DNA of 42,058 nucleotides from assembly GCA_009927045.1 (NCBI GenBank), contig RFNT01000100.1, positions 1 through 42,058 on the forward strand, in the 5' to 3' direction. A program made the translations under genes and the position numbers. The notes beneath the pieces were generated by a model. The model worked only from the letters and a program-made list of their open reading frames with translations, was not told the DNA's origin and ran no database searches. Positions 1 to 42,058 of the stretch are shown one piece after another (within the stretch, counting starts at the first letter, position 1; each line of letters begins with the position of its first letter). The stretch comes from a bacterium (GTDB lineage Bacteria; Bdellovibrionota; FAC87; UBA2466).

Positions 1-897
1 CCCTCTTCAACGCAGCTGCCCTCAGAAGTAGACCCTGAGGCACATAATCCAAAGCTGGGAGAAGGCTTGTACAAATCAGTCTCAACCAAAGCAAACTTTG
101 GTTTAGTCGGCGTCCGTTATTATGAAGCTGCCGAAGGTCGCAAACACTGGCACATCGAATCAAAGTATGCCGAACTTCACAGAAAAGAAAACTATGCGTT
201 TTTAACTGAAGTTCTGGCCGAGTTCTTTTCCAAAAACACGGGTAATGTGGTGACCACCCAAAGTCAGTATGGGCGCTCTTGGAATGATAAGAACTTAATC
301 GAATTGGAAGGCGACGTGAAAATTCGATCTAAAAAGGGCTATCTCTTCGAAATGGATAAGATGCTCTACAAAAGTGCGAAACATGAATTCACTTCCGAAG
401 ACCGCGTGCGCATGCGGGGCCCTCAAGCCAATCGTCCGACCATGCTGCTTTCGGGAACGGGGCTTCAAGCAGATATTGATCGAGAAGAGTTTTTGCTCCA
501 GAGAAAAGTCAATGCCGAACGAAAAATGAAGGGTTCTGGCGCTTTAAAAATCGTTGCTGATTCCGGGCAGTTTTTTACTCACGAATCTCGGTCCGTATTT
601 TTGGGTAACGTCCATGCTAAAATGCCCAGCACCGAAATCGAAAGTGACGTGTTCGAACTGAGTATGGATCGGGATGATGAAATCGTCGCAGCTTCTGGCA
701 ATGTCCGTTTAAAAAACAGAGGTCGCGTTGCAACGGCAGAAAGCGCACTCATTGAACTCAATGGCAATGAAGTCATTTTAGAGGGGAAAGCTCGAATCGA
801 TTCTGAAGATAATAGAATCGAAGGACGAAAAATTAGAATTTACACCGATGACGACCGCATTGATGTGGAAGAAGCCTCCGGGAGCGTAGAACAATGA
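1..897 (+). CDS. lptC: LptC-LptA fusion protein of LPS export, 5' partial
   Basis: This is a periplasmic part of the Lpt bridge that carries lipopolysaccharide from the inner to the outer membrane. The reading frame is open back to base 1 without a stop, so the gene starts outside the window; the TTG at 67 is only the first possible start inside it. The first part (about 130 residues from base 67) looks like LptC: a GVRYYEAAEGRKHW-type opening, then beta-strands ending in the ELEGDVKI and MRGP repeats. The second part looks like an OstA/LptA domain, with ADSGQFF, VFLGNVHA, ASGNVRL and DNRIEGRKIRIY repeats. Both domains sit in one frame, whereas most Proteobacteria encode them separately. The stop overlaps the lptB start by ATGA, so the two are translationally coupled. 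The family call is firm; the fusion is read directly from the frame. Confidence 0.8.
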   Translation, partial: PSSTQLPSEVDPEAHNPKLGEGLYKSVSTKANFGLVGVRYYEAAEGRKHWHIESKYAELHRKENYAFLTEVLAEFFSKNTGNVVTTQSQYGRSWNDKNLIELEGDVKIRSKKGYLFEMDKMLYKSAKHEFTSEDRVRMRGPQANRPTMLLSGTGLQADIDREEFLLQRKVNAERKMKGSGALKIVADSGQFFTHESRSVFLGNVHAKMPSTEIESDVFELSMDRDDEIVAASGNVRLKNRGRVATAESALIELNGNEVILEGKARIDSEDNRIEGRKIRIYTDDDRIDVEEASGSVEQ

Positions 898-1613
898 AAT
901 TAGAAGTCCAAAACTTGTGTAAAACCTATAAGAATCGACAAGTGGTGAACTCCGTGTGTTTCTCCATCGAAAGTGGGCGTGTGGTGGGGCTCCTAGGTCC
1001 CAACGGAGCTGGGAAGACGACCACCTTTTATATGGTCGTCGGACTGGTAAAGCCCGATTCGGGAAAAGTGACTCTCGATGGCGTGGATCTCGTCCGGGAA
1101 CCGATTTTTGAGCGTGCTCGTCAGGGGTTAGGCTATTTGCCGCAAGAAGCCACCATTTTTAGGAAGCTAAGCGTCGAAGAAAATCTATTCATTGTTTTGG
1201 AGAACTTGAAAATTAGCCGAAAGGAGAGAAGGGACCGAGCTGAGAAAGCGCTTTCGGAACTGGGCATCTTAAGATTGGCCAAAAGCAAAGCGATGAATCT
1301 CTCAGGCGGTGAGCGACGGCGACTGGAAATTGCCAGAGCGCTGATTCTCAACCCCAAGTTTTTATTGCTGGATGAGCCGTATGCGGGAATCGATCCCCTC
1401 GCGGTGATTGAAATCCAAGGCATTATTAAGGGGCTGAAGAGTCGGGGGATCGGGGTGATTATCACCGATCACAACGTCCGGGAAACTTTGAGTAGCTGCG
1501 ACGAGGCTTACTTGATTAAAGATGGTAAAATTTGGGTACACGGTACCCCAGAAGAAATCGTCAGCAACGAAGCGGCTCGGAAGTTTTACTTGGGTGAAAA
1601 TTTTAAACTTTAA
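894..1613 (+). CDS. lptB: LPS export ABC transporter ATPase LptB
   Basis: This is the cytoplasmic ATPase that powers extraction of lipopolysaccharide by LptFG. It has 239 residues, the usual family length. Walker A is GPNGAGKT at about residues 35-42. A Q-loop lies near YLPQEATIF. The signature LSGGERRRLEIARAL begins near 136, Walker B FLLLDE is at 156-161, and the switch histidine lies in TDHN near 193. The EATIFRKLSVEEN stretch is typical of LptB. It overlaps the LptC-LptA stop by four bases and is followed 12 bases later by rpoN, the conserved lptA-lptB-rpoN-hpf order of Proteobacteria. The membrane partners LptF and LptG are not in the window. Confidence 0.95.
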   Translation: MKLEVQNLCKTYKNRQVVNSVCFSIESGRVVGLLGPNGAGKTTTFYMVVGLVKPDSGKVTLDGVDLVREPIFERARQGLGYLPQEATIFRKLSVEENLFIVLENLKISRKERRDRAEKALSELGILRLAKSKAMNLSGGERRRLEIARALILNPKFLLLDEPYAGIDPLAVIEIQGIIKGLKSRGIGVIITDHNVRETLSSCDEAYLIKDGKIWVHGTPEEIVSNEAARKFYLGENFKL

Positions 1614-1625
1614 GAAAGACGGAAC

Positions 1626-3050
1626 ATGGCTATTGGAATGAAGCAAAGTCTGCAGTTGGGTCAGAACTTAGTGATGACCCCGCAACTGCAGCAAGCAATC
1701 AAGCTGCTCCAACTTTCTCGCATGGAGCTCGAAAACCTCATCAATACCGAGCTCGTAGATAACCCCACGCTTGATGAATCTTCAGAATCTGAAAGTACCA
1801 CCCAATCCATTAACGAAATGGAAGCGCAAGAAGGGCCCAAAGTAGAGGAAAACCCCCAAGCTTCGGAAGACTTCAATTGGGAAAACTATTTAGAAAATGT
1901 ACGCTCCACTCCGAACTTGCCTGTTTACCGGGGCGGAGAAGATGAGCTGCCTTCGTATGAAAACACCCTCACCCAGCCCGCAAATCTGACGGATCACTTG
2001 CTCTGGCAATTGCAGTTGGGGGGACTCGCCGAAAAAGAACGCGCGATTGGCGAAGTGATTATTGGAAACATCAACGATGATGGCTACCTCACTGCCTCAG
2101 TAGAAGAAATTGCTCAGAAAGAGAACTTCGACCCGCATGAAGTGGAAGCTGTGCTTTACACGATTCAAAATTACGACCCCATTGGAGTGGCCTCGCGAGA
2201 TTTAAAAGAATGCTTGCTGGTCCAAATTTACGATATGAAGCGCGAAGACGAGATGTTGGAGCGCATTGTTGAAAATCACCTCCCCGATTTAGAAAAAAAG
2301 AACTACCAAGCGATTTCGAAAGCTTTAGGGCTTTCGATGGAAGAAATTATTAAACGCGTAAAAGTGATTGAAGAGTTAGAGCCGAAACCAGGCCGTGCCT
2401 TCGGAGGCGCTCCTTCGCATTACATCATCCCGGATATCTACATCGTAAAGCGCGGAGATGAATATGTGGTGATGCTGAATGAAGATGGGCTCCCCAAACT
2501 GAAAATTTCTAATTTCTATAAGAACCTTTTAGAAAAAGGCGAGTTCTCTCAAGCCCAAACCAAAGACTATGTGCAGGGAAAACTCCGGTCGGCAGTGTGG
2601 CTGATTCGCAGTATCCATCAGCGGCAACGCACGATTTTCAAAGTAACCGAGAGCATTGTCCGTCAGCAGCGCGAATTTTTCGATAAAGGCATTGCGTTCT
2701 TAAAACCCATGGTGCTTCGAGATGTAGCGAACGATATTGGCATGCATGAATCCACTATCAGCCGGGTTACTACCAACAAGTACGTGCATACTCCGCGCGG
2801 CATTTTCGAATTGAAGTTCTTCTTCAATAGCGGCATTAGCCGAGTGAGTGGTTCGGATGTGGCTTCTGAAAGTGTGAAGGAAAAAGTAAAAGCCATTGTG
2901 GCACAAGAGCCACCGAAGAATCCGTACAGCGATCAAAAGATTGTAGAACTGCTCTTGAAAGAGAACATCAACATTGCCCGAAGGACAGTAGCAAAATACC
3001 GAGAAATGCTTGGAATTCTGCCTTCTTCCAAGCGCAAAAAAGTGTTCTAA
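1626..3050 (+). CDS. rpoN: RNA polymerase sigma-54 factor
   Basis: This is the alternative sigma factor that directs RNA polymerase to -24/-12 promoters and needs enhancer-binding ATPase activators. It has 474 residues. Region I is the glutamine- and leucine-rich start (SLQLGQNLVMTPQLQQAIKL), which contacts activators. An acidic stretch follows (about residues 50-85), then the core-binding domain. The DNA-binding end carries an HTH (VANDIGMHESTISRVTTNKY) and the RpoN box ARRTVAKYRE near residue 451. It lies directly behind lptB, as in most Proteobacteria. Its presence makes the sigma-54-like site at 29330 worth weighing. No activator (AAA+ enhancer-binding protein) is encoded here. Confidence 0.96.
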   Translation: MAIGMKQSLQLGQNLVMTPQLQQAIKLLQLSRMELENLINTELVDNPTLDESSESESTTQSINEMEAQEGPKVEENPQASEDFNWENYLENVRSTPNLPVYRGGEDELPSYENTLTQPANLTDHLLWQLQLGGLAEKERAIGEVIIGNINDDGYLTASVEEIAQKENFDPHEVEAVLYTIQNYDPIGVASRDLKECLLVQIYDMKREDEMLERIVENHLPDLEKKNYQAISKALGLSMEEIIKRVKVIEELEPKPGRAFGGAPSHYIIPDIYIVKRGDEYVVMLNEDGLPKLKISNFYKNLLEKGEFSQAQTKDYVQGKLRSAVWLIRSIHQRQRTIFKVTESIVRQQREFFDKGIAFLKPMVLRDVANDIGMHESTISRVTTNKYVHTPRGIFELKFFFNSGISRVSGSDVASESVKEKVKAIVAQEPPKNPYSDQKIVELLLKENINIARRTVAKYREMLGILPSSKRKKVF

Positions 3051-3131
3051 GTCGCACAATCTTTATCTAAAGAAGTCCCTCTCAAAAGCCGTTTTCATGA
3101 ATAACTAGTCACTTCTAAAAGGGAGAGCGTC

Positions 3132-3512
3132 ATGGGCCTACACATCAAGTTTAAAAACATTGAACCTACGGATGCCATCAAAGCGTACTTGGAAAAGAAA
3201 GTTTCGAAGTTTGATAAGTACATCAGTTACCCCATGGAAGTGCATGCCATTTTAAATGTAAGCCGCGGCGAACATGTCGTCGAAATCACGTGTCATGCGG
3301 AGTATCACGATATGGTGGCCACAGCGAAGAGCGAAGACCTCTATGCGTCGATTGATCTCGCGGTGACCAAAATTGAAACTCAGATGAAAAAAGAGCGCGA
3401 AAAGAAAAAAGGCCACAGCGCTGCTCATAAAGTGTCTCGCAAAGGAGAAAAGTTGGGACAAGATCTCGCGCCCGACCTTCCTCATCAAGGCAAAGCAAGA
3501 GCTCGCTCTTGA
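3132..3512 (+). CDS. hpf: Ribosome hibernation promoting factor (HPF/RaiA family)
   Basis: This protein binds the small ribosomal subunit in slow-growing cells and holds ribosomes inactive. It has 126 residues and one S30AE domain (about 1-95): the start MGLHIKFKNIEPTDAIKAYL, the basic helix EKKVSKFDKYI, and HVVEITCHAEYHDMVATAKSEDLYASID. A short basic tail (GHSAAHKVSRKGEKL) follows. It lacks the second dimerising domain of long HPF, so it is the short type with a tail. A good ribosome site (GGGAGAG) precedes the ATG. It is the last gene of the lpt-rpoN block. Confidence 0.92.
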   Translation: MGLHIKFKNIEPTDAIKAYLEKKVSKFDKYISYPMEVHAILNVSRGEHVVEITCHAEYHDMVATAKSEDLYASIDLAVTKIETQMKKEREKKKGHSAAHKVSRKGEKLGQDLAPDLPHQGKARARS

Positions 3513-3549
3513 TTTTTTGCTTCGCACCAAAGTGTCGCTATAAAAATAG

Positions 3550-3575
3550 TAACGCGCGTTAAATTTTTTAACGCG
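3550..3575. repeat. Two overlapping palindromes downstream of hpf
   Basis: Bases 3550-3561 read TAACGCGCGTTA, a perfect 12-bp palindrome. Overlapping it, CGCGTTAAA (3555-3563) and TTTAACGCG (3567-3575) form a perfect 9-bp inverted repeat with a TTT centre. No T-tract follows on the + side, so it is not a standard terminator. A nested operator for a dimeric regulator of the downstream barrel gene is one reading. The TTTAACGC core also occurs in the sigma-28 promoter at 29165. Confidence 0.55.
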
Positions 3576-3588
3576 ACCCTCTTGCTTC

Positions 3589-3606
3589 TTGTTAACAATC
3601 TGTCAC
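3589..3606 (+). promoter_or_regulatory. Pho-box-like site upstream of the outer-membrane barrel gene
   Basis: The 18 bases TTGTTAACAATCTGTCAC match 14 of 18 positions of the E. coli PhoB consensus CTGTCATAAATCTGTCAC, including the whole second half ATCTGTCAC. The two half-sites are 11 bp apart, one helical turn, as PhoB dimers require. The site lies 124 bases upstream of the barrel gene start. A -10 hexamer is unclear; CATAAA near 3630 is one option. A phoB gene is present at 18793, so a cognate regulator exists. Confidence 0.45.
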
Positions 3607-3729
3607 ACTATTCGTAACCAGAGCATTTCATAAAGGAAATGAGGATCTGGGGTAGTGAACGCCTTGGTTGGTTTTCACTAAATTAGATTAACTCTGGTTG
3701 GTAGCTACCAATTTCACGGAGACACAAGC

Positions 3730-4785
3730 ATGAATAAACATCTCAGTAGTATTAAAAAAACAGCAGTACTAGTGGCGGTGAGCTGGCTAGCAGTCCCAGC
3801 TTTCGCTGGTCTTGGCGGGTTCATCGACGCTCAAGTGGGCGGTGGCGGAGCACAAAGTCTTGGCGCTCAAAAAAATACAAACTCACAGATCGCTGACGCA
3901 GCCGTTTACCTTACAAAAGAACTAGGTCGCGGTAAGATGATGGTTGATATTCCCGTCAGTTACAGAGCGGATAACGTTGCAGTTAACGCTGGCTTCGCCA
4001 CAGCATTCCGCTCATTTAACACTAAAGCCCAAGCTTATGTAAGCTGGGGTTATGACTTTGGGTTGAGCTGGCAATTAGGCCGATTCGATTCTCCGTTCTT
4101 GAACGAAGCGAATGATACCGTCGGCTTAAATGCTTACACTACCCAAGGTATTTTGTTCGGTGCACTTCCCCGTATGCACAATGGGTTGATGCTCACTTAC
4201 GGTCAGGGCCCTGTAACAGTTATGGGAATCGCATCCCGTGCTGACGGTCGAGTAACAGCAAAAGGTAGCGAAGAAAATGCTGAGTGGGCTGTGTTGGGTA
4301 AATACACGCACGATATGATGTACGTGGGTGCTGGTCTTTACTTACATAAACCAACCACAGAAACCCACCAGCTGATCGAAGTGATGGCTGGCACGAAAAT
4401 GGGTGATCTGTCAGTGGATGCTCAAGCTATCTTCACTAAAGCTGCTGCTGCCGGTGCAGAGAGCGGAATCGGTTTAGGCGCAAGCATCAACTATGCTTGG
4501 GATAAAATGTGGTCGTTTGGTATTCGTCCCAACTACCTCAGCAAAGTTACAGCAAACAATGCTGATCTAGGAGCGCTTGCAGGTTTGGGCTCTGATAGTG
4601 CCACCGTATGGCATCGAGCAACAACCTCTGGTTCTCAGTTCCAAGTGACTGTCGGTCCAGAAGCTAAAATGACTGATGAGTTCCGGATGCGCGCTAACTA
4701 CACTTACAACAGTGTAAAAGCTAATGCTAACGCTAACAGCGAAAGCAACAGCGTTTGGGCTGTTTCTGGTGTCTACAAATTCTAA
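3730..4785 (+). CDS. Outer-membrane beta-barrel protein, porin-like
   Basis: A 351-residue exported protein. The first 26 or so residues form a clear signal peptide (basic MNKHLSSIKK, hydrophobic core, AFA cut site). The rest is rich in Gly, Ala, Thr and alternating aromatic strands, and ends in VSGVYKF with a terminal Phe, the signal recognised by the BAM complex. The size suggests 14 to 16 strands. The family could not be named from sequence alone, and no substrate is evident. It is transcribed alone, between the palindromes and Pho-box-like site upstream and a strong terminator downstream, as expected for an abundant surface protein. If the Pho-like site is real, a role in phosphate or polyphosphate uptake, like PhoE or OprP, would follow; that part is inference. 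Confidence 0.75.
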   Translation: MNKHLSSIKKTAVLVAVSWLAVPAFAGLGGFIDAQVGGGGAQSLGAQKNTNSQIADAAVYLTKELGRGKMMVDIPVSYRADNVAVNAGFATAFRSFNTKAQAYVSWGYDFGLSWQLGRFDSPFLNEANDTVGLNAYTTQGILFGALPRMHNGLMLTYGQGPVTVMGIASRADGRVTAKGSEENAEWAVLGKYTHDMMYVGAGLYLHKPTTETHQLIEVMAGTKMGDLSVDAQAIFTKAAAAGAESGIGLGASINYAWDKMWSFGIRPNYLSKVTANNADLGALAGLGSDSATVWHRATTSGSQFQVTVGPEAKMTDEFRMRANYTYNSVKANANANSESNSVWAVSGVYKF

Positions 4786-4800
4786 GCCTCGTGCTTAGTG

Positions 4801-4834
4801 AAACGGGAGAGCTTCGGCTCTCCCGTTTTTTTTT
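4801..4834 (+). terminator. Rho-independent terminator of the barrel gene
   Basis: AAACGGGAGAGC (4801-4812), a TTCG tetraloop, and GCTCTCCCGTTT (4817-4828) form a perfect 12-bp stem. It is followed by a run of T to 4834. It starts 15 bases after the barrel gene stop. It is the strongest intrinsic terminator in the window. Confidence 0.95.
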
Positions 4835-4848
4835 GCCCAAATGGCACC

Positions 4849-4874
4849 AAAAGGTACGGCCTTACTTTTGGTAG
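4849..4874. repeat. 26-bp palindromic repeat, left copy flanking brnTA
   Basis: This element reads AAAAGGTACGGCC followed by TTACTTTTGGTAG. It matches the copy at 5481-5506 at 24 of 26 positions. Its outer parts are inversely repeated (CCAAAAG with CTTTTGG) around a CGGCC centre, so it can form a small hairpin. It lies between the barrel gene terminator and brnT. Together with the second copy it brackets the toxin-antitoxin pair in direct orientation. Confidence 0.75.
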
Positions 4875-4940
4875 CTGCCTAGCCCCGATTTGCACCCCTT
4901 GCCCCATTTACCCCGTATCCTGCCAGCGCCAAACTAAATC

Positions 4941-5267
4941 GTGGATCAAACAGATTCTGAAGTGTATATACAGGATAGTTTCAGTTGGGATGCCTCCAAA
5001 GCGCATAATAATCTTCTCAAACACGGGGTGTCTTTTGAGGAGGCGGCTACTTTGTTTTTCGACGGTAGTGCGCTTGAATGGCCGGACAACAGGCATTCCC
5101 ATGCTGAATTAAGAATCAAGAGGGTCGGTTGTTCCGCTGCTCTTAGAGTTTTAATTTTAGTTTACACATTAAGGAAAACACCTCATGACCAAGAAATCAT
5201 CCGAATCATCAGCGCCAGAAAAGCGAGTCGGAAAGAAACGAAAGCCTACCTCGGACTCCTTGATTGA
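4941..5267 (+). CDS. brnT: BrnT-family ribonuclease toxin
   Basis: A 108-residue type II toxin of the BrnT/RelE fold, which cleaves RNA and slows growth when its antitoxin is lost. Family marks: FSWDASKAHNNLLKHGVSFEEA near the start, LEWPDNRHSHAELR in the middle, and the closing IIRIISARKASRKETKAYL. The start used is GTG at 4941; the GTG eight codons further in would also fit the family length. The last 83 bases overlap brnA in another frame, typical of toxin-first brnTA operons where BrnA represses its own promoter. It sits between two copies of a palindromic repeat, which suggests a transferable cassette. Confidence 0.88.
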   Translation: MDQTDSEVYIQDSFSWDASKAHNNLLKHGVSFEEAATLFFDGSALEWPDNRHSHAELRIKRVGCSAALRVLILVYTLRKTPHDQEIIRIISARKASRKETKAYLGLLD

Positions 5268-5478
5268 TTTTTCTGATATCCCCGATTCCTCTCTTGCTGA
5301 GTTACAAAAAGCGGTTCAGGCACGCAGCAGTAACAGGCAACAATCAAAAAAGCTCATTGCAATTCGATTAGACCCACAACTCTTGGAGAAGTTACGTAAA
5401 TTAGCCGTTCGAAAATCAAAGCCTTATCAAACTCTCATTCATGAAATTTTAGAAAAAGCTACTAAACGCGTGGCTTAA
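5185..5478 (+). CDS. brnA: BrnA-type antitoxin (ribbon-helix-helix)
   Basis: A 97-residue antitoxin. It contains DFSDIPDSSLAELQKA, the BrnA motif that contacts BrnT, followed by a ribbon-helix-helix DNA-binding end (KKLIAIRLDPQLLEKLRKLA, then YQTLIHEILEKA). The N-terminus is very basic (KKSSESSAPEKRVGKKRK) and longer than usual. The start ATG has an AAGGA site 9 bases upstream, inside brnT. Known BrnA proteins neutralise BrnT as a complex and repress the operon; the operator here is probably in 4835-4940 but was not identified. Confidence 0.85.
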   Translation: MTKKSSESSAPEKRVGKKRKPTSDSLIDFSDIPDSSLAELQKAVQARSSNRQQSKKLIAIRLDPQLLEKLRKLAVRKSKPYQTLIHEILEKATKRVA

Positions 5479-5480
5479 TT

Positions 5481-5506
5481 AAAAGGTACGGCCTACCTTT
5501 TGGTAG
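5481..5506. repeat. 26-bp palindromic repeat, right copy flanking brnTA
   Basis: This element reads AAAAGGTACGGCC followed by TACCTTTTGGTAG. AAAAGGTA (5481-5488) and TACCTTTT (5494-5501) form a perfect 8-bp stem around CGGCC. It begins two bases after the brnA stop codon and lies 632 bases from the left copy, in the same orientation. Confidence 0.75.
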
Positions 5507-5524
5507 TTCTGCTAAACTAATCCC

Positions 5525-6247
5525 ATGCGAACCATTTTCCTACTCAGCCTGCTCTTCTCAATAACAACACTTTGCGAAACGGGCCACCGCAGTATCGCGC
5601 CACGCCCCGAACTCGGCGCACGCACACTCACTGACCCCGACGAAGCCCAGACAATTATCGAAGCCTCTGAGAAAGAAAACAGCGAATGGGCGGCAGTCTC
5701 TTGTGCAAAAGAAGGCTGCACGTACCAGCGTATGATTCATGGGACTGTGACTGAGGAAGTCTTCATCTCCGCTACACTGAAAGACAAAGCACACCCCAAA
5801 TCCGCAGGCCAAGCCGAAAGCCATGAGAGCGAATACCCAGCTCTCAATACGATTTCGGAATACGAAGCCGCACTCGAAAAAGCAAAAAAAGAGGGCCGGC
5901 GCTACCTAATGGTAAAATTTGGAGCTCCTAACCATAATTGCCTTTCTTGTTTGCGGTTTGATCAGTTCATGGCCACTCCCGAGATGAAAAAGTTTTTAGC
6001 GGATAAGAAAGTAGGGATTTACACTACAGATGTGGGTGAATTCACTAATCCCGAACACAGCGCTCTCGCGAGTAAACTCGGCGCACAAGTGGCCAATCAG
6101 AGTTTTCATATTCCCTATGTAGCGGTAGTGGACTTATCTGAAACCCCACCTCGTCCCAAAACGCTCATCAATGGGTACTTTGGCGGTGTTTCTAGCGAAC
6201 GGGAAGCAGCACGCGAACGTAAACGCATACAAAGGGTGATTCCATGA
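5525..6247 (+). CDS. Exported thioredoxin-fold protein
   Basis: A 240-residue protein with an N-terminal signal sequence (MRTIFLLSLLFSITTLC). A charged stretch follows, and then a thioredoxin-like domain from about residue 108: EYEAALEKAKKEGRRYLMVKF, then a CLSC motif at 139-142 where thioredoxins have CGPC, then a helix ending in FLADKKVGIY. This matches the thioredoxin_7/DUF255-like class of periplasmic thiol proteins, which reduce or isomerise disulfides. An extra pair, Cys60 and Cys65, lies before the domain. The stop overlaps the next gene by ATGA, so the two are co-expressed. The substrate is unknown; the fold call is good and the exact role uncertain. Confidence 0.65.
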   Translation: MRTIFLLSLLFSITTLCETGHRSIAPRPELGARTLTDPDEAQTIIEASEKENSEWAAVSCAKEGCTYQRMIHGTVTEEVFISATLKDKAHPKSAGQAESHESEYPALNTISEYEAALEKAKKEGRRYLMVKFGAPNHNCLSCLRFDQFMATPEMKKFLADKKVGIYTTDVGEFTNPEHSALASKLGAQVANQSFHIPYVAVVDLSETPPRPKTLINGYFGGVSSEREAARERKRIQRVIP

Positions 6248-6910
6248 ATAAAAAACGACTCATTTTAATCGCATTACTATTGGTTCAAATCAGCATCGGC
6301 GAAAATTCCAAACAAAATCCAAATAGCGATCCTCTCTTCGACGAGAGCACAGGACTCTGGGTGAGTACTCGTCCTCAAAAGAAGAGAAAAAGAGGCCCCA
6401 GCAGCAGAATCCGGTTTGGCTTTAAGGGTGGCATCAACATTTCCAATTTAGTCACCGAACCCGCCGATAATTATAACTCTCGAGTGCTGCCAGTCGGGGG
6501 TATAGCCCTAGAAGTGCCCCTAGCCCCCCATTTTTTAGTTCAAACAGAGTTGGACTTTGCCCAGTACGGATTTTCGCAAAGTGAAACTATTCCTGGATTG
6601 GGTGAGGTTGATGGAGAATCCGAATCCAGTGAAACCTTTTATTCTTCTAGGCGGGGGCATGGCACGAGAGCTGTCTACTGCGGCCACCTTAACTATGGGA
6701 CAAACAACGGAAGTAAATGATGTCTCAGCCAACACAGCAGATTGGGATTTTGCTTTAATTGGTGGATTAGGAATGCAATTTGAAGTCGGTGAAGATGTCG
6801 ATCTCGGTGTTGAGGCCCGCTATCAGCTAGGACTCACGGACGGCAGTGTGGATACTTCCACTGTAGCCAAAAACCGAACTTTCTACATTGGCGCCTCACT
6901 TTTTTTCTAA
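6244..6910 (+). pseudogene. Frame-broken outer-membrane beta-barrel gene (OMP_b-brl type)
   Basis: The start frame (6244) encodes a signal peptide, a basic linker and barrel strands (FGFKGGINISN, PVGGIALEVPLAPHFLVQTELDFAQYGF). After about 6600 it degenerates and stops at 6720. A second frame, open from 6557 to 6910, carries the other half of the same kind of barrel: KPFILLGGGMARE, then ADWDFALIGGLGMQFEVGED, LGVEARYQLGL, and a final FYIGASLFF. The two halves join like one small PorT/OprF-like 8-strand barrel. The strand normally found between them (of the YLEIPLL kind) is missing, so a deletion that also shifted the frame is likely. It could be a true pseudogene or a sequencing error. Confidence 0.6.
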
Positions 6911-7207
6911 GAGCACCGCCAAATGGCGCCGAGTGAGGGTGAGTTGATTTCCAAACTTTTCCATGGCTTCTTTGCGAAGCTCTTGAGCGGGCCCGTTTAG
7001 GTACGCCTCTAAATCCTCCCGGTTCTTGAGCAGGTACTGCACCGTGAACTTGCGGCTGGGCAGATGTTCTCTCCCTAACTCTTCAAAAACTTGACCTGAA
7101 ACAAATCCGGGCAGCTTTAAAATGTGCTCCACATGTGGGCCAATCCATTCTCGATACGCATCCGCTACCGAAGCCTCTACTTCTGCATTTACTTCATACA
7201 CAATCAT
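6896..7207 (-). CDS. DUF4286 family protein
   Basis: A 103-residue cytosolic protein that reads like the DUF4286 family: an opening MIVYEVNAEVEASVADAYREWI, then HVEHILKLPGFVSGQVFE and FTVQYLLKNREDLEAYLNG. The family has a ferredoxin-like dimeric alpha-beta barrel fold, resembling small monooxygenases, but no established function. Its 3' end overlaps the broken barrel gene by 15 bases in a convergent arrangement. The ATG at 7207 is preceded by an AGGAACT sequence. Confidence 0.7.
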   Translation of the reverse strand: MIVYEVNAEVEASVADAYREWIGPHVEHILKLPGFVSGQVFEELGREHLPSRKFTVQYLLKNREDLEAYLNGPAQELRKEAMEKFGNQLTLTRRHLAVLLEKK

Positions 7208-7268
7208 TTTTGAGTTCCTGTAAAAAGCTCACTATACTGCTGATTTAAAACCCGAGTCAAAATCACCG

Positions 7269-8513
7269 ATGGATAACATCACACATTCGTTATTTGGAGC
7301 TGCCGTTGCTGAAACCACTTGGGCTCATTTGCCCGAGACAACGAAAGCGCGTTTAGCGCCCGGCACCCGAACGGCCCTGGTTTTAGCTTCTATTTTGGGC
7401 AATAACTTGCCGGACCTCGATTTCATTTACTCGCCTTGGATGCATGCGAATCCGCAGCTTGGCAACTTACTCCATCACCGCGGCCATACGCACACGATGA
7501 CGATTGCCTTTTTTCAATCCCTATTACTCCTGGGAATGTGCGTGTTGTGGAGAAAGCTCCGGCGCAAGACGGATTTTAAACAGGAGTGGCGCTGGGTGAG
7601 TCTCATGGCTTTTTTGGGCCCTCTCACCCACATGCTTCTCGATTGGCTCAATAATTACGGGGTTCACCCATTTTGGCCTCTGGATAACTCTTGGAGATAT
7701 GGCGATTGGATTTTTGTTCTGGAGCCCTGGGCTTGGGTTACTTTTTCAACTTGTCTGTTTTTTCAAGCGCGCAGTTGGAAAGGTCGATGCTTTGCTGGAG
7801 CCATTCCTCTCTTGGGACTTTCACTTTCATGGGGCTTGGGGGTCGTGCCTCCTCTGATGAGTGGCGTTCTTACAGTTTGGGGACTCATTTTAGCTGGGGT
7901 TTACTGGAAACTCGCTGAAAGAGCTCGGTGGAGAGCGGCTTGGACTGCAATCGCTCTCATGCTTTTAATTTTTCAGTGGGGCTCATATCAAACCGAGGCG
8001 ATTTTAAAAACTCAGAACGGGGCACCAGAATTCCAAACAGAGGACACGATCCTCTCCCCGCTTCCTGTGAACCCACTCTGTTGGGCTGTCATCACAGTAG
8101 ACTCCAATGCCACTCATTATCGACTAAAACGGGCAGTAGTAGCTCCTTTTCCCCAATGGGTTTCACTGAGAACCTGCACGCACTTGCGTTTTTTTTCTGC
8201 TGAAGTTGCCGACGCTCCGCTTGATACCGGCATTGTCTGGGAAAAAGAACACGTGGTTGCACTTGCAGAACTCACACAGTTGGCCCAGCAATTTTGTGAT
8301 GTGAGAGACTTTTTACGATTTTCCCGAGCGCCTTATTTTTGGAGAGAAGCCGATCAGCTTTACTTTTCAGATTTGCGCTTTGAACGTTCCAAACGGCGGA
8401 GTTTTGCTCGTATAGCCATTAGCTCACAAAGCCCCCCTTGCCCGGATGCTCGCGCACCTTGGACACCCCCTTTGCAAGCCCTGCGTCGGGTTCCTAGCGA
8501 TTCATTTGAATGA
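7269..8513 (+). CDS. YdjM-type membrane-bound metal-dependent hydrolase
   Basis: A 414-residue inner-membrane protein of the YdjM/DUF457 family. The family marks are intact: MDNITHSLFGA at the start, NNLPDLDFIY near residue 48, HHRGHTHTM near 68, and GPLTHMLLDWLNNYGVHPFWP near 118. These supply histidines and aspartates for metal binding. Four to five membrane segments follow (about 85-250). A soluble part of roughly 150 residues lies at the end. Members are annotated as phospholipase-C-like hydrolases, but the substrate is not established. The 3' end overlaps the NUDIX gene by 20 bases on the other strand. Confidence 0.75.
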   Translation: MDNITHSLFGAAVAETTWAHLPETTKARLAPGTRTALVLASILGNNLPDLDFIYSPWMHANPQLGNLLHHRGHTHTMTIAFFQSLLLLGMCVLWRKLRRKTDFKQEWRWVSLMAFLGPLTHMLLDWLNNYGVHPFWPLDNSWRYGDWIFVLEPWAWVTFSTCLFFQARSWKGRCFAGAIPLLGLSLSWGLGVVPPLMSGVLTVWGLILAGVYWKLAERARWRAAWTAIALMLLIFQWGSYQTEAILKTQNGAPEFQTEDTILSPLPVNPLCWAVITVDSNATHYRLKRAVVAPFPQWVSLRTCTHLRFFSAEVADAPLDTGIVWEKEHVVALAELTQLAQQFCDVRDFLRFSRAPYFWREADQLYFSDLRFERSKRRSFARIAISSQSPPCPDARAPWTPPLQALRRVPSDSFE

Positions 8514-9039
8514 TTTTATTAAACACTCGATGCATGCTGGTTTCTTCTGCCACTTGGAAGGCCTCTTCCCAAGTGAACCATTTCAAATTCGTGCATTCAG
8601 CTTCTGCTTTTTGAATACTTTGTGGCTCTTCACATAAGCCGACGTAGCGAACATCATAGTGAAAGTGCTCAGGTTCCTGTGAAGACTTGGGAATGCGATG
8701 GATATCTAAATCAATGATTTCCATATGCAGCAAGCGAATGGTGGTGGAACCTGCTTCCTCTTGTGATTCTCTCAAAGCTACGGACCGAGTGTCACATTCT
8801 CCATCGCAATGCCCCCCCATCTGTAGCCATTTTTTTAGTTTCCGATGCTGCATGAGCAAGATCCGCTCTCTCGTGGGGCTGATCACGAAACAACTTGCTG
8901 TGATATGCCCCGGAAACTGGCGCCTAGAAAAGGGCCCTGGAGTTTCAAGAATCAATTTTTCAAAAGCTGAGACCCCTTCAAAAGAACCCCAAGTGCATTC
9001 ATAGGCTTTTAACAATTCAATGAACGAAGGGGGCATCAT
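8494..9039 (-). CDS. NUDIX hydrolase
   Basis: A 181-residue hydrolase of nucleoside diphosphate-linked compounds. The NUDIX box is the variant GGHCDGECDTRSVALRESQE followed by EAG, near residues 74-96. It is one residue shorter in the loop and one longer in the helix than GX5EX7REUXEEXGU, a form seen in many bacterial members with a GGHxDG start. The upstream strand ITASCFVISPTRERILLMQH is also typical. It starts inside the last codons of the glycosyltransferase gene upstream (23-base overlap), so they are probably in one transcript. The substrate cannot be read from sequence. Confidence 0.8.
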   Translation of the reverse strand: MMPPSFIELLKAYECTWGSFEGVSAFEKLILETPGPFSRRQFPGHITASCFVISPTRERILLMQHRKLKKWLQMGGHCDGECDTRSVALRESQEEAGSTTIRLLHMEIIDLDIHRIPKSSQEPEHFHYDVRYVGLCEEPQSIQKAEAECTNLKWFTWEEAFQVAEETSMHRVFNKIIQMNR

Positions 9040-10149
9040 GGGGTTTTACTTTTGGCTTCGAGTTGAGACTTCCCTTGGCAATGGGAAGCCGTTGGCACAT
9101 GCCCAGAATCATTTCCTGAAGCTTTTTTTTGTTCTGAAACCGTGCCATTTCTTTTAGGCGTTGATTTTGCTTTTTCAAAAGTGCTCTGACGGCTGGAGGA
9201 TGTTTTAAAACACTGGCGATGATAGCTGCATGATCTACCGGCCGAGAAGAAGGAACTCTACCCCCGCCCCTGCCATGGTTTCCTGAATCCCAGAATGCGG
9301 CCGATAGAAAACTGGGACTTGCTGTTGCATAGCCTCGACTACCGGCAAACAAAACCCTTCATGATCGCTCACACAAATGAAGGCATCTGCAAAACTATAG
9401 TAATTTTTCAGCTCGGCTTCTGTCAGTTTTCCTGTGAGCGTTACAAACGAGGAAAGACCGAGCTGCTTCACCAACAGTTTTAAGTATTTGGTATAGAGCG
9501 GATCCCCAGTACCCACCAAATGAAGTTGCGAGCCTTTGGGAAATTCACTTTTCAAATAAAAGAACAATTCGATCAGTTGAGCTTGCCGTTTATGAGGCAT
9601 GAGCTTGCCTACAAATAACAGATGCTTGGGCTCTAACGGCTCAGCATCTTCTAAGGCAGCAGATTGTGGCTCTAAGTGCATCAAGGGCAGAATTTCCGCT
9701 CGTGGAAATCCCAGCTTTTTAAGTTCATTCACACCAAATTGAGAGACTGCAAAAGCCGGCACATTCTGATGTTTCCAAAAACTCAATTGCTTTTTTCCCT
9801 GGATCAAGTTGCGGAACATATCCCGGTCGTGAACATAAAAGGACTCTGGAGGCTGAGAATGATAAATGAGCGCTTTTGGAATTTCTAATCGAGAGAGTGA
9901 CTTCACTTCTGGATTCGCCTGAGAATGGTGGATGAGCAGCAGATCACAGTCCCATGCCGAATCCAAGGACCACTTATGAACTCGTCCTTGAGGCAGATTT
10001 TTTATTTCTGAGGAAAAAATTTTTCCAGAAACTCCCACTTCGGCAAGAGCTTGCTGAATCAAAAGCATGTGCTGTGTAATGGCTTCACCCGCGCTGGCCC
10101 GAAAATGGTATTGATGGACAGTCAGTGCTTGTTTGAATGGCTCTCTCAT
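9017..10149 (-). pseudogene. GT4-type glycosyltransferase gene with an apparent frameshift
   Basis: The main frame (10149 to 9235) covers most of a GT-B glycosyltransferase of family 4. It has an N-terminal acceptor half (SAGEAITQHMLLIQQALAEVG) and the donor half with LLFVGKLMPHKRQAQLIELF, LHLVGTGDPLYTKYL and SFADAFICVSDHEGFCLPVVEAM, which holds the E-x7-E type nucleotide-sugar site. It stops after GAGVEFLLLGR. The rest of a GT4 end (PVDHAAIIASVLKHPPAVRALL, then QNQRLKEMARF) continues in another frame to 9017. The shift lies about 9240-9270. Joined, the protein would be about 377 residues, normal for the family. It could be a real mutation or a one-base error. It overlaps the upstream small gene by ATGA. 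Confidence 0.65.
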
Positions 10150-10430
10150 AAAGACCCATGGGATAACAGCCGTTTAACTTGAGACAACGTTTTTCGAGTC
10201 ATGCCGATGGTGAGCGGAAGCACTGAAAACGAACGATGTTCCCATTGGCCTTGTAGGACTTTTAGAATGACATAATTCAAGGGTGAAAGCTTCGACGGTT
10301 GGTACTGCATTTCTTCATCAAAATGCGGCTTGGAGGAACGCTTGAGGGCTTTCTGAGTTTTTTGAACAGATTCCTTCACTGCTTTTTGAATTTCAGGCGG
10401 CCACTCAGCTCGAAAAGTGGGCTTACTCAA
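10146..10430 (-). CDS. Small protein coupled to thiolase, function unknown
   Basis: A 94-residue basic protein if it starts at TTG 10430, which overlaps the thiolase stop as TTGA with a GGTGGAGG ribosome site just before it. The frame is open further upstream inside thiolase, but a start there seems less likely. Its stop overlaps the glycosyltransferase start as ATGA. It contains EIQKAVKESVQKTQKALKRS, a probable helix, and a C-terminal part (LNYVILKVLQGQWEHRSF, then GMTRKTLSQVKRLLSHG) that could be a helix-turn-helix. I do not recognise the family. The overlaps on both sides are the main evidence that it is real. Confidence 0.5.
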   Translation of the reverse strand: MSKPTFRAEWPPEIQKAVKESVQKTQKALKRSSKPHFDEEMQYQPSKLSPLNYVILKVLQGQWEHRSFSVLPLTIGMTRKTLSQVKRLLSHGSL

Positions 10431-11602
10431 CAGGCCTCCACCAACAGAGCACTGGCTTCTCCACCCCCAATGCACAGCGAAGCAATGCCTGTCTTCTTGT
10501 TCTCTTGAAGTAAAGTGTGGATGAGCGTTACCAAGATCCGGGTGCCGCTTGCGCCAATGGGGTGTCCCAGAGCAACGGCCCCGCCGCGAATATTCACTTG
10601 AGATTCTGAAATTCCCAAGCCTCGCACACAGCCTAGAGCGACGACTGAGAATGCTTCATTGATTTCATAGAGATCAATGTCCTGCGCCTTCCGTCCCACT
10701 TTTTTCAACAGGCGTTCGATAGCTCCCACGGGAGCTAACGTGAACCACTCGGGCTCTCGTGCATAACTGGCTTGTGCCACTACTTTAGCGAGTGGTTTCA
10801 ATCCTTTTTTTTGTGCAGTTTCGGCAGAGCACAAGACCACTGCAGCAGCCCCATCACTGAGACTACTCGCATTGGCTGCTGTGACCGTTCCATCTTTTAC
10901 AAAAGCAGGTTTGAGTTCTCCGAACTTATCGAGTTTAGCTCGAAATGGTTCTTCATCTCTTTCCAGCAGTTTTTTTTCTTTCCCTTGTGAGTAGTTTACG
11001 GGAACGATTTCCGATTTAAATTTGCCAGATTCCAAAGCAGCTAATGCACGCGTATAACTTTGGCGAGCAAAAGCATCTTGTTCATTTCTCGAAATTTTTT
11101 TCTCGGTCGCACACAGTTCAGCGGAATCGCCCATGTGATTGTTGTGGTACACATCCCAAAGCCCATCGTGGATCATGGCATCGATGAGTTTGCCATTGCC
11201 CATCCGATAGCCTTCGCGAGCTTTATCTAACAGATAAGGCGTACGACTCATGCTTTCCATCCCACCCGCAACCACCACTTCAGCATCTCCGGTTTGAATC
11301 ATTTGAGTAGCGAGCATGACCGTTTTTAATCCACTCCCGCAGACCCGATTCACGGTGGTGCACCGCACCGAATTCGGCAAACCAGCAAACAGAGCCGCTT
11401 GCCGCGCAGGCGCTTGGCCCAACCCTGAAGAGAGGACATTCCCCATCAAACACTCATCAATTTCGTCCAGCGGGATTTGAACTCGACTCACCGCTTCTTT
11501 AATTGCAAAGGCTCCTAACTGAGGAGCGCTATGCTCTTTGAGAGCCCCCAAGTAAGCTCCAATAGGGGTTCTCACGGCTGAAACAACGACTACTTCTTTC
11601 AT
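10427..11602 (-). CDS. Acetyl-CoA C-acetyltransferase (thiolase)
   Basis: A 391-residue biosynthetic-type thiolase, which joins two acetyl-CoA into acetoacetyl-CoA or runs in reverse. The acyl-binding cysteine is Cys88 in NRVCGSGLKTV. The loops NEAFSVVALG, GGAVALGHPIGASGTRIL (catalytic His) and SLCIGGGEA (second Cys) are all present. The length fits AtoB/PhaA/Thl. No hydroxybutyryl-CoA dehydrogenase or PHB synthase lies nearby, so the pathway cannot be set from context. Its ATG lies only 33 bases from the divergent lptE start. Confidence 0.93.
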   Translation of the reverse strand: MKEVVVVSAVRTPIGAYLGALKEHSAPQLGAFAIKEAVSRVQIPLDEIDECLMGNVLSSGLGQAPARQAALFAGLPNSVRCTTVNRVCGSGLKTVMLATQMIQTGDAEVVVAGGMESMSRTPYLLDKAREGYRMGNGKLIDAMIHDGLWDVYHNNHMGDSAELCATEKKISRNEQDAFARQSYTRALAALESGKFKSEIVPVNYSQGKEKKLLERDEEPFRAKLDKFGELKPAFVKDGTVTAANASSLSDGAAAVVLCSAETAQKKGLKPLAKVVAQASYAREPEWFTLAPVGAIERLLKKVGRKAQDIDLYEINEAFSVVALGCVRGLGISESQVNIRGGAVALGHPIGASGTRILVTLIHTLLQENKKTGIASLCIGGGEASALLVEAC

Positions 11603-11635
11603 TCTCTGCCCTCTCTTGGTATCTGTTGGGGTTCA

Positions 11636-12247
11636 TTGAAACCGACCACTCAAAAATACTGCGTCTGGCCCAACTGTGGCAAGGGATTCGCCATTGGAGC
11701 TTTGTTTTTTTGCTGGCTTTTGGGTGGCTGTGGTTACACGCTGAACCATCGCTTAATAGAGACCTTCAAAAGCCCCAAAGGCTTTTTTATTCCTCTTTTT
11801 GACAATAAAACACAGGAAGTGGGTTCCGAAATGGTATTCACCAATGCCTTGATTCGAGAACTCTTGAGCCACGGAGAAAAAATAGCTTCAGATAGCCAAG
11901 AAGGGGCTTTGGAGCTGAGGGGAACAATCACCCAAGTTCAACGTGCAGTGGAAGTTCAAAGTGCTGCAGGTTTAGGGCGATTAGAAACTTATCAACGCGT
12001 TCCCGATCAAATTGGGGTTCGTGCCTTTGTCTTGGTGCAATTGGTAGATCCAAAAACTCAGGAAGTGAAATGGTCCCGGGAATTTGATTCCTATCGACGG
12101 ATCACGGCACCTTTAGATCGTACAATGGATGTAGATGCGCCCTCTAGCTTGGGACTCAAAACAGAATCCCTCATTGAAAACAGTTATAACTTAATTGCCA
12201 GGGACATGATGCGTGACGTGTACGATGCCATGGTTGAGGTGTTTTAA
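11636..12247 (+). CDS. lptE: LPS assembly lipoprotein LptE
   Basis: A 203-residue outer-membrane lipoprotein, the plug of the LptD translocon that inserts LPS into the outer leaflet. It has a lipobox LLGGC with Cys32 followed by GYTL, the usual LptE opening after the cut site. IPLFDNKTQEVGSE, TNALIRELLSHG and LELRGTITQVQ are family strands. The start TTG is preceded by GGGG. The N-terminal leader is long, with two extra cysteines (9 and 14), so a later start is possible but no ATG or GTG fits better. It is followed 3 bases later by holA, the common lptE-holA pair. lptD is not in the window. Confidence 0.85.
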   Translation: MKPTTQKYCVWPNCGKGFAIGALFFCWLLGGCGYTLNHRLIETFKSPKGFFIPLFDNKTQEVGSEMVFTNALIRELLSHGEKIASDSQEGALELRGTITQVQRAVEVQSAAGLGRLETYQRVPDQIGVRAFVLVQLVDPKTQEVKWSREFDSYRRITAPLDRTMDVDAPSSLGLKTESLIENSYNLIARDMMRDVYDAMVEVF

Positions 12248-12250
12248 ACC

Positions 12251-13255
12251 ATGTCTTTAGCCGCACACATTTTCAAAGAACTTTCTCAAAACAAAATACG
12301 ACCTTTCTATTTAATTGTGGGAGACGAACCTTTCCAAATTTCAGAAATCACACAACGCATTCAAGAACACTTCATAAAAAATGAATCGGAAGCGGCTTTT
12401 GTGTTTGAGTGTTTTGATGGCGACACTTCCAAAGGAGAGCAGATTTTAGCTTCTCTGGAAATGCTTCCCGGGCTATTTGATACGGCAGGTGAAAAACGCC
12501 TCGTACGCTGCGATCGCTTTGATAAATTAGCAGCTAGCCAACTGGACATCCTGAAACCTTATTTTGAAAATCCCTCAGAAACCACAGTGTTTCTGATGAT
12601 CGCTGGAAAAGCAGATAAACGTAAAGCATGGGTTAAAGCAGTCCAAGAAAAGGGACACGTTGTAGAAGTCAGTGAACCTTATGATCGCGATTGGCCGAAA
12701 TGGAGAAACTACTTTGAAAAAAAATGCGGAAAAGCCATAGAAAGCACGGCCTGGGAAAAGTGTGTGGAGTTTTCTGGAAAATCATTGAGCCTCGTTTGGC
12801 AAGAAGTACAAAAAGCGGCTGTTTATGTCGGCTCTCGAGGTTCAATCACTGCTCCAGATATCGAGGCCCTGCTATCCACTTCGCTCCGGGCCGATATTTT
12901 TAAGTTTGCTGAGGATGTAATCGCCAAAAAAAAATTGCAAGCCATGAAAGGTTTTGAAGCTTTGATGCTTGAGGGAGAATCTGAAGTCAAAATCCTTTCT
13001 ATTTTAGTGCGACAGTTCCGACTCGTGGCTCGCTGCCAAGCTTTAATGAAGTCAGGAATTCAAGACCCAAAAATCCTGGGACCCAGATTAGGGACACATC
13101 CCTTCTTTGTCGCTCCCTTACAGCAACTGGCAAAGTCGTGTTCAGAAAATCAGCTCCATCAGGGGCTCGATTGGCTGGGAGAAATGGACTACTTGCTCAA
13201 AACGGGCCAAAGCCGACTTTATGAAGGTTTTCTCACAAAGTACTTCAGTGCTTAA
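12251..13255 (+). CDS. holA: DNA polymerase III delta subunit
   Basis: A 334-residue subunit of the clamp loader, which opens the beta clamp and places it on primed DNA. Family marks: RPFYLIVGDEPFQISEITQRI at the start, the degenerate ATPase part (FECFDGDTSKGEQILASLEMLP), CDRFDKL, TVFLMIAGKADKRKAW, and a C-terminal collar domain with ILSILVRQFRLVARCQALM. The length matches HolA. It follows lptE by three bases, as in many Proteobacteria. Confidence 0.9.
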   Translation: MSLAAHIFKELSQNKIRPFYLIVGDEPFQISEITQRIQEHFIKNESEAAFVFECFDGDTSKGEQILASLEMLPGLFDTAGEKRLVRCDRFDKLAASQLDILKPYFENPSETTVFLMIAGKADKRKAWVKAVQEKGHVVEVSEPYDRDWPKWRNYFEKKCGKAIESTAWEKCVEFSGKSLSLVWQEVQKAAVYVGSRGSITAPDIEALLSTSLRADIFKFAEDVIAKKKLQAMKGFEALMLEGESEVKILSILVRQFRLVARCQALMKSGIQDPKILGPRLGTHPFFVAPLQQLAKSCSENQLHQGLDWLGEMDYLLKTGQSRLYEGFLTKYFSA

Positions 13256-13286
13256 GAACCAACGCAAGGCTCCGATAAGTGGAAGT

Positions 13287-13361
13287 ATGACGGTTGCTCG
13301 TGTTTTTTTCGTGTTCACTTGGCTAAGCCTCTTGGGGCTTTTAGTTTTTAATCGCATTTGA
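13287..13361 (+). CDS. Possible 24-residue membrane microprotein
   Basis: The frame from ATG 13287 to TGA 13361 encodes MTVARVFFVF then TWLSLLGLLVFNRI: a short basic start and one hydrophobic helix. A purine-rich GTGGAAGT precedes the ATG at close spacing. The stop is one base before the start of the J-domain gene, which would allow coupled translation. There is no family to compare with. It could equally be chance coding in the gap between holA and the next gene. Confidence 0.3.
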   Translation: MTVARVFFVFTWLSLLGLLVFNRI

Positions 13362-13362
13362 A

Positions 13363-14523
13363 ATGAGCCCGATTTTCCTAGTTTGGGTCTGCTGGCTATT
13401 CGGCAACTTCGCCTCTGCCAATCCCTATCAAATTCTGGGGGTTCCTCCCTCCGCCTCACCGGAAGCCATTAAGAAGGCTTATTTTGAGAAAGCGAAACAA
13501 CTCCATCCCGATGTTTCTGATTTACCCTCAGAAGAAGCCGCCCGTCGCTTCAAAGAAGTTCAAGCGGCTTTTGATGCCCTTCAATCTGGAAAGTCAGAAC
13601 CTGCTTCCGCTTCGGATCGCTTCCGAGAAGAAGAAATACGACAAGCCCGAGAAAAAGCACGCAGCATCTTGGAGTCGGCCTGGAAGAATGGAACGTTCTC
13701 TTATCGCACGCTAGAAAGCTTACCTCGTTATGAAGCTTCTCGAAAATATACACATTTAAACCCATATCCAACGACAGGGCCACAGGGAGCCGGAGAATGG
13801 CAAGCTATTCAAGATTTTTTTAAGGCCCACGGCACGGAGTATTTATCACGTCCTTTACCTTCAAGTTCTCTCCTCGGCCTTTTAAAAGTTTTCGATGTGT
13901 ACATTGAGTTGAGTCCTTTGGCTGCTCAAGCGATTCGAGAGGGATTTGCAGCTCCTGTGGAAAAATCTGTTTTTGATAAAACCCAAAATTCTTTTGATTT
14001 CTTAGACGCTCTCCGGGGCCGCATCGAGCGTTTGGAGCGCACTCGGGCTTTCACTCTATCGAGGGCGCCAGAAGAAGCTCGAAAAAAAGCCTTTGAGGGC
14101 CTTGCAGACTTGTATGTGGAAAGATTCGGGAAAGGATCAGCTCCATCTTCTGAATCCAGAGAAGCACAATTGGCCAAAGCCTTTTTCGAATATGTTTTTT
14201 CCGAAGTGACTCCCAACCCGCTCAAAGTGCATGAACTGGGTTTTTTAATCCAGGGGGTGGCTCCTCTGCTTTCTCCGACAGAACGCCTCGGTTTTCTAGG
14301 GAATCTTTTGGTTCGCTTGGAAAGCTTTAAACCCCAAAAAAAAGTTCAAGGTGCGGTACGGGATATTGAATCCCGCGCTCAAAAATCGATCGAACGCATT
14401 TTTAATGAATATCCTGGATTGAGAGCTTCCTACGCAGAAAAAAGTACTTTTTGGAACCGCACCTTAGGAAAGCTCACCCCATGTGAACTCATTTTAGGTC
14501 ATTTAGCTAAAAGTTTGCGCTGA
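13363..14523 (+). CDS. Exported or membrane-anchored J-domain protein
   Basis: A 386-residue protein. Residues 1-19 are a hydrophobic segment ending in ASA, which looks like a signal peptide or anchor. A J-domain follows at once (about 20-75): NPYQILGVPPSASPEAIKKA, then KAKQLHPD with the HPD motif at 48-50, which stimulates Hsp70 ATPases. The remaining 300 residues are helical, charged and not recognised. No in-frame ATG, GTG or TTG lies between the leader and the J-domain, and a stop precedes the ATG, so the leader belongs to the protein. This places the J-domain next to or across the inner membrane, unusual since DnaK is cytoplasmic. It overlaps the SprT-like gene by 25 bases at the 3' end. 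Confidence 0.7.
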   Translation: MSPIFLVWVCWLFGNFASANPYQILGVPPSASPEAIKKAYFEKAKQLHPDVSDLPSEEAARRFKEVQAAFDALQSGKSEPASASDRFREEEIRQAREKARSILESAWKNGTFSYRTLESLPRYEASRKYTHLNPYPTTGPQGAGEWQAIQDFFKAHGTEYLSRPLPSSSLLGLLKVFDVYIELSPLAAQAIREGFAAPVEKSVFDKTQNSFDFLDALRGRIERLERTRAFTLSRAPEEARKKAFEGLADLYVERFGKGSAPSSESREAQLAKAFFEYVFSEVTPNPLKVHELGFLIQGVAPLLSPTERLGFLGNLLVRLESFKPQKKVQGAVRDIESRAQKSIERIFNEYPGLRASYAEKSTFWNRTLGKLTPCELILGHLAKSLR

Positions 14524-15599
14524 TTGCCATCTGTTTTGGAAATGCCCTTACGAATCACCAAGCTCTGTCCTTCTTTTTTTCCGGCATGAAAGGCTCGAGA
14601 ATCGTGTAATCTCGAATTCCCTCGCAAGCGATTTAATTTAGGGTATCGACTTTTAACTAAATGCTGAAGCTCGGGATCTTGCCGCAACGTCAAAGCTGTC
14701 GAATGCGTGGGACCTTGTGAAAAACCCTGAAGTTTATTTCGAAAACCCTCCAAAACCCCGAGGAAAAAACTGTTTTTTGAAGCAATCCCCAGCTGTTTCT
14801 CTTTTCTGTAAGCTAACCACAGCCCTTTCAGTTGTTGTTCCAGGAAGTAAAACACATACTCTGCCATCAAAACATTTTCCCGAGTTCCCAGAAGCTCTAA
14901 AGCTTTGAATTCCTCACAGGCCTCTGCATTGAACAGGGGGATATGAATCACTTCTACAAAGAAATGATCATTCAGAATAGACGCAATCACCGATTGGTAA
15001 CGCTCAACCCGCTTTTTATTGAGCGGAATCACTAAGTAACCCCAGTGAGCTCCTCGCTTTTCCTGAATGCGATTCAAATGATATTTCGCATAGAGTTCCT
15101 GAACTTTTTGCATCGCTAGGAGGGCTTCATACTCATTGTCGGAAGTAGCCAAACTGAGTAGTTTTTCCGTCCGCTCTAAAAGTCGTTTCTCTTCAGGCGA
15201 ACACTGATCCGATTGCAAGGCAGTTTGTATTGGTAAAGTAGAGGTCTCGGCTCTGCGAGCCCAAGGTGCCACTCCAAGCCGTTCGCAAGCTGCTTGAAAT
15301 GCGGGTCCATGCACATCTGAACTAGCGCTGTCATCGGTTACCAGTTGATGAGCAATTTCATGTTTAAAGATTTCTAAAACGGTCTCCCAGGGATGGTATT
15401 CTATGAGCCGTCGAGAAATAGAGAGGGTGCGGAGTTCACTGTCCCAAGCGCCCCATCGCGCCTGATGCTCATCGATACAAATCACTGGCATTTTCAGCTT
15501 GAGATTGAATGTAAACAAAATTTGCCGATATTCTTCTTGGAGCCGCAGACTCCACAACCTGATTTTTTGAGGAGAAATGACGTCTTCCGAGACACTCAT
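14499..15599 (-). CDS. SprT-like zinc protease with DUF2786 domain
   Basis: A 366-residue protein from ATG 15599, chosen because it overlaps the upstream GH15 stop as ATGA; an open frame extends further upstream but lacks support. The N-terminal SprT-like domain holds HEIAH at about residues 80-84 and a third ligand in DVHGPAF near 97, giving a zinc site. A DUF2786 helical part follows (EEKRLLERTEKLLSLATSDN, then EALLAMQKVQELYAKYHL). A basic C-terminus ends the protein. SprT/Spartan relatives cleave DNA-bound proteins in eukaryotes; the bacterial substrate is unknown. It is probably the last gene of the pst-pho transcript. Confidence 0.75.
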   Translation of the reverse strand: MSVSEDVISPQKIRLWSLRLQEEYRQILFTFNLKLKMPVICIDEHQARWGAWDSELRTLSISRRLIEYHPWETVLEIFKHEIAHQLVTDDSASSDVHGPAFQAACERLGVAPWARRAETSTLPIQTALQSDQCSPEEKRLLERTEKLLSLATSDNEYEALLAMQKVQELYAKYHLNRIQEKRGAHWGYLVIPLNKKRVERYQSVIASILNDHFFVEVIHIPLFNAEACEEFKALELLGTRENVLMAEYVFYFLEQQLKGLWLAYRKEKQLGIASKNSFFLGVLEGFRNKLQGFSQGPTHSTALTLRQDPELQHLVKSRYPKLNRLRGNSRLHDSRAFHAGKKEGQSLVIRKGISKTDGNQRKLLAK

Positions 15600-16981
15600 G
15601 GGGTTTTTGAACGGGCCTCGAGTGCTGTCAAAAAGCTTGCATAACTCCACGTGAGATCTCGCGCGCCTTGTAAATAACCAGACCAACGATTCATTTGTTC
15701 AGCCATTTGGCCATCAGAATCAATATGATATTTGACTCGTGTGAGATACTCGTCCCCTTCGGTCATCAAAGCTTGAAGGACTGCACTGAAGCGGCTCTCC
15801 CCTTTTTGAATAACTCCCAAAGGCAAATCCATTCCTAAATCTCGAAAAAAGGGCTGATTCCAACGATCAATCGTGAGCCTTCCGCGCTTTTCTAATCGTT
15901 GAGCTAACCGAAAGTGAAACTCAGCAAAGCCATTGGTGATCAAAATCCAAGGGTTACCATCTCCCGCGGAAGAGTAGCCATCGTATTTATCTTCGGGGTA
16001 CCTTCCAATTGCGATTCCCTTGGGACCCGATTGATTGATGGCATATAAGGATTTAAATGTTTGTTTCGCCTTTAAAAGCGTGGCAGCCACTCGAGAATCT
16101 TCCACAGAAAATGTTTTGAAAGTGGAGGCATGAAGCACTCCCAAAATTACTGAAGCATCTAAGTTAGAACCCTTGTAATCAATCCCGCCCACACGATTTC
16201 GGGTGCTCACTATATAGCCTTTTGGGGATTCCCAATGCTTGTTCAATTCAGTTTCTAAACTCTGTGCTTGCTTACGGTACCATTCGGAAGCTCCAGTATC
16301 GCCCAACAAATCAAGATACTCTGCGCCTTCCACCATTGATTGGTATTGAACAATCAAAGTATAAAAATGCATCCCATGGATTTCTTCCCACAGATCAAAG
16401 CTCGGATGCTTCCAATGGTGGGAAACATACTCCAAATCATATTTGATGGTATTTGAGAGCCTTCTGCTTTCTTCCGCCTTGGAGTTTTGAATCAGTGCTT
16501 TTGCAAAACGGATCAGAGTGATTGCTCTGAGTGCAGGGCCATCATTTTGAGGCCGTCCCCAAGGCCCCACAAAAGCACTACCATCTACATGAAACTTCGG
16601 TTCCCCTGGCCCCCCACTCGGATTCGGAGTCAGTTGATTCATTCTTGAAAAGTCAGCGTAGTTCCACAGCAGGTTAAGGTAATAGGCTTTCTGATCAGCA
16701 CTCGAAGAAAGGGCATACTGATCCACGACTAAATCCATGACCAAAGCAGCATCTCGCACCCAATGGAACCAATAATTCGGATTCTCTTTAGAAGGAGAAG
16801 CAATCACTGCCCCGGGCGCAGTTCCTGGAGGAGCAATGTTTCTTAAAAGATTTTTGAGCGCGATTTTTTCTTGTTGCGGCAGCCACTGTTCCAGCGGCAT
16901 GGTGCGGATCCAATCGCTATGGCCCCATAAGACATGGACCCACATCAAGGTGACTATCAAAATGCGACTGCAGGAGTTCAA
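15596..16981 (-). CDS. GH15 glucoamylase, exported
   Basis: A glycoside hydrolase family 15 enzyme that releases glucose from the ends of starch- or glycogen-like glucans. Family stretches: YWFHWVRDAALVMDLVVDQY, NPSGGPGEPKFHVDGSAFVG, WGRPQNDGPALRA, the catalytic glutamate region DLWEEIHGMHFYTL, and GDGNPWILITNGFAEFHF. These resemble fungal glucoamylases. The start TTG 16981 has an AGAGGA site and gives a signal peptide (MNSCSRILIVTLMWVHVLWG), so the enzyme is exported; GTG 17017 is the alternative. It follows phoR by about 120 bases and overlaps the SprT-like gene by ATGA. A role in glucan use linked to phosphate state is inference. Confidence 0.82.
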   Translation of the reverse strand: MNSCSRILIVTLMWVHVLWGHSDWIRTMPLEQWLPQQEKIALKNLLRNIAPPGTAPGAVIASPSKENPNYWFHWVRDAALVMDLVVDQYALSSSADQKAYYLNLLWNYADFSRMNQLTPNPSGGPGEPKFHVDGSAFVGPWGRPQNDGPALRAITLIRFAKALIQNSKAEESRRLSNTIKYDLEYVSHHWKHPSFDLWEEIHGMHFYTLIVQYQSMVEGAEYLDLLGDTGASEWYRKQAQSLETELNKHWESPKGYIVSTRNRVGGIDYKGSNLDASVILGVLHASTFKTFSVEDSRVAATLLKAKQTFKSLYAINQSGPKGIAIGRYPEDKYDGYSSAGDGNPWILITNGFAEFHFRLAQRLEKRGRLTIDRWNQPFFRDLGMDLPLGVIQKGESRFSAVLQALMTEGDEYLTRVKYHIDSDGQMAEQMNRWSGYLQGARDLTWSYASFLTALEARSKTP

Positions 16982-17024
16982 GTGTTGATTTCCTCTGTGT
17001 CCCGAACCAAAAAACACATGAACC

Positions 17025-17051
17025 TTAACAAAAATTTAACGAGATGCGAAC
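17025..17051. promoter_or_regulatory. Three AAC-containing half-sites at 11-bp period upstream of GH15
   Basis: TTAAC at 17025, TTAAC at 17036 and CGAAC at 17047 are spaced exactly 11 bp, in the gap between phoR and the GH15 gene. The spacing equals that of Pho boxes. On the gene's own strand the pair reads GTTAA/GTTAA, like the porin site, but no -10 hexamer sits at a suitable distance. This is a weak candidate. Confidence 0.25.
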
Positions 17052-17100
17052 AAAACTCACCAAAAATCGGAGGGTTTTTCGCGCTGAGTTAAGATTTTGA

Positions 17101-18783
17101 TTATCCAGGAAATCTGCAAGTAAACGTGGAGCCCTGGCCCGATGCACTTTCTACCCAAACCGCTCCTTCATGGCGTTGCATGATGTGCTTCACAATCGCG
17201 AGTCCCAGTCCGGTTCCCCCTTGTTCCCGAGAGCGAGCTTTATCAATGCGATAAAACCGCTCAAAGAGCCGGCCAAGATGTTCCATAGGAATTCCTGGGC
17301 CTGTGTCTTGGACCTTCAAAAAGACATCTTTGCCGCCTTTCCGATCTTGCTCCCAAGATACGGAAATCTTGCCTCCTTCAGGAGTGTACTTGCTGGCGTT
17401 ATCCAATAAGTTGATAAGGACTTGTTCCAACCGATTCGGATCAGCAACTACGGAAAGAGATTCTAATTTCAAGTCAGCGGTTTGCGATTTTTGTGCAAAC
17501 CGCGGCTGCAGTTGCTTCAAGATCCGTTCGCTCACTTCCTTAGTAGAAATACTCTCTTTGTGGAGCAACAAACTGGATTCAAGTGCTGAGAGTTCGAGCA
17601 AATCACCCATTAAATTCATGAGGCGCTCTGCATTTCGAGCAATGATTCCTAAATATTCTCGCTCCGGTCCCGATTCACTGCCCGAATCCAACAAAAGCGT
17701 TTCCGTATAGCCCTTAATAGCTGTCAGCGGGGTTCTGAGTTCATGAGAAACGTTTGCAACAAAATCAATTCGCATTTGCTCTGCTGCTTTAAGTTCCGTG
17801 ATATCGTGAAAAATTCCTAGCGCTCCGTAAATAACACCGCCTTGCTTTCGCAGAGGTGAAACAGAAAGAGAAAAATACCGTTTGGGCTGATGCTCGGTTT
17901 CCAGTGAAAAAGCCCGAGTTCCCCCTGATTTGCCCTCGGTGAGCGCTCGTTTGTACGCTTTCAAAATTTCCGGATCTCTTAAAATTTCCCAGAGTTTGAC
18001 GTTACGACGTACTTTTCCTCCCCCGAAAATCATTTCAAAGCGACTGTTGTAGAAAATGGGGATCTCCTCGGGATCGACGGCTAGGATGGCATCGGAAATC
18101 GCCCCCATGATAGCATCTAATTCTACTTGCTCGGTATTCAGACTCTGGACCGTATTCTCCAAATTTTTTCCAAGATCATCAATTTGAGATTCTAAATCTG
18201 ACCACTCGCCAAAAGCTTCTTCTTCCAAATCTTCTTGAGTGAGCACTCGTGGATGTCGAGCAACCAGATTTTGAGTCTTGATGAGCAACCTTCCGAGCGG
18301 AAAGACCAATTTCCTAGCAAACCACAACGAAACCAGTAGCAATGTAATACCGACCCCCAACAACACTAACGAAAGCGAAGTGTTGTAGACTTTGATGTCA
18401 GCATTCAGCTGTTCTAAAGGCAAAGTCGCACGGAGCAACTGGTTTTTCTGAGGTATGGCAAGTTCCGCCAAAACGACTTCTGAAGCCGTCTGGCCCGATT
18501 GGCACAGGACCTGCCCTTCGGCATTGAGGAGTGTGAGCTGAAACCGGGTCCCGGCAGCAACGGCAGCACACCAGTCTGATTGTGTTTTTTCTGTGGGAAG
18601 CTCTTTCGTAAGCAGCAAAAGACTATCTTCTAATTGCGTTTGGGCCTGCCTTAAGAAGACTTTTTTGAAAAAGTACCTAGCGGCAAAACCAGAAACGGCA
18701 ATTGCAATGACTACCAGCATGGCTTGAACGAGAGCCACTCGGTAAAAACTTCGCCAAGGAAAGGGTTGGGGTATCAATCGCAC
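17101..18783 (-). CDS. phoR: Phosphate regulon sensor histidine kinase PhoR
   Basis: A 560-residue membrane kinase that phosphorylates PhoB when phosphate is scarce. Two transmembrane helices (about 17-37 and 137-156) flank a roughly 100-residue periplasmic part, unlike E. coli PhoR, which lacks a real periplasmic domain. A linker and a PAS domain (about 220-335) follow. The H-box is FVANVSHELRTPLTAIKGY with His347. The ATPase part has NLLDNASKYTPEGG, DTGPGIP and GGTGLGLAIVKHI. It lies 9 bases behind phoB, at the end of the pst-pho run, so the assignment to phosphate sensing is firm from context. Confidence 0.93.
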   Translation of the reverse strand: MRLIPQPFPWRSFYRVALVQAMLVVIAIAVSGFAARYFFKKVFLRQAQTQLEDSLLLLTKELPTEKTQSDWCAAVAAGTRFQLTLLNAEGQVLCQSGQTASEVVLAELAIPQKNQLLRATLPLEQLNADIKVYNTSLSLVLLGVGITLLLVSLWFARKLVFPLGRLLIKTQNLVARHPRVLTQEDLEEEAFGEWSDLESQIDDLGKNLENTVQSLNTEQVELDAIMGAISDAILAVDPEEIPIFYNSRFEMIFGGGKVRRNVKLWEILRDPEILKAYKRALTEGKSGGTRAFSLETEHQPKRYFSLSVSPLRKQGGVIYGALGIFHDITELKAAEQMRIDFVANVSHELRTPLTAIKGYTETLLLDSGSESGPEREYLGIIARNAERLMNLMGDLLELSALESSLLLHKESISTKEVSERILKQLQPRFAQKSQTADLKLESLSVVADPNRLEQVLINLLDNASKYTPEGGKISVSWEQDRKGGKDVFLKVQDTGPGIPMEHLGRLFERFYRIDKARSREQGGTGLGLAIVKHIMQRHEGAVWVESASGQGSTFTCRFPG

Positions 18784-18792
18784 AGTAAACTT

Positions 18793-19488
18793 CTATAAGG
18801 TATCGGCAACGCGATAACCTACTCCACGAATGGTTTCTACTAGATTTGCACAGGCGCCGAGCTTTTTTCTAAGTCCAAAAATATGAGTATCTATAGCTCG
18901 ATCAATCACCGTCACTCCTTCTCCTTGAACGCATTCAATGAGACGTTCTCGAGTGAGCACTCGTCCTCGATTTTTCATCATGGCATGCAGCAATTTGAAT
19001 TCAGAAGGAGTTAATTCAATGGGACTATCCTGACACCTTACTTCATGCCTTTCGGCATCCAGAACCAACTGACCAATTTGAATCCGTTGAGTACTCTCCT
19101 CTTTTTCCTCGCGTTGCGAACGACGCAGTAACGCCCGAACTCGAGCCAAAAAAACGGGGAGATCAAAAGGTTTTGTGATGTAATCATCGGCTCCCATCTC
19201 TAATCCCAACACGATATCTGTAGTTTGTGCTCGGGCGGTCACCAACAAAATGGGCGTTGTTCGCTGATGAGACGCTGAAGCTCGGAGTCGTTTACAAATA
19301 TCTAATCCGGAAATCCCAGGAAGCATCCAATCTAACACTAAAAGTGAGAAGGGATTTCGTTCCAACGCCTGAAAAGCTTGTTCCCCGTTCTCCGCAACTT
19401 CAACTTCCAAACCCTCACGCTTTAAGTGCAAAGCCATCAAATCAGCGATGTCTTTTTCATCTTCAACAATCAGCACTCTATTTTTCAT
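18793..19488 (-). CDS. phoB: Phosphate regulon response regulator PhoB
   Basis: A 231-residue OmpR-class regulator that binds Pho boxes when phosphorylated. The receiver domain has VLIVEDE at the start, the phosphoacceptor Asp53 in LLVLDWMLPG, Thr/Ser near LLVTARA, and Lys in YITKPFD. A winged helix follows (ELTPSEFKLLHAMMKNRGRV, then HIFGLRKKLG and IRGVGYRV). ATG 19488 was chosen over an upstream open frame: MKNRVLIVED is the family start, and AAGGAAG precedes it. It overlaps the phoU stop by 11 bases. It is the natural regulator of the Pho-like sites at 3589, 23739 and 27011. Confidence 0.95.
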   Translation of the reverse strand: MKNRVLIVEDEKDIADLMALHLKREGLEVEVAENGEQAFQALERNPFSLLVLDWMLPGISGLDICKRLRASASHQRTTPILLVTARAQTTDIVLGLEMGADDYITKPFDLPVFLARVRALLRRSQREEKEESTQRIQIGQLVLDAERHEVRCQDSPIELTPSEFKLLHAMMKNRGRVLTRERLIECVQGEGVTVIDRAIDTHIFGLRKKLGACANLVETIRGVGYRVADTL

Positions 19489-20161
19489 CGGGACTTCCTT
19501 TCTTACGAAAGTGGCTATGACGAACATCCTGACCAGAAATAGTAAAAATGACGTCTTCCGCGATGTTGGTCGCGTGATCCCCAATCCGCTCTAAATTTCT
19601 TGCAATCAAAATGACGTTCAGCCCTTGCTCAACCTCTTGCGGCGTCTGTTTCAAATGAGCTAACACGTCTTTAAACACTTTGTTTTTTAATTGATCGACT
19701 TCATCATCGGCATCCAAAACGTTTTGCGCTAAGACCGCATCTTCTTTAATAAAAGCATCGATGGCATTTTTTACAAGTTCCCGAACAATTTCCGACATTC
19801 GGATCAGATCCGAGAGGTCCTGATAAGGGGGATGCTGCAAATAGTAAACCGCATTATTGGAGATGTTGACGGCTTGATCCGCCATGCGCTCAATGTCCGA
19901 GTTGGTTTTCACGACTGATAAAATAAAGCGTAAATCAGTCGCTAAGGGCTGCTGGGTCGCTAATAATTTCAAACATGCGGCATCTACATCCAGATGAGCT
20001 TGATTCACTTTATCTTCAATGGCGTTCACGCGTTCGATCATCTCTCGAGAGCGATTACGCCAGGCAAGGGTTGCGTTCTTAACTGCCTCTTCTAAGTACC
20101 CAGCCATTTGGACCAACTGAGCTTTCAATTCATTTAAACCGATGTCGATACTTCTTTGCAT
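19478..20161 (-). CDS. phoU: Phosphate transport regulator PhoU
   Basis: A 227-residue helical protein that links the Pst transporter to PhoR and keeps the regulon off when phosphate is plentiful. It consists of two PhoU repeats, each a three-helix bundle with metal-binding acidic motifs: ELKAQLVQMAGYLEEAV, IEDKVNQAHLDVDAACLKLL and the RFILSVVKTNSDIERMADQA motif in the first; the second has VLDADDEVDQLKNKVF and LIARNLERIGDHATNIAEDV. Its ATG overlaps the pstB stop as TAATG. Confidence 0.95.
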   Translation of the reverse strand: MQRSIDIGLNELKAQLVQMAGYLEEAVKNATLAWRNRSREMIERVNAIEDKVNQAHLDVDAACLKLLATQQPLATDLRFILSVVKTNSDIERMADQAVNISNNAVYYLQHPPYQDLSDLIRMSEIVRELVKNAIDAFIKEDAVLAQNVLDADDEVDQLKNKVFKDVLAHLKQTPQEVEQGLNVILIARNLERIGDHATNIAEDVIFTISGQDVRHSHFRKKGSPDEK

Positions 20162-20922
20162 TAGCCAAACTTTCCTGTGATGTATTGTTCTGTTTTCTTT
20201 TCTTTGGGCACAGTAAAAAGCGTCGAAGTTTGACCAAATTCTACCAGTTCCCCCAAAAGAAAAAACGCAGTTTTATCGGAAATCCGGGCTGCTTGTTGCA
20301 TGTTGTGAGTAACCATTATCACGGTCATCGTTTTCTTGAGCTCGGCTAATAATTCTTCAATTTTTGCTGTAGAGATCGGGTCTAAAGCACTCGTGGGTTC
20401 ATCCATTAAAAGGATGGGGGGTTCAACTGCCAAAGCCCGGGCAATACAGAGCCGTTGTTGTTGCCCACCGGACAAACTCGTTCCCGGTTGTTGCAGTTTA
20501 TTTTTTACTTCTTCCCAAAGAGCTGCTTGCTTGAGGCTTCGCTCGGCAACTTCCATCAAAATGCTTTTTCTTCGAATCCCGGCTAATTTTAGGCCAGCAA
20601 CCACATTGTCGAACACCGACAACGAGGGAAAAGGATTGGGTTTTTGAAAGACCATTCCCACTTTTCGACGAATCAATACCGGATCCACGGAACTTTCATA
20701 AATATTTTTACCCTGCAGAATCACTTTTCCAGTGGCATAGGCGCCAGGCACTTCTTCATGCAACCTATTTAAACAGCGAACGAAAGTGGACTTTCCACAT
20801 CCCGAGGGACCGATGAGGGCAGTCACCGTTTGTGGAGAAAACTCAATCTGAATATTTTTGAGTGCTTGATGCATTCCAAACCAAGCATTCAAGTTTTGAA
20901 CGGATAAAAGTGTCTCAGTCAT
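20161..20922 (-). CDS. pstB: Phosphate ABC transporter ATPase PstB
   Basis: A 253-residue ATPase that drives phosphate import by PstCA. Walker A is GPSGCGKST at about 39-46, the signature [15 protein letters not shown], Walker [14 protein letters not shown], and the switch histidine in [23 protein letters not shown] is characteristic of PstB. ATG 20922 was chosen because it overlaps the pstA stop as ATGA and gives the normal family start; the longer open frame upstream is not supported. Confidence 0.96.
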
Positions 20923-21779
20923 TTCATCACCCAACGGGTCACAGTATTCAACAAAAACACAAAAAGCACTAAAACAAAAGCCCCCACCCAAGCCTGCACA
21001 TTCCAGTCTTCAAAAGGAGATATCGCATAGGTATAAATCTGAACCGGCAACGAAGCCATCGGCTGATCCCACTTGAGAGATAACAACCGATTGTTCAGTG
21101 CCGTGAAAAGCAAAGGGGCTGTTTCTCCACTGATGCGAGCAACTCCCAAAATAATTCCCGTCGTAAGTCCCCCTCTGCTGCCCCTCAAGACAATCGATAA
21201 AATGACCCGCCAGCGCGGAATCCCCAAGGCCAACCCGGCTTCCCGAATGTGCTGTGGAACTAACTTCAGCAATTCCTCCGTATTTCTTGCCACAATAGGA
21301 ATGAGGATGACCGACAAAGCTAAAGCCCCAGCAAACCCTGAAAATCGGTGCATGGGCCGAACAATCAGGACATAAATAAAAAGTCCTGTCACAATGGATG
21401 GAACTGAGGACAACATGTCTGCTGCGAATCGCACCCAAACAGCCAAACGTCCTCGCCCATATTCCGATAAATAAACTCCAGCGGCCATTCCCCAAGGCAC
21501 CCCAATCCCAGTGCCCAAGGCGACCATAAAAAGACTTCCTAACAGCGCATTGAGCATGCCCCCGCCAGGTTCACCTACAGGCTGCGGAAGCCCAGTAAAA
21601 AAAGAGACACTGAAATGAGGCACAGCTTTCCATACCACGTAACCAAAGACGCCTAGCAGCCCACCTGCAGCAGCACAAGCTGAAACCGTCAGACAAAAAG
21701 TCATCCAGCCACTCAATGCTTTTCTGCGCCGGTAGCGGAGCCGAGTAAAATCTCCAATTTGCCGTCTCAAACTCGTCAT
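20919..21779 (-). CDS. pstA: Phosphate ABC transporter permease PstA
   Basis: An inner-membrane permease of about 286 residues with six predicted helices. The coupling loop [19 protein letters not shown] (the EAA motif) is clear, and [15 protein letters not shown] and [15 protein letters not shown] are PstA marks. Two ATG codons lie four codons apart. ATG 21779 overlaps the pstC stop as ATGA and is preferred; ATG 21791 would add METE. It pairs with PstC to form the channel. Confidence 0.94.
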
Positions 21780-22693
21780 TTCAGTCTCCAAATGAAGAGG
21801 CGAGCTACGGCATTGGTCACAAATGTAATCCCAAACAAAAGAAGTCCCACTAGAGCAAGAGCTGAAAGGTGAACATCACTTGTCGCCTCTGCATATTCAT
21901 TCGCAATCACACTCGCCATGGTTTGAGCAGGCGCCAATAAAGAACTCACAATCTGTGCCCGATTTCCAATCACCATCGTTACAGCCATCGTTTCTCCCAA
22001 AGCACGGCCCAGGCCTAACATGAAAGCCGCGAACAAACCGCTGCGAGAACTCCTTAGAAGTGCAAGCTTCATCATTTCCCAACGAGTAGCTCCCAATGCC
22101 AAAGCAGCTTCCCTCTGATTTTCAGGAATCGCTCGAAACACCTCTCGGGAAACGGAGGAAATCGTGGGTAATACCATTAACGACAACACGCACCCAGCAG
22201 CCATCATCCCCACTCCATAGGCGGGCCCTTGAAACATCGGTAGAAATCCCAGTTTTTGAATGAGGAGGGGTTGTACTTCAGTCCGCAACCAAGGCACCAA
22301 AACAAAAACACCCCATAATCCGTAAACCACACTCGGAATAGCTGCTAACATTTCAACAAGAAAGCCCAGAACTTTAGCAAGAAAAGGAGGCGCCAATTCA
22401 TTCAGGAATAGAGCAACTCCCACACTCAAGGGAAAAGCAATGAACAAGCTCAAAAAAGAAGAAATCAAAGTGCCGTAGACCACTGGCAATGCCCCGTAAA
22501 CATCTCGCACGGGATCCCATGCTGAAGTCGTCAAAAATGTAAAAAACGAGATGCTTTTTAGGGCAGTCCCAGAAGCGTCCCAGAGAAAAAATCCCATCCC
22601 TAAGAGGAGAACGATTACAGCAAGAGCTAAAAATCGGACACAGGCTAAAAAAAAACGATCGGCAAATCGAACATCTTTTTTCAACTGACGCAT
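21776..22693 (-). CDS. pstC: Phosphate ABC transporter permease PstC
   Basis: An inner-membrane permease of 305 residues with six predicted helices. PstC marks: WDPVRDVYGALPVVYGTLIS, the EAA loop REAALALGATRWEMMKLALL, and GRALGETMAVTMVIGN. ATG 22693 was chosen: it starts one base after the pstS stop and gives MRQLKKDVRF before the first helix. An upstream open frame inside pstS is not needed. Confidence 0.94.
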   Translation of the reverse strand: MRQLKKDVRFADRFFLACVRFLALAVIVLLLGMGFFLWDASGTALKSISFFTFLTTSAWDPVRDVYGALPVVYGTLISSFLSLFIAFPLSVGVALFLNELAPPFLAKVLGFLVEMLAAIPSVVYGLWGVFVLVPWLRTEVQPLLIQKLGFLPMFQGPAYGVGMMAAGCVLSLMVLPTISSVSREVFRAIPENQREAALALGATRWEMMKLALLRSSRSGLFAAFMLGLGRALGETMAVTMVIGNRAQIVSSLLAPAQTMASVIANEYAEATSDVHLSALALVGLLLFGITFVTNAVARLFIWRLK

Positions 22694-22694
22694 G

Positions 22695-23711
22695 TTACGG
22701 AACAACTTTGATTGTTTGAAGAGTAGCTTCCAAGCGCTTGATGAGTGCCGGAGGCAATGGGGCATACTCTAATGTTTGTGCTCTGGATTGCCCTTCACTC
22801 AAAGCCCATTTCAGAAAAGCAACCAGTCCCTGTCCTTTATTAGATTTCGACATGTCTTGCCGAATCAATAAATAAGTGAAGGCGCTGATTGGATAACTGC
22901 CTTTGCCCGAAGCTTGGGTCAACGAGAGTCGATAATCTTTCGGCATCTGAGATATTTCGGAAAGAGCCGCTGCAGTCAGAGATTTCAATGTAGGTTCTAC
23001 AAACTCCCCGCGTTTATTTTTGACTTGAGCTACAGAAAGCCCGTTTGTTTTAGCATAAACGTATTCGATGTACCCGATGCTCTGAGGGGTTTGTTTGATG
23101 AGCCCAGCAACCCCTTCATTGCCTTTTCCACCGAGACCCACTGGCCAATTCACTGCAGTCCCCGCACCTACTTTATCTTTCCATGGGGTACTGACTTTGC
23201 TGAGGTAATCCGTGAACACTCCGGTTGTGCCACTCCCATCCGAACGATGAATTACTAAAATACTTCCTTTAGCACTTAAATCAGGATTGATAGCTTTCAA
23301 GCGCGGATCTTCCCATTGGGTAATCTCCCCCAAGAATATTCCAGCAATGAGTTCTCCGGTGAGTTTCAGTGTTTTTACTCCGGGAAGATTAAAACTGAGA
23401 ACAACTGAGCCAATAGCAGTGGGGACGTGCAGCATCGGCTCGCCCACTTTTTTAATCTGCTCATCGGTCATGGGGGTATCAGTGGCCCCAAAATCAATGG
23501 TGCGATCTGTAAATTGGCGAATGCCTCCACCGCTTCCAATCGATTGATAGTTGATTTGAACGTCGGGATTCACTTTTTGAAAATCTGTGAACCACTTGGA
23601 ATAAAGCGGATAGGGAAAGGTGGCTCCTGCTCCATGGATGAGAGTTGCGGTGCTGGCGAGTCCGGAAAAACAAATGCTGGAAAGGATCAGCAGTCTTTGT
23701 ACTTTTTTCAT
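22695..23711 (-). CDS. pstS: Periplasmic phosphate-binding protein PstS
   Basis: A 338-residue binding protein that delivers phosphate to PstCA. A signal peptide (MKKVQRLLILSSICFSGLAS) leads. The phosphate site is clear: GAGATFPYPLYSKW, NYQSIGSGGGIRQFTDRTID, FGATDTPMTDEQ and HRSDGSGTTGVFTDYL. The signal has no lipobox cysteine at the cut, so the protein is soluble. It is the first gene of the pst run, and a Pho-like repeat lies in the 57 bases before it. The preceding GH1 gene is on the same strand, so read-through from the PHP promoter may add to its expression. Confidence 0.95.
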   Translation of the reverse strand: MKKVQRLLILSSICFSGLASTATLIHGAGATFPYPLYSKWFTDFQKVNPDVQINYQSIGSGGGIRQFTDRTIDFGATDTPMTDEQIKKVGEPMLHVPTAIGSVVLSFNLPGVKTLKLTGELIAGIFLGEITQWEDPRLKAINPDLSAKGSILVIHRSDGSGTTGVFTDYLSKVSTPWKDKVGAGTAVNWPVGLGGKGNEGVAGLIKQTPQSIGYIEYVYAKTNGLSVAQVKNKRGEFVEPTLKSLTAAALSEISQMPKDYRLSLTQASGKGSYPISAFTYLLIRQDMSKSNKGQGLVAFLKWALSEGQSRAQTLEYAPLPPALIKRLEATLQTIKVVP

Positions 23712-23719
23712 GCCCCCAC

Positions 23720-23760
23720 TTTAGAATTTTCGGCAAAAACGTGTGTTAAGATTCGGTTAG
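23720..23760 (-). promoter_or_regulatory. Candidate Pho-box promoter of pstS
   Basis: On the minus strand, the 11-mers CTAACCGAATC and TTAACACACGT follow each other, with TAAC repeated at exactly 11 bp. The first matches the unit in front of the PHP gene at 9 of 11 positions. A TCTAAA hexamer (23725-23720) lies 13 bases further, as a possible -10. Placement right before pstS, the most conserved PhoB target, supports the call. The sequence departs from the E. coli consensus. Confidence 0.5.
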
Positions 23761-23768
23761 GGATTCAA

Positions 23769-25136
23769 CTATTTCTTATTTTTCAAGTACTTATCAAATA
23801 CCCCCTGCAGGATAGCCTCCTCAGGAGGAGCATATCCGGCTTGATGAGCCTCAATCCATGCACGGTACATTTCCGCAGAGGGTCTGGGAACTCGGGAGAA
23901 GTTGGAATAATCGACTGCTATCAATCCAAAGCGGGGTTTGAACCCTTTCACCCATTCAAAATTGTCTAAGAGCGACCAATAGAAATAACCTCGGACGTCG
24001 GCCCCAGCTTTGATCTCTCGAGCCACTTCTTTCAAATGAGTGAACATATAATCCTCACGAAAGGCATCTGCGCCATCCGCGATTCCATTTTCGGTAATAA
24101 AAATCGGCAATCGGTAATTTTTAACAAACCGGATCATTCGGCCCAAGCCGCTGGGATGAAAGCCCCACCCCATTTCGGAAATGGGTTCTCCAGGATCACT
24201 AAACCCCACTCCAAACATAAAACCGGGGGCCGTTTCAAACTGCTCCCCGCGAGCCCGCCATCTCAAAATCGCTTTGGAGTAATAATTGATTCCCACGAAA
24301 TCCGTTGTCAGTCGGCCTAGGGCCTCTGGAACTTCAGGAACCTGCGGAACCATTCCTGCAATTCCAAACTGTGGCCGTTTTCCTGTGGTGGCATCCAACC
24401 AACTCTGATTATAAAAATTTCTGGCTACAAAAGTCAGAAGGCGTTCCATCGGATGCCAATGCCGAGCAGGAACAAAATCCATCATGTTGTGCGCATAGCC
24501 CACCATCAGGGGGTGATGCCGCCAAGGACCTCGGCGGTGAGACACCTCAGAGTGAATGCAATCGTAAGCACTGACGTGCGCTTTTAAAAGCCCTCGAAAT
24601 AACTGGCTGCATTTTTCTGGCTGATAAATGGCTGGCGGTTGAAAACCAGCCAAATACTTTCCAACGCACATGATGACAGGTTCATTCACAGTGCACCAAA
24701 GTGGGATTCGATCGCCCAGCACTTGAACTATTTTTTTCACATAGTTTTTGAATTTGATCCCAGCATTTTCTGCAGTGAAGTCTCCCATGGCCGAAAACCA
24801 TTGGGGGGACGTAAAATGATGGAGAGTGACCATCGGCAACAACTTGAGTTTTTCACATTCGGCAAGAACCTCTGCATACCAGTCGAGGGCGTCCAAATCC
24901 CAACATCCCTCTTCTGGCTCCACACGGGACCACTCAATCGAAAATCGATAGGCATTGAGGCCCAACTCTTTCGCTAAACGTAAATCTTCTTGATACCGAT
25001 TCCTATGATCCGTAGCAGGACCACTGGTCACGCTGCCCTCAATGTGACCTGCTTGTTCCCAAGCCCACCAATCATTCTTGGTGTTGTAACCTTCAATTTG
25101 ATGGCTGCTAGTAGCTGCTCCCCACAAAAACTTCAC
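23769..25136 (-). CDS. GH1 family beta-glucosidase
   Basis: A 455-residue glycoside hydrolase family 1 enzyme, which cleaves beta-linked glucose or galactose with retention. The catalytic acid/base is Glu152 in CTVNEP and the nucleophile is Glu349 in FITENG. FLWGAATSSHQIEG, YRFSIEWSRVEP and GYFYWSLLDNFEW are also typical. There is no signal peptide, so it acts in the cytoplasm. The start is GTG, directly after the TAA of the glycosyltransferase gene with no gap. Because it shares a transcript with a GT21-type glucosyltransferase, a glycolipid may be its substrate; plant-type or disaccharide substrates are equally possible by sequence. Confidence 0.9.
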   Translation of the reverse strand: MKFLWGAATSSHQIEGYNTKNDWWAWEQAGHIEGSVTSGPATDHRNRYQEDLRLAKELGLNAYRFSIEWSRVEPEEGCWDLDALDWYAEVLAECEKLKLLPMVTLHHFTSPQWFSAMGDFTAENAGIKFKNYVKKIVQVLGDRIPLWCTVNEPVIMCVGKYLAGFQPPAIYQPEKCSQLFRGLLKAHVSAYDCIHSEVSHRRGPWRHHPLMVGYAHNMMDFVPARHWHPMERLLTFVARNFYNQSWLDATTGKRPQFGIAGMVPQVPEVPEALGRLTTDFVGINYYSKAILRWRARGEQFETAPGFMFGVGFSDPGEPISEMGWGFHPSGLGRMIRFVKNYRLPIFITENGIADGADAFREDYMFTHLKEVAREIKAGADVRGYFYWSLLDNFEWVKGFKPRFGLIAVDYSNFSRVPRPSAEMYRAWIEAHQAGYAPPEEAILQGVFDKYLKNKK

Positions 25137-26276
25137 TTAACAGTCTCCCTCCACCAGCCCCCCCTGAAGGAGACGATACCTAGCACCTCGCCAATCCACG
25201 GTGTGTCCAAATAAGATAGAACCCCAGAGCGGCAGAGCCAACGCCTCTCTCACCCACCAAGCTCCTAAGGCCCGCATTGAAAACCGATCGGAGAGAATGT
25301 GGAGACTCAAATCCATAAGTGCCCATCCTATCATATGGACAGCCCACACTTCGAAAAAGGCAATACCGAACCAAGTTCCGAGGGCATAGGCTCCTGCCAT
25401 CCCGGAAATGGATGAGAAAAAGAAAGGTTCCGCTAGAAAAGCAAGGGGTGCGATTGATTTTCGAATTCTTCCCCAACGTAAATGTCGTTTCCAAAACTGC
25501 TCCAAAGAATAAGTTCCAATGTGCTGCTCTACTGGGGACCGCATCAACTCGACTCGAAGATCGAGTTTACTCATGGCATGACCAGCCATATAGTCTTCTG
25601 CAATATAACTTCCAAGAGTTTTGATGCCCCCTATTCTCTCAATCGTTTGTTTTCGGAAAAGCATCGACTTTCCGACCACGCTGGGAAATCCCAAATGTTT
25701 GGTGACAAACATCCAGCGCGTGAAAAAAGTATTCAAATAAGAAGCTTCGAGGAGGCCGCCGAGGCCCCGCGGGGAAACTCCGGCCACCACTCCTGTGATA
25801 ATTCCAACATTTTGACTGAAATCAGGCACCATTCGTTTCAGATAGTGCGGTTGAACTCGAATATTTGAATCACTAATGAGGAGCAGATCCCACTTGGCCT
25901 TTTTGTAAGAATCTAACAGATTATTGATTTTAGGATTCACTTCATCACTGAACTTACTCACGATGAGCTCACTTGAAACATTCGGATATTTTCTCTGAAG
26001 TTCCTGGACGATCGTCACAGCCGGATCCTCTACTTCGGCAACAGAGAACAACAATTCGTAACTCGGATAATCCAAAAGAAAAAAACTCTCAAGATTCTCT
26101 GACAAACCAACATCAAACCCCTTTAAGGGTTTGAGTATGGAAACTGGCGGAAGCTGTTTTTCTGCTTTTCTGGGGGTCCAGGAAGTGTAGTGCTTAAAAA
26201 CTAAGACTGTGCCCCAAAGGAGCAGTCCCCAATTGAGAATCCAAAGTCCGAGACAGAACACGGATAAGACTGTCAT
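25137..26276 (-). CDS. GT21-type (ceramide glucosyltransferase-like) glycosyltransferase
   Basis: A 379-residue membrane glycosyltransferase. An N-terminal helix (about 5-27) leads into a GT-A domain: PPVSILKPLKG at 43-53, the acidic D1 near 84, D2 in SDSN at 136-139, D3 in AEDY at 226-229, and RHLRW at 264-268, the (Q/R)xxRW motif. This D1-D2-D3-(Q/R)xxRW layout defines ceramide glucosyltransferases. Further helices follow and an end DWRGARYRL as in bacterial HpnI/GT21 members. The acceptor may be ceramide, diacylglycerol or another lipid; bacterial homologues vary. ATG 26276 has an AGGAG site and overlaps the PHP gene by 83 bases. Confidence 0.82.
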   Translation of the reverse strand: MTVLSVFCLGLWILNWGLLLWGTVLVFKHYTSWTPRKAEKQLPPVSILKPLKGFDVGLSENLESFFLLDYPSYELLFSVAEVEDPAVTIVQELQRKYPNVSSELIVSKFSDEVNPKINNLLDSYKKAKWDLLLISDSNIRVQPHYLKRMVPDFSQNVGIITGVVAGVSPRGLGGLLEASYLNTFFTRWMFVTKHLGFPSVVGKSMLFRKQTIERIGGIKTLGSYIAEDYMAGHAMSKLDLRVELMRSPVEQHIGTYSLEQFWKRHLRWGRIRKSIAPLAFLAEPFFFSSISGMAGAYALGTWFGIAFFEVWAVHMIGWALMDLSLHILSDRFSMRALGAWWVREALALPLWGSILFGHTVDWRGARYRLLQGGLVEGDC

Positions 26277-26970
26277 GGATGGGCTCCTCTCGATAGAAGT
26301 GAAAATCCAGTTGTTGTGTTTTGATAGCCCTTAATATCGCTTCAGGATGTTTCTCACATGCCATGAGATTTTTCCAAGAAGTGAGGTTCTTTTCGGTGTG
26401 GAAATCACTGTTAGCAATCAACGGGAGCCCAGCTCTTTCTACTTCATTGAACCAGAACGGACCGCTAGCAACTTCCCAAGCATCCACGCTATCACGCAAT
26501 TCCTCTCTGCGCTCCCACAGGTGATAGGTTTGCTTTTCAAGCTTTCGAGTTGAAACCGGATGAGCAGCAATGACTACTCCTCCTTGAGAACGTGCTTTTT
26601 GACTGGTCACGCTGATATCTTCACTGGGATCGATATTTTCGAGAGTTCCCAAAACTAAGAAGTGTGCTGAGCGATGATTGGAAATTGAATTTTTAGTGAT
26701 TTCCAATCCGGGAATGAGTTGCATGCGGTACTGTTCCCAAGCTCTCACCTTTTCAGATTTCAATATTTCCCGATACAGCGGCAAAGTAGCACGAGTCAGA
26801 GTGACACCCAAATAAGACGATGCTTTTCCGATGAGTGAACTTTGTTCACAATAATGATCCGTGATCGCAATGGCTCCAAAATTTCTTTTTCCAAAATAAT
26901 CCACCAGGAAAGGAATACTGTATTTGCCATCACTGAAATTCGAGTGGATGTGAAAATCCGCTAGATACAT
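26194..26970 (-). CDS. PHP-domain metal-dependent phosphoesterase
   Basis: A 258-residue enzyme of the PHP fold, which hydrolyses phosphoester bonds using two or three metal ions. All metal ligands are seen: HIH at 7-9, Asp38-His39 in ITDH, Glu90 in GLEI, His137 in AHP, and Asp189 and His191 in NSDFH. There is no signal peptide. It lacks polymerase or histidinol-phosphatase features, so it belongs to the stand-alone group of unknown substrate. It is the first gene of the PHP-GT21-GH1 unit and begins 20 bases after a -10 element behind tandem Pho-like repeats. A phospholipid head group or phosphatidic acid is a reasonable guess from the neighbours only. Confidence 0.8.
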   Translation of the reverse strand: MYLADFHIHSNFSDGKYSIPFLVDYFGKRNFGAIAITDHYCEQSSLIGKASSYLGVTLTRATLPLYREILKSEKVRAWEQYRMQLIPGLEITKNSISNHRSAHFLVLGTLENIDPSEDISVTSQKARSQGGVVIAAHPVSTRKLEKQTYHLWERREELRDSVDAWEVASGPFWFNEVERAGLPLIANSDFHTEKNLTSWKNLMACEKHPEAILRAIKTQQLDFHFYREEPIHDSLIRVLSRTLDSQLGTAPLGHSLSF

Positions 26971-26989
26971 TGAACATCACTTTACCGGG

Positions 26990-27032
26990 CTTATATCTGT
27001 ACCTGATGAGGAATTGTTTAGGAATTGGTTAG
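26990..27032 (-). promoter_or_regulatory. Tandem 11-mer Pho-box promoter of the PHP-GT21-GH1 unit
   Basis: On the minus strand CTAACCAATTC (27032-27022) is followed directly by CTAAACAATTC (27021-27011), identical at 10 of 11 positions. A third, weaker unit beginning CTCATCA comes next. A TATAAG hexamer (26995-26990) stands 8 bases after CTCATCA, the distance at which PhoB-activated promoters carry their -10. The PHP gene starts 20 bases later. The direct repeat is seen; its binding by PhoB is inferred from the 11-bp period and the match to the pstS site. Confidence 0.55.
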
Positions 27033-27044
27033 CTCACGGAAGAC

Positions 27045-28277
27045 TCAACGCAACAAGGCCACTGCAAGAAGAGATGTTATGAGTAACAGAATAGAACCTG
27101 TCCAGAAGGGCAACCCTGGATACACTTGAAAGAGCAATCCAGATACCGAAGGCCCCAAGACACGGCCCAAGGCAGCGAGAGATTGTCCTAAACCTAAAGT
27201 GCCTCCTTGCTCATCGGCGTCAACTGAACGTGACAACAGACTCGAGAGCGAAGGGTGCGTGATTCCCGTCCCAGACGCCATGATGATAGCTACTAAGAGC
27301 ATCCCTCCGTAAACACCAGACCATCCGATTTCAGGAATTAAAAAGAATGCTAGAGCTACGAGGGCGGGACCCACAACTAATAATTTTTTTTCTCCAAATC
27401 GTTTAGCAAGTTTTCCAATCAAGTAACCCTGAACAATAGTAGCTGTCACTCCCACCACAATCAGCATGTACGCTGTCAAACTTGCGGCATGCTTGCTTTC
27501 AAAATCAGTGCTTATACTTCCATGAGGCACCCAATAGTGTTGAATAAAGAGCCCCAACACATTTTCCATCATGGAAAACGAGGCAGAAAAGATGAGGTAC
27601 ATAGCGAGAATATAACCCACTTGAGGATGCCGAGCTGCGTGCTTGAGCGCCGCCCAAGAAAGCTGCGGGCGACTGGTCACCTTGGGTACATGAAGTGCCT
27701 TCGCTTCTTTAACAGGATTCGTCTCAGGTAACCGAATCAAAGCGATGACCCAATTGATTGCTGAAAGCCCGGCAGCTACGAATGCAGGAGCCTCTAAGCC
27801 AAACTTCACCACGAGTCCCCCCAAAACAGGACCAAAAATAAATCCCAAACCGAATGCCGCTCCAATCAATCCCATTCCTTTTGCTCGATTTTCAGCGTCT
27901 GTACTGTCCGCAATGATGGCTTGGGCTGTACCGATATTGGCGCTTCCCAAACCCGAGAGCATTCGGGCGATGAACAAAACGGTTAAGCTGCTTGAAAGTC
28001 CAAATAACAAGTAACCGAAAGCCGTCAAAGCGATGCTGATTAACATGACAGGACGCCGCCCGATTCGATCCGAAAGCCGTCCCCAAAAAGAACCAAATAA
28101 AAACTGCATGGCGGAAAAAGAAGCCCCCAACAAAGTGATCACTGAAGGACTTGCTCCGAGCTTCTGAGCGTAAAAAGGTTGAATGGGAATGAGAATTCCG
28201 AAGCCAATCAAATCTAAAAAAACGGTAAAAAAGACAATGCCAAGAATAGAAGAGCGAGTTTGCGGGCTACCAGACAT
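27045..28277 (-). CDS. MFS efflux transporter, TetA-like
   Basis: A 410-residue inner-membrane transporter with twelve predicted helices. Motif A is GSFWGRLSDRIGRRPVMLIS in the first cytoplasmic loop. Motif C-like glycines occur in GLIGAAFGLGFIFGPVLGG, typical of drug/proton antiporters of the DHA1 type that include tetracycline exporters. FFTVFLDLIGFGILIPIQPF at the start is the TetA-class opening. A resistance phenotype cannot be claimed from this alone. It is followed by the PHP promoter 12 bases after its stop, so the two units are separate. Confidence 0.85.
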   Translation of the reverse strand: MSGSPQTRSSILGIVFFTVFLDLIGFGILIPIQPFYAQKLGASPSVITLLGASFSAMQFLFGSFWGRLSDRIGRRPVMLISIALTAFGYLLFGLSSSLTVLFIARMLSGLGSANIGTAQAIIADSTDAENRAKGMGLIGAAFGLGFIFGPVLGGLVVKFGLEAPAFVAAGLSAINWVIALIRLPETNPVKEAKALHVPKVTSRPQLSWAALKHAARHPQVGYILAMYLIFSASFSMMENVLGLFIQHYWVPHGSISTDFESKHAASLTAYMLIVVGVTATIVQGYLIGKLAKRFGEKKLLVVGPALVALAFFLIPEIGWSGVYGGMLLVAIIMASGTGITHPSLSSLLSRSVDADEQGGTLGLGQSLAALGRVLGPSVSGLLFQVYPGLPFWTGSILLLITSLLAVALLR

Positions 28278-28301
28278 TTAAAGAATTTAGTCTATTTTTA
28301 A

Positions 28302-28442
28302 CTATCTGCCAATGCGAGTGCAGATAGTGCGTCCATTGGACGTGCTGCATTCGTTGATGCTGGCAGCACTTGAAGTCCCCGTTTGGGTATCACGACCACA
28401 GGCCGAGAGGAGCAGTAAACAGGTTAGGATTAAAAATCGCAT
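28302..28442 (-). CDS. Small lipoprotein, function unknown
   Basis: A 46-residue protein from ATG 28442: MRFLILTCLLLLSACG, a short lipoprotein signal with lipobox LSAC at 12-15, then a polar tail with two more cysteines (NECSTSNGRTICTRIGR) that could form a disulfide. A frame open further upstream gives a poor leader and is not used. It lies 24 bases before the MFS gene on the same strand. I do not recognise a family. Confidence 0.5.
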   Translation of the reverse strand: MRFLILTCLLLLSACGRDTQTGTSSAASINECSTSNGRTICTRIGR

Positions 28443-28520
28443 GTCTTTCAAGGGTGCAATCAAAAGGCCAGTGTATTCTCGGCTAGAGGATGCATACAAA
28501 CTGCTGAACTTTTTTTCACC

Positions 28521-28545
28521 CTAAGGCCCCTTAGACACTGTCTAA
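28521..28545. repeat. Two overlapping palindromes between lipoprotein and barrel genes
   Basis: CTAAGG-CC-CCTTAG (28521-28534) and TTAGACA-C-TGTCTAA (28531-28545) overlap by four bases. The second is a perfect 15-bp odd palindrome. On the minus strand neither is followed by a T-run, so they are not a standard terminator for the barrel gene. They lie 79-103 bases upstream of the small lipoprotein start and could be an operator for it. Confidence 0.5.
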
Positions 28546-28559
28546 AAAATAGGCAGCTT

Positions 28560-29144
28560 TTACTCGTTCACAGGCTTGGAAGGAGCCGCTTCAGATTTAC
28601 GGTCAAATCTCAGACTGAATGTGAATCCGCTAAACCCATTTGTCCGAGGCATGTACAAGTAGCCAGGCATGAAAGTCACTCGATACCCATTGACCAATAC
28701 AAATCCCAATCCAGCTTGAGGTTGAATCGTAAACCCGTCTCCCGAAACTCCTAAATTATTGCTGGACCCGTAGCCATACCCAAGAAAAACGTTGAATTCG
28801 TAAGTGAGAATTTTAAAAAAGGCTTGGTCCCAGCCTAAAGTCATCCCGGTATAGAGGATATTATTGTCCACGATGGAACCATCTTCCGGGGCACCCGCGA
28901 CCACTTCTAACCCCATGCTGAACCCTTTATAGAAATATTTACTCGTGCGAAATCCCAACATCAGCCCTTGTGTGCCACTATCGGTGCTGCCGCCCTTGAA
29001 ACGTTGCACTTGGAGCCCGGAACGTTGTACAGAACGCGAATTGCCCGCCGAATAGTATTCGGCATAAGCCACTTGATTCAGTTGGCTGACCAGAAATAAA
29101 AGAGTCAACCACCCCAGGACTGAAATCCGTTGAAAGTTCGACAT
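28560..29144 (-). CDS. Small outer-membrane beta-barrel protein under a sigma-28 promoter
   Basis: A 194-residue exported protein from ATG 29144, preceded by a GCGAGGTG ribosome site; the open frame upstream of it is not used because the promoter lies inside. The signal peptide ends in VAYA before EYYSAG. The body shows alternating strands such as GLMLGFRTSKYFYKGFSMGL, ILTYEFNVFLGYGYG, QPQAGLGFVLVNGYRVTFMP and GFSGFTFSLRFDRK, fitting an 8-strand barrel. The C-terminus has a short polar tail after the last strand. Function unknown; the promoter ties it to flagellar gene control. Confidence 0.7.
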   Translation of the reverse strand: MSNFQRISVLGWLTLLFLVSQLNQVAYAEYYSAGNSRSVQRSGLQVQRFKGGSTDSGTQGLMLGFRTSKYFYKGFSMGLEVVAGAPEDGSIVDNNILYTGMTLGWDQAFFKILTYEFNVFLGYGYGSSNNLGVSGDGFTIQPQAGLGFVLVNGYRVTFMPGYLYMPRTNGFSGFTFSLRFDRKSEAAPSKPVNE

Positions 29145-29164
29145 AAACACCTCGCCCACCCCTC

Positions 29165-29191
29165 TTATCGGCATCGCGTTAAACCCCTTAA
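29165..29191 (-). promoter_or_regulatory. Sigma-28 (FliA) promoter of the small barrel gene
   Basis: On the minus strand CTTAA, 15 bases, then GCCGATAA. The -10 element equals the FliA consensus exactly and the spacing is the standard 15. Transcription would begin near 29158, about 14 bases before the ATG at 29144, leaving room just for the ribosome site. The spacer contains TTTAACGC, close to the ATAACGC in the flagellin promoter at 35794. Confidence 0.65.
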
Positions 29192-29329
29192 GATCTGAAT
29201 TTTGAAGGAACCGTGAAGAGCCGGCTTTGGGCGCTACTGTATACAAAATTACAAGCTCTTGAAGTCTACACCCCTGCTGATTTTTATATTTTTATCATTA
29301 TTTTCAATATCTTATATCAATCTGCTCAA

Positions 29330-29345
29330 TGGACTTGGGCTTGCA
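29330..29345 (+). promoter_or_regulatory. Possible sigma-54 promoter of the VWA-like lipoprotein gene
   Basis: TGGACTTGGGCTTGCA has GG at the -24 position and GC at -12 with exactly 10 bases between, and TTGCA matches the -12 consensus. The -24 part beyond TGG is poor. Start of transcription would be near 29356, 44 bases before the TTG start at 29400. The sigma factor itself is encoded at 1626. Confidence 0.35.
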
Positions 29346-29399
29346 AACTGCTGCTCCCCGAGGTCTTTTTGAAGGGCCTCGACAGTAAGGAGTACGCCC

Positions 29400-30428
29400 T
29401 TGAAGTTTAAAACTTGGTTCAGCCAATTTAAAGATGCGAGTCTCGCTGTTTTATCCCTAATTTTTCTGACCACCGTGATTTTACTTTCCTCGTGTGGGCA
29501 AAAGGAAACTTTTTTAAGTTCGGGAAGTAGTCGCTATTTTGTTCAAGACTTAAATCCACCTTATTTAGATATTTTATGGGTCATTGATGATCGTTCTCCT
29601 ATGAACTACGTAAAAACCCATGTCATCAGTGAGGCGAAAAAGTTTTTTACTCGCTTAGACGGTATTCCTGGGGATTATCGCATGGGAATCACCACGATGG
29701 ACACTCTTAGAAACTCGGGAGCGTTAAGACCCGCAAATACTGTTTTAACGAAGAATGTGGGCACCGTAGAGCAACGTGCGGCTGTTTTTGGAAACTTACT
29801 CTCCCAAGTGATCAATTTACAAACGGGTGCAGAAAATACAGGACTGGCAGCTACATTACTTTCTCTTAACCAGTACTTCCGACCTCGAGCTGGAGTTCCT
29901 TTGGTTTTGGTATTTATTTCAGATGGCGATGACTTCTCGGTATCGAGTTCATCCACTCAAGATCCGGTCAATACGTTTGTTGCCCAAGTACTGAGCTTGA
30001 AAGGCAACAATCCTGATTTAGTTCGTGCTTATTCCATCAACTACAAAGCAAACGGTGCTCGATGCGCTACCGTCAATAATGCGGACATTGATAAAGCCGG
30101 AACTTCTGCTACCCGCCCTACTGGCGGCGCTTGGTTTCAAGATCGCTATTTCCGGTTAGCAACTCTCCTGCAAGGGGAAACAGCCGATTTGTGTTCCCAG
30201 TTTTCAACTAGTATTCAGTTGAATGGGCTGCGTTTGAAGGCACTCAGCAAGCGCTTCAAGCTAGAGACTCCTGTTGCCGATCCGAGCAAACTGAGAGTTA
30301 CAGTGGTGAGTGTAAATAATCAAACACTGGATCTTGATTGGACGTATGATGCGTCCACGAATGAAGTCGTATTTTCAGAAGCTCCCCCTGAAGGAAGCTC
30401 TATTCAAATATTAATTGCCCCCAACTAA
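29400..30428 (+). CDS. Lipoprotein with a VWA-like domain
   Basis: A 342-residue lipoprotein. The start TTG has a strong GTAAGGAG site. The signal ends in LLSSC with Cys32 as lipid anchor. From about residue 55 it looks like a von Willebrand A domain: YLDILWVIDDRSPMNYVK, then YRMGITTMDTL, GLAATLLSLNQYF and LVLVFISDGDDFS. The metal site is degenerate: DDRSPM at 63-68 stands where DxSxS is usual. The last 60 residues form a separate beta-rich part (LRVTVVSVNNQTLDLDWTYD). Similar lipoproteins occur in gliding and predatory bacteria with unknown roles. Its end overlaps the convergent gene by 18 bases. Confidence 0.65.
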   Translation: MKFKTWFSQFKDASLAVLSLIFLTTVILLSSCGQKETFLSSGSSRYFVQDLNPPYLDILWVIDDRSPMNYVKTHVISEAKKFFTRLDGIPGDYRMGITTMDTLRNSGALRPANTVLTKNVGTVEQRAAVFGNLLSQVINLQTGAENTGLAATLLSLNQYFRPRAGVPLVLVFISDGDDFSVSSSSTQDPVNTFVAQVLSLKGNNPDLVRAYSINYKANGARCATVNNADIDKAGTSATRPTGGAWFQDRYFRLATLLQGETADLCSQFSTSIQLNGLRLKALSKRFKLETPVADPSKLRVTVVSVNNQTLDLDWTYDASTNEVVFSEAPPEGSSIQILIAPN

Positions 30429-30935
30429 GGTGGCTCGCAGTATTTTTAGGGAGCTCGTCCAAGTACTCAAGTTAGTAATGAGTTCATATTCAATTTTGTC
30501 GGCAATTTCCTCGTACTCTTTTCGCTCTTGGTTCTGAAACATACCTTTTAAAATAAAGAGCAATGATTTTTCAGTTTCGGCCAGAGTCCCACTTTCAGTT
30601 CCCACTTTTGAAAAGTCTAAATTGAGAGCCGTTTTGGTACGTGTAACTGCTTCCATAAAACGCTGCAGGCCCTCGATACACTGGGCAAAGAATCGATTAG
30701 CTCGAGCGCTGTCTTCCTCCCGAAATAGTTCAGCAGAACGCAACAAGCTGCCTTTTACGCGTTCCACACTGTTCAAGGCGATATCGAGTCCAGTGGCCGC
30801 CCAAACAGATAAATCCGGTTGGTGTAACGGAGTGCTCCCCGAGCTGATATTTGCAGGTTGAATATCCTGTTCTTCCCACTGAGGATTGAGTGTTGGGTTT
30901 TGTAAAATATCCAACTCGATTTGAATTTCTTTCAT
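30411..30935 (-). CDS. Unknown protein at the end of the filament cluster
   Basis: A 174-residue soluble protein without recognisable family. The N-terminal 45 residues are polar and proline-rich; the rest is predicted all-helical with heptad-like leucines (LDIALNSVERVKGSLLRSAE, then ERKEYEEIADKIEYELI). Its ATG overlaps the TPR gene stop as ATGA, placing it in the flagellin-fliD-fliS run. Size, helicity and position would suit a secretion chaperone or regulator of the filament genes; that is a guess from context. Confidence 0.55.
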   Translation of the reverse strand: MKEIQIELDILQNPTLNPQWEEQDIQPANISSGSTPLHQPDLSVWAATGLDIALNSVERVKGSLLRSAELFREEDSARANRFFAQCIEGLQRFMEAVTRTKTALNLDFSKVGTESGTLAETEKSLLFILKGMFQNQERKEYEEIADKIEYELITNLSTWTSSLKILRATLVGGN

Positions 30936-32173
30936 CCCATCCCCCAGTGTCTGTTTTGAGTTAATAGTTTTTTGATTTTTAAAATTCTAGGATCCTGAGG
31001 CATCACTTTCAGAGCCTCATCTGCTTGCTCGAGAGCTTCCGAAAACCGATTTTCCTGCAATAACAGCGTCGCGTAGGCGAGTCGGATCTCGCCATGTTTT
31101 GGCTCTTGTTGAAGAAAGGTATTGATTCGAGACTTCAAGCCTTGGGTATTGGGAGAGCTCATCTTCAAATGGATCAGAAAACGTAAAGCCAATGCGTTCT
31201 GGGGGTCTTGATCTAACGACTTCTCAAAGAAAATCCCAGCAGTTTCGTGAGAACCCTTTTCAAGATCCACTAAACCGAAACCACACAGTGCTTTTGAATT
31301 ACCAGGATCCGTTGCCAAAGCTCTTTTGAAAAACTCAGTAGCTTCCGTAGTTTTTTTTCTCTGAAGTGCTAGAGTCCCTAGATTCACCAAAACTGCTGCT
31401 GAATGGGGAACTTCTTTGAGCGCTTGGATATATTCAGCTTCCGCTGCATCCCATTTTTGAGCAACCATGAGTTGATTGCCATAGGCTTTAAAATATTCAT
31501 AACGAAGCGGGCTTTCTATTTCGTTCGTGCTCCCCACTTTCGCAAAAAGAGCAAGAGCTGCTTCAGTGTTTTGCTCCTGCACATAGCAAAGCCCTAGATA
31601 AATGGCATGCCGAGCTTTTTGATGTATTTCCCAGAGCGCCTTGAAGCATTTTTTAGCAGCAAGAATCTCGTTGAGCTTTAAAAAACAAATGCCCAACCCT
31701 TCCATGGCTCTTTCATCTCTAAGATTTTTCTTGAGGTGGTAGCTGAAGAGGTTTCGAGCGAGCAAGTAGTCCCCATTAGCTAACAAAAGATCAGCTTCGC
31801 TTAAGTAATCTTTGGGTTTTTGAGCCGGAGTAGCTTCTGGAGTTCGTTGTTTGATTTTTACCAAGAAGGAGCGTTCTTGGGACAATGCGGCCTCAGGAAG
31901 TTCCTGAACCTGAATCTGATCCGCTTCAGACATCAAATGAAAAAACGGCGATTGAGGACCACTATTTTGAAATGACGTATCGTTGGCCATTACCCGGAAG
32001 GAGAGCAAGGCGTGTGCCATCGCTGCAGTGGGAGATGCCCCGCAAATACAGAACTTTTTTTGAGAAGCAGCACACCGAGCCGTCAGGGCAGCTTGGGGAG
32101 AGTCAAATTTTTGGCTGAACTCAGGCTTTACCTGTTTTAGAAATACGCGGAGCAGATACTGCATGACGCTCAA
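30932..32173 (-). CDS. TPR-repeat protein in the filament cluster
   Basis: Up to 413 residues. From about residue 110 there are at least seven tetratricopeptide-like repeats, for example ADLLLANGDYLLARNLFSYH, YFKAYGNQLMVAQKWDAAEA, AAVLVNLGTLALQRKKTTEA, SKALCGFGLVDLEKGSHETA and RLAYATLLLQENRFSEALEQ. Such proteins bind partner proteins. The first 80 residues are less convincing and hold several cysteines (RCAASQKKFCICG); starts at 32164, 31990 or 31933 are possible, but none has a good ribosome site. The 5' end overlaps the FliT-like gene by 53 bases as drawn. Confidence 0.65.
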   Translation of the reverse strand: MSVMQYLLRVFLKQVKPEFSQKFDSPQAALTARCAASQKKFCICGASPTAAMAHALLSFRVMANDTSFQNSGPQSPFFHLMSEADQIQVQELPEAALSQERSFLVKIKQRTPEATPAQKPKDYLSEADLLLANGDYLLARNLFSYHLKKNLRDERAMEGLGICFLKLNEILAAKKCFKALWEIHQKARHAIYLGLCYVQEQNTEAALALFAKVGSTNEIESPLRYEYFKAYGNQLMVAQKWDAAEAEYIQALKEVPHSAAVLVNLGTLALQRKKTTEATEFFKRALATDPGNSKALCGFGLVDLEKGSHETAGIFFEKSLDQDPQNALALRFLIHLKMSSPNTQGLKSRINTFLQQEPKHGEIRLAYATLLLQENRFSEALEQADEALKVMPQDPRILKIKKLLTQNRHWGMG

Positions 32174-32555
32174 ATGCTTCTAAATGTTGCTGCGTCGCTA
32201 CAGTCTTTTTGAGATCTCGAATGGTTTCATTTTTATACTCATCGATGGCGGCGATCAGTTGCAGATCCAGATCTAGAATTTTATCTGCTATTTCGCGGCG
32301 CTGAGACATCATCCGTTGCATCAAGGTCTTATCCACGGGATTCATTTCGATACTTTTCTCGGATTGCTCCACTACGTTGGAGATTTTTGCATCGAAGGAG
32401 CGAATAATATTTAAAATGCGCTCACGACTATCTACAAAAAAATCGATATCTTTCCATTCATTTCTTGCGATTTGGTCCAGAAATTTTTTTGTCACAGTGT
32501 AAAACTTTTCGTAGTAGTGATTTTTCATCTCCAGATACTGAAGTACTTCTTCCAT
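32121..32555 (-). CDS. FliT/FlgN-like flagellar chaperone
   Basis: A 144-residue helical protein directly downstream of fliS. It has long amphipathic helices (EEVLQYLEMKNHYYEKFYTV, then FFVDSRERILNIIRSFDAKI and QRREIADKILDLDLQLIAAI), the pattern of small export chaperones such as FliT and FlgN that guard FliD or hook-junction proteins. Position after fliD-fliS favours the FliT role. Sequence identity to named families is low, so the call rests on fold, length and order. Confidence 0.6.
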   Translation of the reverse strand: MEEVLQYLEMKNHYYEKFYTVTKKFLDQIARNEWKDIDFFVDSRERILNIIRSFDAKISNVVEQSEKSIEMNPVDKTLMQRMMSQRREIADKILDLDLQLIAAIDEYKNETIRDLKKTVATQQHLEAFERHAVSAPRISKTGKA

Positions 32556-32566
32556 GGCTCCCCCTT

Positions 32567-32980
32567 TTATTTTGGCTCGACTGTTGGCTTCGGTTTTAAA
32601 CTTTGTATGGCTTCATCCCAGGCATTCCTGAGTGTAGTAAAAATACTGAGGGCCTCTTCTAAGGAGCTGACTTCGTTATCACGAGCAGCTTTCAAGAGAC
32701 GATCCTGCACAAAGCCGTACAACCCTTCTAATTGACCCGCTATTTGGGCTTCGGCCTGATGATTCAGCGTGGCCTGTAATTCGGTAACAATGTTCATGGT
32801 TTTACCGATATAGAGACTTTTTTCACTCGAATTTTTCTCTGTGGTAGCCAAAATAGCCTTTCGAATAAATCGAATGGCTGCATCATACAGCATCAGCAGT
32901 AAGGCCTCTTTACTGGCGGTAAAGACCTGGGTCTTTGAGTATGCGCCAGCGGAATTCTTCTTTTTTGAAGTTGAATCCAT
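32567..32980 (-). CDS. fliS: Flagellar secretion chaperone FliS
   Basis: A 137-residue chaperone that binds the C-terminus of flagellin and stops it polymerising in the cytoplasm. Family marks: AYSKTQVFTASKEALLLMLYD, the conserved LYDAAIRFIRKAI helix, and GLYGFVQDRLLKAARDNE. It follows fliD by six bases and precedes the FliT-like gene by 11. Confidence 0.93.
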   Translation of the reverse strand: MDSTSKKKNSAGAYSKTQVFTASKEALLLMLYDAAIRFIRKAILATTEKNSSEKSLYIGKTMNIVTELQATLNHQAEAQIAGQLEGLYGFVQDRLLKAARDNEVSSLEEALSIFTTLRNAWDEAIQSLKPKPTVEPK

Positions 32981-32986
32981 CTACGA

Positions 32987-34387
32987 TTAGCCCCCTCCAT
33001 TAGGTACGGGCATCGGCGCTGCGACTCCTGCCGCAATCGCGCCTCCCTGACCTTGGATTGCTTGAATAGCAGCTTGGGCTCTGGATAAAGAGGTTCTGAG
33101 CGCTTGTGCCTTTGCTTCTACAGCCTTTTCACTCCGTTGAATATTGCGATCAATGGCTTGAATCTGGTTGTCGTAATTTTTTTTCTGGGTACTTAAGAGC
33201 CCAGATCCTGAATTGGTAAGTGTCGCTACAGCTCGGGTGAGCCGAGGAATTACACCATAGCTGTTACCGTCTCCACTCAATAACTCAACAACACCATCAA
33301 AGTTTTTTTCCAGGGCAGCAGTGAACTTTTTTTCATCTAGCGTTAATACGCCTTTTCGAGTCATTTGGATTCCGACATCTGATAGGGCGCGAACTGACTT
33401 TCCTTCTTGCCCAATGAAATTTTCACGAAGTGCGGCCCGAATCCGTTCTTCTGCCACGCGAAGTGCATAATCTCCCCCCAAAGTCCGGCTCGTGTCTGTT
33501 TTCTCATCCATGGTGTTTTGCTGTTGGATGAATCCCAAAATCTGATTGGTTTTTTCCACCAGATCTTTTACCTTCACCGTTGTTTGAGGGATATCCTGCT
33601 CTAAAGTAACTGTCGTGGGCCTTCCAGGCTCTGTAATTCCTTTCACATTGAGCACAGCACCGGGGATGAGATCCTTTATTTCATTGGTGGGACTTTCCAC
33701 CTGGATCCCTCGATATTTGAGGATCGCATTACCAGCATCTTTTTTCTCTTCAATAAAGAGATCCTCATCTCCGCCAGTAAAGTAGAATTCTGGGTAGTCG
33801 ACATCGTTCTGAGCTCCCACCTGCGAAGAAGTGAGCAGTAGTCGATAACCATTCTCTGGATCACTGACATCGTTCACCACCGAGGCAGTGATGCCCATCT
33901 TCGCATCATTGATGGAGCGGGCGATACCATCCAAAGTGGAATTGTCGTAATCAATAAAAACTTCTTTGGATTCACCATTTCGAGTAGAAAATGTTAAATA
34001 TCCAGTTCCAATGCGAGTATCGTCAGGATCGGGAAATCGGTTAGAAAATGCACTGGGGCCACTGGCCAGCTGCAACACTTCAATATCATGTTTGCCGGGC
34101 TCAGCGAGGCTTTTATCAGCTGACCCAGTAATCACTTTGGGATCATCCGAATTGAAAGCAATTTCCCTCATCGCAAAAGGGGTTCCTAACCCTGGCAGGA
34201 TCTGTCGCAAGCCATCTGCTTTTGAAACCAAATCAGACAAAAGATTTACTTTTTCCTGCAACTTTTCTTTGCGGTTCTCCATGACCTGAATAGGCTTCCG
34301 CTCAGCTTGAACGGAGGCCTGGTAGGCACGCGCAAACTCAGGGCTTAAATTAGCCGTTTGATTTTGATCGACCGTAAGATCAGCCAA
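32987..34387 (-). CDS. fliD: Flagellar filament cap protein FliD
   Basis: A 466-residue cap protein that sits at the filament tip and folds in new flagellins. The N-terminal region has ANLSPEFARAYQASVQAERK and PIQVMENRKEKLQEKVNLLS, which corresponds to FliD_N (the 'ERxPIxxLExRK' start). DIEVLQLAS, DGIARSINDAKMGITASVVN and GYRLLLTSSQVG follow. The C-terminal part has LSDVGIQMTRKGVLTLDEKK, LTRAVATLTNSGSGLLSTQK and coiled helices. TTG 34387 is chosen because GGGGGGAAC lies just before it; GTG 34402 is the alternative. The usual first residues of FliD (GLxSGLDT) are not seen in this frame. Confidence 0.85.
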   Translation of the reverse strand: MADLTVDQNQTANLSPEFARAYQASVQAERKPIQVMENRKEKLQEKVNLLSDLVSKADGLRQILPGLGTPFAMREIAFNSDDPKVITGSADKSLAEPGKHDIEVLQLASGPSAFSNRFPDPDDTRIGTGYLTFSTRNGESKEVFIDYDNSTLDGIARSINDAKMGITASVVNDVSDPENGYRLLLTSSQVGAQNDVDYPEFYFTGGDEDLFIEEKKDAGNAILKYRGIQVESPTNEIKDLIPGAVLNVKGITEPGRPTTVTLEQDIPQTTVKVKDLVEKTNQILGFIQQQNTMDEKTDTSRTLGGDYALRVAEERIRAALRENFIGQEGKSVRALSDVGIQMTRKGVLTLDEKKFTAALEKNFDGVVELLSGDGNSYGVIPRLTRAVATLTNSGSGLLSTQKKNYDNQIQAIDRNIQRSEKAVEAKAQALRTSLSRAQAAIQAIQGQGGAIAAGVAAPMPVPNGGG

Positions 34388-34464
34388 GAGTTCCCCCCAC
34401 ACGAGGAATATTAATCCGATTAATTGAGTGATGAATGTTTGAGCGAGGAATAACTACAGACTTC

Positions 34465-34492
34465 AGTATAAACCAAAAGAGGAACGTTTCAA
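34465..34492 (-). promoter_or_regulatory. Sigma-70-type promoter of fliD-fliS
   Basis: On the minus strand TTGAAA (34492-34487), a 16-base spacer, and TATACT (34470-34465). Both hexamers are close to consensus. Transcription would start near 34458, about 70 bases before the fliD start. This would allow the cap and chaperone genes to be expressed apart from flagellin. Confidence 0.5.
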
Positions 34493-34503
34493 AGATTTGG
34501 TGT

Positions 34504-34842
34504 CTAGATTTCCCGAACTACTTTCACGGGACCTGTTGGTTTTTTGACATGTTCATACACACTTGAAACAGCTGCAGCTTGCGTCTCTGGGAGATCTTCA
34601 GTTTTTACAAGCTCTTCGAGAAGTTCTACCACCGTTTCACTGTCAATGGGTTGACTCAACTCCAGAATCTCGAGTGAAGATTGTTCATTCGCGTTAACCT
34701 CAGAAGTGCCAACATCTTCTTTTTTTTCTGAGGGCGCACTTTTTCCACGGGAACGTTCTCTTTGGCCGTTTTTTTTATCGGCCTCATTCAGACGCTCCAC
34801 AGTGGAGGTTGGTAATCCGAAAATGGGATTGATGAGCGGCAT
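34504..34842 (-). CDS. Unknown small protein between flagellin and fliD
   Basis: A 112-residue acidic, mostly disordered-looking protein. It begins MPLINPIFGLPTSTVERLNE, has a charged middle (ADKKNGQRERSRGKSAPSEK), and a helical end (SETVVELLEELVKTEDLPET, then VYEHVKKP). A good ribosome site (GAGGAAG) lies before the ATG. In many bacteria a small FlaG-like gene sits here, but this does not look like FlaG by sequence. No family recognised. Confidence 0.55.
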   Translation of the reverse strand: MPLINPIFGLPTSTVERLNEADKKNGQRERSRGKSAPSEKKEDVGTSEVNANEQSSLEILELSQPIDSETVVELLEELVKTEDLPETQAAAVSSVYEHVKKPTGPVKVVREI

Positions 34843-34885
34843 GAGTCTTCCTCATCCCTCTTTTCGGAACAACTGATGAGAATCC

Positions 34886-35716
34886 TTATTCCAAAAGTTT
34901 CAACGCCAGATGGGGCATCAAATTAGCTTGTGCAATGACTGCCGCACCTGCTTTCTGAAGCACTGCAGCCTGCGTCGCCTTGGCGGTTTCCGCTGCGAGA
35001 TCCGCATCAATAATACGTGAACGCGCTTGAATCATGTTTTCCTCGTATATCGACAAATTATTGATGATGGAATTAAATCGCGTCTGCATAGCTCCAGCTT
35101 CTGAACGGGGCACATTCAACTTGGTGATTGCCTCATCCACAGAACCCAAGGCATCTAGAGCAGAATCTTCATCAGATAAACTCACCCCATCCACTCCTAA
35201 TGTGGATGCTCTCAGATCCAACTTGTCCGTTGAGTAAGTGACCCGGTTGTTTTCATTATTATCGGGTCCTATTTGAAAAGTGAATTCCTTGCCCTCCCCG
35301 TTCAATAAGGAAGTACCGAAATATTCCGTTGCATTGGCCAATCGATCAATTTCCTTTTTTAATTGTTGATTCTCGAGTTCCAACATGCTCCGCTCAGAAT
35401 CACCAATAGTGTCGCTCGCACCTTGAATCGCCAATTCCCGCATTCTGACTAATAAATTACTGACTTCATTCATTCCGCCTTCAGCTACTTGCATCAGCGA
35501 TAACGCTTCTTTGGCATTTCGACGAGCTTGCGCAATACTTCGAATTTTTCCTTCCATGGCGGTGGAAATTGCTAAACCGGCAGCATCATCGCCAGACTTA
35601 TTGATCCGCTTTCCGGAAGCAATTCGCTCAATCGCATCTCCGTACATCCGCCCCGTCTCTTCCATATGTCTGCGCGCATTGATTACGGGCAGATTGCTCA
35701 ACAACGTAATAGCCAT
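34886..35716 (-). CDS. fliC: Flagellin
   Basis: A 276-residue filament subunit. The N-terminal D0/D1 is typical: INARRHMEETGRMYGDAIER, then IASGKRINKSGDDAAGLAIS and the helix with MQVAEGGMNEVSNLLVRMRE. The C-terminal D1/D0 ends DLAAETAKATQAAVLQKAGA then NLMPHLALKLL. The middle is only about 70 residues, so the outer domains D2 and D3 are absent: a minimal flagellin. ATG 35716 is chosen: AAGGAGAG precedes it, and the sigma-28 promoter at 35794-35820 would start transcription near 35786, which rules out the longer open frame that begins at 35791. Confidence 0.95.
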   Translation of the reverse strand: MAITLLSNLPVINARRHMEETGRMYGDAIERIASGKRINKSGDDAAGLAISTAMEGKIRSIAQARRNAKEALSLMQVAEGGMNEVSNLLVRMRELAIQGASDTIGDSERSMLELENQQLKKEIDRLANATEYFGTSLLNGEGKEFTFQIGPDNNENNRVTYSTDKLDLRASTLGVDGVSLSDEDSALDALGSVDEAITKLNVPRSEAGAMQTRFNSIINNLSIYEENMIQARSRIIDADLAAETAKATQAAVLQKAGAAVIAQANLMPHLALKLLE

Positions 35717-35793
35717 GGTTCTCTCCTTCAAAAGGTGGTAGATACCACCCAAACAGGAGTGATTAACGCTTCGCGCAACACCCCTTGCCAAGT

Positions 35794-35820
35794 TTATCGG
35801 CGGTGCGTTATTTATCTTGA
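35794..35820 (-). promoter_or_regulatory. Sigma-28 (FliA) promoter of flagellin
   Basis: On the minus strand CTCAA, 15 bases, then GCCGATAA. The -10 is an exact match to the FliA consensus at the correct spacing; the -35 core is TCAA rather than TAAA. The untranslated leader is about 70 bases. Confidence 0.8.
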
Positions 35821-35841
35821 GAACTTTTTTGCTGTGCGTTA
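35803..35841 (-). repeat. Two direct TAACGCAC repeats 31 bp apart in the flagellin promoter
   Basis: On the minus strand TAACGCAC occurs at 35841-35834 and again at 35810-35803, the second within the sigma-28 spacer. The 31-bp distance is about three helical turns, so both copies face the same side of DNA. The bases around are also alike (TAACGCACAGC and TAACGCACCGC). This could be a regulator site; no binding protein is known. Confidence 0.45.
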
Positions 35842-35845
35842 ATTA
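35817..35845 (+). promoter_or_regulatory. Possible promoter of rsmH, giving a leaderless transcript
   Basis: TTGAGA (35817-35822) matches the -35 consensus at 5 of 6 positions. After 17 bases TAATTA (35840-35845) could serve as a poor -10. Transcription starting 7 bases later would begin at the A of the rsmH ATG (35852). No ribosome site precedes that ATG. The -35 shares bases with the flagellin -35 on the other strand. Confidence 0.3.
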
Positions 35846-35851
35846 TTTTTT

Positions 35852-36754
35852 ATGGAATGGGTACACAAATCAGTATTAGTCAATGAAGTGATTGATTTTA
35901 TTGATTTAAAATCAGGTGGTGTTTACGCAGACATGACTTTTGGAGAGGGGGGACACACGGAGGCACTCCTCAAAGGTGGGGCTGGGTGCGTTTGGGGCAG
36001 CGATCGGGACCTCTCAGCAATTGAACAGTACCGCAAAGAGGGCACTTACAGACAAGATCCCCGACTCAAACTGATTCAGTGCCGTTTCACCGATTTTAAA
36101 GCTCAAGCGGCCTCAACCCAATTTGACGGTATCCTGCTCGATTTGGGAGTCAGCACTCGACAACTCACTGCCCCTCCTCGCGGTTTTACTTTTCAAACGG
36201 CTGGTCCTTTAGATATGCGGATGGATCAAAGCGAAGGCCCCACGCTGAAAGAGTGGCTGGAAGCGGTCTCAGAGGAAGCAATTGCCGATGCACTTTACTG
36301 GAATGCAGATCTCAAAAACTCGAGAAGTCTAGCCAGAAAAATCAAAAAGGCAGCTCAGGAAGGAAAGTTGGAAACGACTCAAGATTTAGCGACGCTTTTG
36401 GGTCCGCGCACTGGAAAAGCCCATCCCGCAACGGTGCCATTTATGGCACTCCGAATGGCCATCAATCAGGAGTTGGAACAAATCCAAACAGCTTTGCCTC
36501 AATTATTGACCCTCCTAAAACCGCATGGACGGCTAGTCGTAATAACGTTTCATTCCACTGAGGACCGATTGGTGAAGCGCATGATGAAAACATGGGCCGG
36601 ATTATGCATCTGTCGAGAACTGGTTTGTCTCTGTTCCAAAACGGCTCATGTCAAAATATTGACTAAAAAGCCCGTTGAACCTTCGACTGAAGAGCTCTCT
36701 CATAATCCCCGATCACGCAGTGCTAAACTTCGATGCATTGAAAAATTAGCGTAA
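35852..36754 (+). CDS. rsmH: 16S rRNA (cytosine-1402-N4)-methyltransferase RsmH
   Basis: A 300-residue SAM-dependent enzyme that methylates N4 of C1402 in the ribosomal P site. Marks: HKSVLVNEVIDFI, the SAM loop DMTFGEGGHTEALL, GSDRDLSAI, GILLDLGVSTRQL, GPLDMRMD, PFMALRMAINQELEQI and VVITFHSTEDRLVKRMM. It normally leads the division (dcw) cluster behind mraZ. Here mraZ is missing and flagellin lies divergently upstream. No ribosome site is visible before the ATG. Confidence 0.95.
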   Translation: MEWVHKSVLVNEVIDFIDLKSGGVYADMTFGEGGHTEALLKGGAGCVWGSDRDLSAIEQYRKEGTYRQDPRLKLIQCRFTDFKAQAASTQFDGILLDLGVSTRQLTAPPRGFTFQTAGPLDMRMDQSEGPTLKEWLEAVSEEAIADALYWNADLKNSRSLARKIKKAAQEGKLETTQDLATLLGPRTGKAHPATVPFMALRMAINQELEQIQTALPQLLTLLKPHGRLVVITFHSTEDRLVKRMMKTWAGLCICRELVCLCSKTAHVKILTKKPVEPSTEELSHNPRSRSAKLRCIEKLA

Positions 36755-36800
36755 AGAATTTAAACTAAGAGAAGTAATCCTGGTTTCTCTCCAATTCTCT

Positions 36801-37082
36801 ATGACTCCAACAAAAAATCAGTTCGTAATGATGGCTGCGATCCTATTTTTGCTCAGTGCCGGAGTGATCTGGATCCGTACTGCGAATGTGCGTGCTACTT
36901 ATGAGTTTGTCGCCAAAGAAAAAGAATTAGAAAAGCTTAAGCAGAATTCTCAAGGACTTCGTATTCGCTGGGCTCAACTCACAACACCTCAAAGATTGAA
37001 ACTGCTTGCGAGCCAATTAGGGTTAGATGCTCCTCGATTGAGTCAGGTCTTTCGGCATCAGCCCGCAGGAAAACCCCAATGA
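36801..37082 (+). CDS. ftsL: Cell division protein FtsL
   Basis: A 93-residue bitopic membrane protein of the divisome. A short cytoplasmic start is followed by a helix (MMAAILFLLSAGVIWIRTA), then a coiled coil (ATYEFVAKEKELEKLKQNSQ) and a small periplasmic end with SQLGLDAPRLSQVF. Length, topology and position between rsmH and ftsI identify it; sequence conservation in this family is low. The stop overlaps ftsI as ATGA. Confidence 0.8.
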   Translation: MTPTKNQFVMMAAILFLLSAGVIWIRTANVRATYEFVAKEKELEKLKQNSQGLRIRWAQLTTPQRLKLLASQLGLDAPRLSQVFRHQPAGKPQ

Positions 37083-39016
37083 GCCAATGGCTAAAGGTAC
37101 GACTGGGTTTAGTCTTTTTTTGCTTCTTTTGCTTTTTTTCACTCGTTGGCTTCCGCTTAGTCCAACTTCAGGTACTTCCCAACCAAGCTCTCAGTGAGCT
37201 TTCTCAAAGACAATTTACAAAAACGGACCGCAAAGCGCCCTTTCGTGTACCTGTGTATGATCGCAATCATCAAGAGCTGGCGGTCAGCATTCCCGTAAGC
37301 TCAATTTATGCGCACCCGAAGAAACTCATCTCGCGCCGAAAGACAGCTGCTCTGTTAACGAAACAATTAGGAGGTTCTCCCGCCAAGTGGCTACAAAAAC
37401 TGGATCCTAAAAAGAATTTTGTTTGGCTCCAAAGACAATTGAGCGAAGAGAAGGCTCAACAGATTAAGAATCTGAACTTGGCAGGGCTTGGGGTGGAGTC
37501 GGAAAATAAACGAGTTTATCCCAATGGACCTCTCGCTTCTCAGGTTTTGGGATATACAGATATCGATGGCAATGGTTTAGCCGGGATAGAACTCAGTCTC
37601 AATGCAACCCTCTTACAAGACAAACAACGCATCAAATATGCTAAAGATGGCAAAGGAAATAAAAGTTACATCGAACGAGGCAGAGAGTCCTCGGAATCTA
37701 GTACAAATGGAATTCATCTCACTATCGATCGACGACTCCAAGCCATGGTGGAACAGGAACTGGAGCAAGTAAAAACCGAAAGCAAAGCCAAGAATGTCAT
37801 GGCTATTGTGATGAACCCGAGAAATGGAGAAGTACTCGCATTAGCCCAGCGACCTTCCTTCGATCCTAACAATCCTTCGCAAAGCCAACCGGAGGCGCGA
37901 CAAAATCTCATCACTCAATCTCTTTATGAACCCGGTTCAACACTCAAGGTGCTGTTCGCTGCTGAAGCGATCGAGAGACAGTTACTGAAGGCTGATACTG
38001 TCATTGATTGCGGGAACGGTAAGATCAAAGTAGGTCAAACCACTATTTCAGAATCCGATAAGAAACATCAGCACTCAGCTCTTCCGCTCACTCAAGTGAT
38101 TGCCTACTCAAGCAACGTAGGTGCTGTGCGTGTAGCCCAGAAATTGGGAACTCAAGCTGCCGTTGAATTGCTTCAAAAATATGGCCTCACTCAGAAAACC
38201 GGTATCGAGCTTTCCGGAGAAACTACTGGAGCCCTTCGTTCTAAAGAGGCGATCACACCCCTTCTGCTAGCCACCATGGGTTTCGGACAGGGACTTTCGA
38301 CCACACCGATTCAGTTAGTCACCGCTTTCACTCCTTTTGCTAATGGTGGCTACTTAGTGACTCCAACGCTCATAAAGGACTCGACGGAAAAGGATGACAC
38401 CCACGTTCCTTTCGGGGAACGTGTGATTTCTGAAGAAACAGCGGAAACGATGCGATCCATATTAGTGGCAGCGACGGAAGACCAAAAGGGCACTGGTTAC
38501 TTGGCAAAAATTGCCGGTGTGCGCGTGGCCGGGAAAACGGGAACCGCACAGAAGTATGACTCTCAGGGCGGGGGATATAAAAGCGGAAAATACTACTCCT
38601 CATTCGTGGGCTTTTTGCCTGCGGAGGATCCCCAGTTTTTAATTGGGGTGATGGTAGATGAACCCAAACAAAATTATTATGCATCTTTAGTGGCCACTCC
38701 TCTTTTTAAACGGATTGCGGAGCACTCCTTACAGCTCTTAGAGAAGGGCCCGGCACAGACAGTTCCACAGAATACAGCGGGTCGTCGTAAAGATATCATT
38801 GCTCCAAAGGAACTTGCAAAGAACTCTGAAGGACAGTGGGTGATGCCAAGTTTAAAAGGCCTCACACTCAATGAGGCAATGACACTTCTGAATCGGTACG
38901 TGAACAAAGTAGAAGTTTCCGGAAATGGCTACGTCACTACACAAAATCCAGAACCTGGAGCCGTCATTCATGAAAACACTGCAGTAGGTATTCAGCTCAA
39001 AGGCTTTAGTGATTGA
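37079..39016 (+). CDS. ftsI: Division-specific penicillin-binding protein FtsI (PBP3) with PASTA domain
   Basis: A 645-residue transpeptidase that crosslinks septal peptidoglycan. An N-terminal membrane helix (about 9-30) precedes a dimerisation domain (about 55-200). The transpeptidase has the active Ser287 in STLK, the SSN triad at 344-346, and KTGT at 486-489. From about 590 a PASTA domain follows: WVMPSLKGLTLNEAMTLLNR, then TTQNPEPGAVI. This tail is rare in Proteobacteria but known in Firmicutes PBP2x and some deltaproteobacteria. It ends five bases before the convergent nrdJ stop; murE and the rest of the dcw cluster do not follow. Confidence 0.93.
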   Translation: MSQWLKVRLGLVFFCFFCFFSLVGFRLVQLQVLPNQALSELSQRQFTKTDRKAPFRVPVYDRNHQELAVSIPVSSIYAHPKKLISRRKTAALLTKQLGGSPAKWLQKLDPKKNFVWLQRQLSEEKAQQIKNLNLAGLGVESENKRVYPNGPLASQVLGYTDIDGNGLAGIELSLNATLLQDKQRIKYAKDGKGNKSYIERGRESSESSTNGIHLTIDRRLQAMVEQELEQVKTESKAKNVMAIVMNPRNGEVLALAQRPSFDPNNPSQSQPEARQNLITQSLYEPGSTLKVLFAAEAIERQLLKADTVIDCGNGKIKVGQTTISESDKKHQHSALPLTQVIAYSSNVGAVRVAQKLGTQAAVELLQKYGLTQKTGIELSGETTGALRSKEAITPLLLATMGFGQGLSTTPIQLVTAFTPFANGGYLVTPTLIKDSTEKDDTHVPFGERVISEETAETMRSILVAATEDQKGTGYLAKIAGVRVAGKTGTAQKYDSQGGGYKSGKYYSSFVGFLPAEDPQFLIGVMVDEPKQNYYASLVATPLFKRIAEHSLQLLEKGPAQTVPQNTAGRRKDIIAPKELAKNSEGQWVMPSLKGLTLNEAMTLLNRYVNKVEVSGNGYVTTQNPEPGAVIHENTAVGIQLKGFSD

Positions 39017-39021
39017 GTTTT

Positions 39022-40737
39022 TTAAAGGCGACAATCCGTTGAGTGGCAGCTCTGCCCCAATTGAAAAACCTGCTCTCCCCGACATCCATATCGAAAAACC
39101 GTAATCCCTTTCAGCTTTCTGCTCCAAGCCTCCATGTAAATATTCTGAATGGTCTCGGCGTTTATTTCTTCCGGTAGATTGATGGTTTTGGAAACAGCAT
39201 TGTCGGTGAACTTTTGAAAAGCCTCCTGAATATTCAAATGGGCCTCTGCACTCATCTCTAATGCAGTCTTAAATAATGGGTTTTCTTTCCATACACCTGA
39301 CTCCTTCACCGCATTTATTTCGTTCTGAGTTAATCCCTTTTTTTCCTGGGCCCATTTTTCAAAAACGGGGTTCAATAACTTGAACGTTTTGCCGCCCAAG
39401 ATGTTAGACTGGGTATAAGATAAGCCAAAGAGCGGTTCAATTCCCGAGGATGTTCCTGCAATCATGCTGATGGTCCCTGTAGGAGCGATTGAAGTGACCG
39501 TTGCATTTCTCACCTTCTTTTTCTTGTTATAAAAAACGCTCTTTTTCCAGTTTGGAAAAACACCTCGCTCTCCAGCCAGCATTTCAGAAGTTGCCCACGC
39601 CTGTTTTGAAATAAACGCCATGATCTTCTCAGCTAAATCCACAGCTTCAGCGCTATCATAAGGGATTCCTAAATGGATGAGCAGTTCTGCAAGGCCCATC
39701 ACACCGAGTCCCACTTTTCGATTTCCCAGAACCTGTTTTTGGATAGCTTCGCTCGGCCAGTACCCGATTTCAATCACATCATCTAAAAATCGAATCGCAT
39801 CGGAGACTGTTTCCTTCAAACCCTGCCAATTGATACCGTCGGGAGAATGATCGGACAAAAACCGAGTGAGATTGATTGAGCCTAGATTACAAGCCTCAAA
39901 TGGAAGTAAAGGAACTTCTCCACACGGATTAGTGGCTTCAATACGTCCTAGCTCCGGGGTGGGCTGAAGTCGGTTGATTCGATCTAAAAATACCAGGCCG
40001 GGATCTCCTGTCTTCCATGCACACTCTGCCATCAAGTGAAAGAGTTCTCGGGCCGAAACTTCTTTCTTTTTTTTGCCGTCATAGGGATCCAGAAGAGGAA
40101 ATGACTGACCGTTTTCCACGGCTTTCATAAACCGATCCGTGATTCCTACGGAAAGATTAAAATTGGTAAAAGCCTGTGGATCTAGCTTTGCTTGAATGAA
40201 TTCTTCAATATCAGGGTGATCCACTCTGAGTATCCCCATATTAGCCCCACGCCGCTTTCCTCCCTGGCGAATATTTTCAGTAGCGACATCAAAAATCCGC
40301 ATAAATGAAACAGGGCCACTGGCAACCCCCAGGGATTGAGATACGGGATCTCCCTTCATTCTCAGTTTCGAAAATGAAAATCCTGTGCCTCCCCCAGACT
40401 GCTGAATGAGTGCCATGAGCTTTAATGCATCGAAAATTTCAGTCAGGCTATCCTCAATCGGGATAACAAAACAGGCACTGAGCTGTCCTTGAGGAGTTCC
40501 GGCATTCATCAGCGTAGGTGAATTGGGAAGAAACTTCAGTTGCGATAACATTTCAAAAAACTGATTCCGCCAATGAGCTTCTGCTGATTTTCCACCCCAC
40601 AGCTTTTCAGCCCGTGCCACTGCCTGAGCGACTCGCTGGAAGAGCTGTTCAGGAGTTTCTATCATGCGACCTGAGTGCGGGTTTTTTAACAAATAACGTG
40701 CTTTCAAGACCTCTTGAGCTTGTGGACTGAGTTTCAT
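39022..40737 (-). CDS. nrdJ: Adenosylcobalamin-dependent (class II) ribonucleotide reductase
   Basis: A 571-residue enzyme that reduces ribonucleotides to deoxyribonucleotides using B12 as radical source. Marks: [20 protein letters not shown] with the first active cysteine, [48 protein letters not shown] and [20 protein letters not shown]. It lacks the ATP cone of class I enzymes and has no nrdB partner, which supports class II. The C-terminal tail has three cysteines ([14 protein letters not shown]), likely the redox pair plus one. No cobalamin synthesis gene is in the window. A CAGTATACTG palindrome lies 8 bases upstream of the ATG. Confidence 0.92.
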
Positions 40738-40793
40738 GCCACGCCAGTATACTGCTAGCTTGTTTGGTGAGGCTAGGGTATCTTTTCGAAGTC

Positions 40794-41303
40794 ATGTGGA
40801 GATTGATTTCACTTTTTTATTGTTTTGCTTCCCTCAGCTTTTCAGCCATTGATTTGAGTAAAATTGAAACCACAGAGGAAAACCGAGTGCTTCTCGGCTT
40901 GGGGATTCAATTCCTAGTGCCCAATCAGCTGACTGGTTTTGAATCTCCCCAGATGGTTTTTTGTCCCAGACTTTACATGCCCTGGGGCCCTGGACATCTT
41001 CAGATCGGTGCTTCCTATGGAACGGATACGGGAGATTATCCCCGACTGAGTCAAATCTTCATTGGAGAATTGGGATATCGAATAGATTACAAAATTCGGT
41101 TTTTCACCGGATTTCTAACTGCGGGCGGACAGTATAGCCGCTATTTTTCAGAGCTTGGAGATTTCAGAAGCTGGGGTCCTCATGTAGGGTGGGGGCTTAT
41201 TTTTCCATTGGCCCGAGGCTTTCGGATGGGAGCGGAAATGCGAGCCCTCATGCTCAGCAAGCTCGTTCTGGGATTTGGTGGAAACTTTACTTTCTCTTTA
41301 TGA
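40794..41303 (+). CDS. Exported protein, probable outer-membrane barrel
   Basis: A 170-residue protein from ATG 40794; a frame open to GTG 40764 would add ten residues before the signal. The signal peptide is MWRLISLFYCFASLSFSAI. The rest has alternating hydrophobic strands (RVLLGLGIQFLVPNQL, HLQIGASYGTDTG, FFTGFLTAGGQYSRYFSE, FRMGAEMRALMLSKLVLG) and ends FGGNFTFSL. It looks like a small 8-strand barrel. No family recognised. Its stop overlaps the convergent methyltransferase gene by six bases. Confidence 0.55.
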   Translation: MWRLISLFYCFASLSFSAIDLSKIETTEENRVLLGLGIQFLVPNQLTGFESPQMVFCPRLYMPWGPGHLQIGASYGTDTGDYPRLSQIFIGELGYRIDYKIRFFTGFLTAGGQYSRYFSELGDFRSWGPHVGWGLIFPLARGFRMGAEMRALMLSKLVLGFGGNFTFSL

Positions 41304-41909
41304 AAAAGCTTTTTTGAGGATGAATAAAAGCGCCATCATTGCCATGGAGAAAAAAGTACTCCGTTCACTTCTTAAAGCTCTCTGAAGTGAAAAGCTGTGC
41401 TGTGTAGCTTCAATCAACGGCGTAAAACTTGGCGACCATCGCGGCACTTTCTCACAATAATTTTCATAGGCAGTTTCAAAGGTTTTTAGAAGTGTTTCCT
41501 CTTCGAAAGCAACAATGAAAATGTATTCCACGGAACTCATTAAGAAGATCAAGACACTGAGCCCTGAAAATCCAAATAAAACCCCAGCGGCTGTGTACAT
41601 GACAATATTAGCGATGTAGAGCGGGTTTCGAACATAGCGATAAGGCCCCGCATGCACGAGCTGAGGCACTGTTTCTCCTCGAGTTCGAGTAGCACTCCCA
41701 GCAAACCCAACCGACCAAATCCGTAACATTTCAGCGAGGACAATCGCACTCAACGCAATACTGTATTGAAGGAGACTCGGTTGAAATTTAGGAGTTAAAA
41801 TCACCAACAACAAAAAAAGCGGAATGGGAGAAAAACTTCTCACTTTGAACCAAGCCCGACCAATTTTTGCGACTGTTGAAAAAGGTTGAATTACAAGCTC
41901 TTGATGCAT
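41298..41909 (-). CDS. PEMT/isoprenylcysteine methyltransferase-like membrane protein
   Basis: A membrane methyltransferase of the ICMT/PEMT type, about 203 residues. The SAM-binding C-terminal half is typical: LVHAGPYRYVRNPLYIANIV, then EEETLLKTFETAYENYCEKV followed by PRW. Several helices precede it. ATG 41909 is preferred; TTG 41945 has no ribosome site. Bacterial members methylate lipids, small molecules or unknown substrates, and the precise one cannot be read. A further hydrophobic segment at the C-terminus is outside the usual core. Confidence 0.75.
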   Translation of the reverse strand: MHQELVIQPFSTVAKIGRAWFKVRSFSPIPLFLLLVILTPKFQPSLLQYSIALSAIVLAEMLRIWSVGFAGSATRTRGETVPQLVHAGPYRYVRNPLYIANIVMYTAAGVLFGFSGLSVLIFLMSSVEYIFIVAFEEETLLKTFETAYENYCEKVPRWSPSFTPLIEATQHSFSLQRALRSERSTFFSMAMMALLFILKKAFS

Positions 41910-41989
41910 GAGCACACTGTCCCACAGGGAGTGACCTTTTCGCAACGAAGTTTTTTAGGTCTTTTCCTTGTCGAGTGAAATCACGTTTA

Positions 41990-42008
41990 TTATATTCCGG
42001 GAATATAA
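41990..42008. promoter_or_regulatory. Perfect 19-bp palindrome upstream of the last gene
   Basis: TTATATTCCGGGAATATAA is two perfect 9-bp arms around a central G. It lies nine bases upstream of the start of the gene that runs off the window, inside the 107-base gap after the methyltransferase gene. Size, symmetry and place are those of an operator for a dimeric repressor or activator. Confidence 0.55.
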
Positions 42009-42016
42009 CAAGGGGG

Positions 42017-42058
42017 ATGGGAGTGACTGTTCAAATGCCGGTGTTGGGCGCGATGGGC
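42017..42058 (+). CDS. Start of a gene cut by the window end
   Basis: ATG 42017 opens MGVTVQMPVLGAMG and remains open to the last base. An AAGGGGG sequence lies directly before it; GTG 42023 is the alternative start. Only 14 codons are visible, too few to name the product. Confidence 0.45.
   Translation, partial: MGVTVQMPVLGAMG

Follow-up and report, generated by a model that had tools for sequence, protein, structure and literature searches.

The window analysed here, a 42,058-nucleotide stretch of DNA from a member of the Bdellovibrionota, carries on its minus strand three overlapping or abutting genes located before pstSCAB-phoU-phoB-phoR, as the earlier note had described, and its assignment of their products to the families PHP (PF02811), GT21 (PF13506) and GH1 (PF00232) was correct. 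The first gene (26194..26970) encodes a cytosolic, TM0559-like PHP-family metallophosphoesterase-like protein of 258 aa and shares an 83-nt overlap with the second (25137..26276), which encodes a GT21 membrane glucosyltransferase of 379 aa (ceramide glucosyltransferase/HpnI-like). The third (23769..25136) encodes a GH1 beta-glucosidase-type enzyme of 455 aa, whose GTG start at 25136 is immediately 3' of the GT21 stop codon. From the end of GH1 (23769), pstS follows 57 bp on (22695..23711; TIGR00975, 390.7 bits), and then on the same strand pstC (21776..22765) and pstA (20919..21791), both assigned by position and homology in the pst operon, pstB (20161..20991; TIGR00972, 382.9 bits), phoU (19478..20161; TIGR02135, 194.4 bits), phoB and phoR. 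PhoB of TIGR02154 is the best NCBIfam match of phoB (228 bits), whose coordinates (18793..19584) are taken from the first ATG/GTG/TTG of the ORF, the real start lying probably further in, while the top matches of phoR (17101..18783) are PnpS (341 bits) and TIGR02966 PhoR (290 bits). Upstream, a minus-strand MFS transporter gene (27045..28277; PF07690) is positioned before the Pho box described below and hence is probably outside the regulated unit, yet conserved beside it. The MFS transporter gene also precedes PHP in both congeners, and GH1-phoB-phoR in two further relatives (G009 and G012).

Two strong Pho boxes, and only two, are present in the 42-kb window. The site before pstS (23743..23760, minus strand; CTAACCGAATCTTAACAC) is the motif that precedes pstS throughout the phylum, and the site before the PHP gene (27011..27032, minus strand) consists of the tandem 11-mers CTAACCAATTC and CTAAACAATTC, which show 10/11 identity and agree with the Pho box of the phylum. 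The resemblance between these sites had been noticed earlier, and a matrix built from pstS promoters of other genera, leaving out the window's genus, ranked the pstS site as best in the window with 20.6 bits and the PHP site as second with 19.4 bits, followed by a third site of 13.4 bits overlapping the PHP site and a top unrelated site of 12.7 bits. The maximum among 60 Markov-shuffled windows was 18.0 bits and none reached 19.4 bits, so the repeat before PHP is more than chance. Across the phylum, 20 of 25 PHP promoters scored within the top 5% of a control set of 381 upstream regions (Mann-Whitney p 5e-12), and the Pho box precedes PHP even in genomes with pst elsewhere. A chance Pho box before PHP is ruled out by the shuffled windows taken with these homologue promoters, and the Pho control of the PHP operon proposed at the outset is supported by both the window scan and the homologues. 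Scans of the locus for sigma-70 promoters and terminators gave no signal above shuffle level.

The PHP protein matches PF02811 with 28.3 bits, slightly above the cut-off, and has the PHP fold with the trinuclear metal ligand set; the HxH/D/H/E/H/H/DxH residues are invariant across 22 homologues. Its nearest solved structure, a full-length relative, is the uncharacterised PHP-fold protein TM0559 of Thermotoga maritima (2anu; profile E 4.5e-65), and its AF2 model (pLDDT 87.7) gave a TM-score of 0.91 on the target against 2anu. To our knowledge, neither an activity nor a genomic context is on record for TM0559. PlcP is a metallophosphoesterase of the PF00149 type, and the PHP protein did not match this calcineurin-like family, matching PF02811 only. 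Substrates of the PHP superfamily include nucleotides, sugar phosphates and even carbamates. Assignment as RNase AM/3',5'-nucleoside bisphosphatase was rejected, with scores of 18.7 and 23 bits where 375 and 400 are required, and so was CehA/McbA metallohydrolase (NF038032, 54.3 bits, cut-off 80). In the open-licence PMC papers searched, no PHP enzyme was described in Pho-controlled lipid remodelling and none with phospholipase C activity. The closest relatives of the protein are uncharacterised; it may plausibly act as a substitute for the PlcP phospholipase C.

The GT21 enzyme matches PF13506 with 159.5 bits and has the D, D and (Q/R)xxRW motifs of the family in almost invariant form (D136, D228 and RHLRW at 264-268). 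Human ceramide glucosyltransferase UGCG (PDB 26qf) is its nearest solved structure, with full-length homology of 225.7 bits and the catalytic motifs in common. By family, it would add glucose through a beta linkage to either ceramide or diacylglycerol. The GH1 enzyme matches PF00232 with 274 bits and retains both catalytic glutamates, E152 (NEP) and E349 (TENG). Its best structure, with 284 bits, is 1vff, the beta-glycosidase BGPh; three separate GH1 homologues from loci of this kind all had BGPh as their top structural match. A lipid glucosyltransferase would thus stand alongside a lipid-type beta-glucosidase, as initially proposed, the nearest structures 26qf and 1vff being in agreement and the anomers expected of the GT21 product and of the GH1 substrate both being beta. 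The accompanying proposal, dismantling of the glycolipid by GH1 once phosphate returns, is unlikely as stated, because GH1 seems to be under the same starvation-induced promoter and directly precedes phoB-phoR in two relatives (G009 and G012). Induction of a glycosidase together with a glycosyltransferase would seem futile except as part of remodelling.

PHP, GT21 and GH1 could be passengers, unrelated sugar and phosphate genes that by chance lie beside pst, and the relatives, mostly incomplete MAGs, do include genomes in which PHP is found alone (PHP without GT21 in 12 of 25) and many PHP-GT21 loci from which GH1 is absent. Against this, PHP and a GT21 closely related to this one adjoin each other in 13 of 13 relatives with both, and the adjacency persists in different families and extends to a second phylum: the whole block with pst is found in three species of the window's genus and in L110, and in Nitrospirota (L182-L184, out of a sample of four loci) PHP-GT21 has GH1 and pst genes in its vicinity. 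Loss of the three-gene order in relatives had been named as an observation that would count against a common module; the order is kept, including beside pst. In many genomes ppk1, alkaline phosphatase, GDPD, phoBR or pstS lie near PHP, and in GT21-less genomes PHP often adjoins phosphate or aminolipid genes. Conserved adjacency and Pho boxes that do not depend on the proximity of pst contradict the passenger reading, which we regard as very improbable. Since half of the PHP-bearing relatives examined are without GT21, PHP has an independent role, and the two enzymes need not act on one common substrate. Even more improbable, to the point of being barely credible, is an identity of GT21 with HpnI of hopanoid synthesis: HpnI is its top NCBIfam match, but the 238 bits are under the cut-off of 310, and squalene-hopene cyclase is absent from its own genome and genus, with none above cut-off in the family. 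This identity was rejected on the score and on the lack of a cyclase in the genus; because the genome is without squalene-hopene cyclase, GT21 is not HpnI. For GH1, action in vivo as a transglycosylase rather than a hydrolase, building di- or oligo-glucosyl lipids like the plant GH1 member SFR2, is unlikely; it would accord with co-expression with the transferase rather than opposition to it, and with a membrane-associated lipid-type glucosidase as closest structure, but the GH1 sequence gives no separation of hydrolysis from transglycosylation. SFR2 is the plant GGGT (PMC11525325).

The acceptor of GT21 is where two versions of the lipid module part. The earlier note had GT21 making a glycolipid; a lipid glucosyltransferase is still the supported reading, and the acceptor is revised: ceramide becomes a candidate in place of diacylglycerol, given a serine palmitoyltransferase-like operon in the own genome and given that serine palmitoyltransferase occurs in 23 of 27 GT21-bearing genomes versus 23 of 46 GT21-less ones (Fisher p 0.002, an association confounded by phylogeny). 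All four Nitrospirota with GT21 have serine palmitoyltransferase. The best match of the protein in the own genome is the serine palmitoyltransferase of Sphingobacterium, with 406 bits where the next family reaches 299, but its score of 495 bits is under the cut-off of 640; acyltransferase-like and NAD-epimerase-like genes follow in the layout of spt-bcerS-cerR, genes known to cluster together (PMC11334938), and match bcerS and cerR by position only. With the full-length match to the human enzyme, the kinship of this protein, the gene layout and the co-occurrence argue for GT21 as a bacterial glucosylceramide synthase and GH1 as a glucosylceramidase-like enzyme, with PHP as a separate phosphate scavenger or acting on phosphosphingolipids, a reading to which we give nearly even chances. 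Against it, four GT21-bearing genomes (incomplete or unassessed MAGs) are without clear serine palmitoyltransferase, the spt operon lacks a Pho box, and the Agrobacterium GT21 enzyme Pgt favours diacylglycerol over ceramide (PMC3972451). In the version first proposed, which we hold possible but rather doubtful, PHP would be a functional PlcP or a phosphatidate phosphatase yielding diacylglycerol, from which GT21 would make glucosyl-diacylglycerol. Its logic and regulation are those of plcP-agt operons (PMC4796936, PMC8231724), diacylglycerol is usable by GT21 enzymes (PMC3972451), and the PHP-GT21 overlap suggests coupled function. Moreover, there is no obvious Pho-controlled PlcP in the own genome, since no Pho box was found in the regions examined around its PF00149 genes, which include an LpxH-like gene. 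Weighing against diacylglycerol are the serine palmitoyltransferase co-occurrence, the many genomes with PHP but without window-type GT21, and the lack of a PHP phospholipase C in the literature searched.

Common to both acceptor versions is the overall reading that we consider quite likely on the basis of sequence, a PhoB-controlled operon that would spare phosphate by means of a beta-glucosylated membrane lipid in a relative of predatory bacteria, and the original interpretation is partly supported. Also in favour of this reading are a Pho-boxed OlsB-OlsA pair and the serine palmitoyltransferase-like operon in the own genome. In low phosphate, PhoB would bind the tandem 11-mers, as motif conservation implies; the PHP metalloenzyme would act on a lipid, or on a phosphoester derived from one, and take off its phosphate or phospho-headgroup, setting free phosphate and perhaps diacylglycerol or ceramide; GT21 would transfer glucose from UDP-glucose to either of these; and GH1 may, for as long as the operon is expressed, trim, recycle or transglycosylate the beta-glucolipid. 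Somewhat short of an even chance is given to the further proposal that TM0559-like PHP proteins, which are widespread in Bdellovibrionota and also occur in Nitrospirota, are bacterial lipid phosphoesterases under Pho control that make up a new and non-homologous class, acting as phospholipase C or as a phosphatase of phosphatidate or phosphosphingolipids. Together with a GT21 that synthesises glucosylceramide or glucosyl-diacylglycerol, and with a glucosidase or transglycosylase for lipids, they would constitute a lipid-swap operon independent of PlcP-Agt. If true, unrelated enzymes were brought together on at least two occasions to exchange phospholipid for glycolipid under phosphate stress, a PHP family that is large and uncharacterised gains a function, both the phosphate biology and the sphingolipids of Bdellovibrionota and some Nitrospirota become testable, and a Pho-regulated bacterial relative of human ceramide glucosyltransferase with a lipid-type glucosidase offers a bench model.

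Among known systems, BGPh of Pyrococcus horikoshii is a membrane-bound beta-glycosidase preferring long alkyl glucosides (PMC4687101) and differs from the GH1 of the window in having no known phosphate regulation or link to GT21. Sgt1 and Sgt2 of Caulobacter make ceramide-based glycolipids in low phosphate under PhoB (PMC6445935), a likeness in being a phosphate-starvation glycolipid under the same regulator, but they are GT4 enzymes without PHP or GH1. Closer in family are the processive Pgt glycosyltransferases of Mesorhizobium and Agrobacterium, which belong to GT21 (PMC8231724), use diacylglycerol or ceramide and whose gene carries a Pho box (PMC3972451); the likeness in family and Pho box is by description, not sequence, and no PHP or GH1 partner is described for them. 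The plcP-agt operon of Sinorhizobium, Agrobacterium, Roseobacter and SAR11, which serves lipid remodelling in phosphate limitation (PMC4796936, PMC8231724), shares with the operon of the window a phosphoesterase gene beside a lipid glycosyltransferase, phosphate control and an expected P-free glycolipid. However, Agt is a GT4 enzyme of GT-B fold (PMC8231724), which the glycosyltransferase of the window, a PF13506 GT21 relative of ceramide glucosyltransferase, is not, and the window combines PF02811 and GT21 with an additional GH1 in another phylum, its enzymes being unrelated to those of the textbook plcP-agt system.

In the window, PHP (26970-26194, minus strand), GT21 (26276-25137) and GH1 (25136-23769) are all present and intact. 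The PHP gene, which encodes 258 aa, shares 83 nt with GT21; the GTG start codon of GH1 follows the GT21 stop without a gap; and the 57 bp between the end of GH1 and the start of pstS hold a separate Pho box for the latter (23760-23743), followed by pstS-C-A-B-phoU-phoB-phoR on the same strand. The MAG to which the window belongs, as contig C18, measures 2.39 Mb at a completeness of 95%, and its named relatives assign it to Bdellovibrionota. Before PHP, throughout the genus, lies a gene for a Tet(A)-like MFS transporter (27045-28277, minus strand), possibly a lipid or glycolipid transporter, and an MFS transporter also precedes GH1-phoB-phoR in G009 and G012, two genomes of the phylum sample. 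After phoR comes a GH15 glucoamylase-like gene (PF00723; 15596-17017, minus strand), before which Pho-box-like tandem repeats (12.3 and 11.1 bits) lie on the opposite strand (17025-17053, plus); in G009 and G012 this gene is likewise beside phoR, together with a 25.5-bit box in the same orientation.

A direct repeat recurs upstream of pstS in relatives with the consensus CTAACCAAATCCTAACAA. A matrix built from 12 pstS-upstream sites was applied to the regions before PHP homologues, excluding each genome's own sites, and placed 20 of 25 PHP promoters among the best 5% of 381 upstream regions used as controls, where about one would be expected; the Mann-Whitney p of 5e-12 is merely a guide, since related genomes are not independent. 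The highest-scoring controls belonged to further phosphate genes, ppk1 and phosphodiesterase/alkaline phosphatase. With a matrix lacking any site from its genus, the site before pstS ranked first in the window (20.6 bits) and that before PHP (27032-27011) second, its 19.4 bits not being attained in any of 60 shuffled windows; a third site of 13.4 bits overlaps the PHP site, and the top unrelated site reached 12.7 bits.

PHP and a close GT21 are both present in 13 of the 59 genomes of the phylum sample and adjacent in all 13, including G003, where a contig end interrupts the pair and the last part of PHP immediately precedes GT21. The three genomes of the genus and locus L110 all carry the complete PHP-GT21-GH1-pst block; the order is PHP-GT21-GH1-ppk1 in G004 and PHP-GT21-ppk1 in G008, and GH1 is relocated in G009 and G012, giving MFS-GH1-Pho box-phoB-phoR. 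In G010 (L059, 8447-9407) an intact PHP is followed by a GT21 disrupted by stop codons and a frameshift, a recent loss. Of 80 named loci, 24 have GT21 immediately behind PHP, 32 have a phosphate gene and 22 a gene of OlsB-like or LPLAT type at a distance of four genes or fewer, and 61 show at least one of these features; GH1 was never that close to PHP unless GT21 was there too. The pair is retained at four Nitrospirota loci, and this recurrence in a second phylum speaks against an accidental grouping. At one of them, L182, PHP-GT21 is followed by alkaline phosphatase and is divergent from an EAL-GGDEF-kinase-GH1-pstCAB run, whose EAL protein, GGDEF protein and histidine kinase (4380-6832) sit between the two halves, suggesting a link of c-di-GMP to phosphate control.

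The PHP metal ligands (H7, H9, D14, H39, E90, H103, H137, D189 and H191) are complete and invariant among 22 homologues, and its AlphaFold2 model (pLDDT 87.7) matches TM0559 (2anu) with a TM-score of 0.91 on the target, the families after it being far more distant. Scores as RNase AM, nucleoside bisphosphatase or CehA/McbA fell far under the respective cut-offs, and the protein has no hydrophobic stretch fit for a signal peptide or membrane helix. In many genomes PHP occurs without GT21, beside GDPD, OlsB-like, LPLAT or phosphate genes, which fits a putative broader function as an enzyme that releases phosphate from lipids or from esters derived from them.

GT21 is homologous to ceramide glucosyltransferase over its full length, with the D, D and RxxRW motifs. 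Its assignment as HpnI was rejected, with a score under the cut-off and squalene-hopene cyclase absent from the genus. Known GT21 enzymes also accept diacylglycerol (PMC3972451). A serine palmitoyltransferase-like enzyme, called at about 370 bits or more to the own-genome enzyme (a threshold set by this analysis), is present in 23/27 genomes with GT21 versus 23/46 without (Fisher p 0.002, ignoring phylogeny and MAG completeness). In the own genome the enzyme nearest serine palmitoyltransferase lies in a three-gene run resembling spt-bcerS-cerR (L233, contig C124, 5976-9377), followed by an acyltransferase-like gene that matches no Pfam family and by a gene of the NAD-epimerase family, a candidate ceramide operon; a GDPD gene is close by. 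A second GT21, 42% identical (L064, contig C245, 4534-5685), has no adjoining PHP and no clear Pho box. Elsewhere in this genome an OlsB-like gene (1574-2428) and an OlsA-like gene (93-1577; L223, contig C219) stand behind a strong Pho box of 21.3 bits, and this pair probably represents phosphate-controlled synthesis of an ornithine-type, phosphorus-free lipid, independent of the PHP operon. No Pho box was found within the regions fetched around the PF00149 genes of this genome.

Among solved structures, 1vff is the best relative for each of three GH1 homologues encoded at loci of this type, including a Nitrospirota protein. This structure is BGPh, which is membrane-associated and favours long alkyl glucosides (PMC4687101). 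Enzyme class and beta anomer fit the presumed GT21 product. The proposal of the earlier note that GH1 reverses the lipid swap once phosphate returns conflicts with the position of the gene behind the presumed starvation promoter, and turnover during starvation, or transglycosylation of the kind carried out by plant SFR2, is no less likely.

PHP-GT21-GH1 is a putative Pho-controlled glucolipid operon whose parts differ from those of the known PlcP-Agt system: membership of PHP in PlcP and of GT21 in Agt both fail. The putative operon as a whole would most likely work like plcP-agt, with PHP and GT21 as candidate counterparts of PlcP and Agt.
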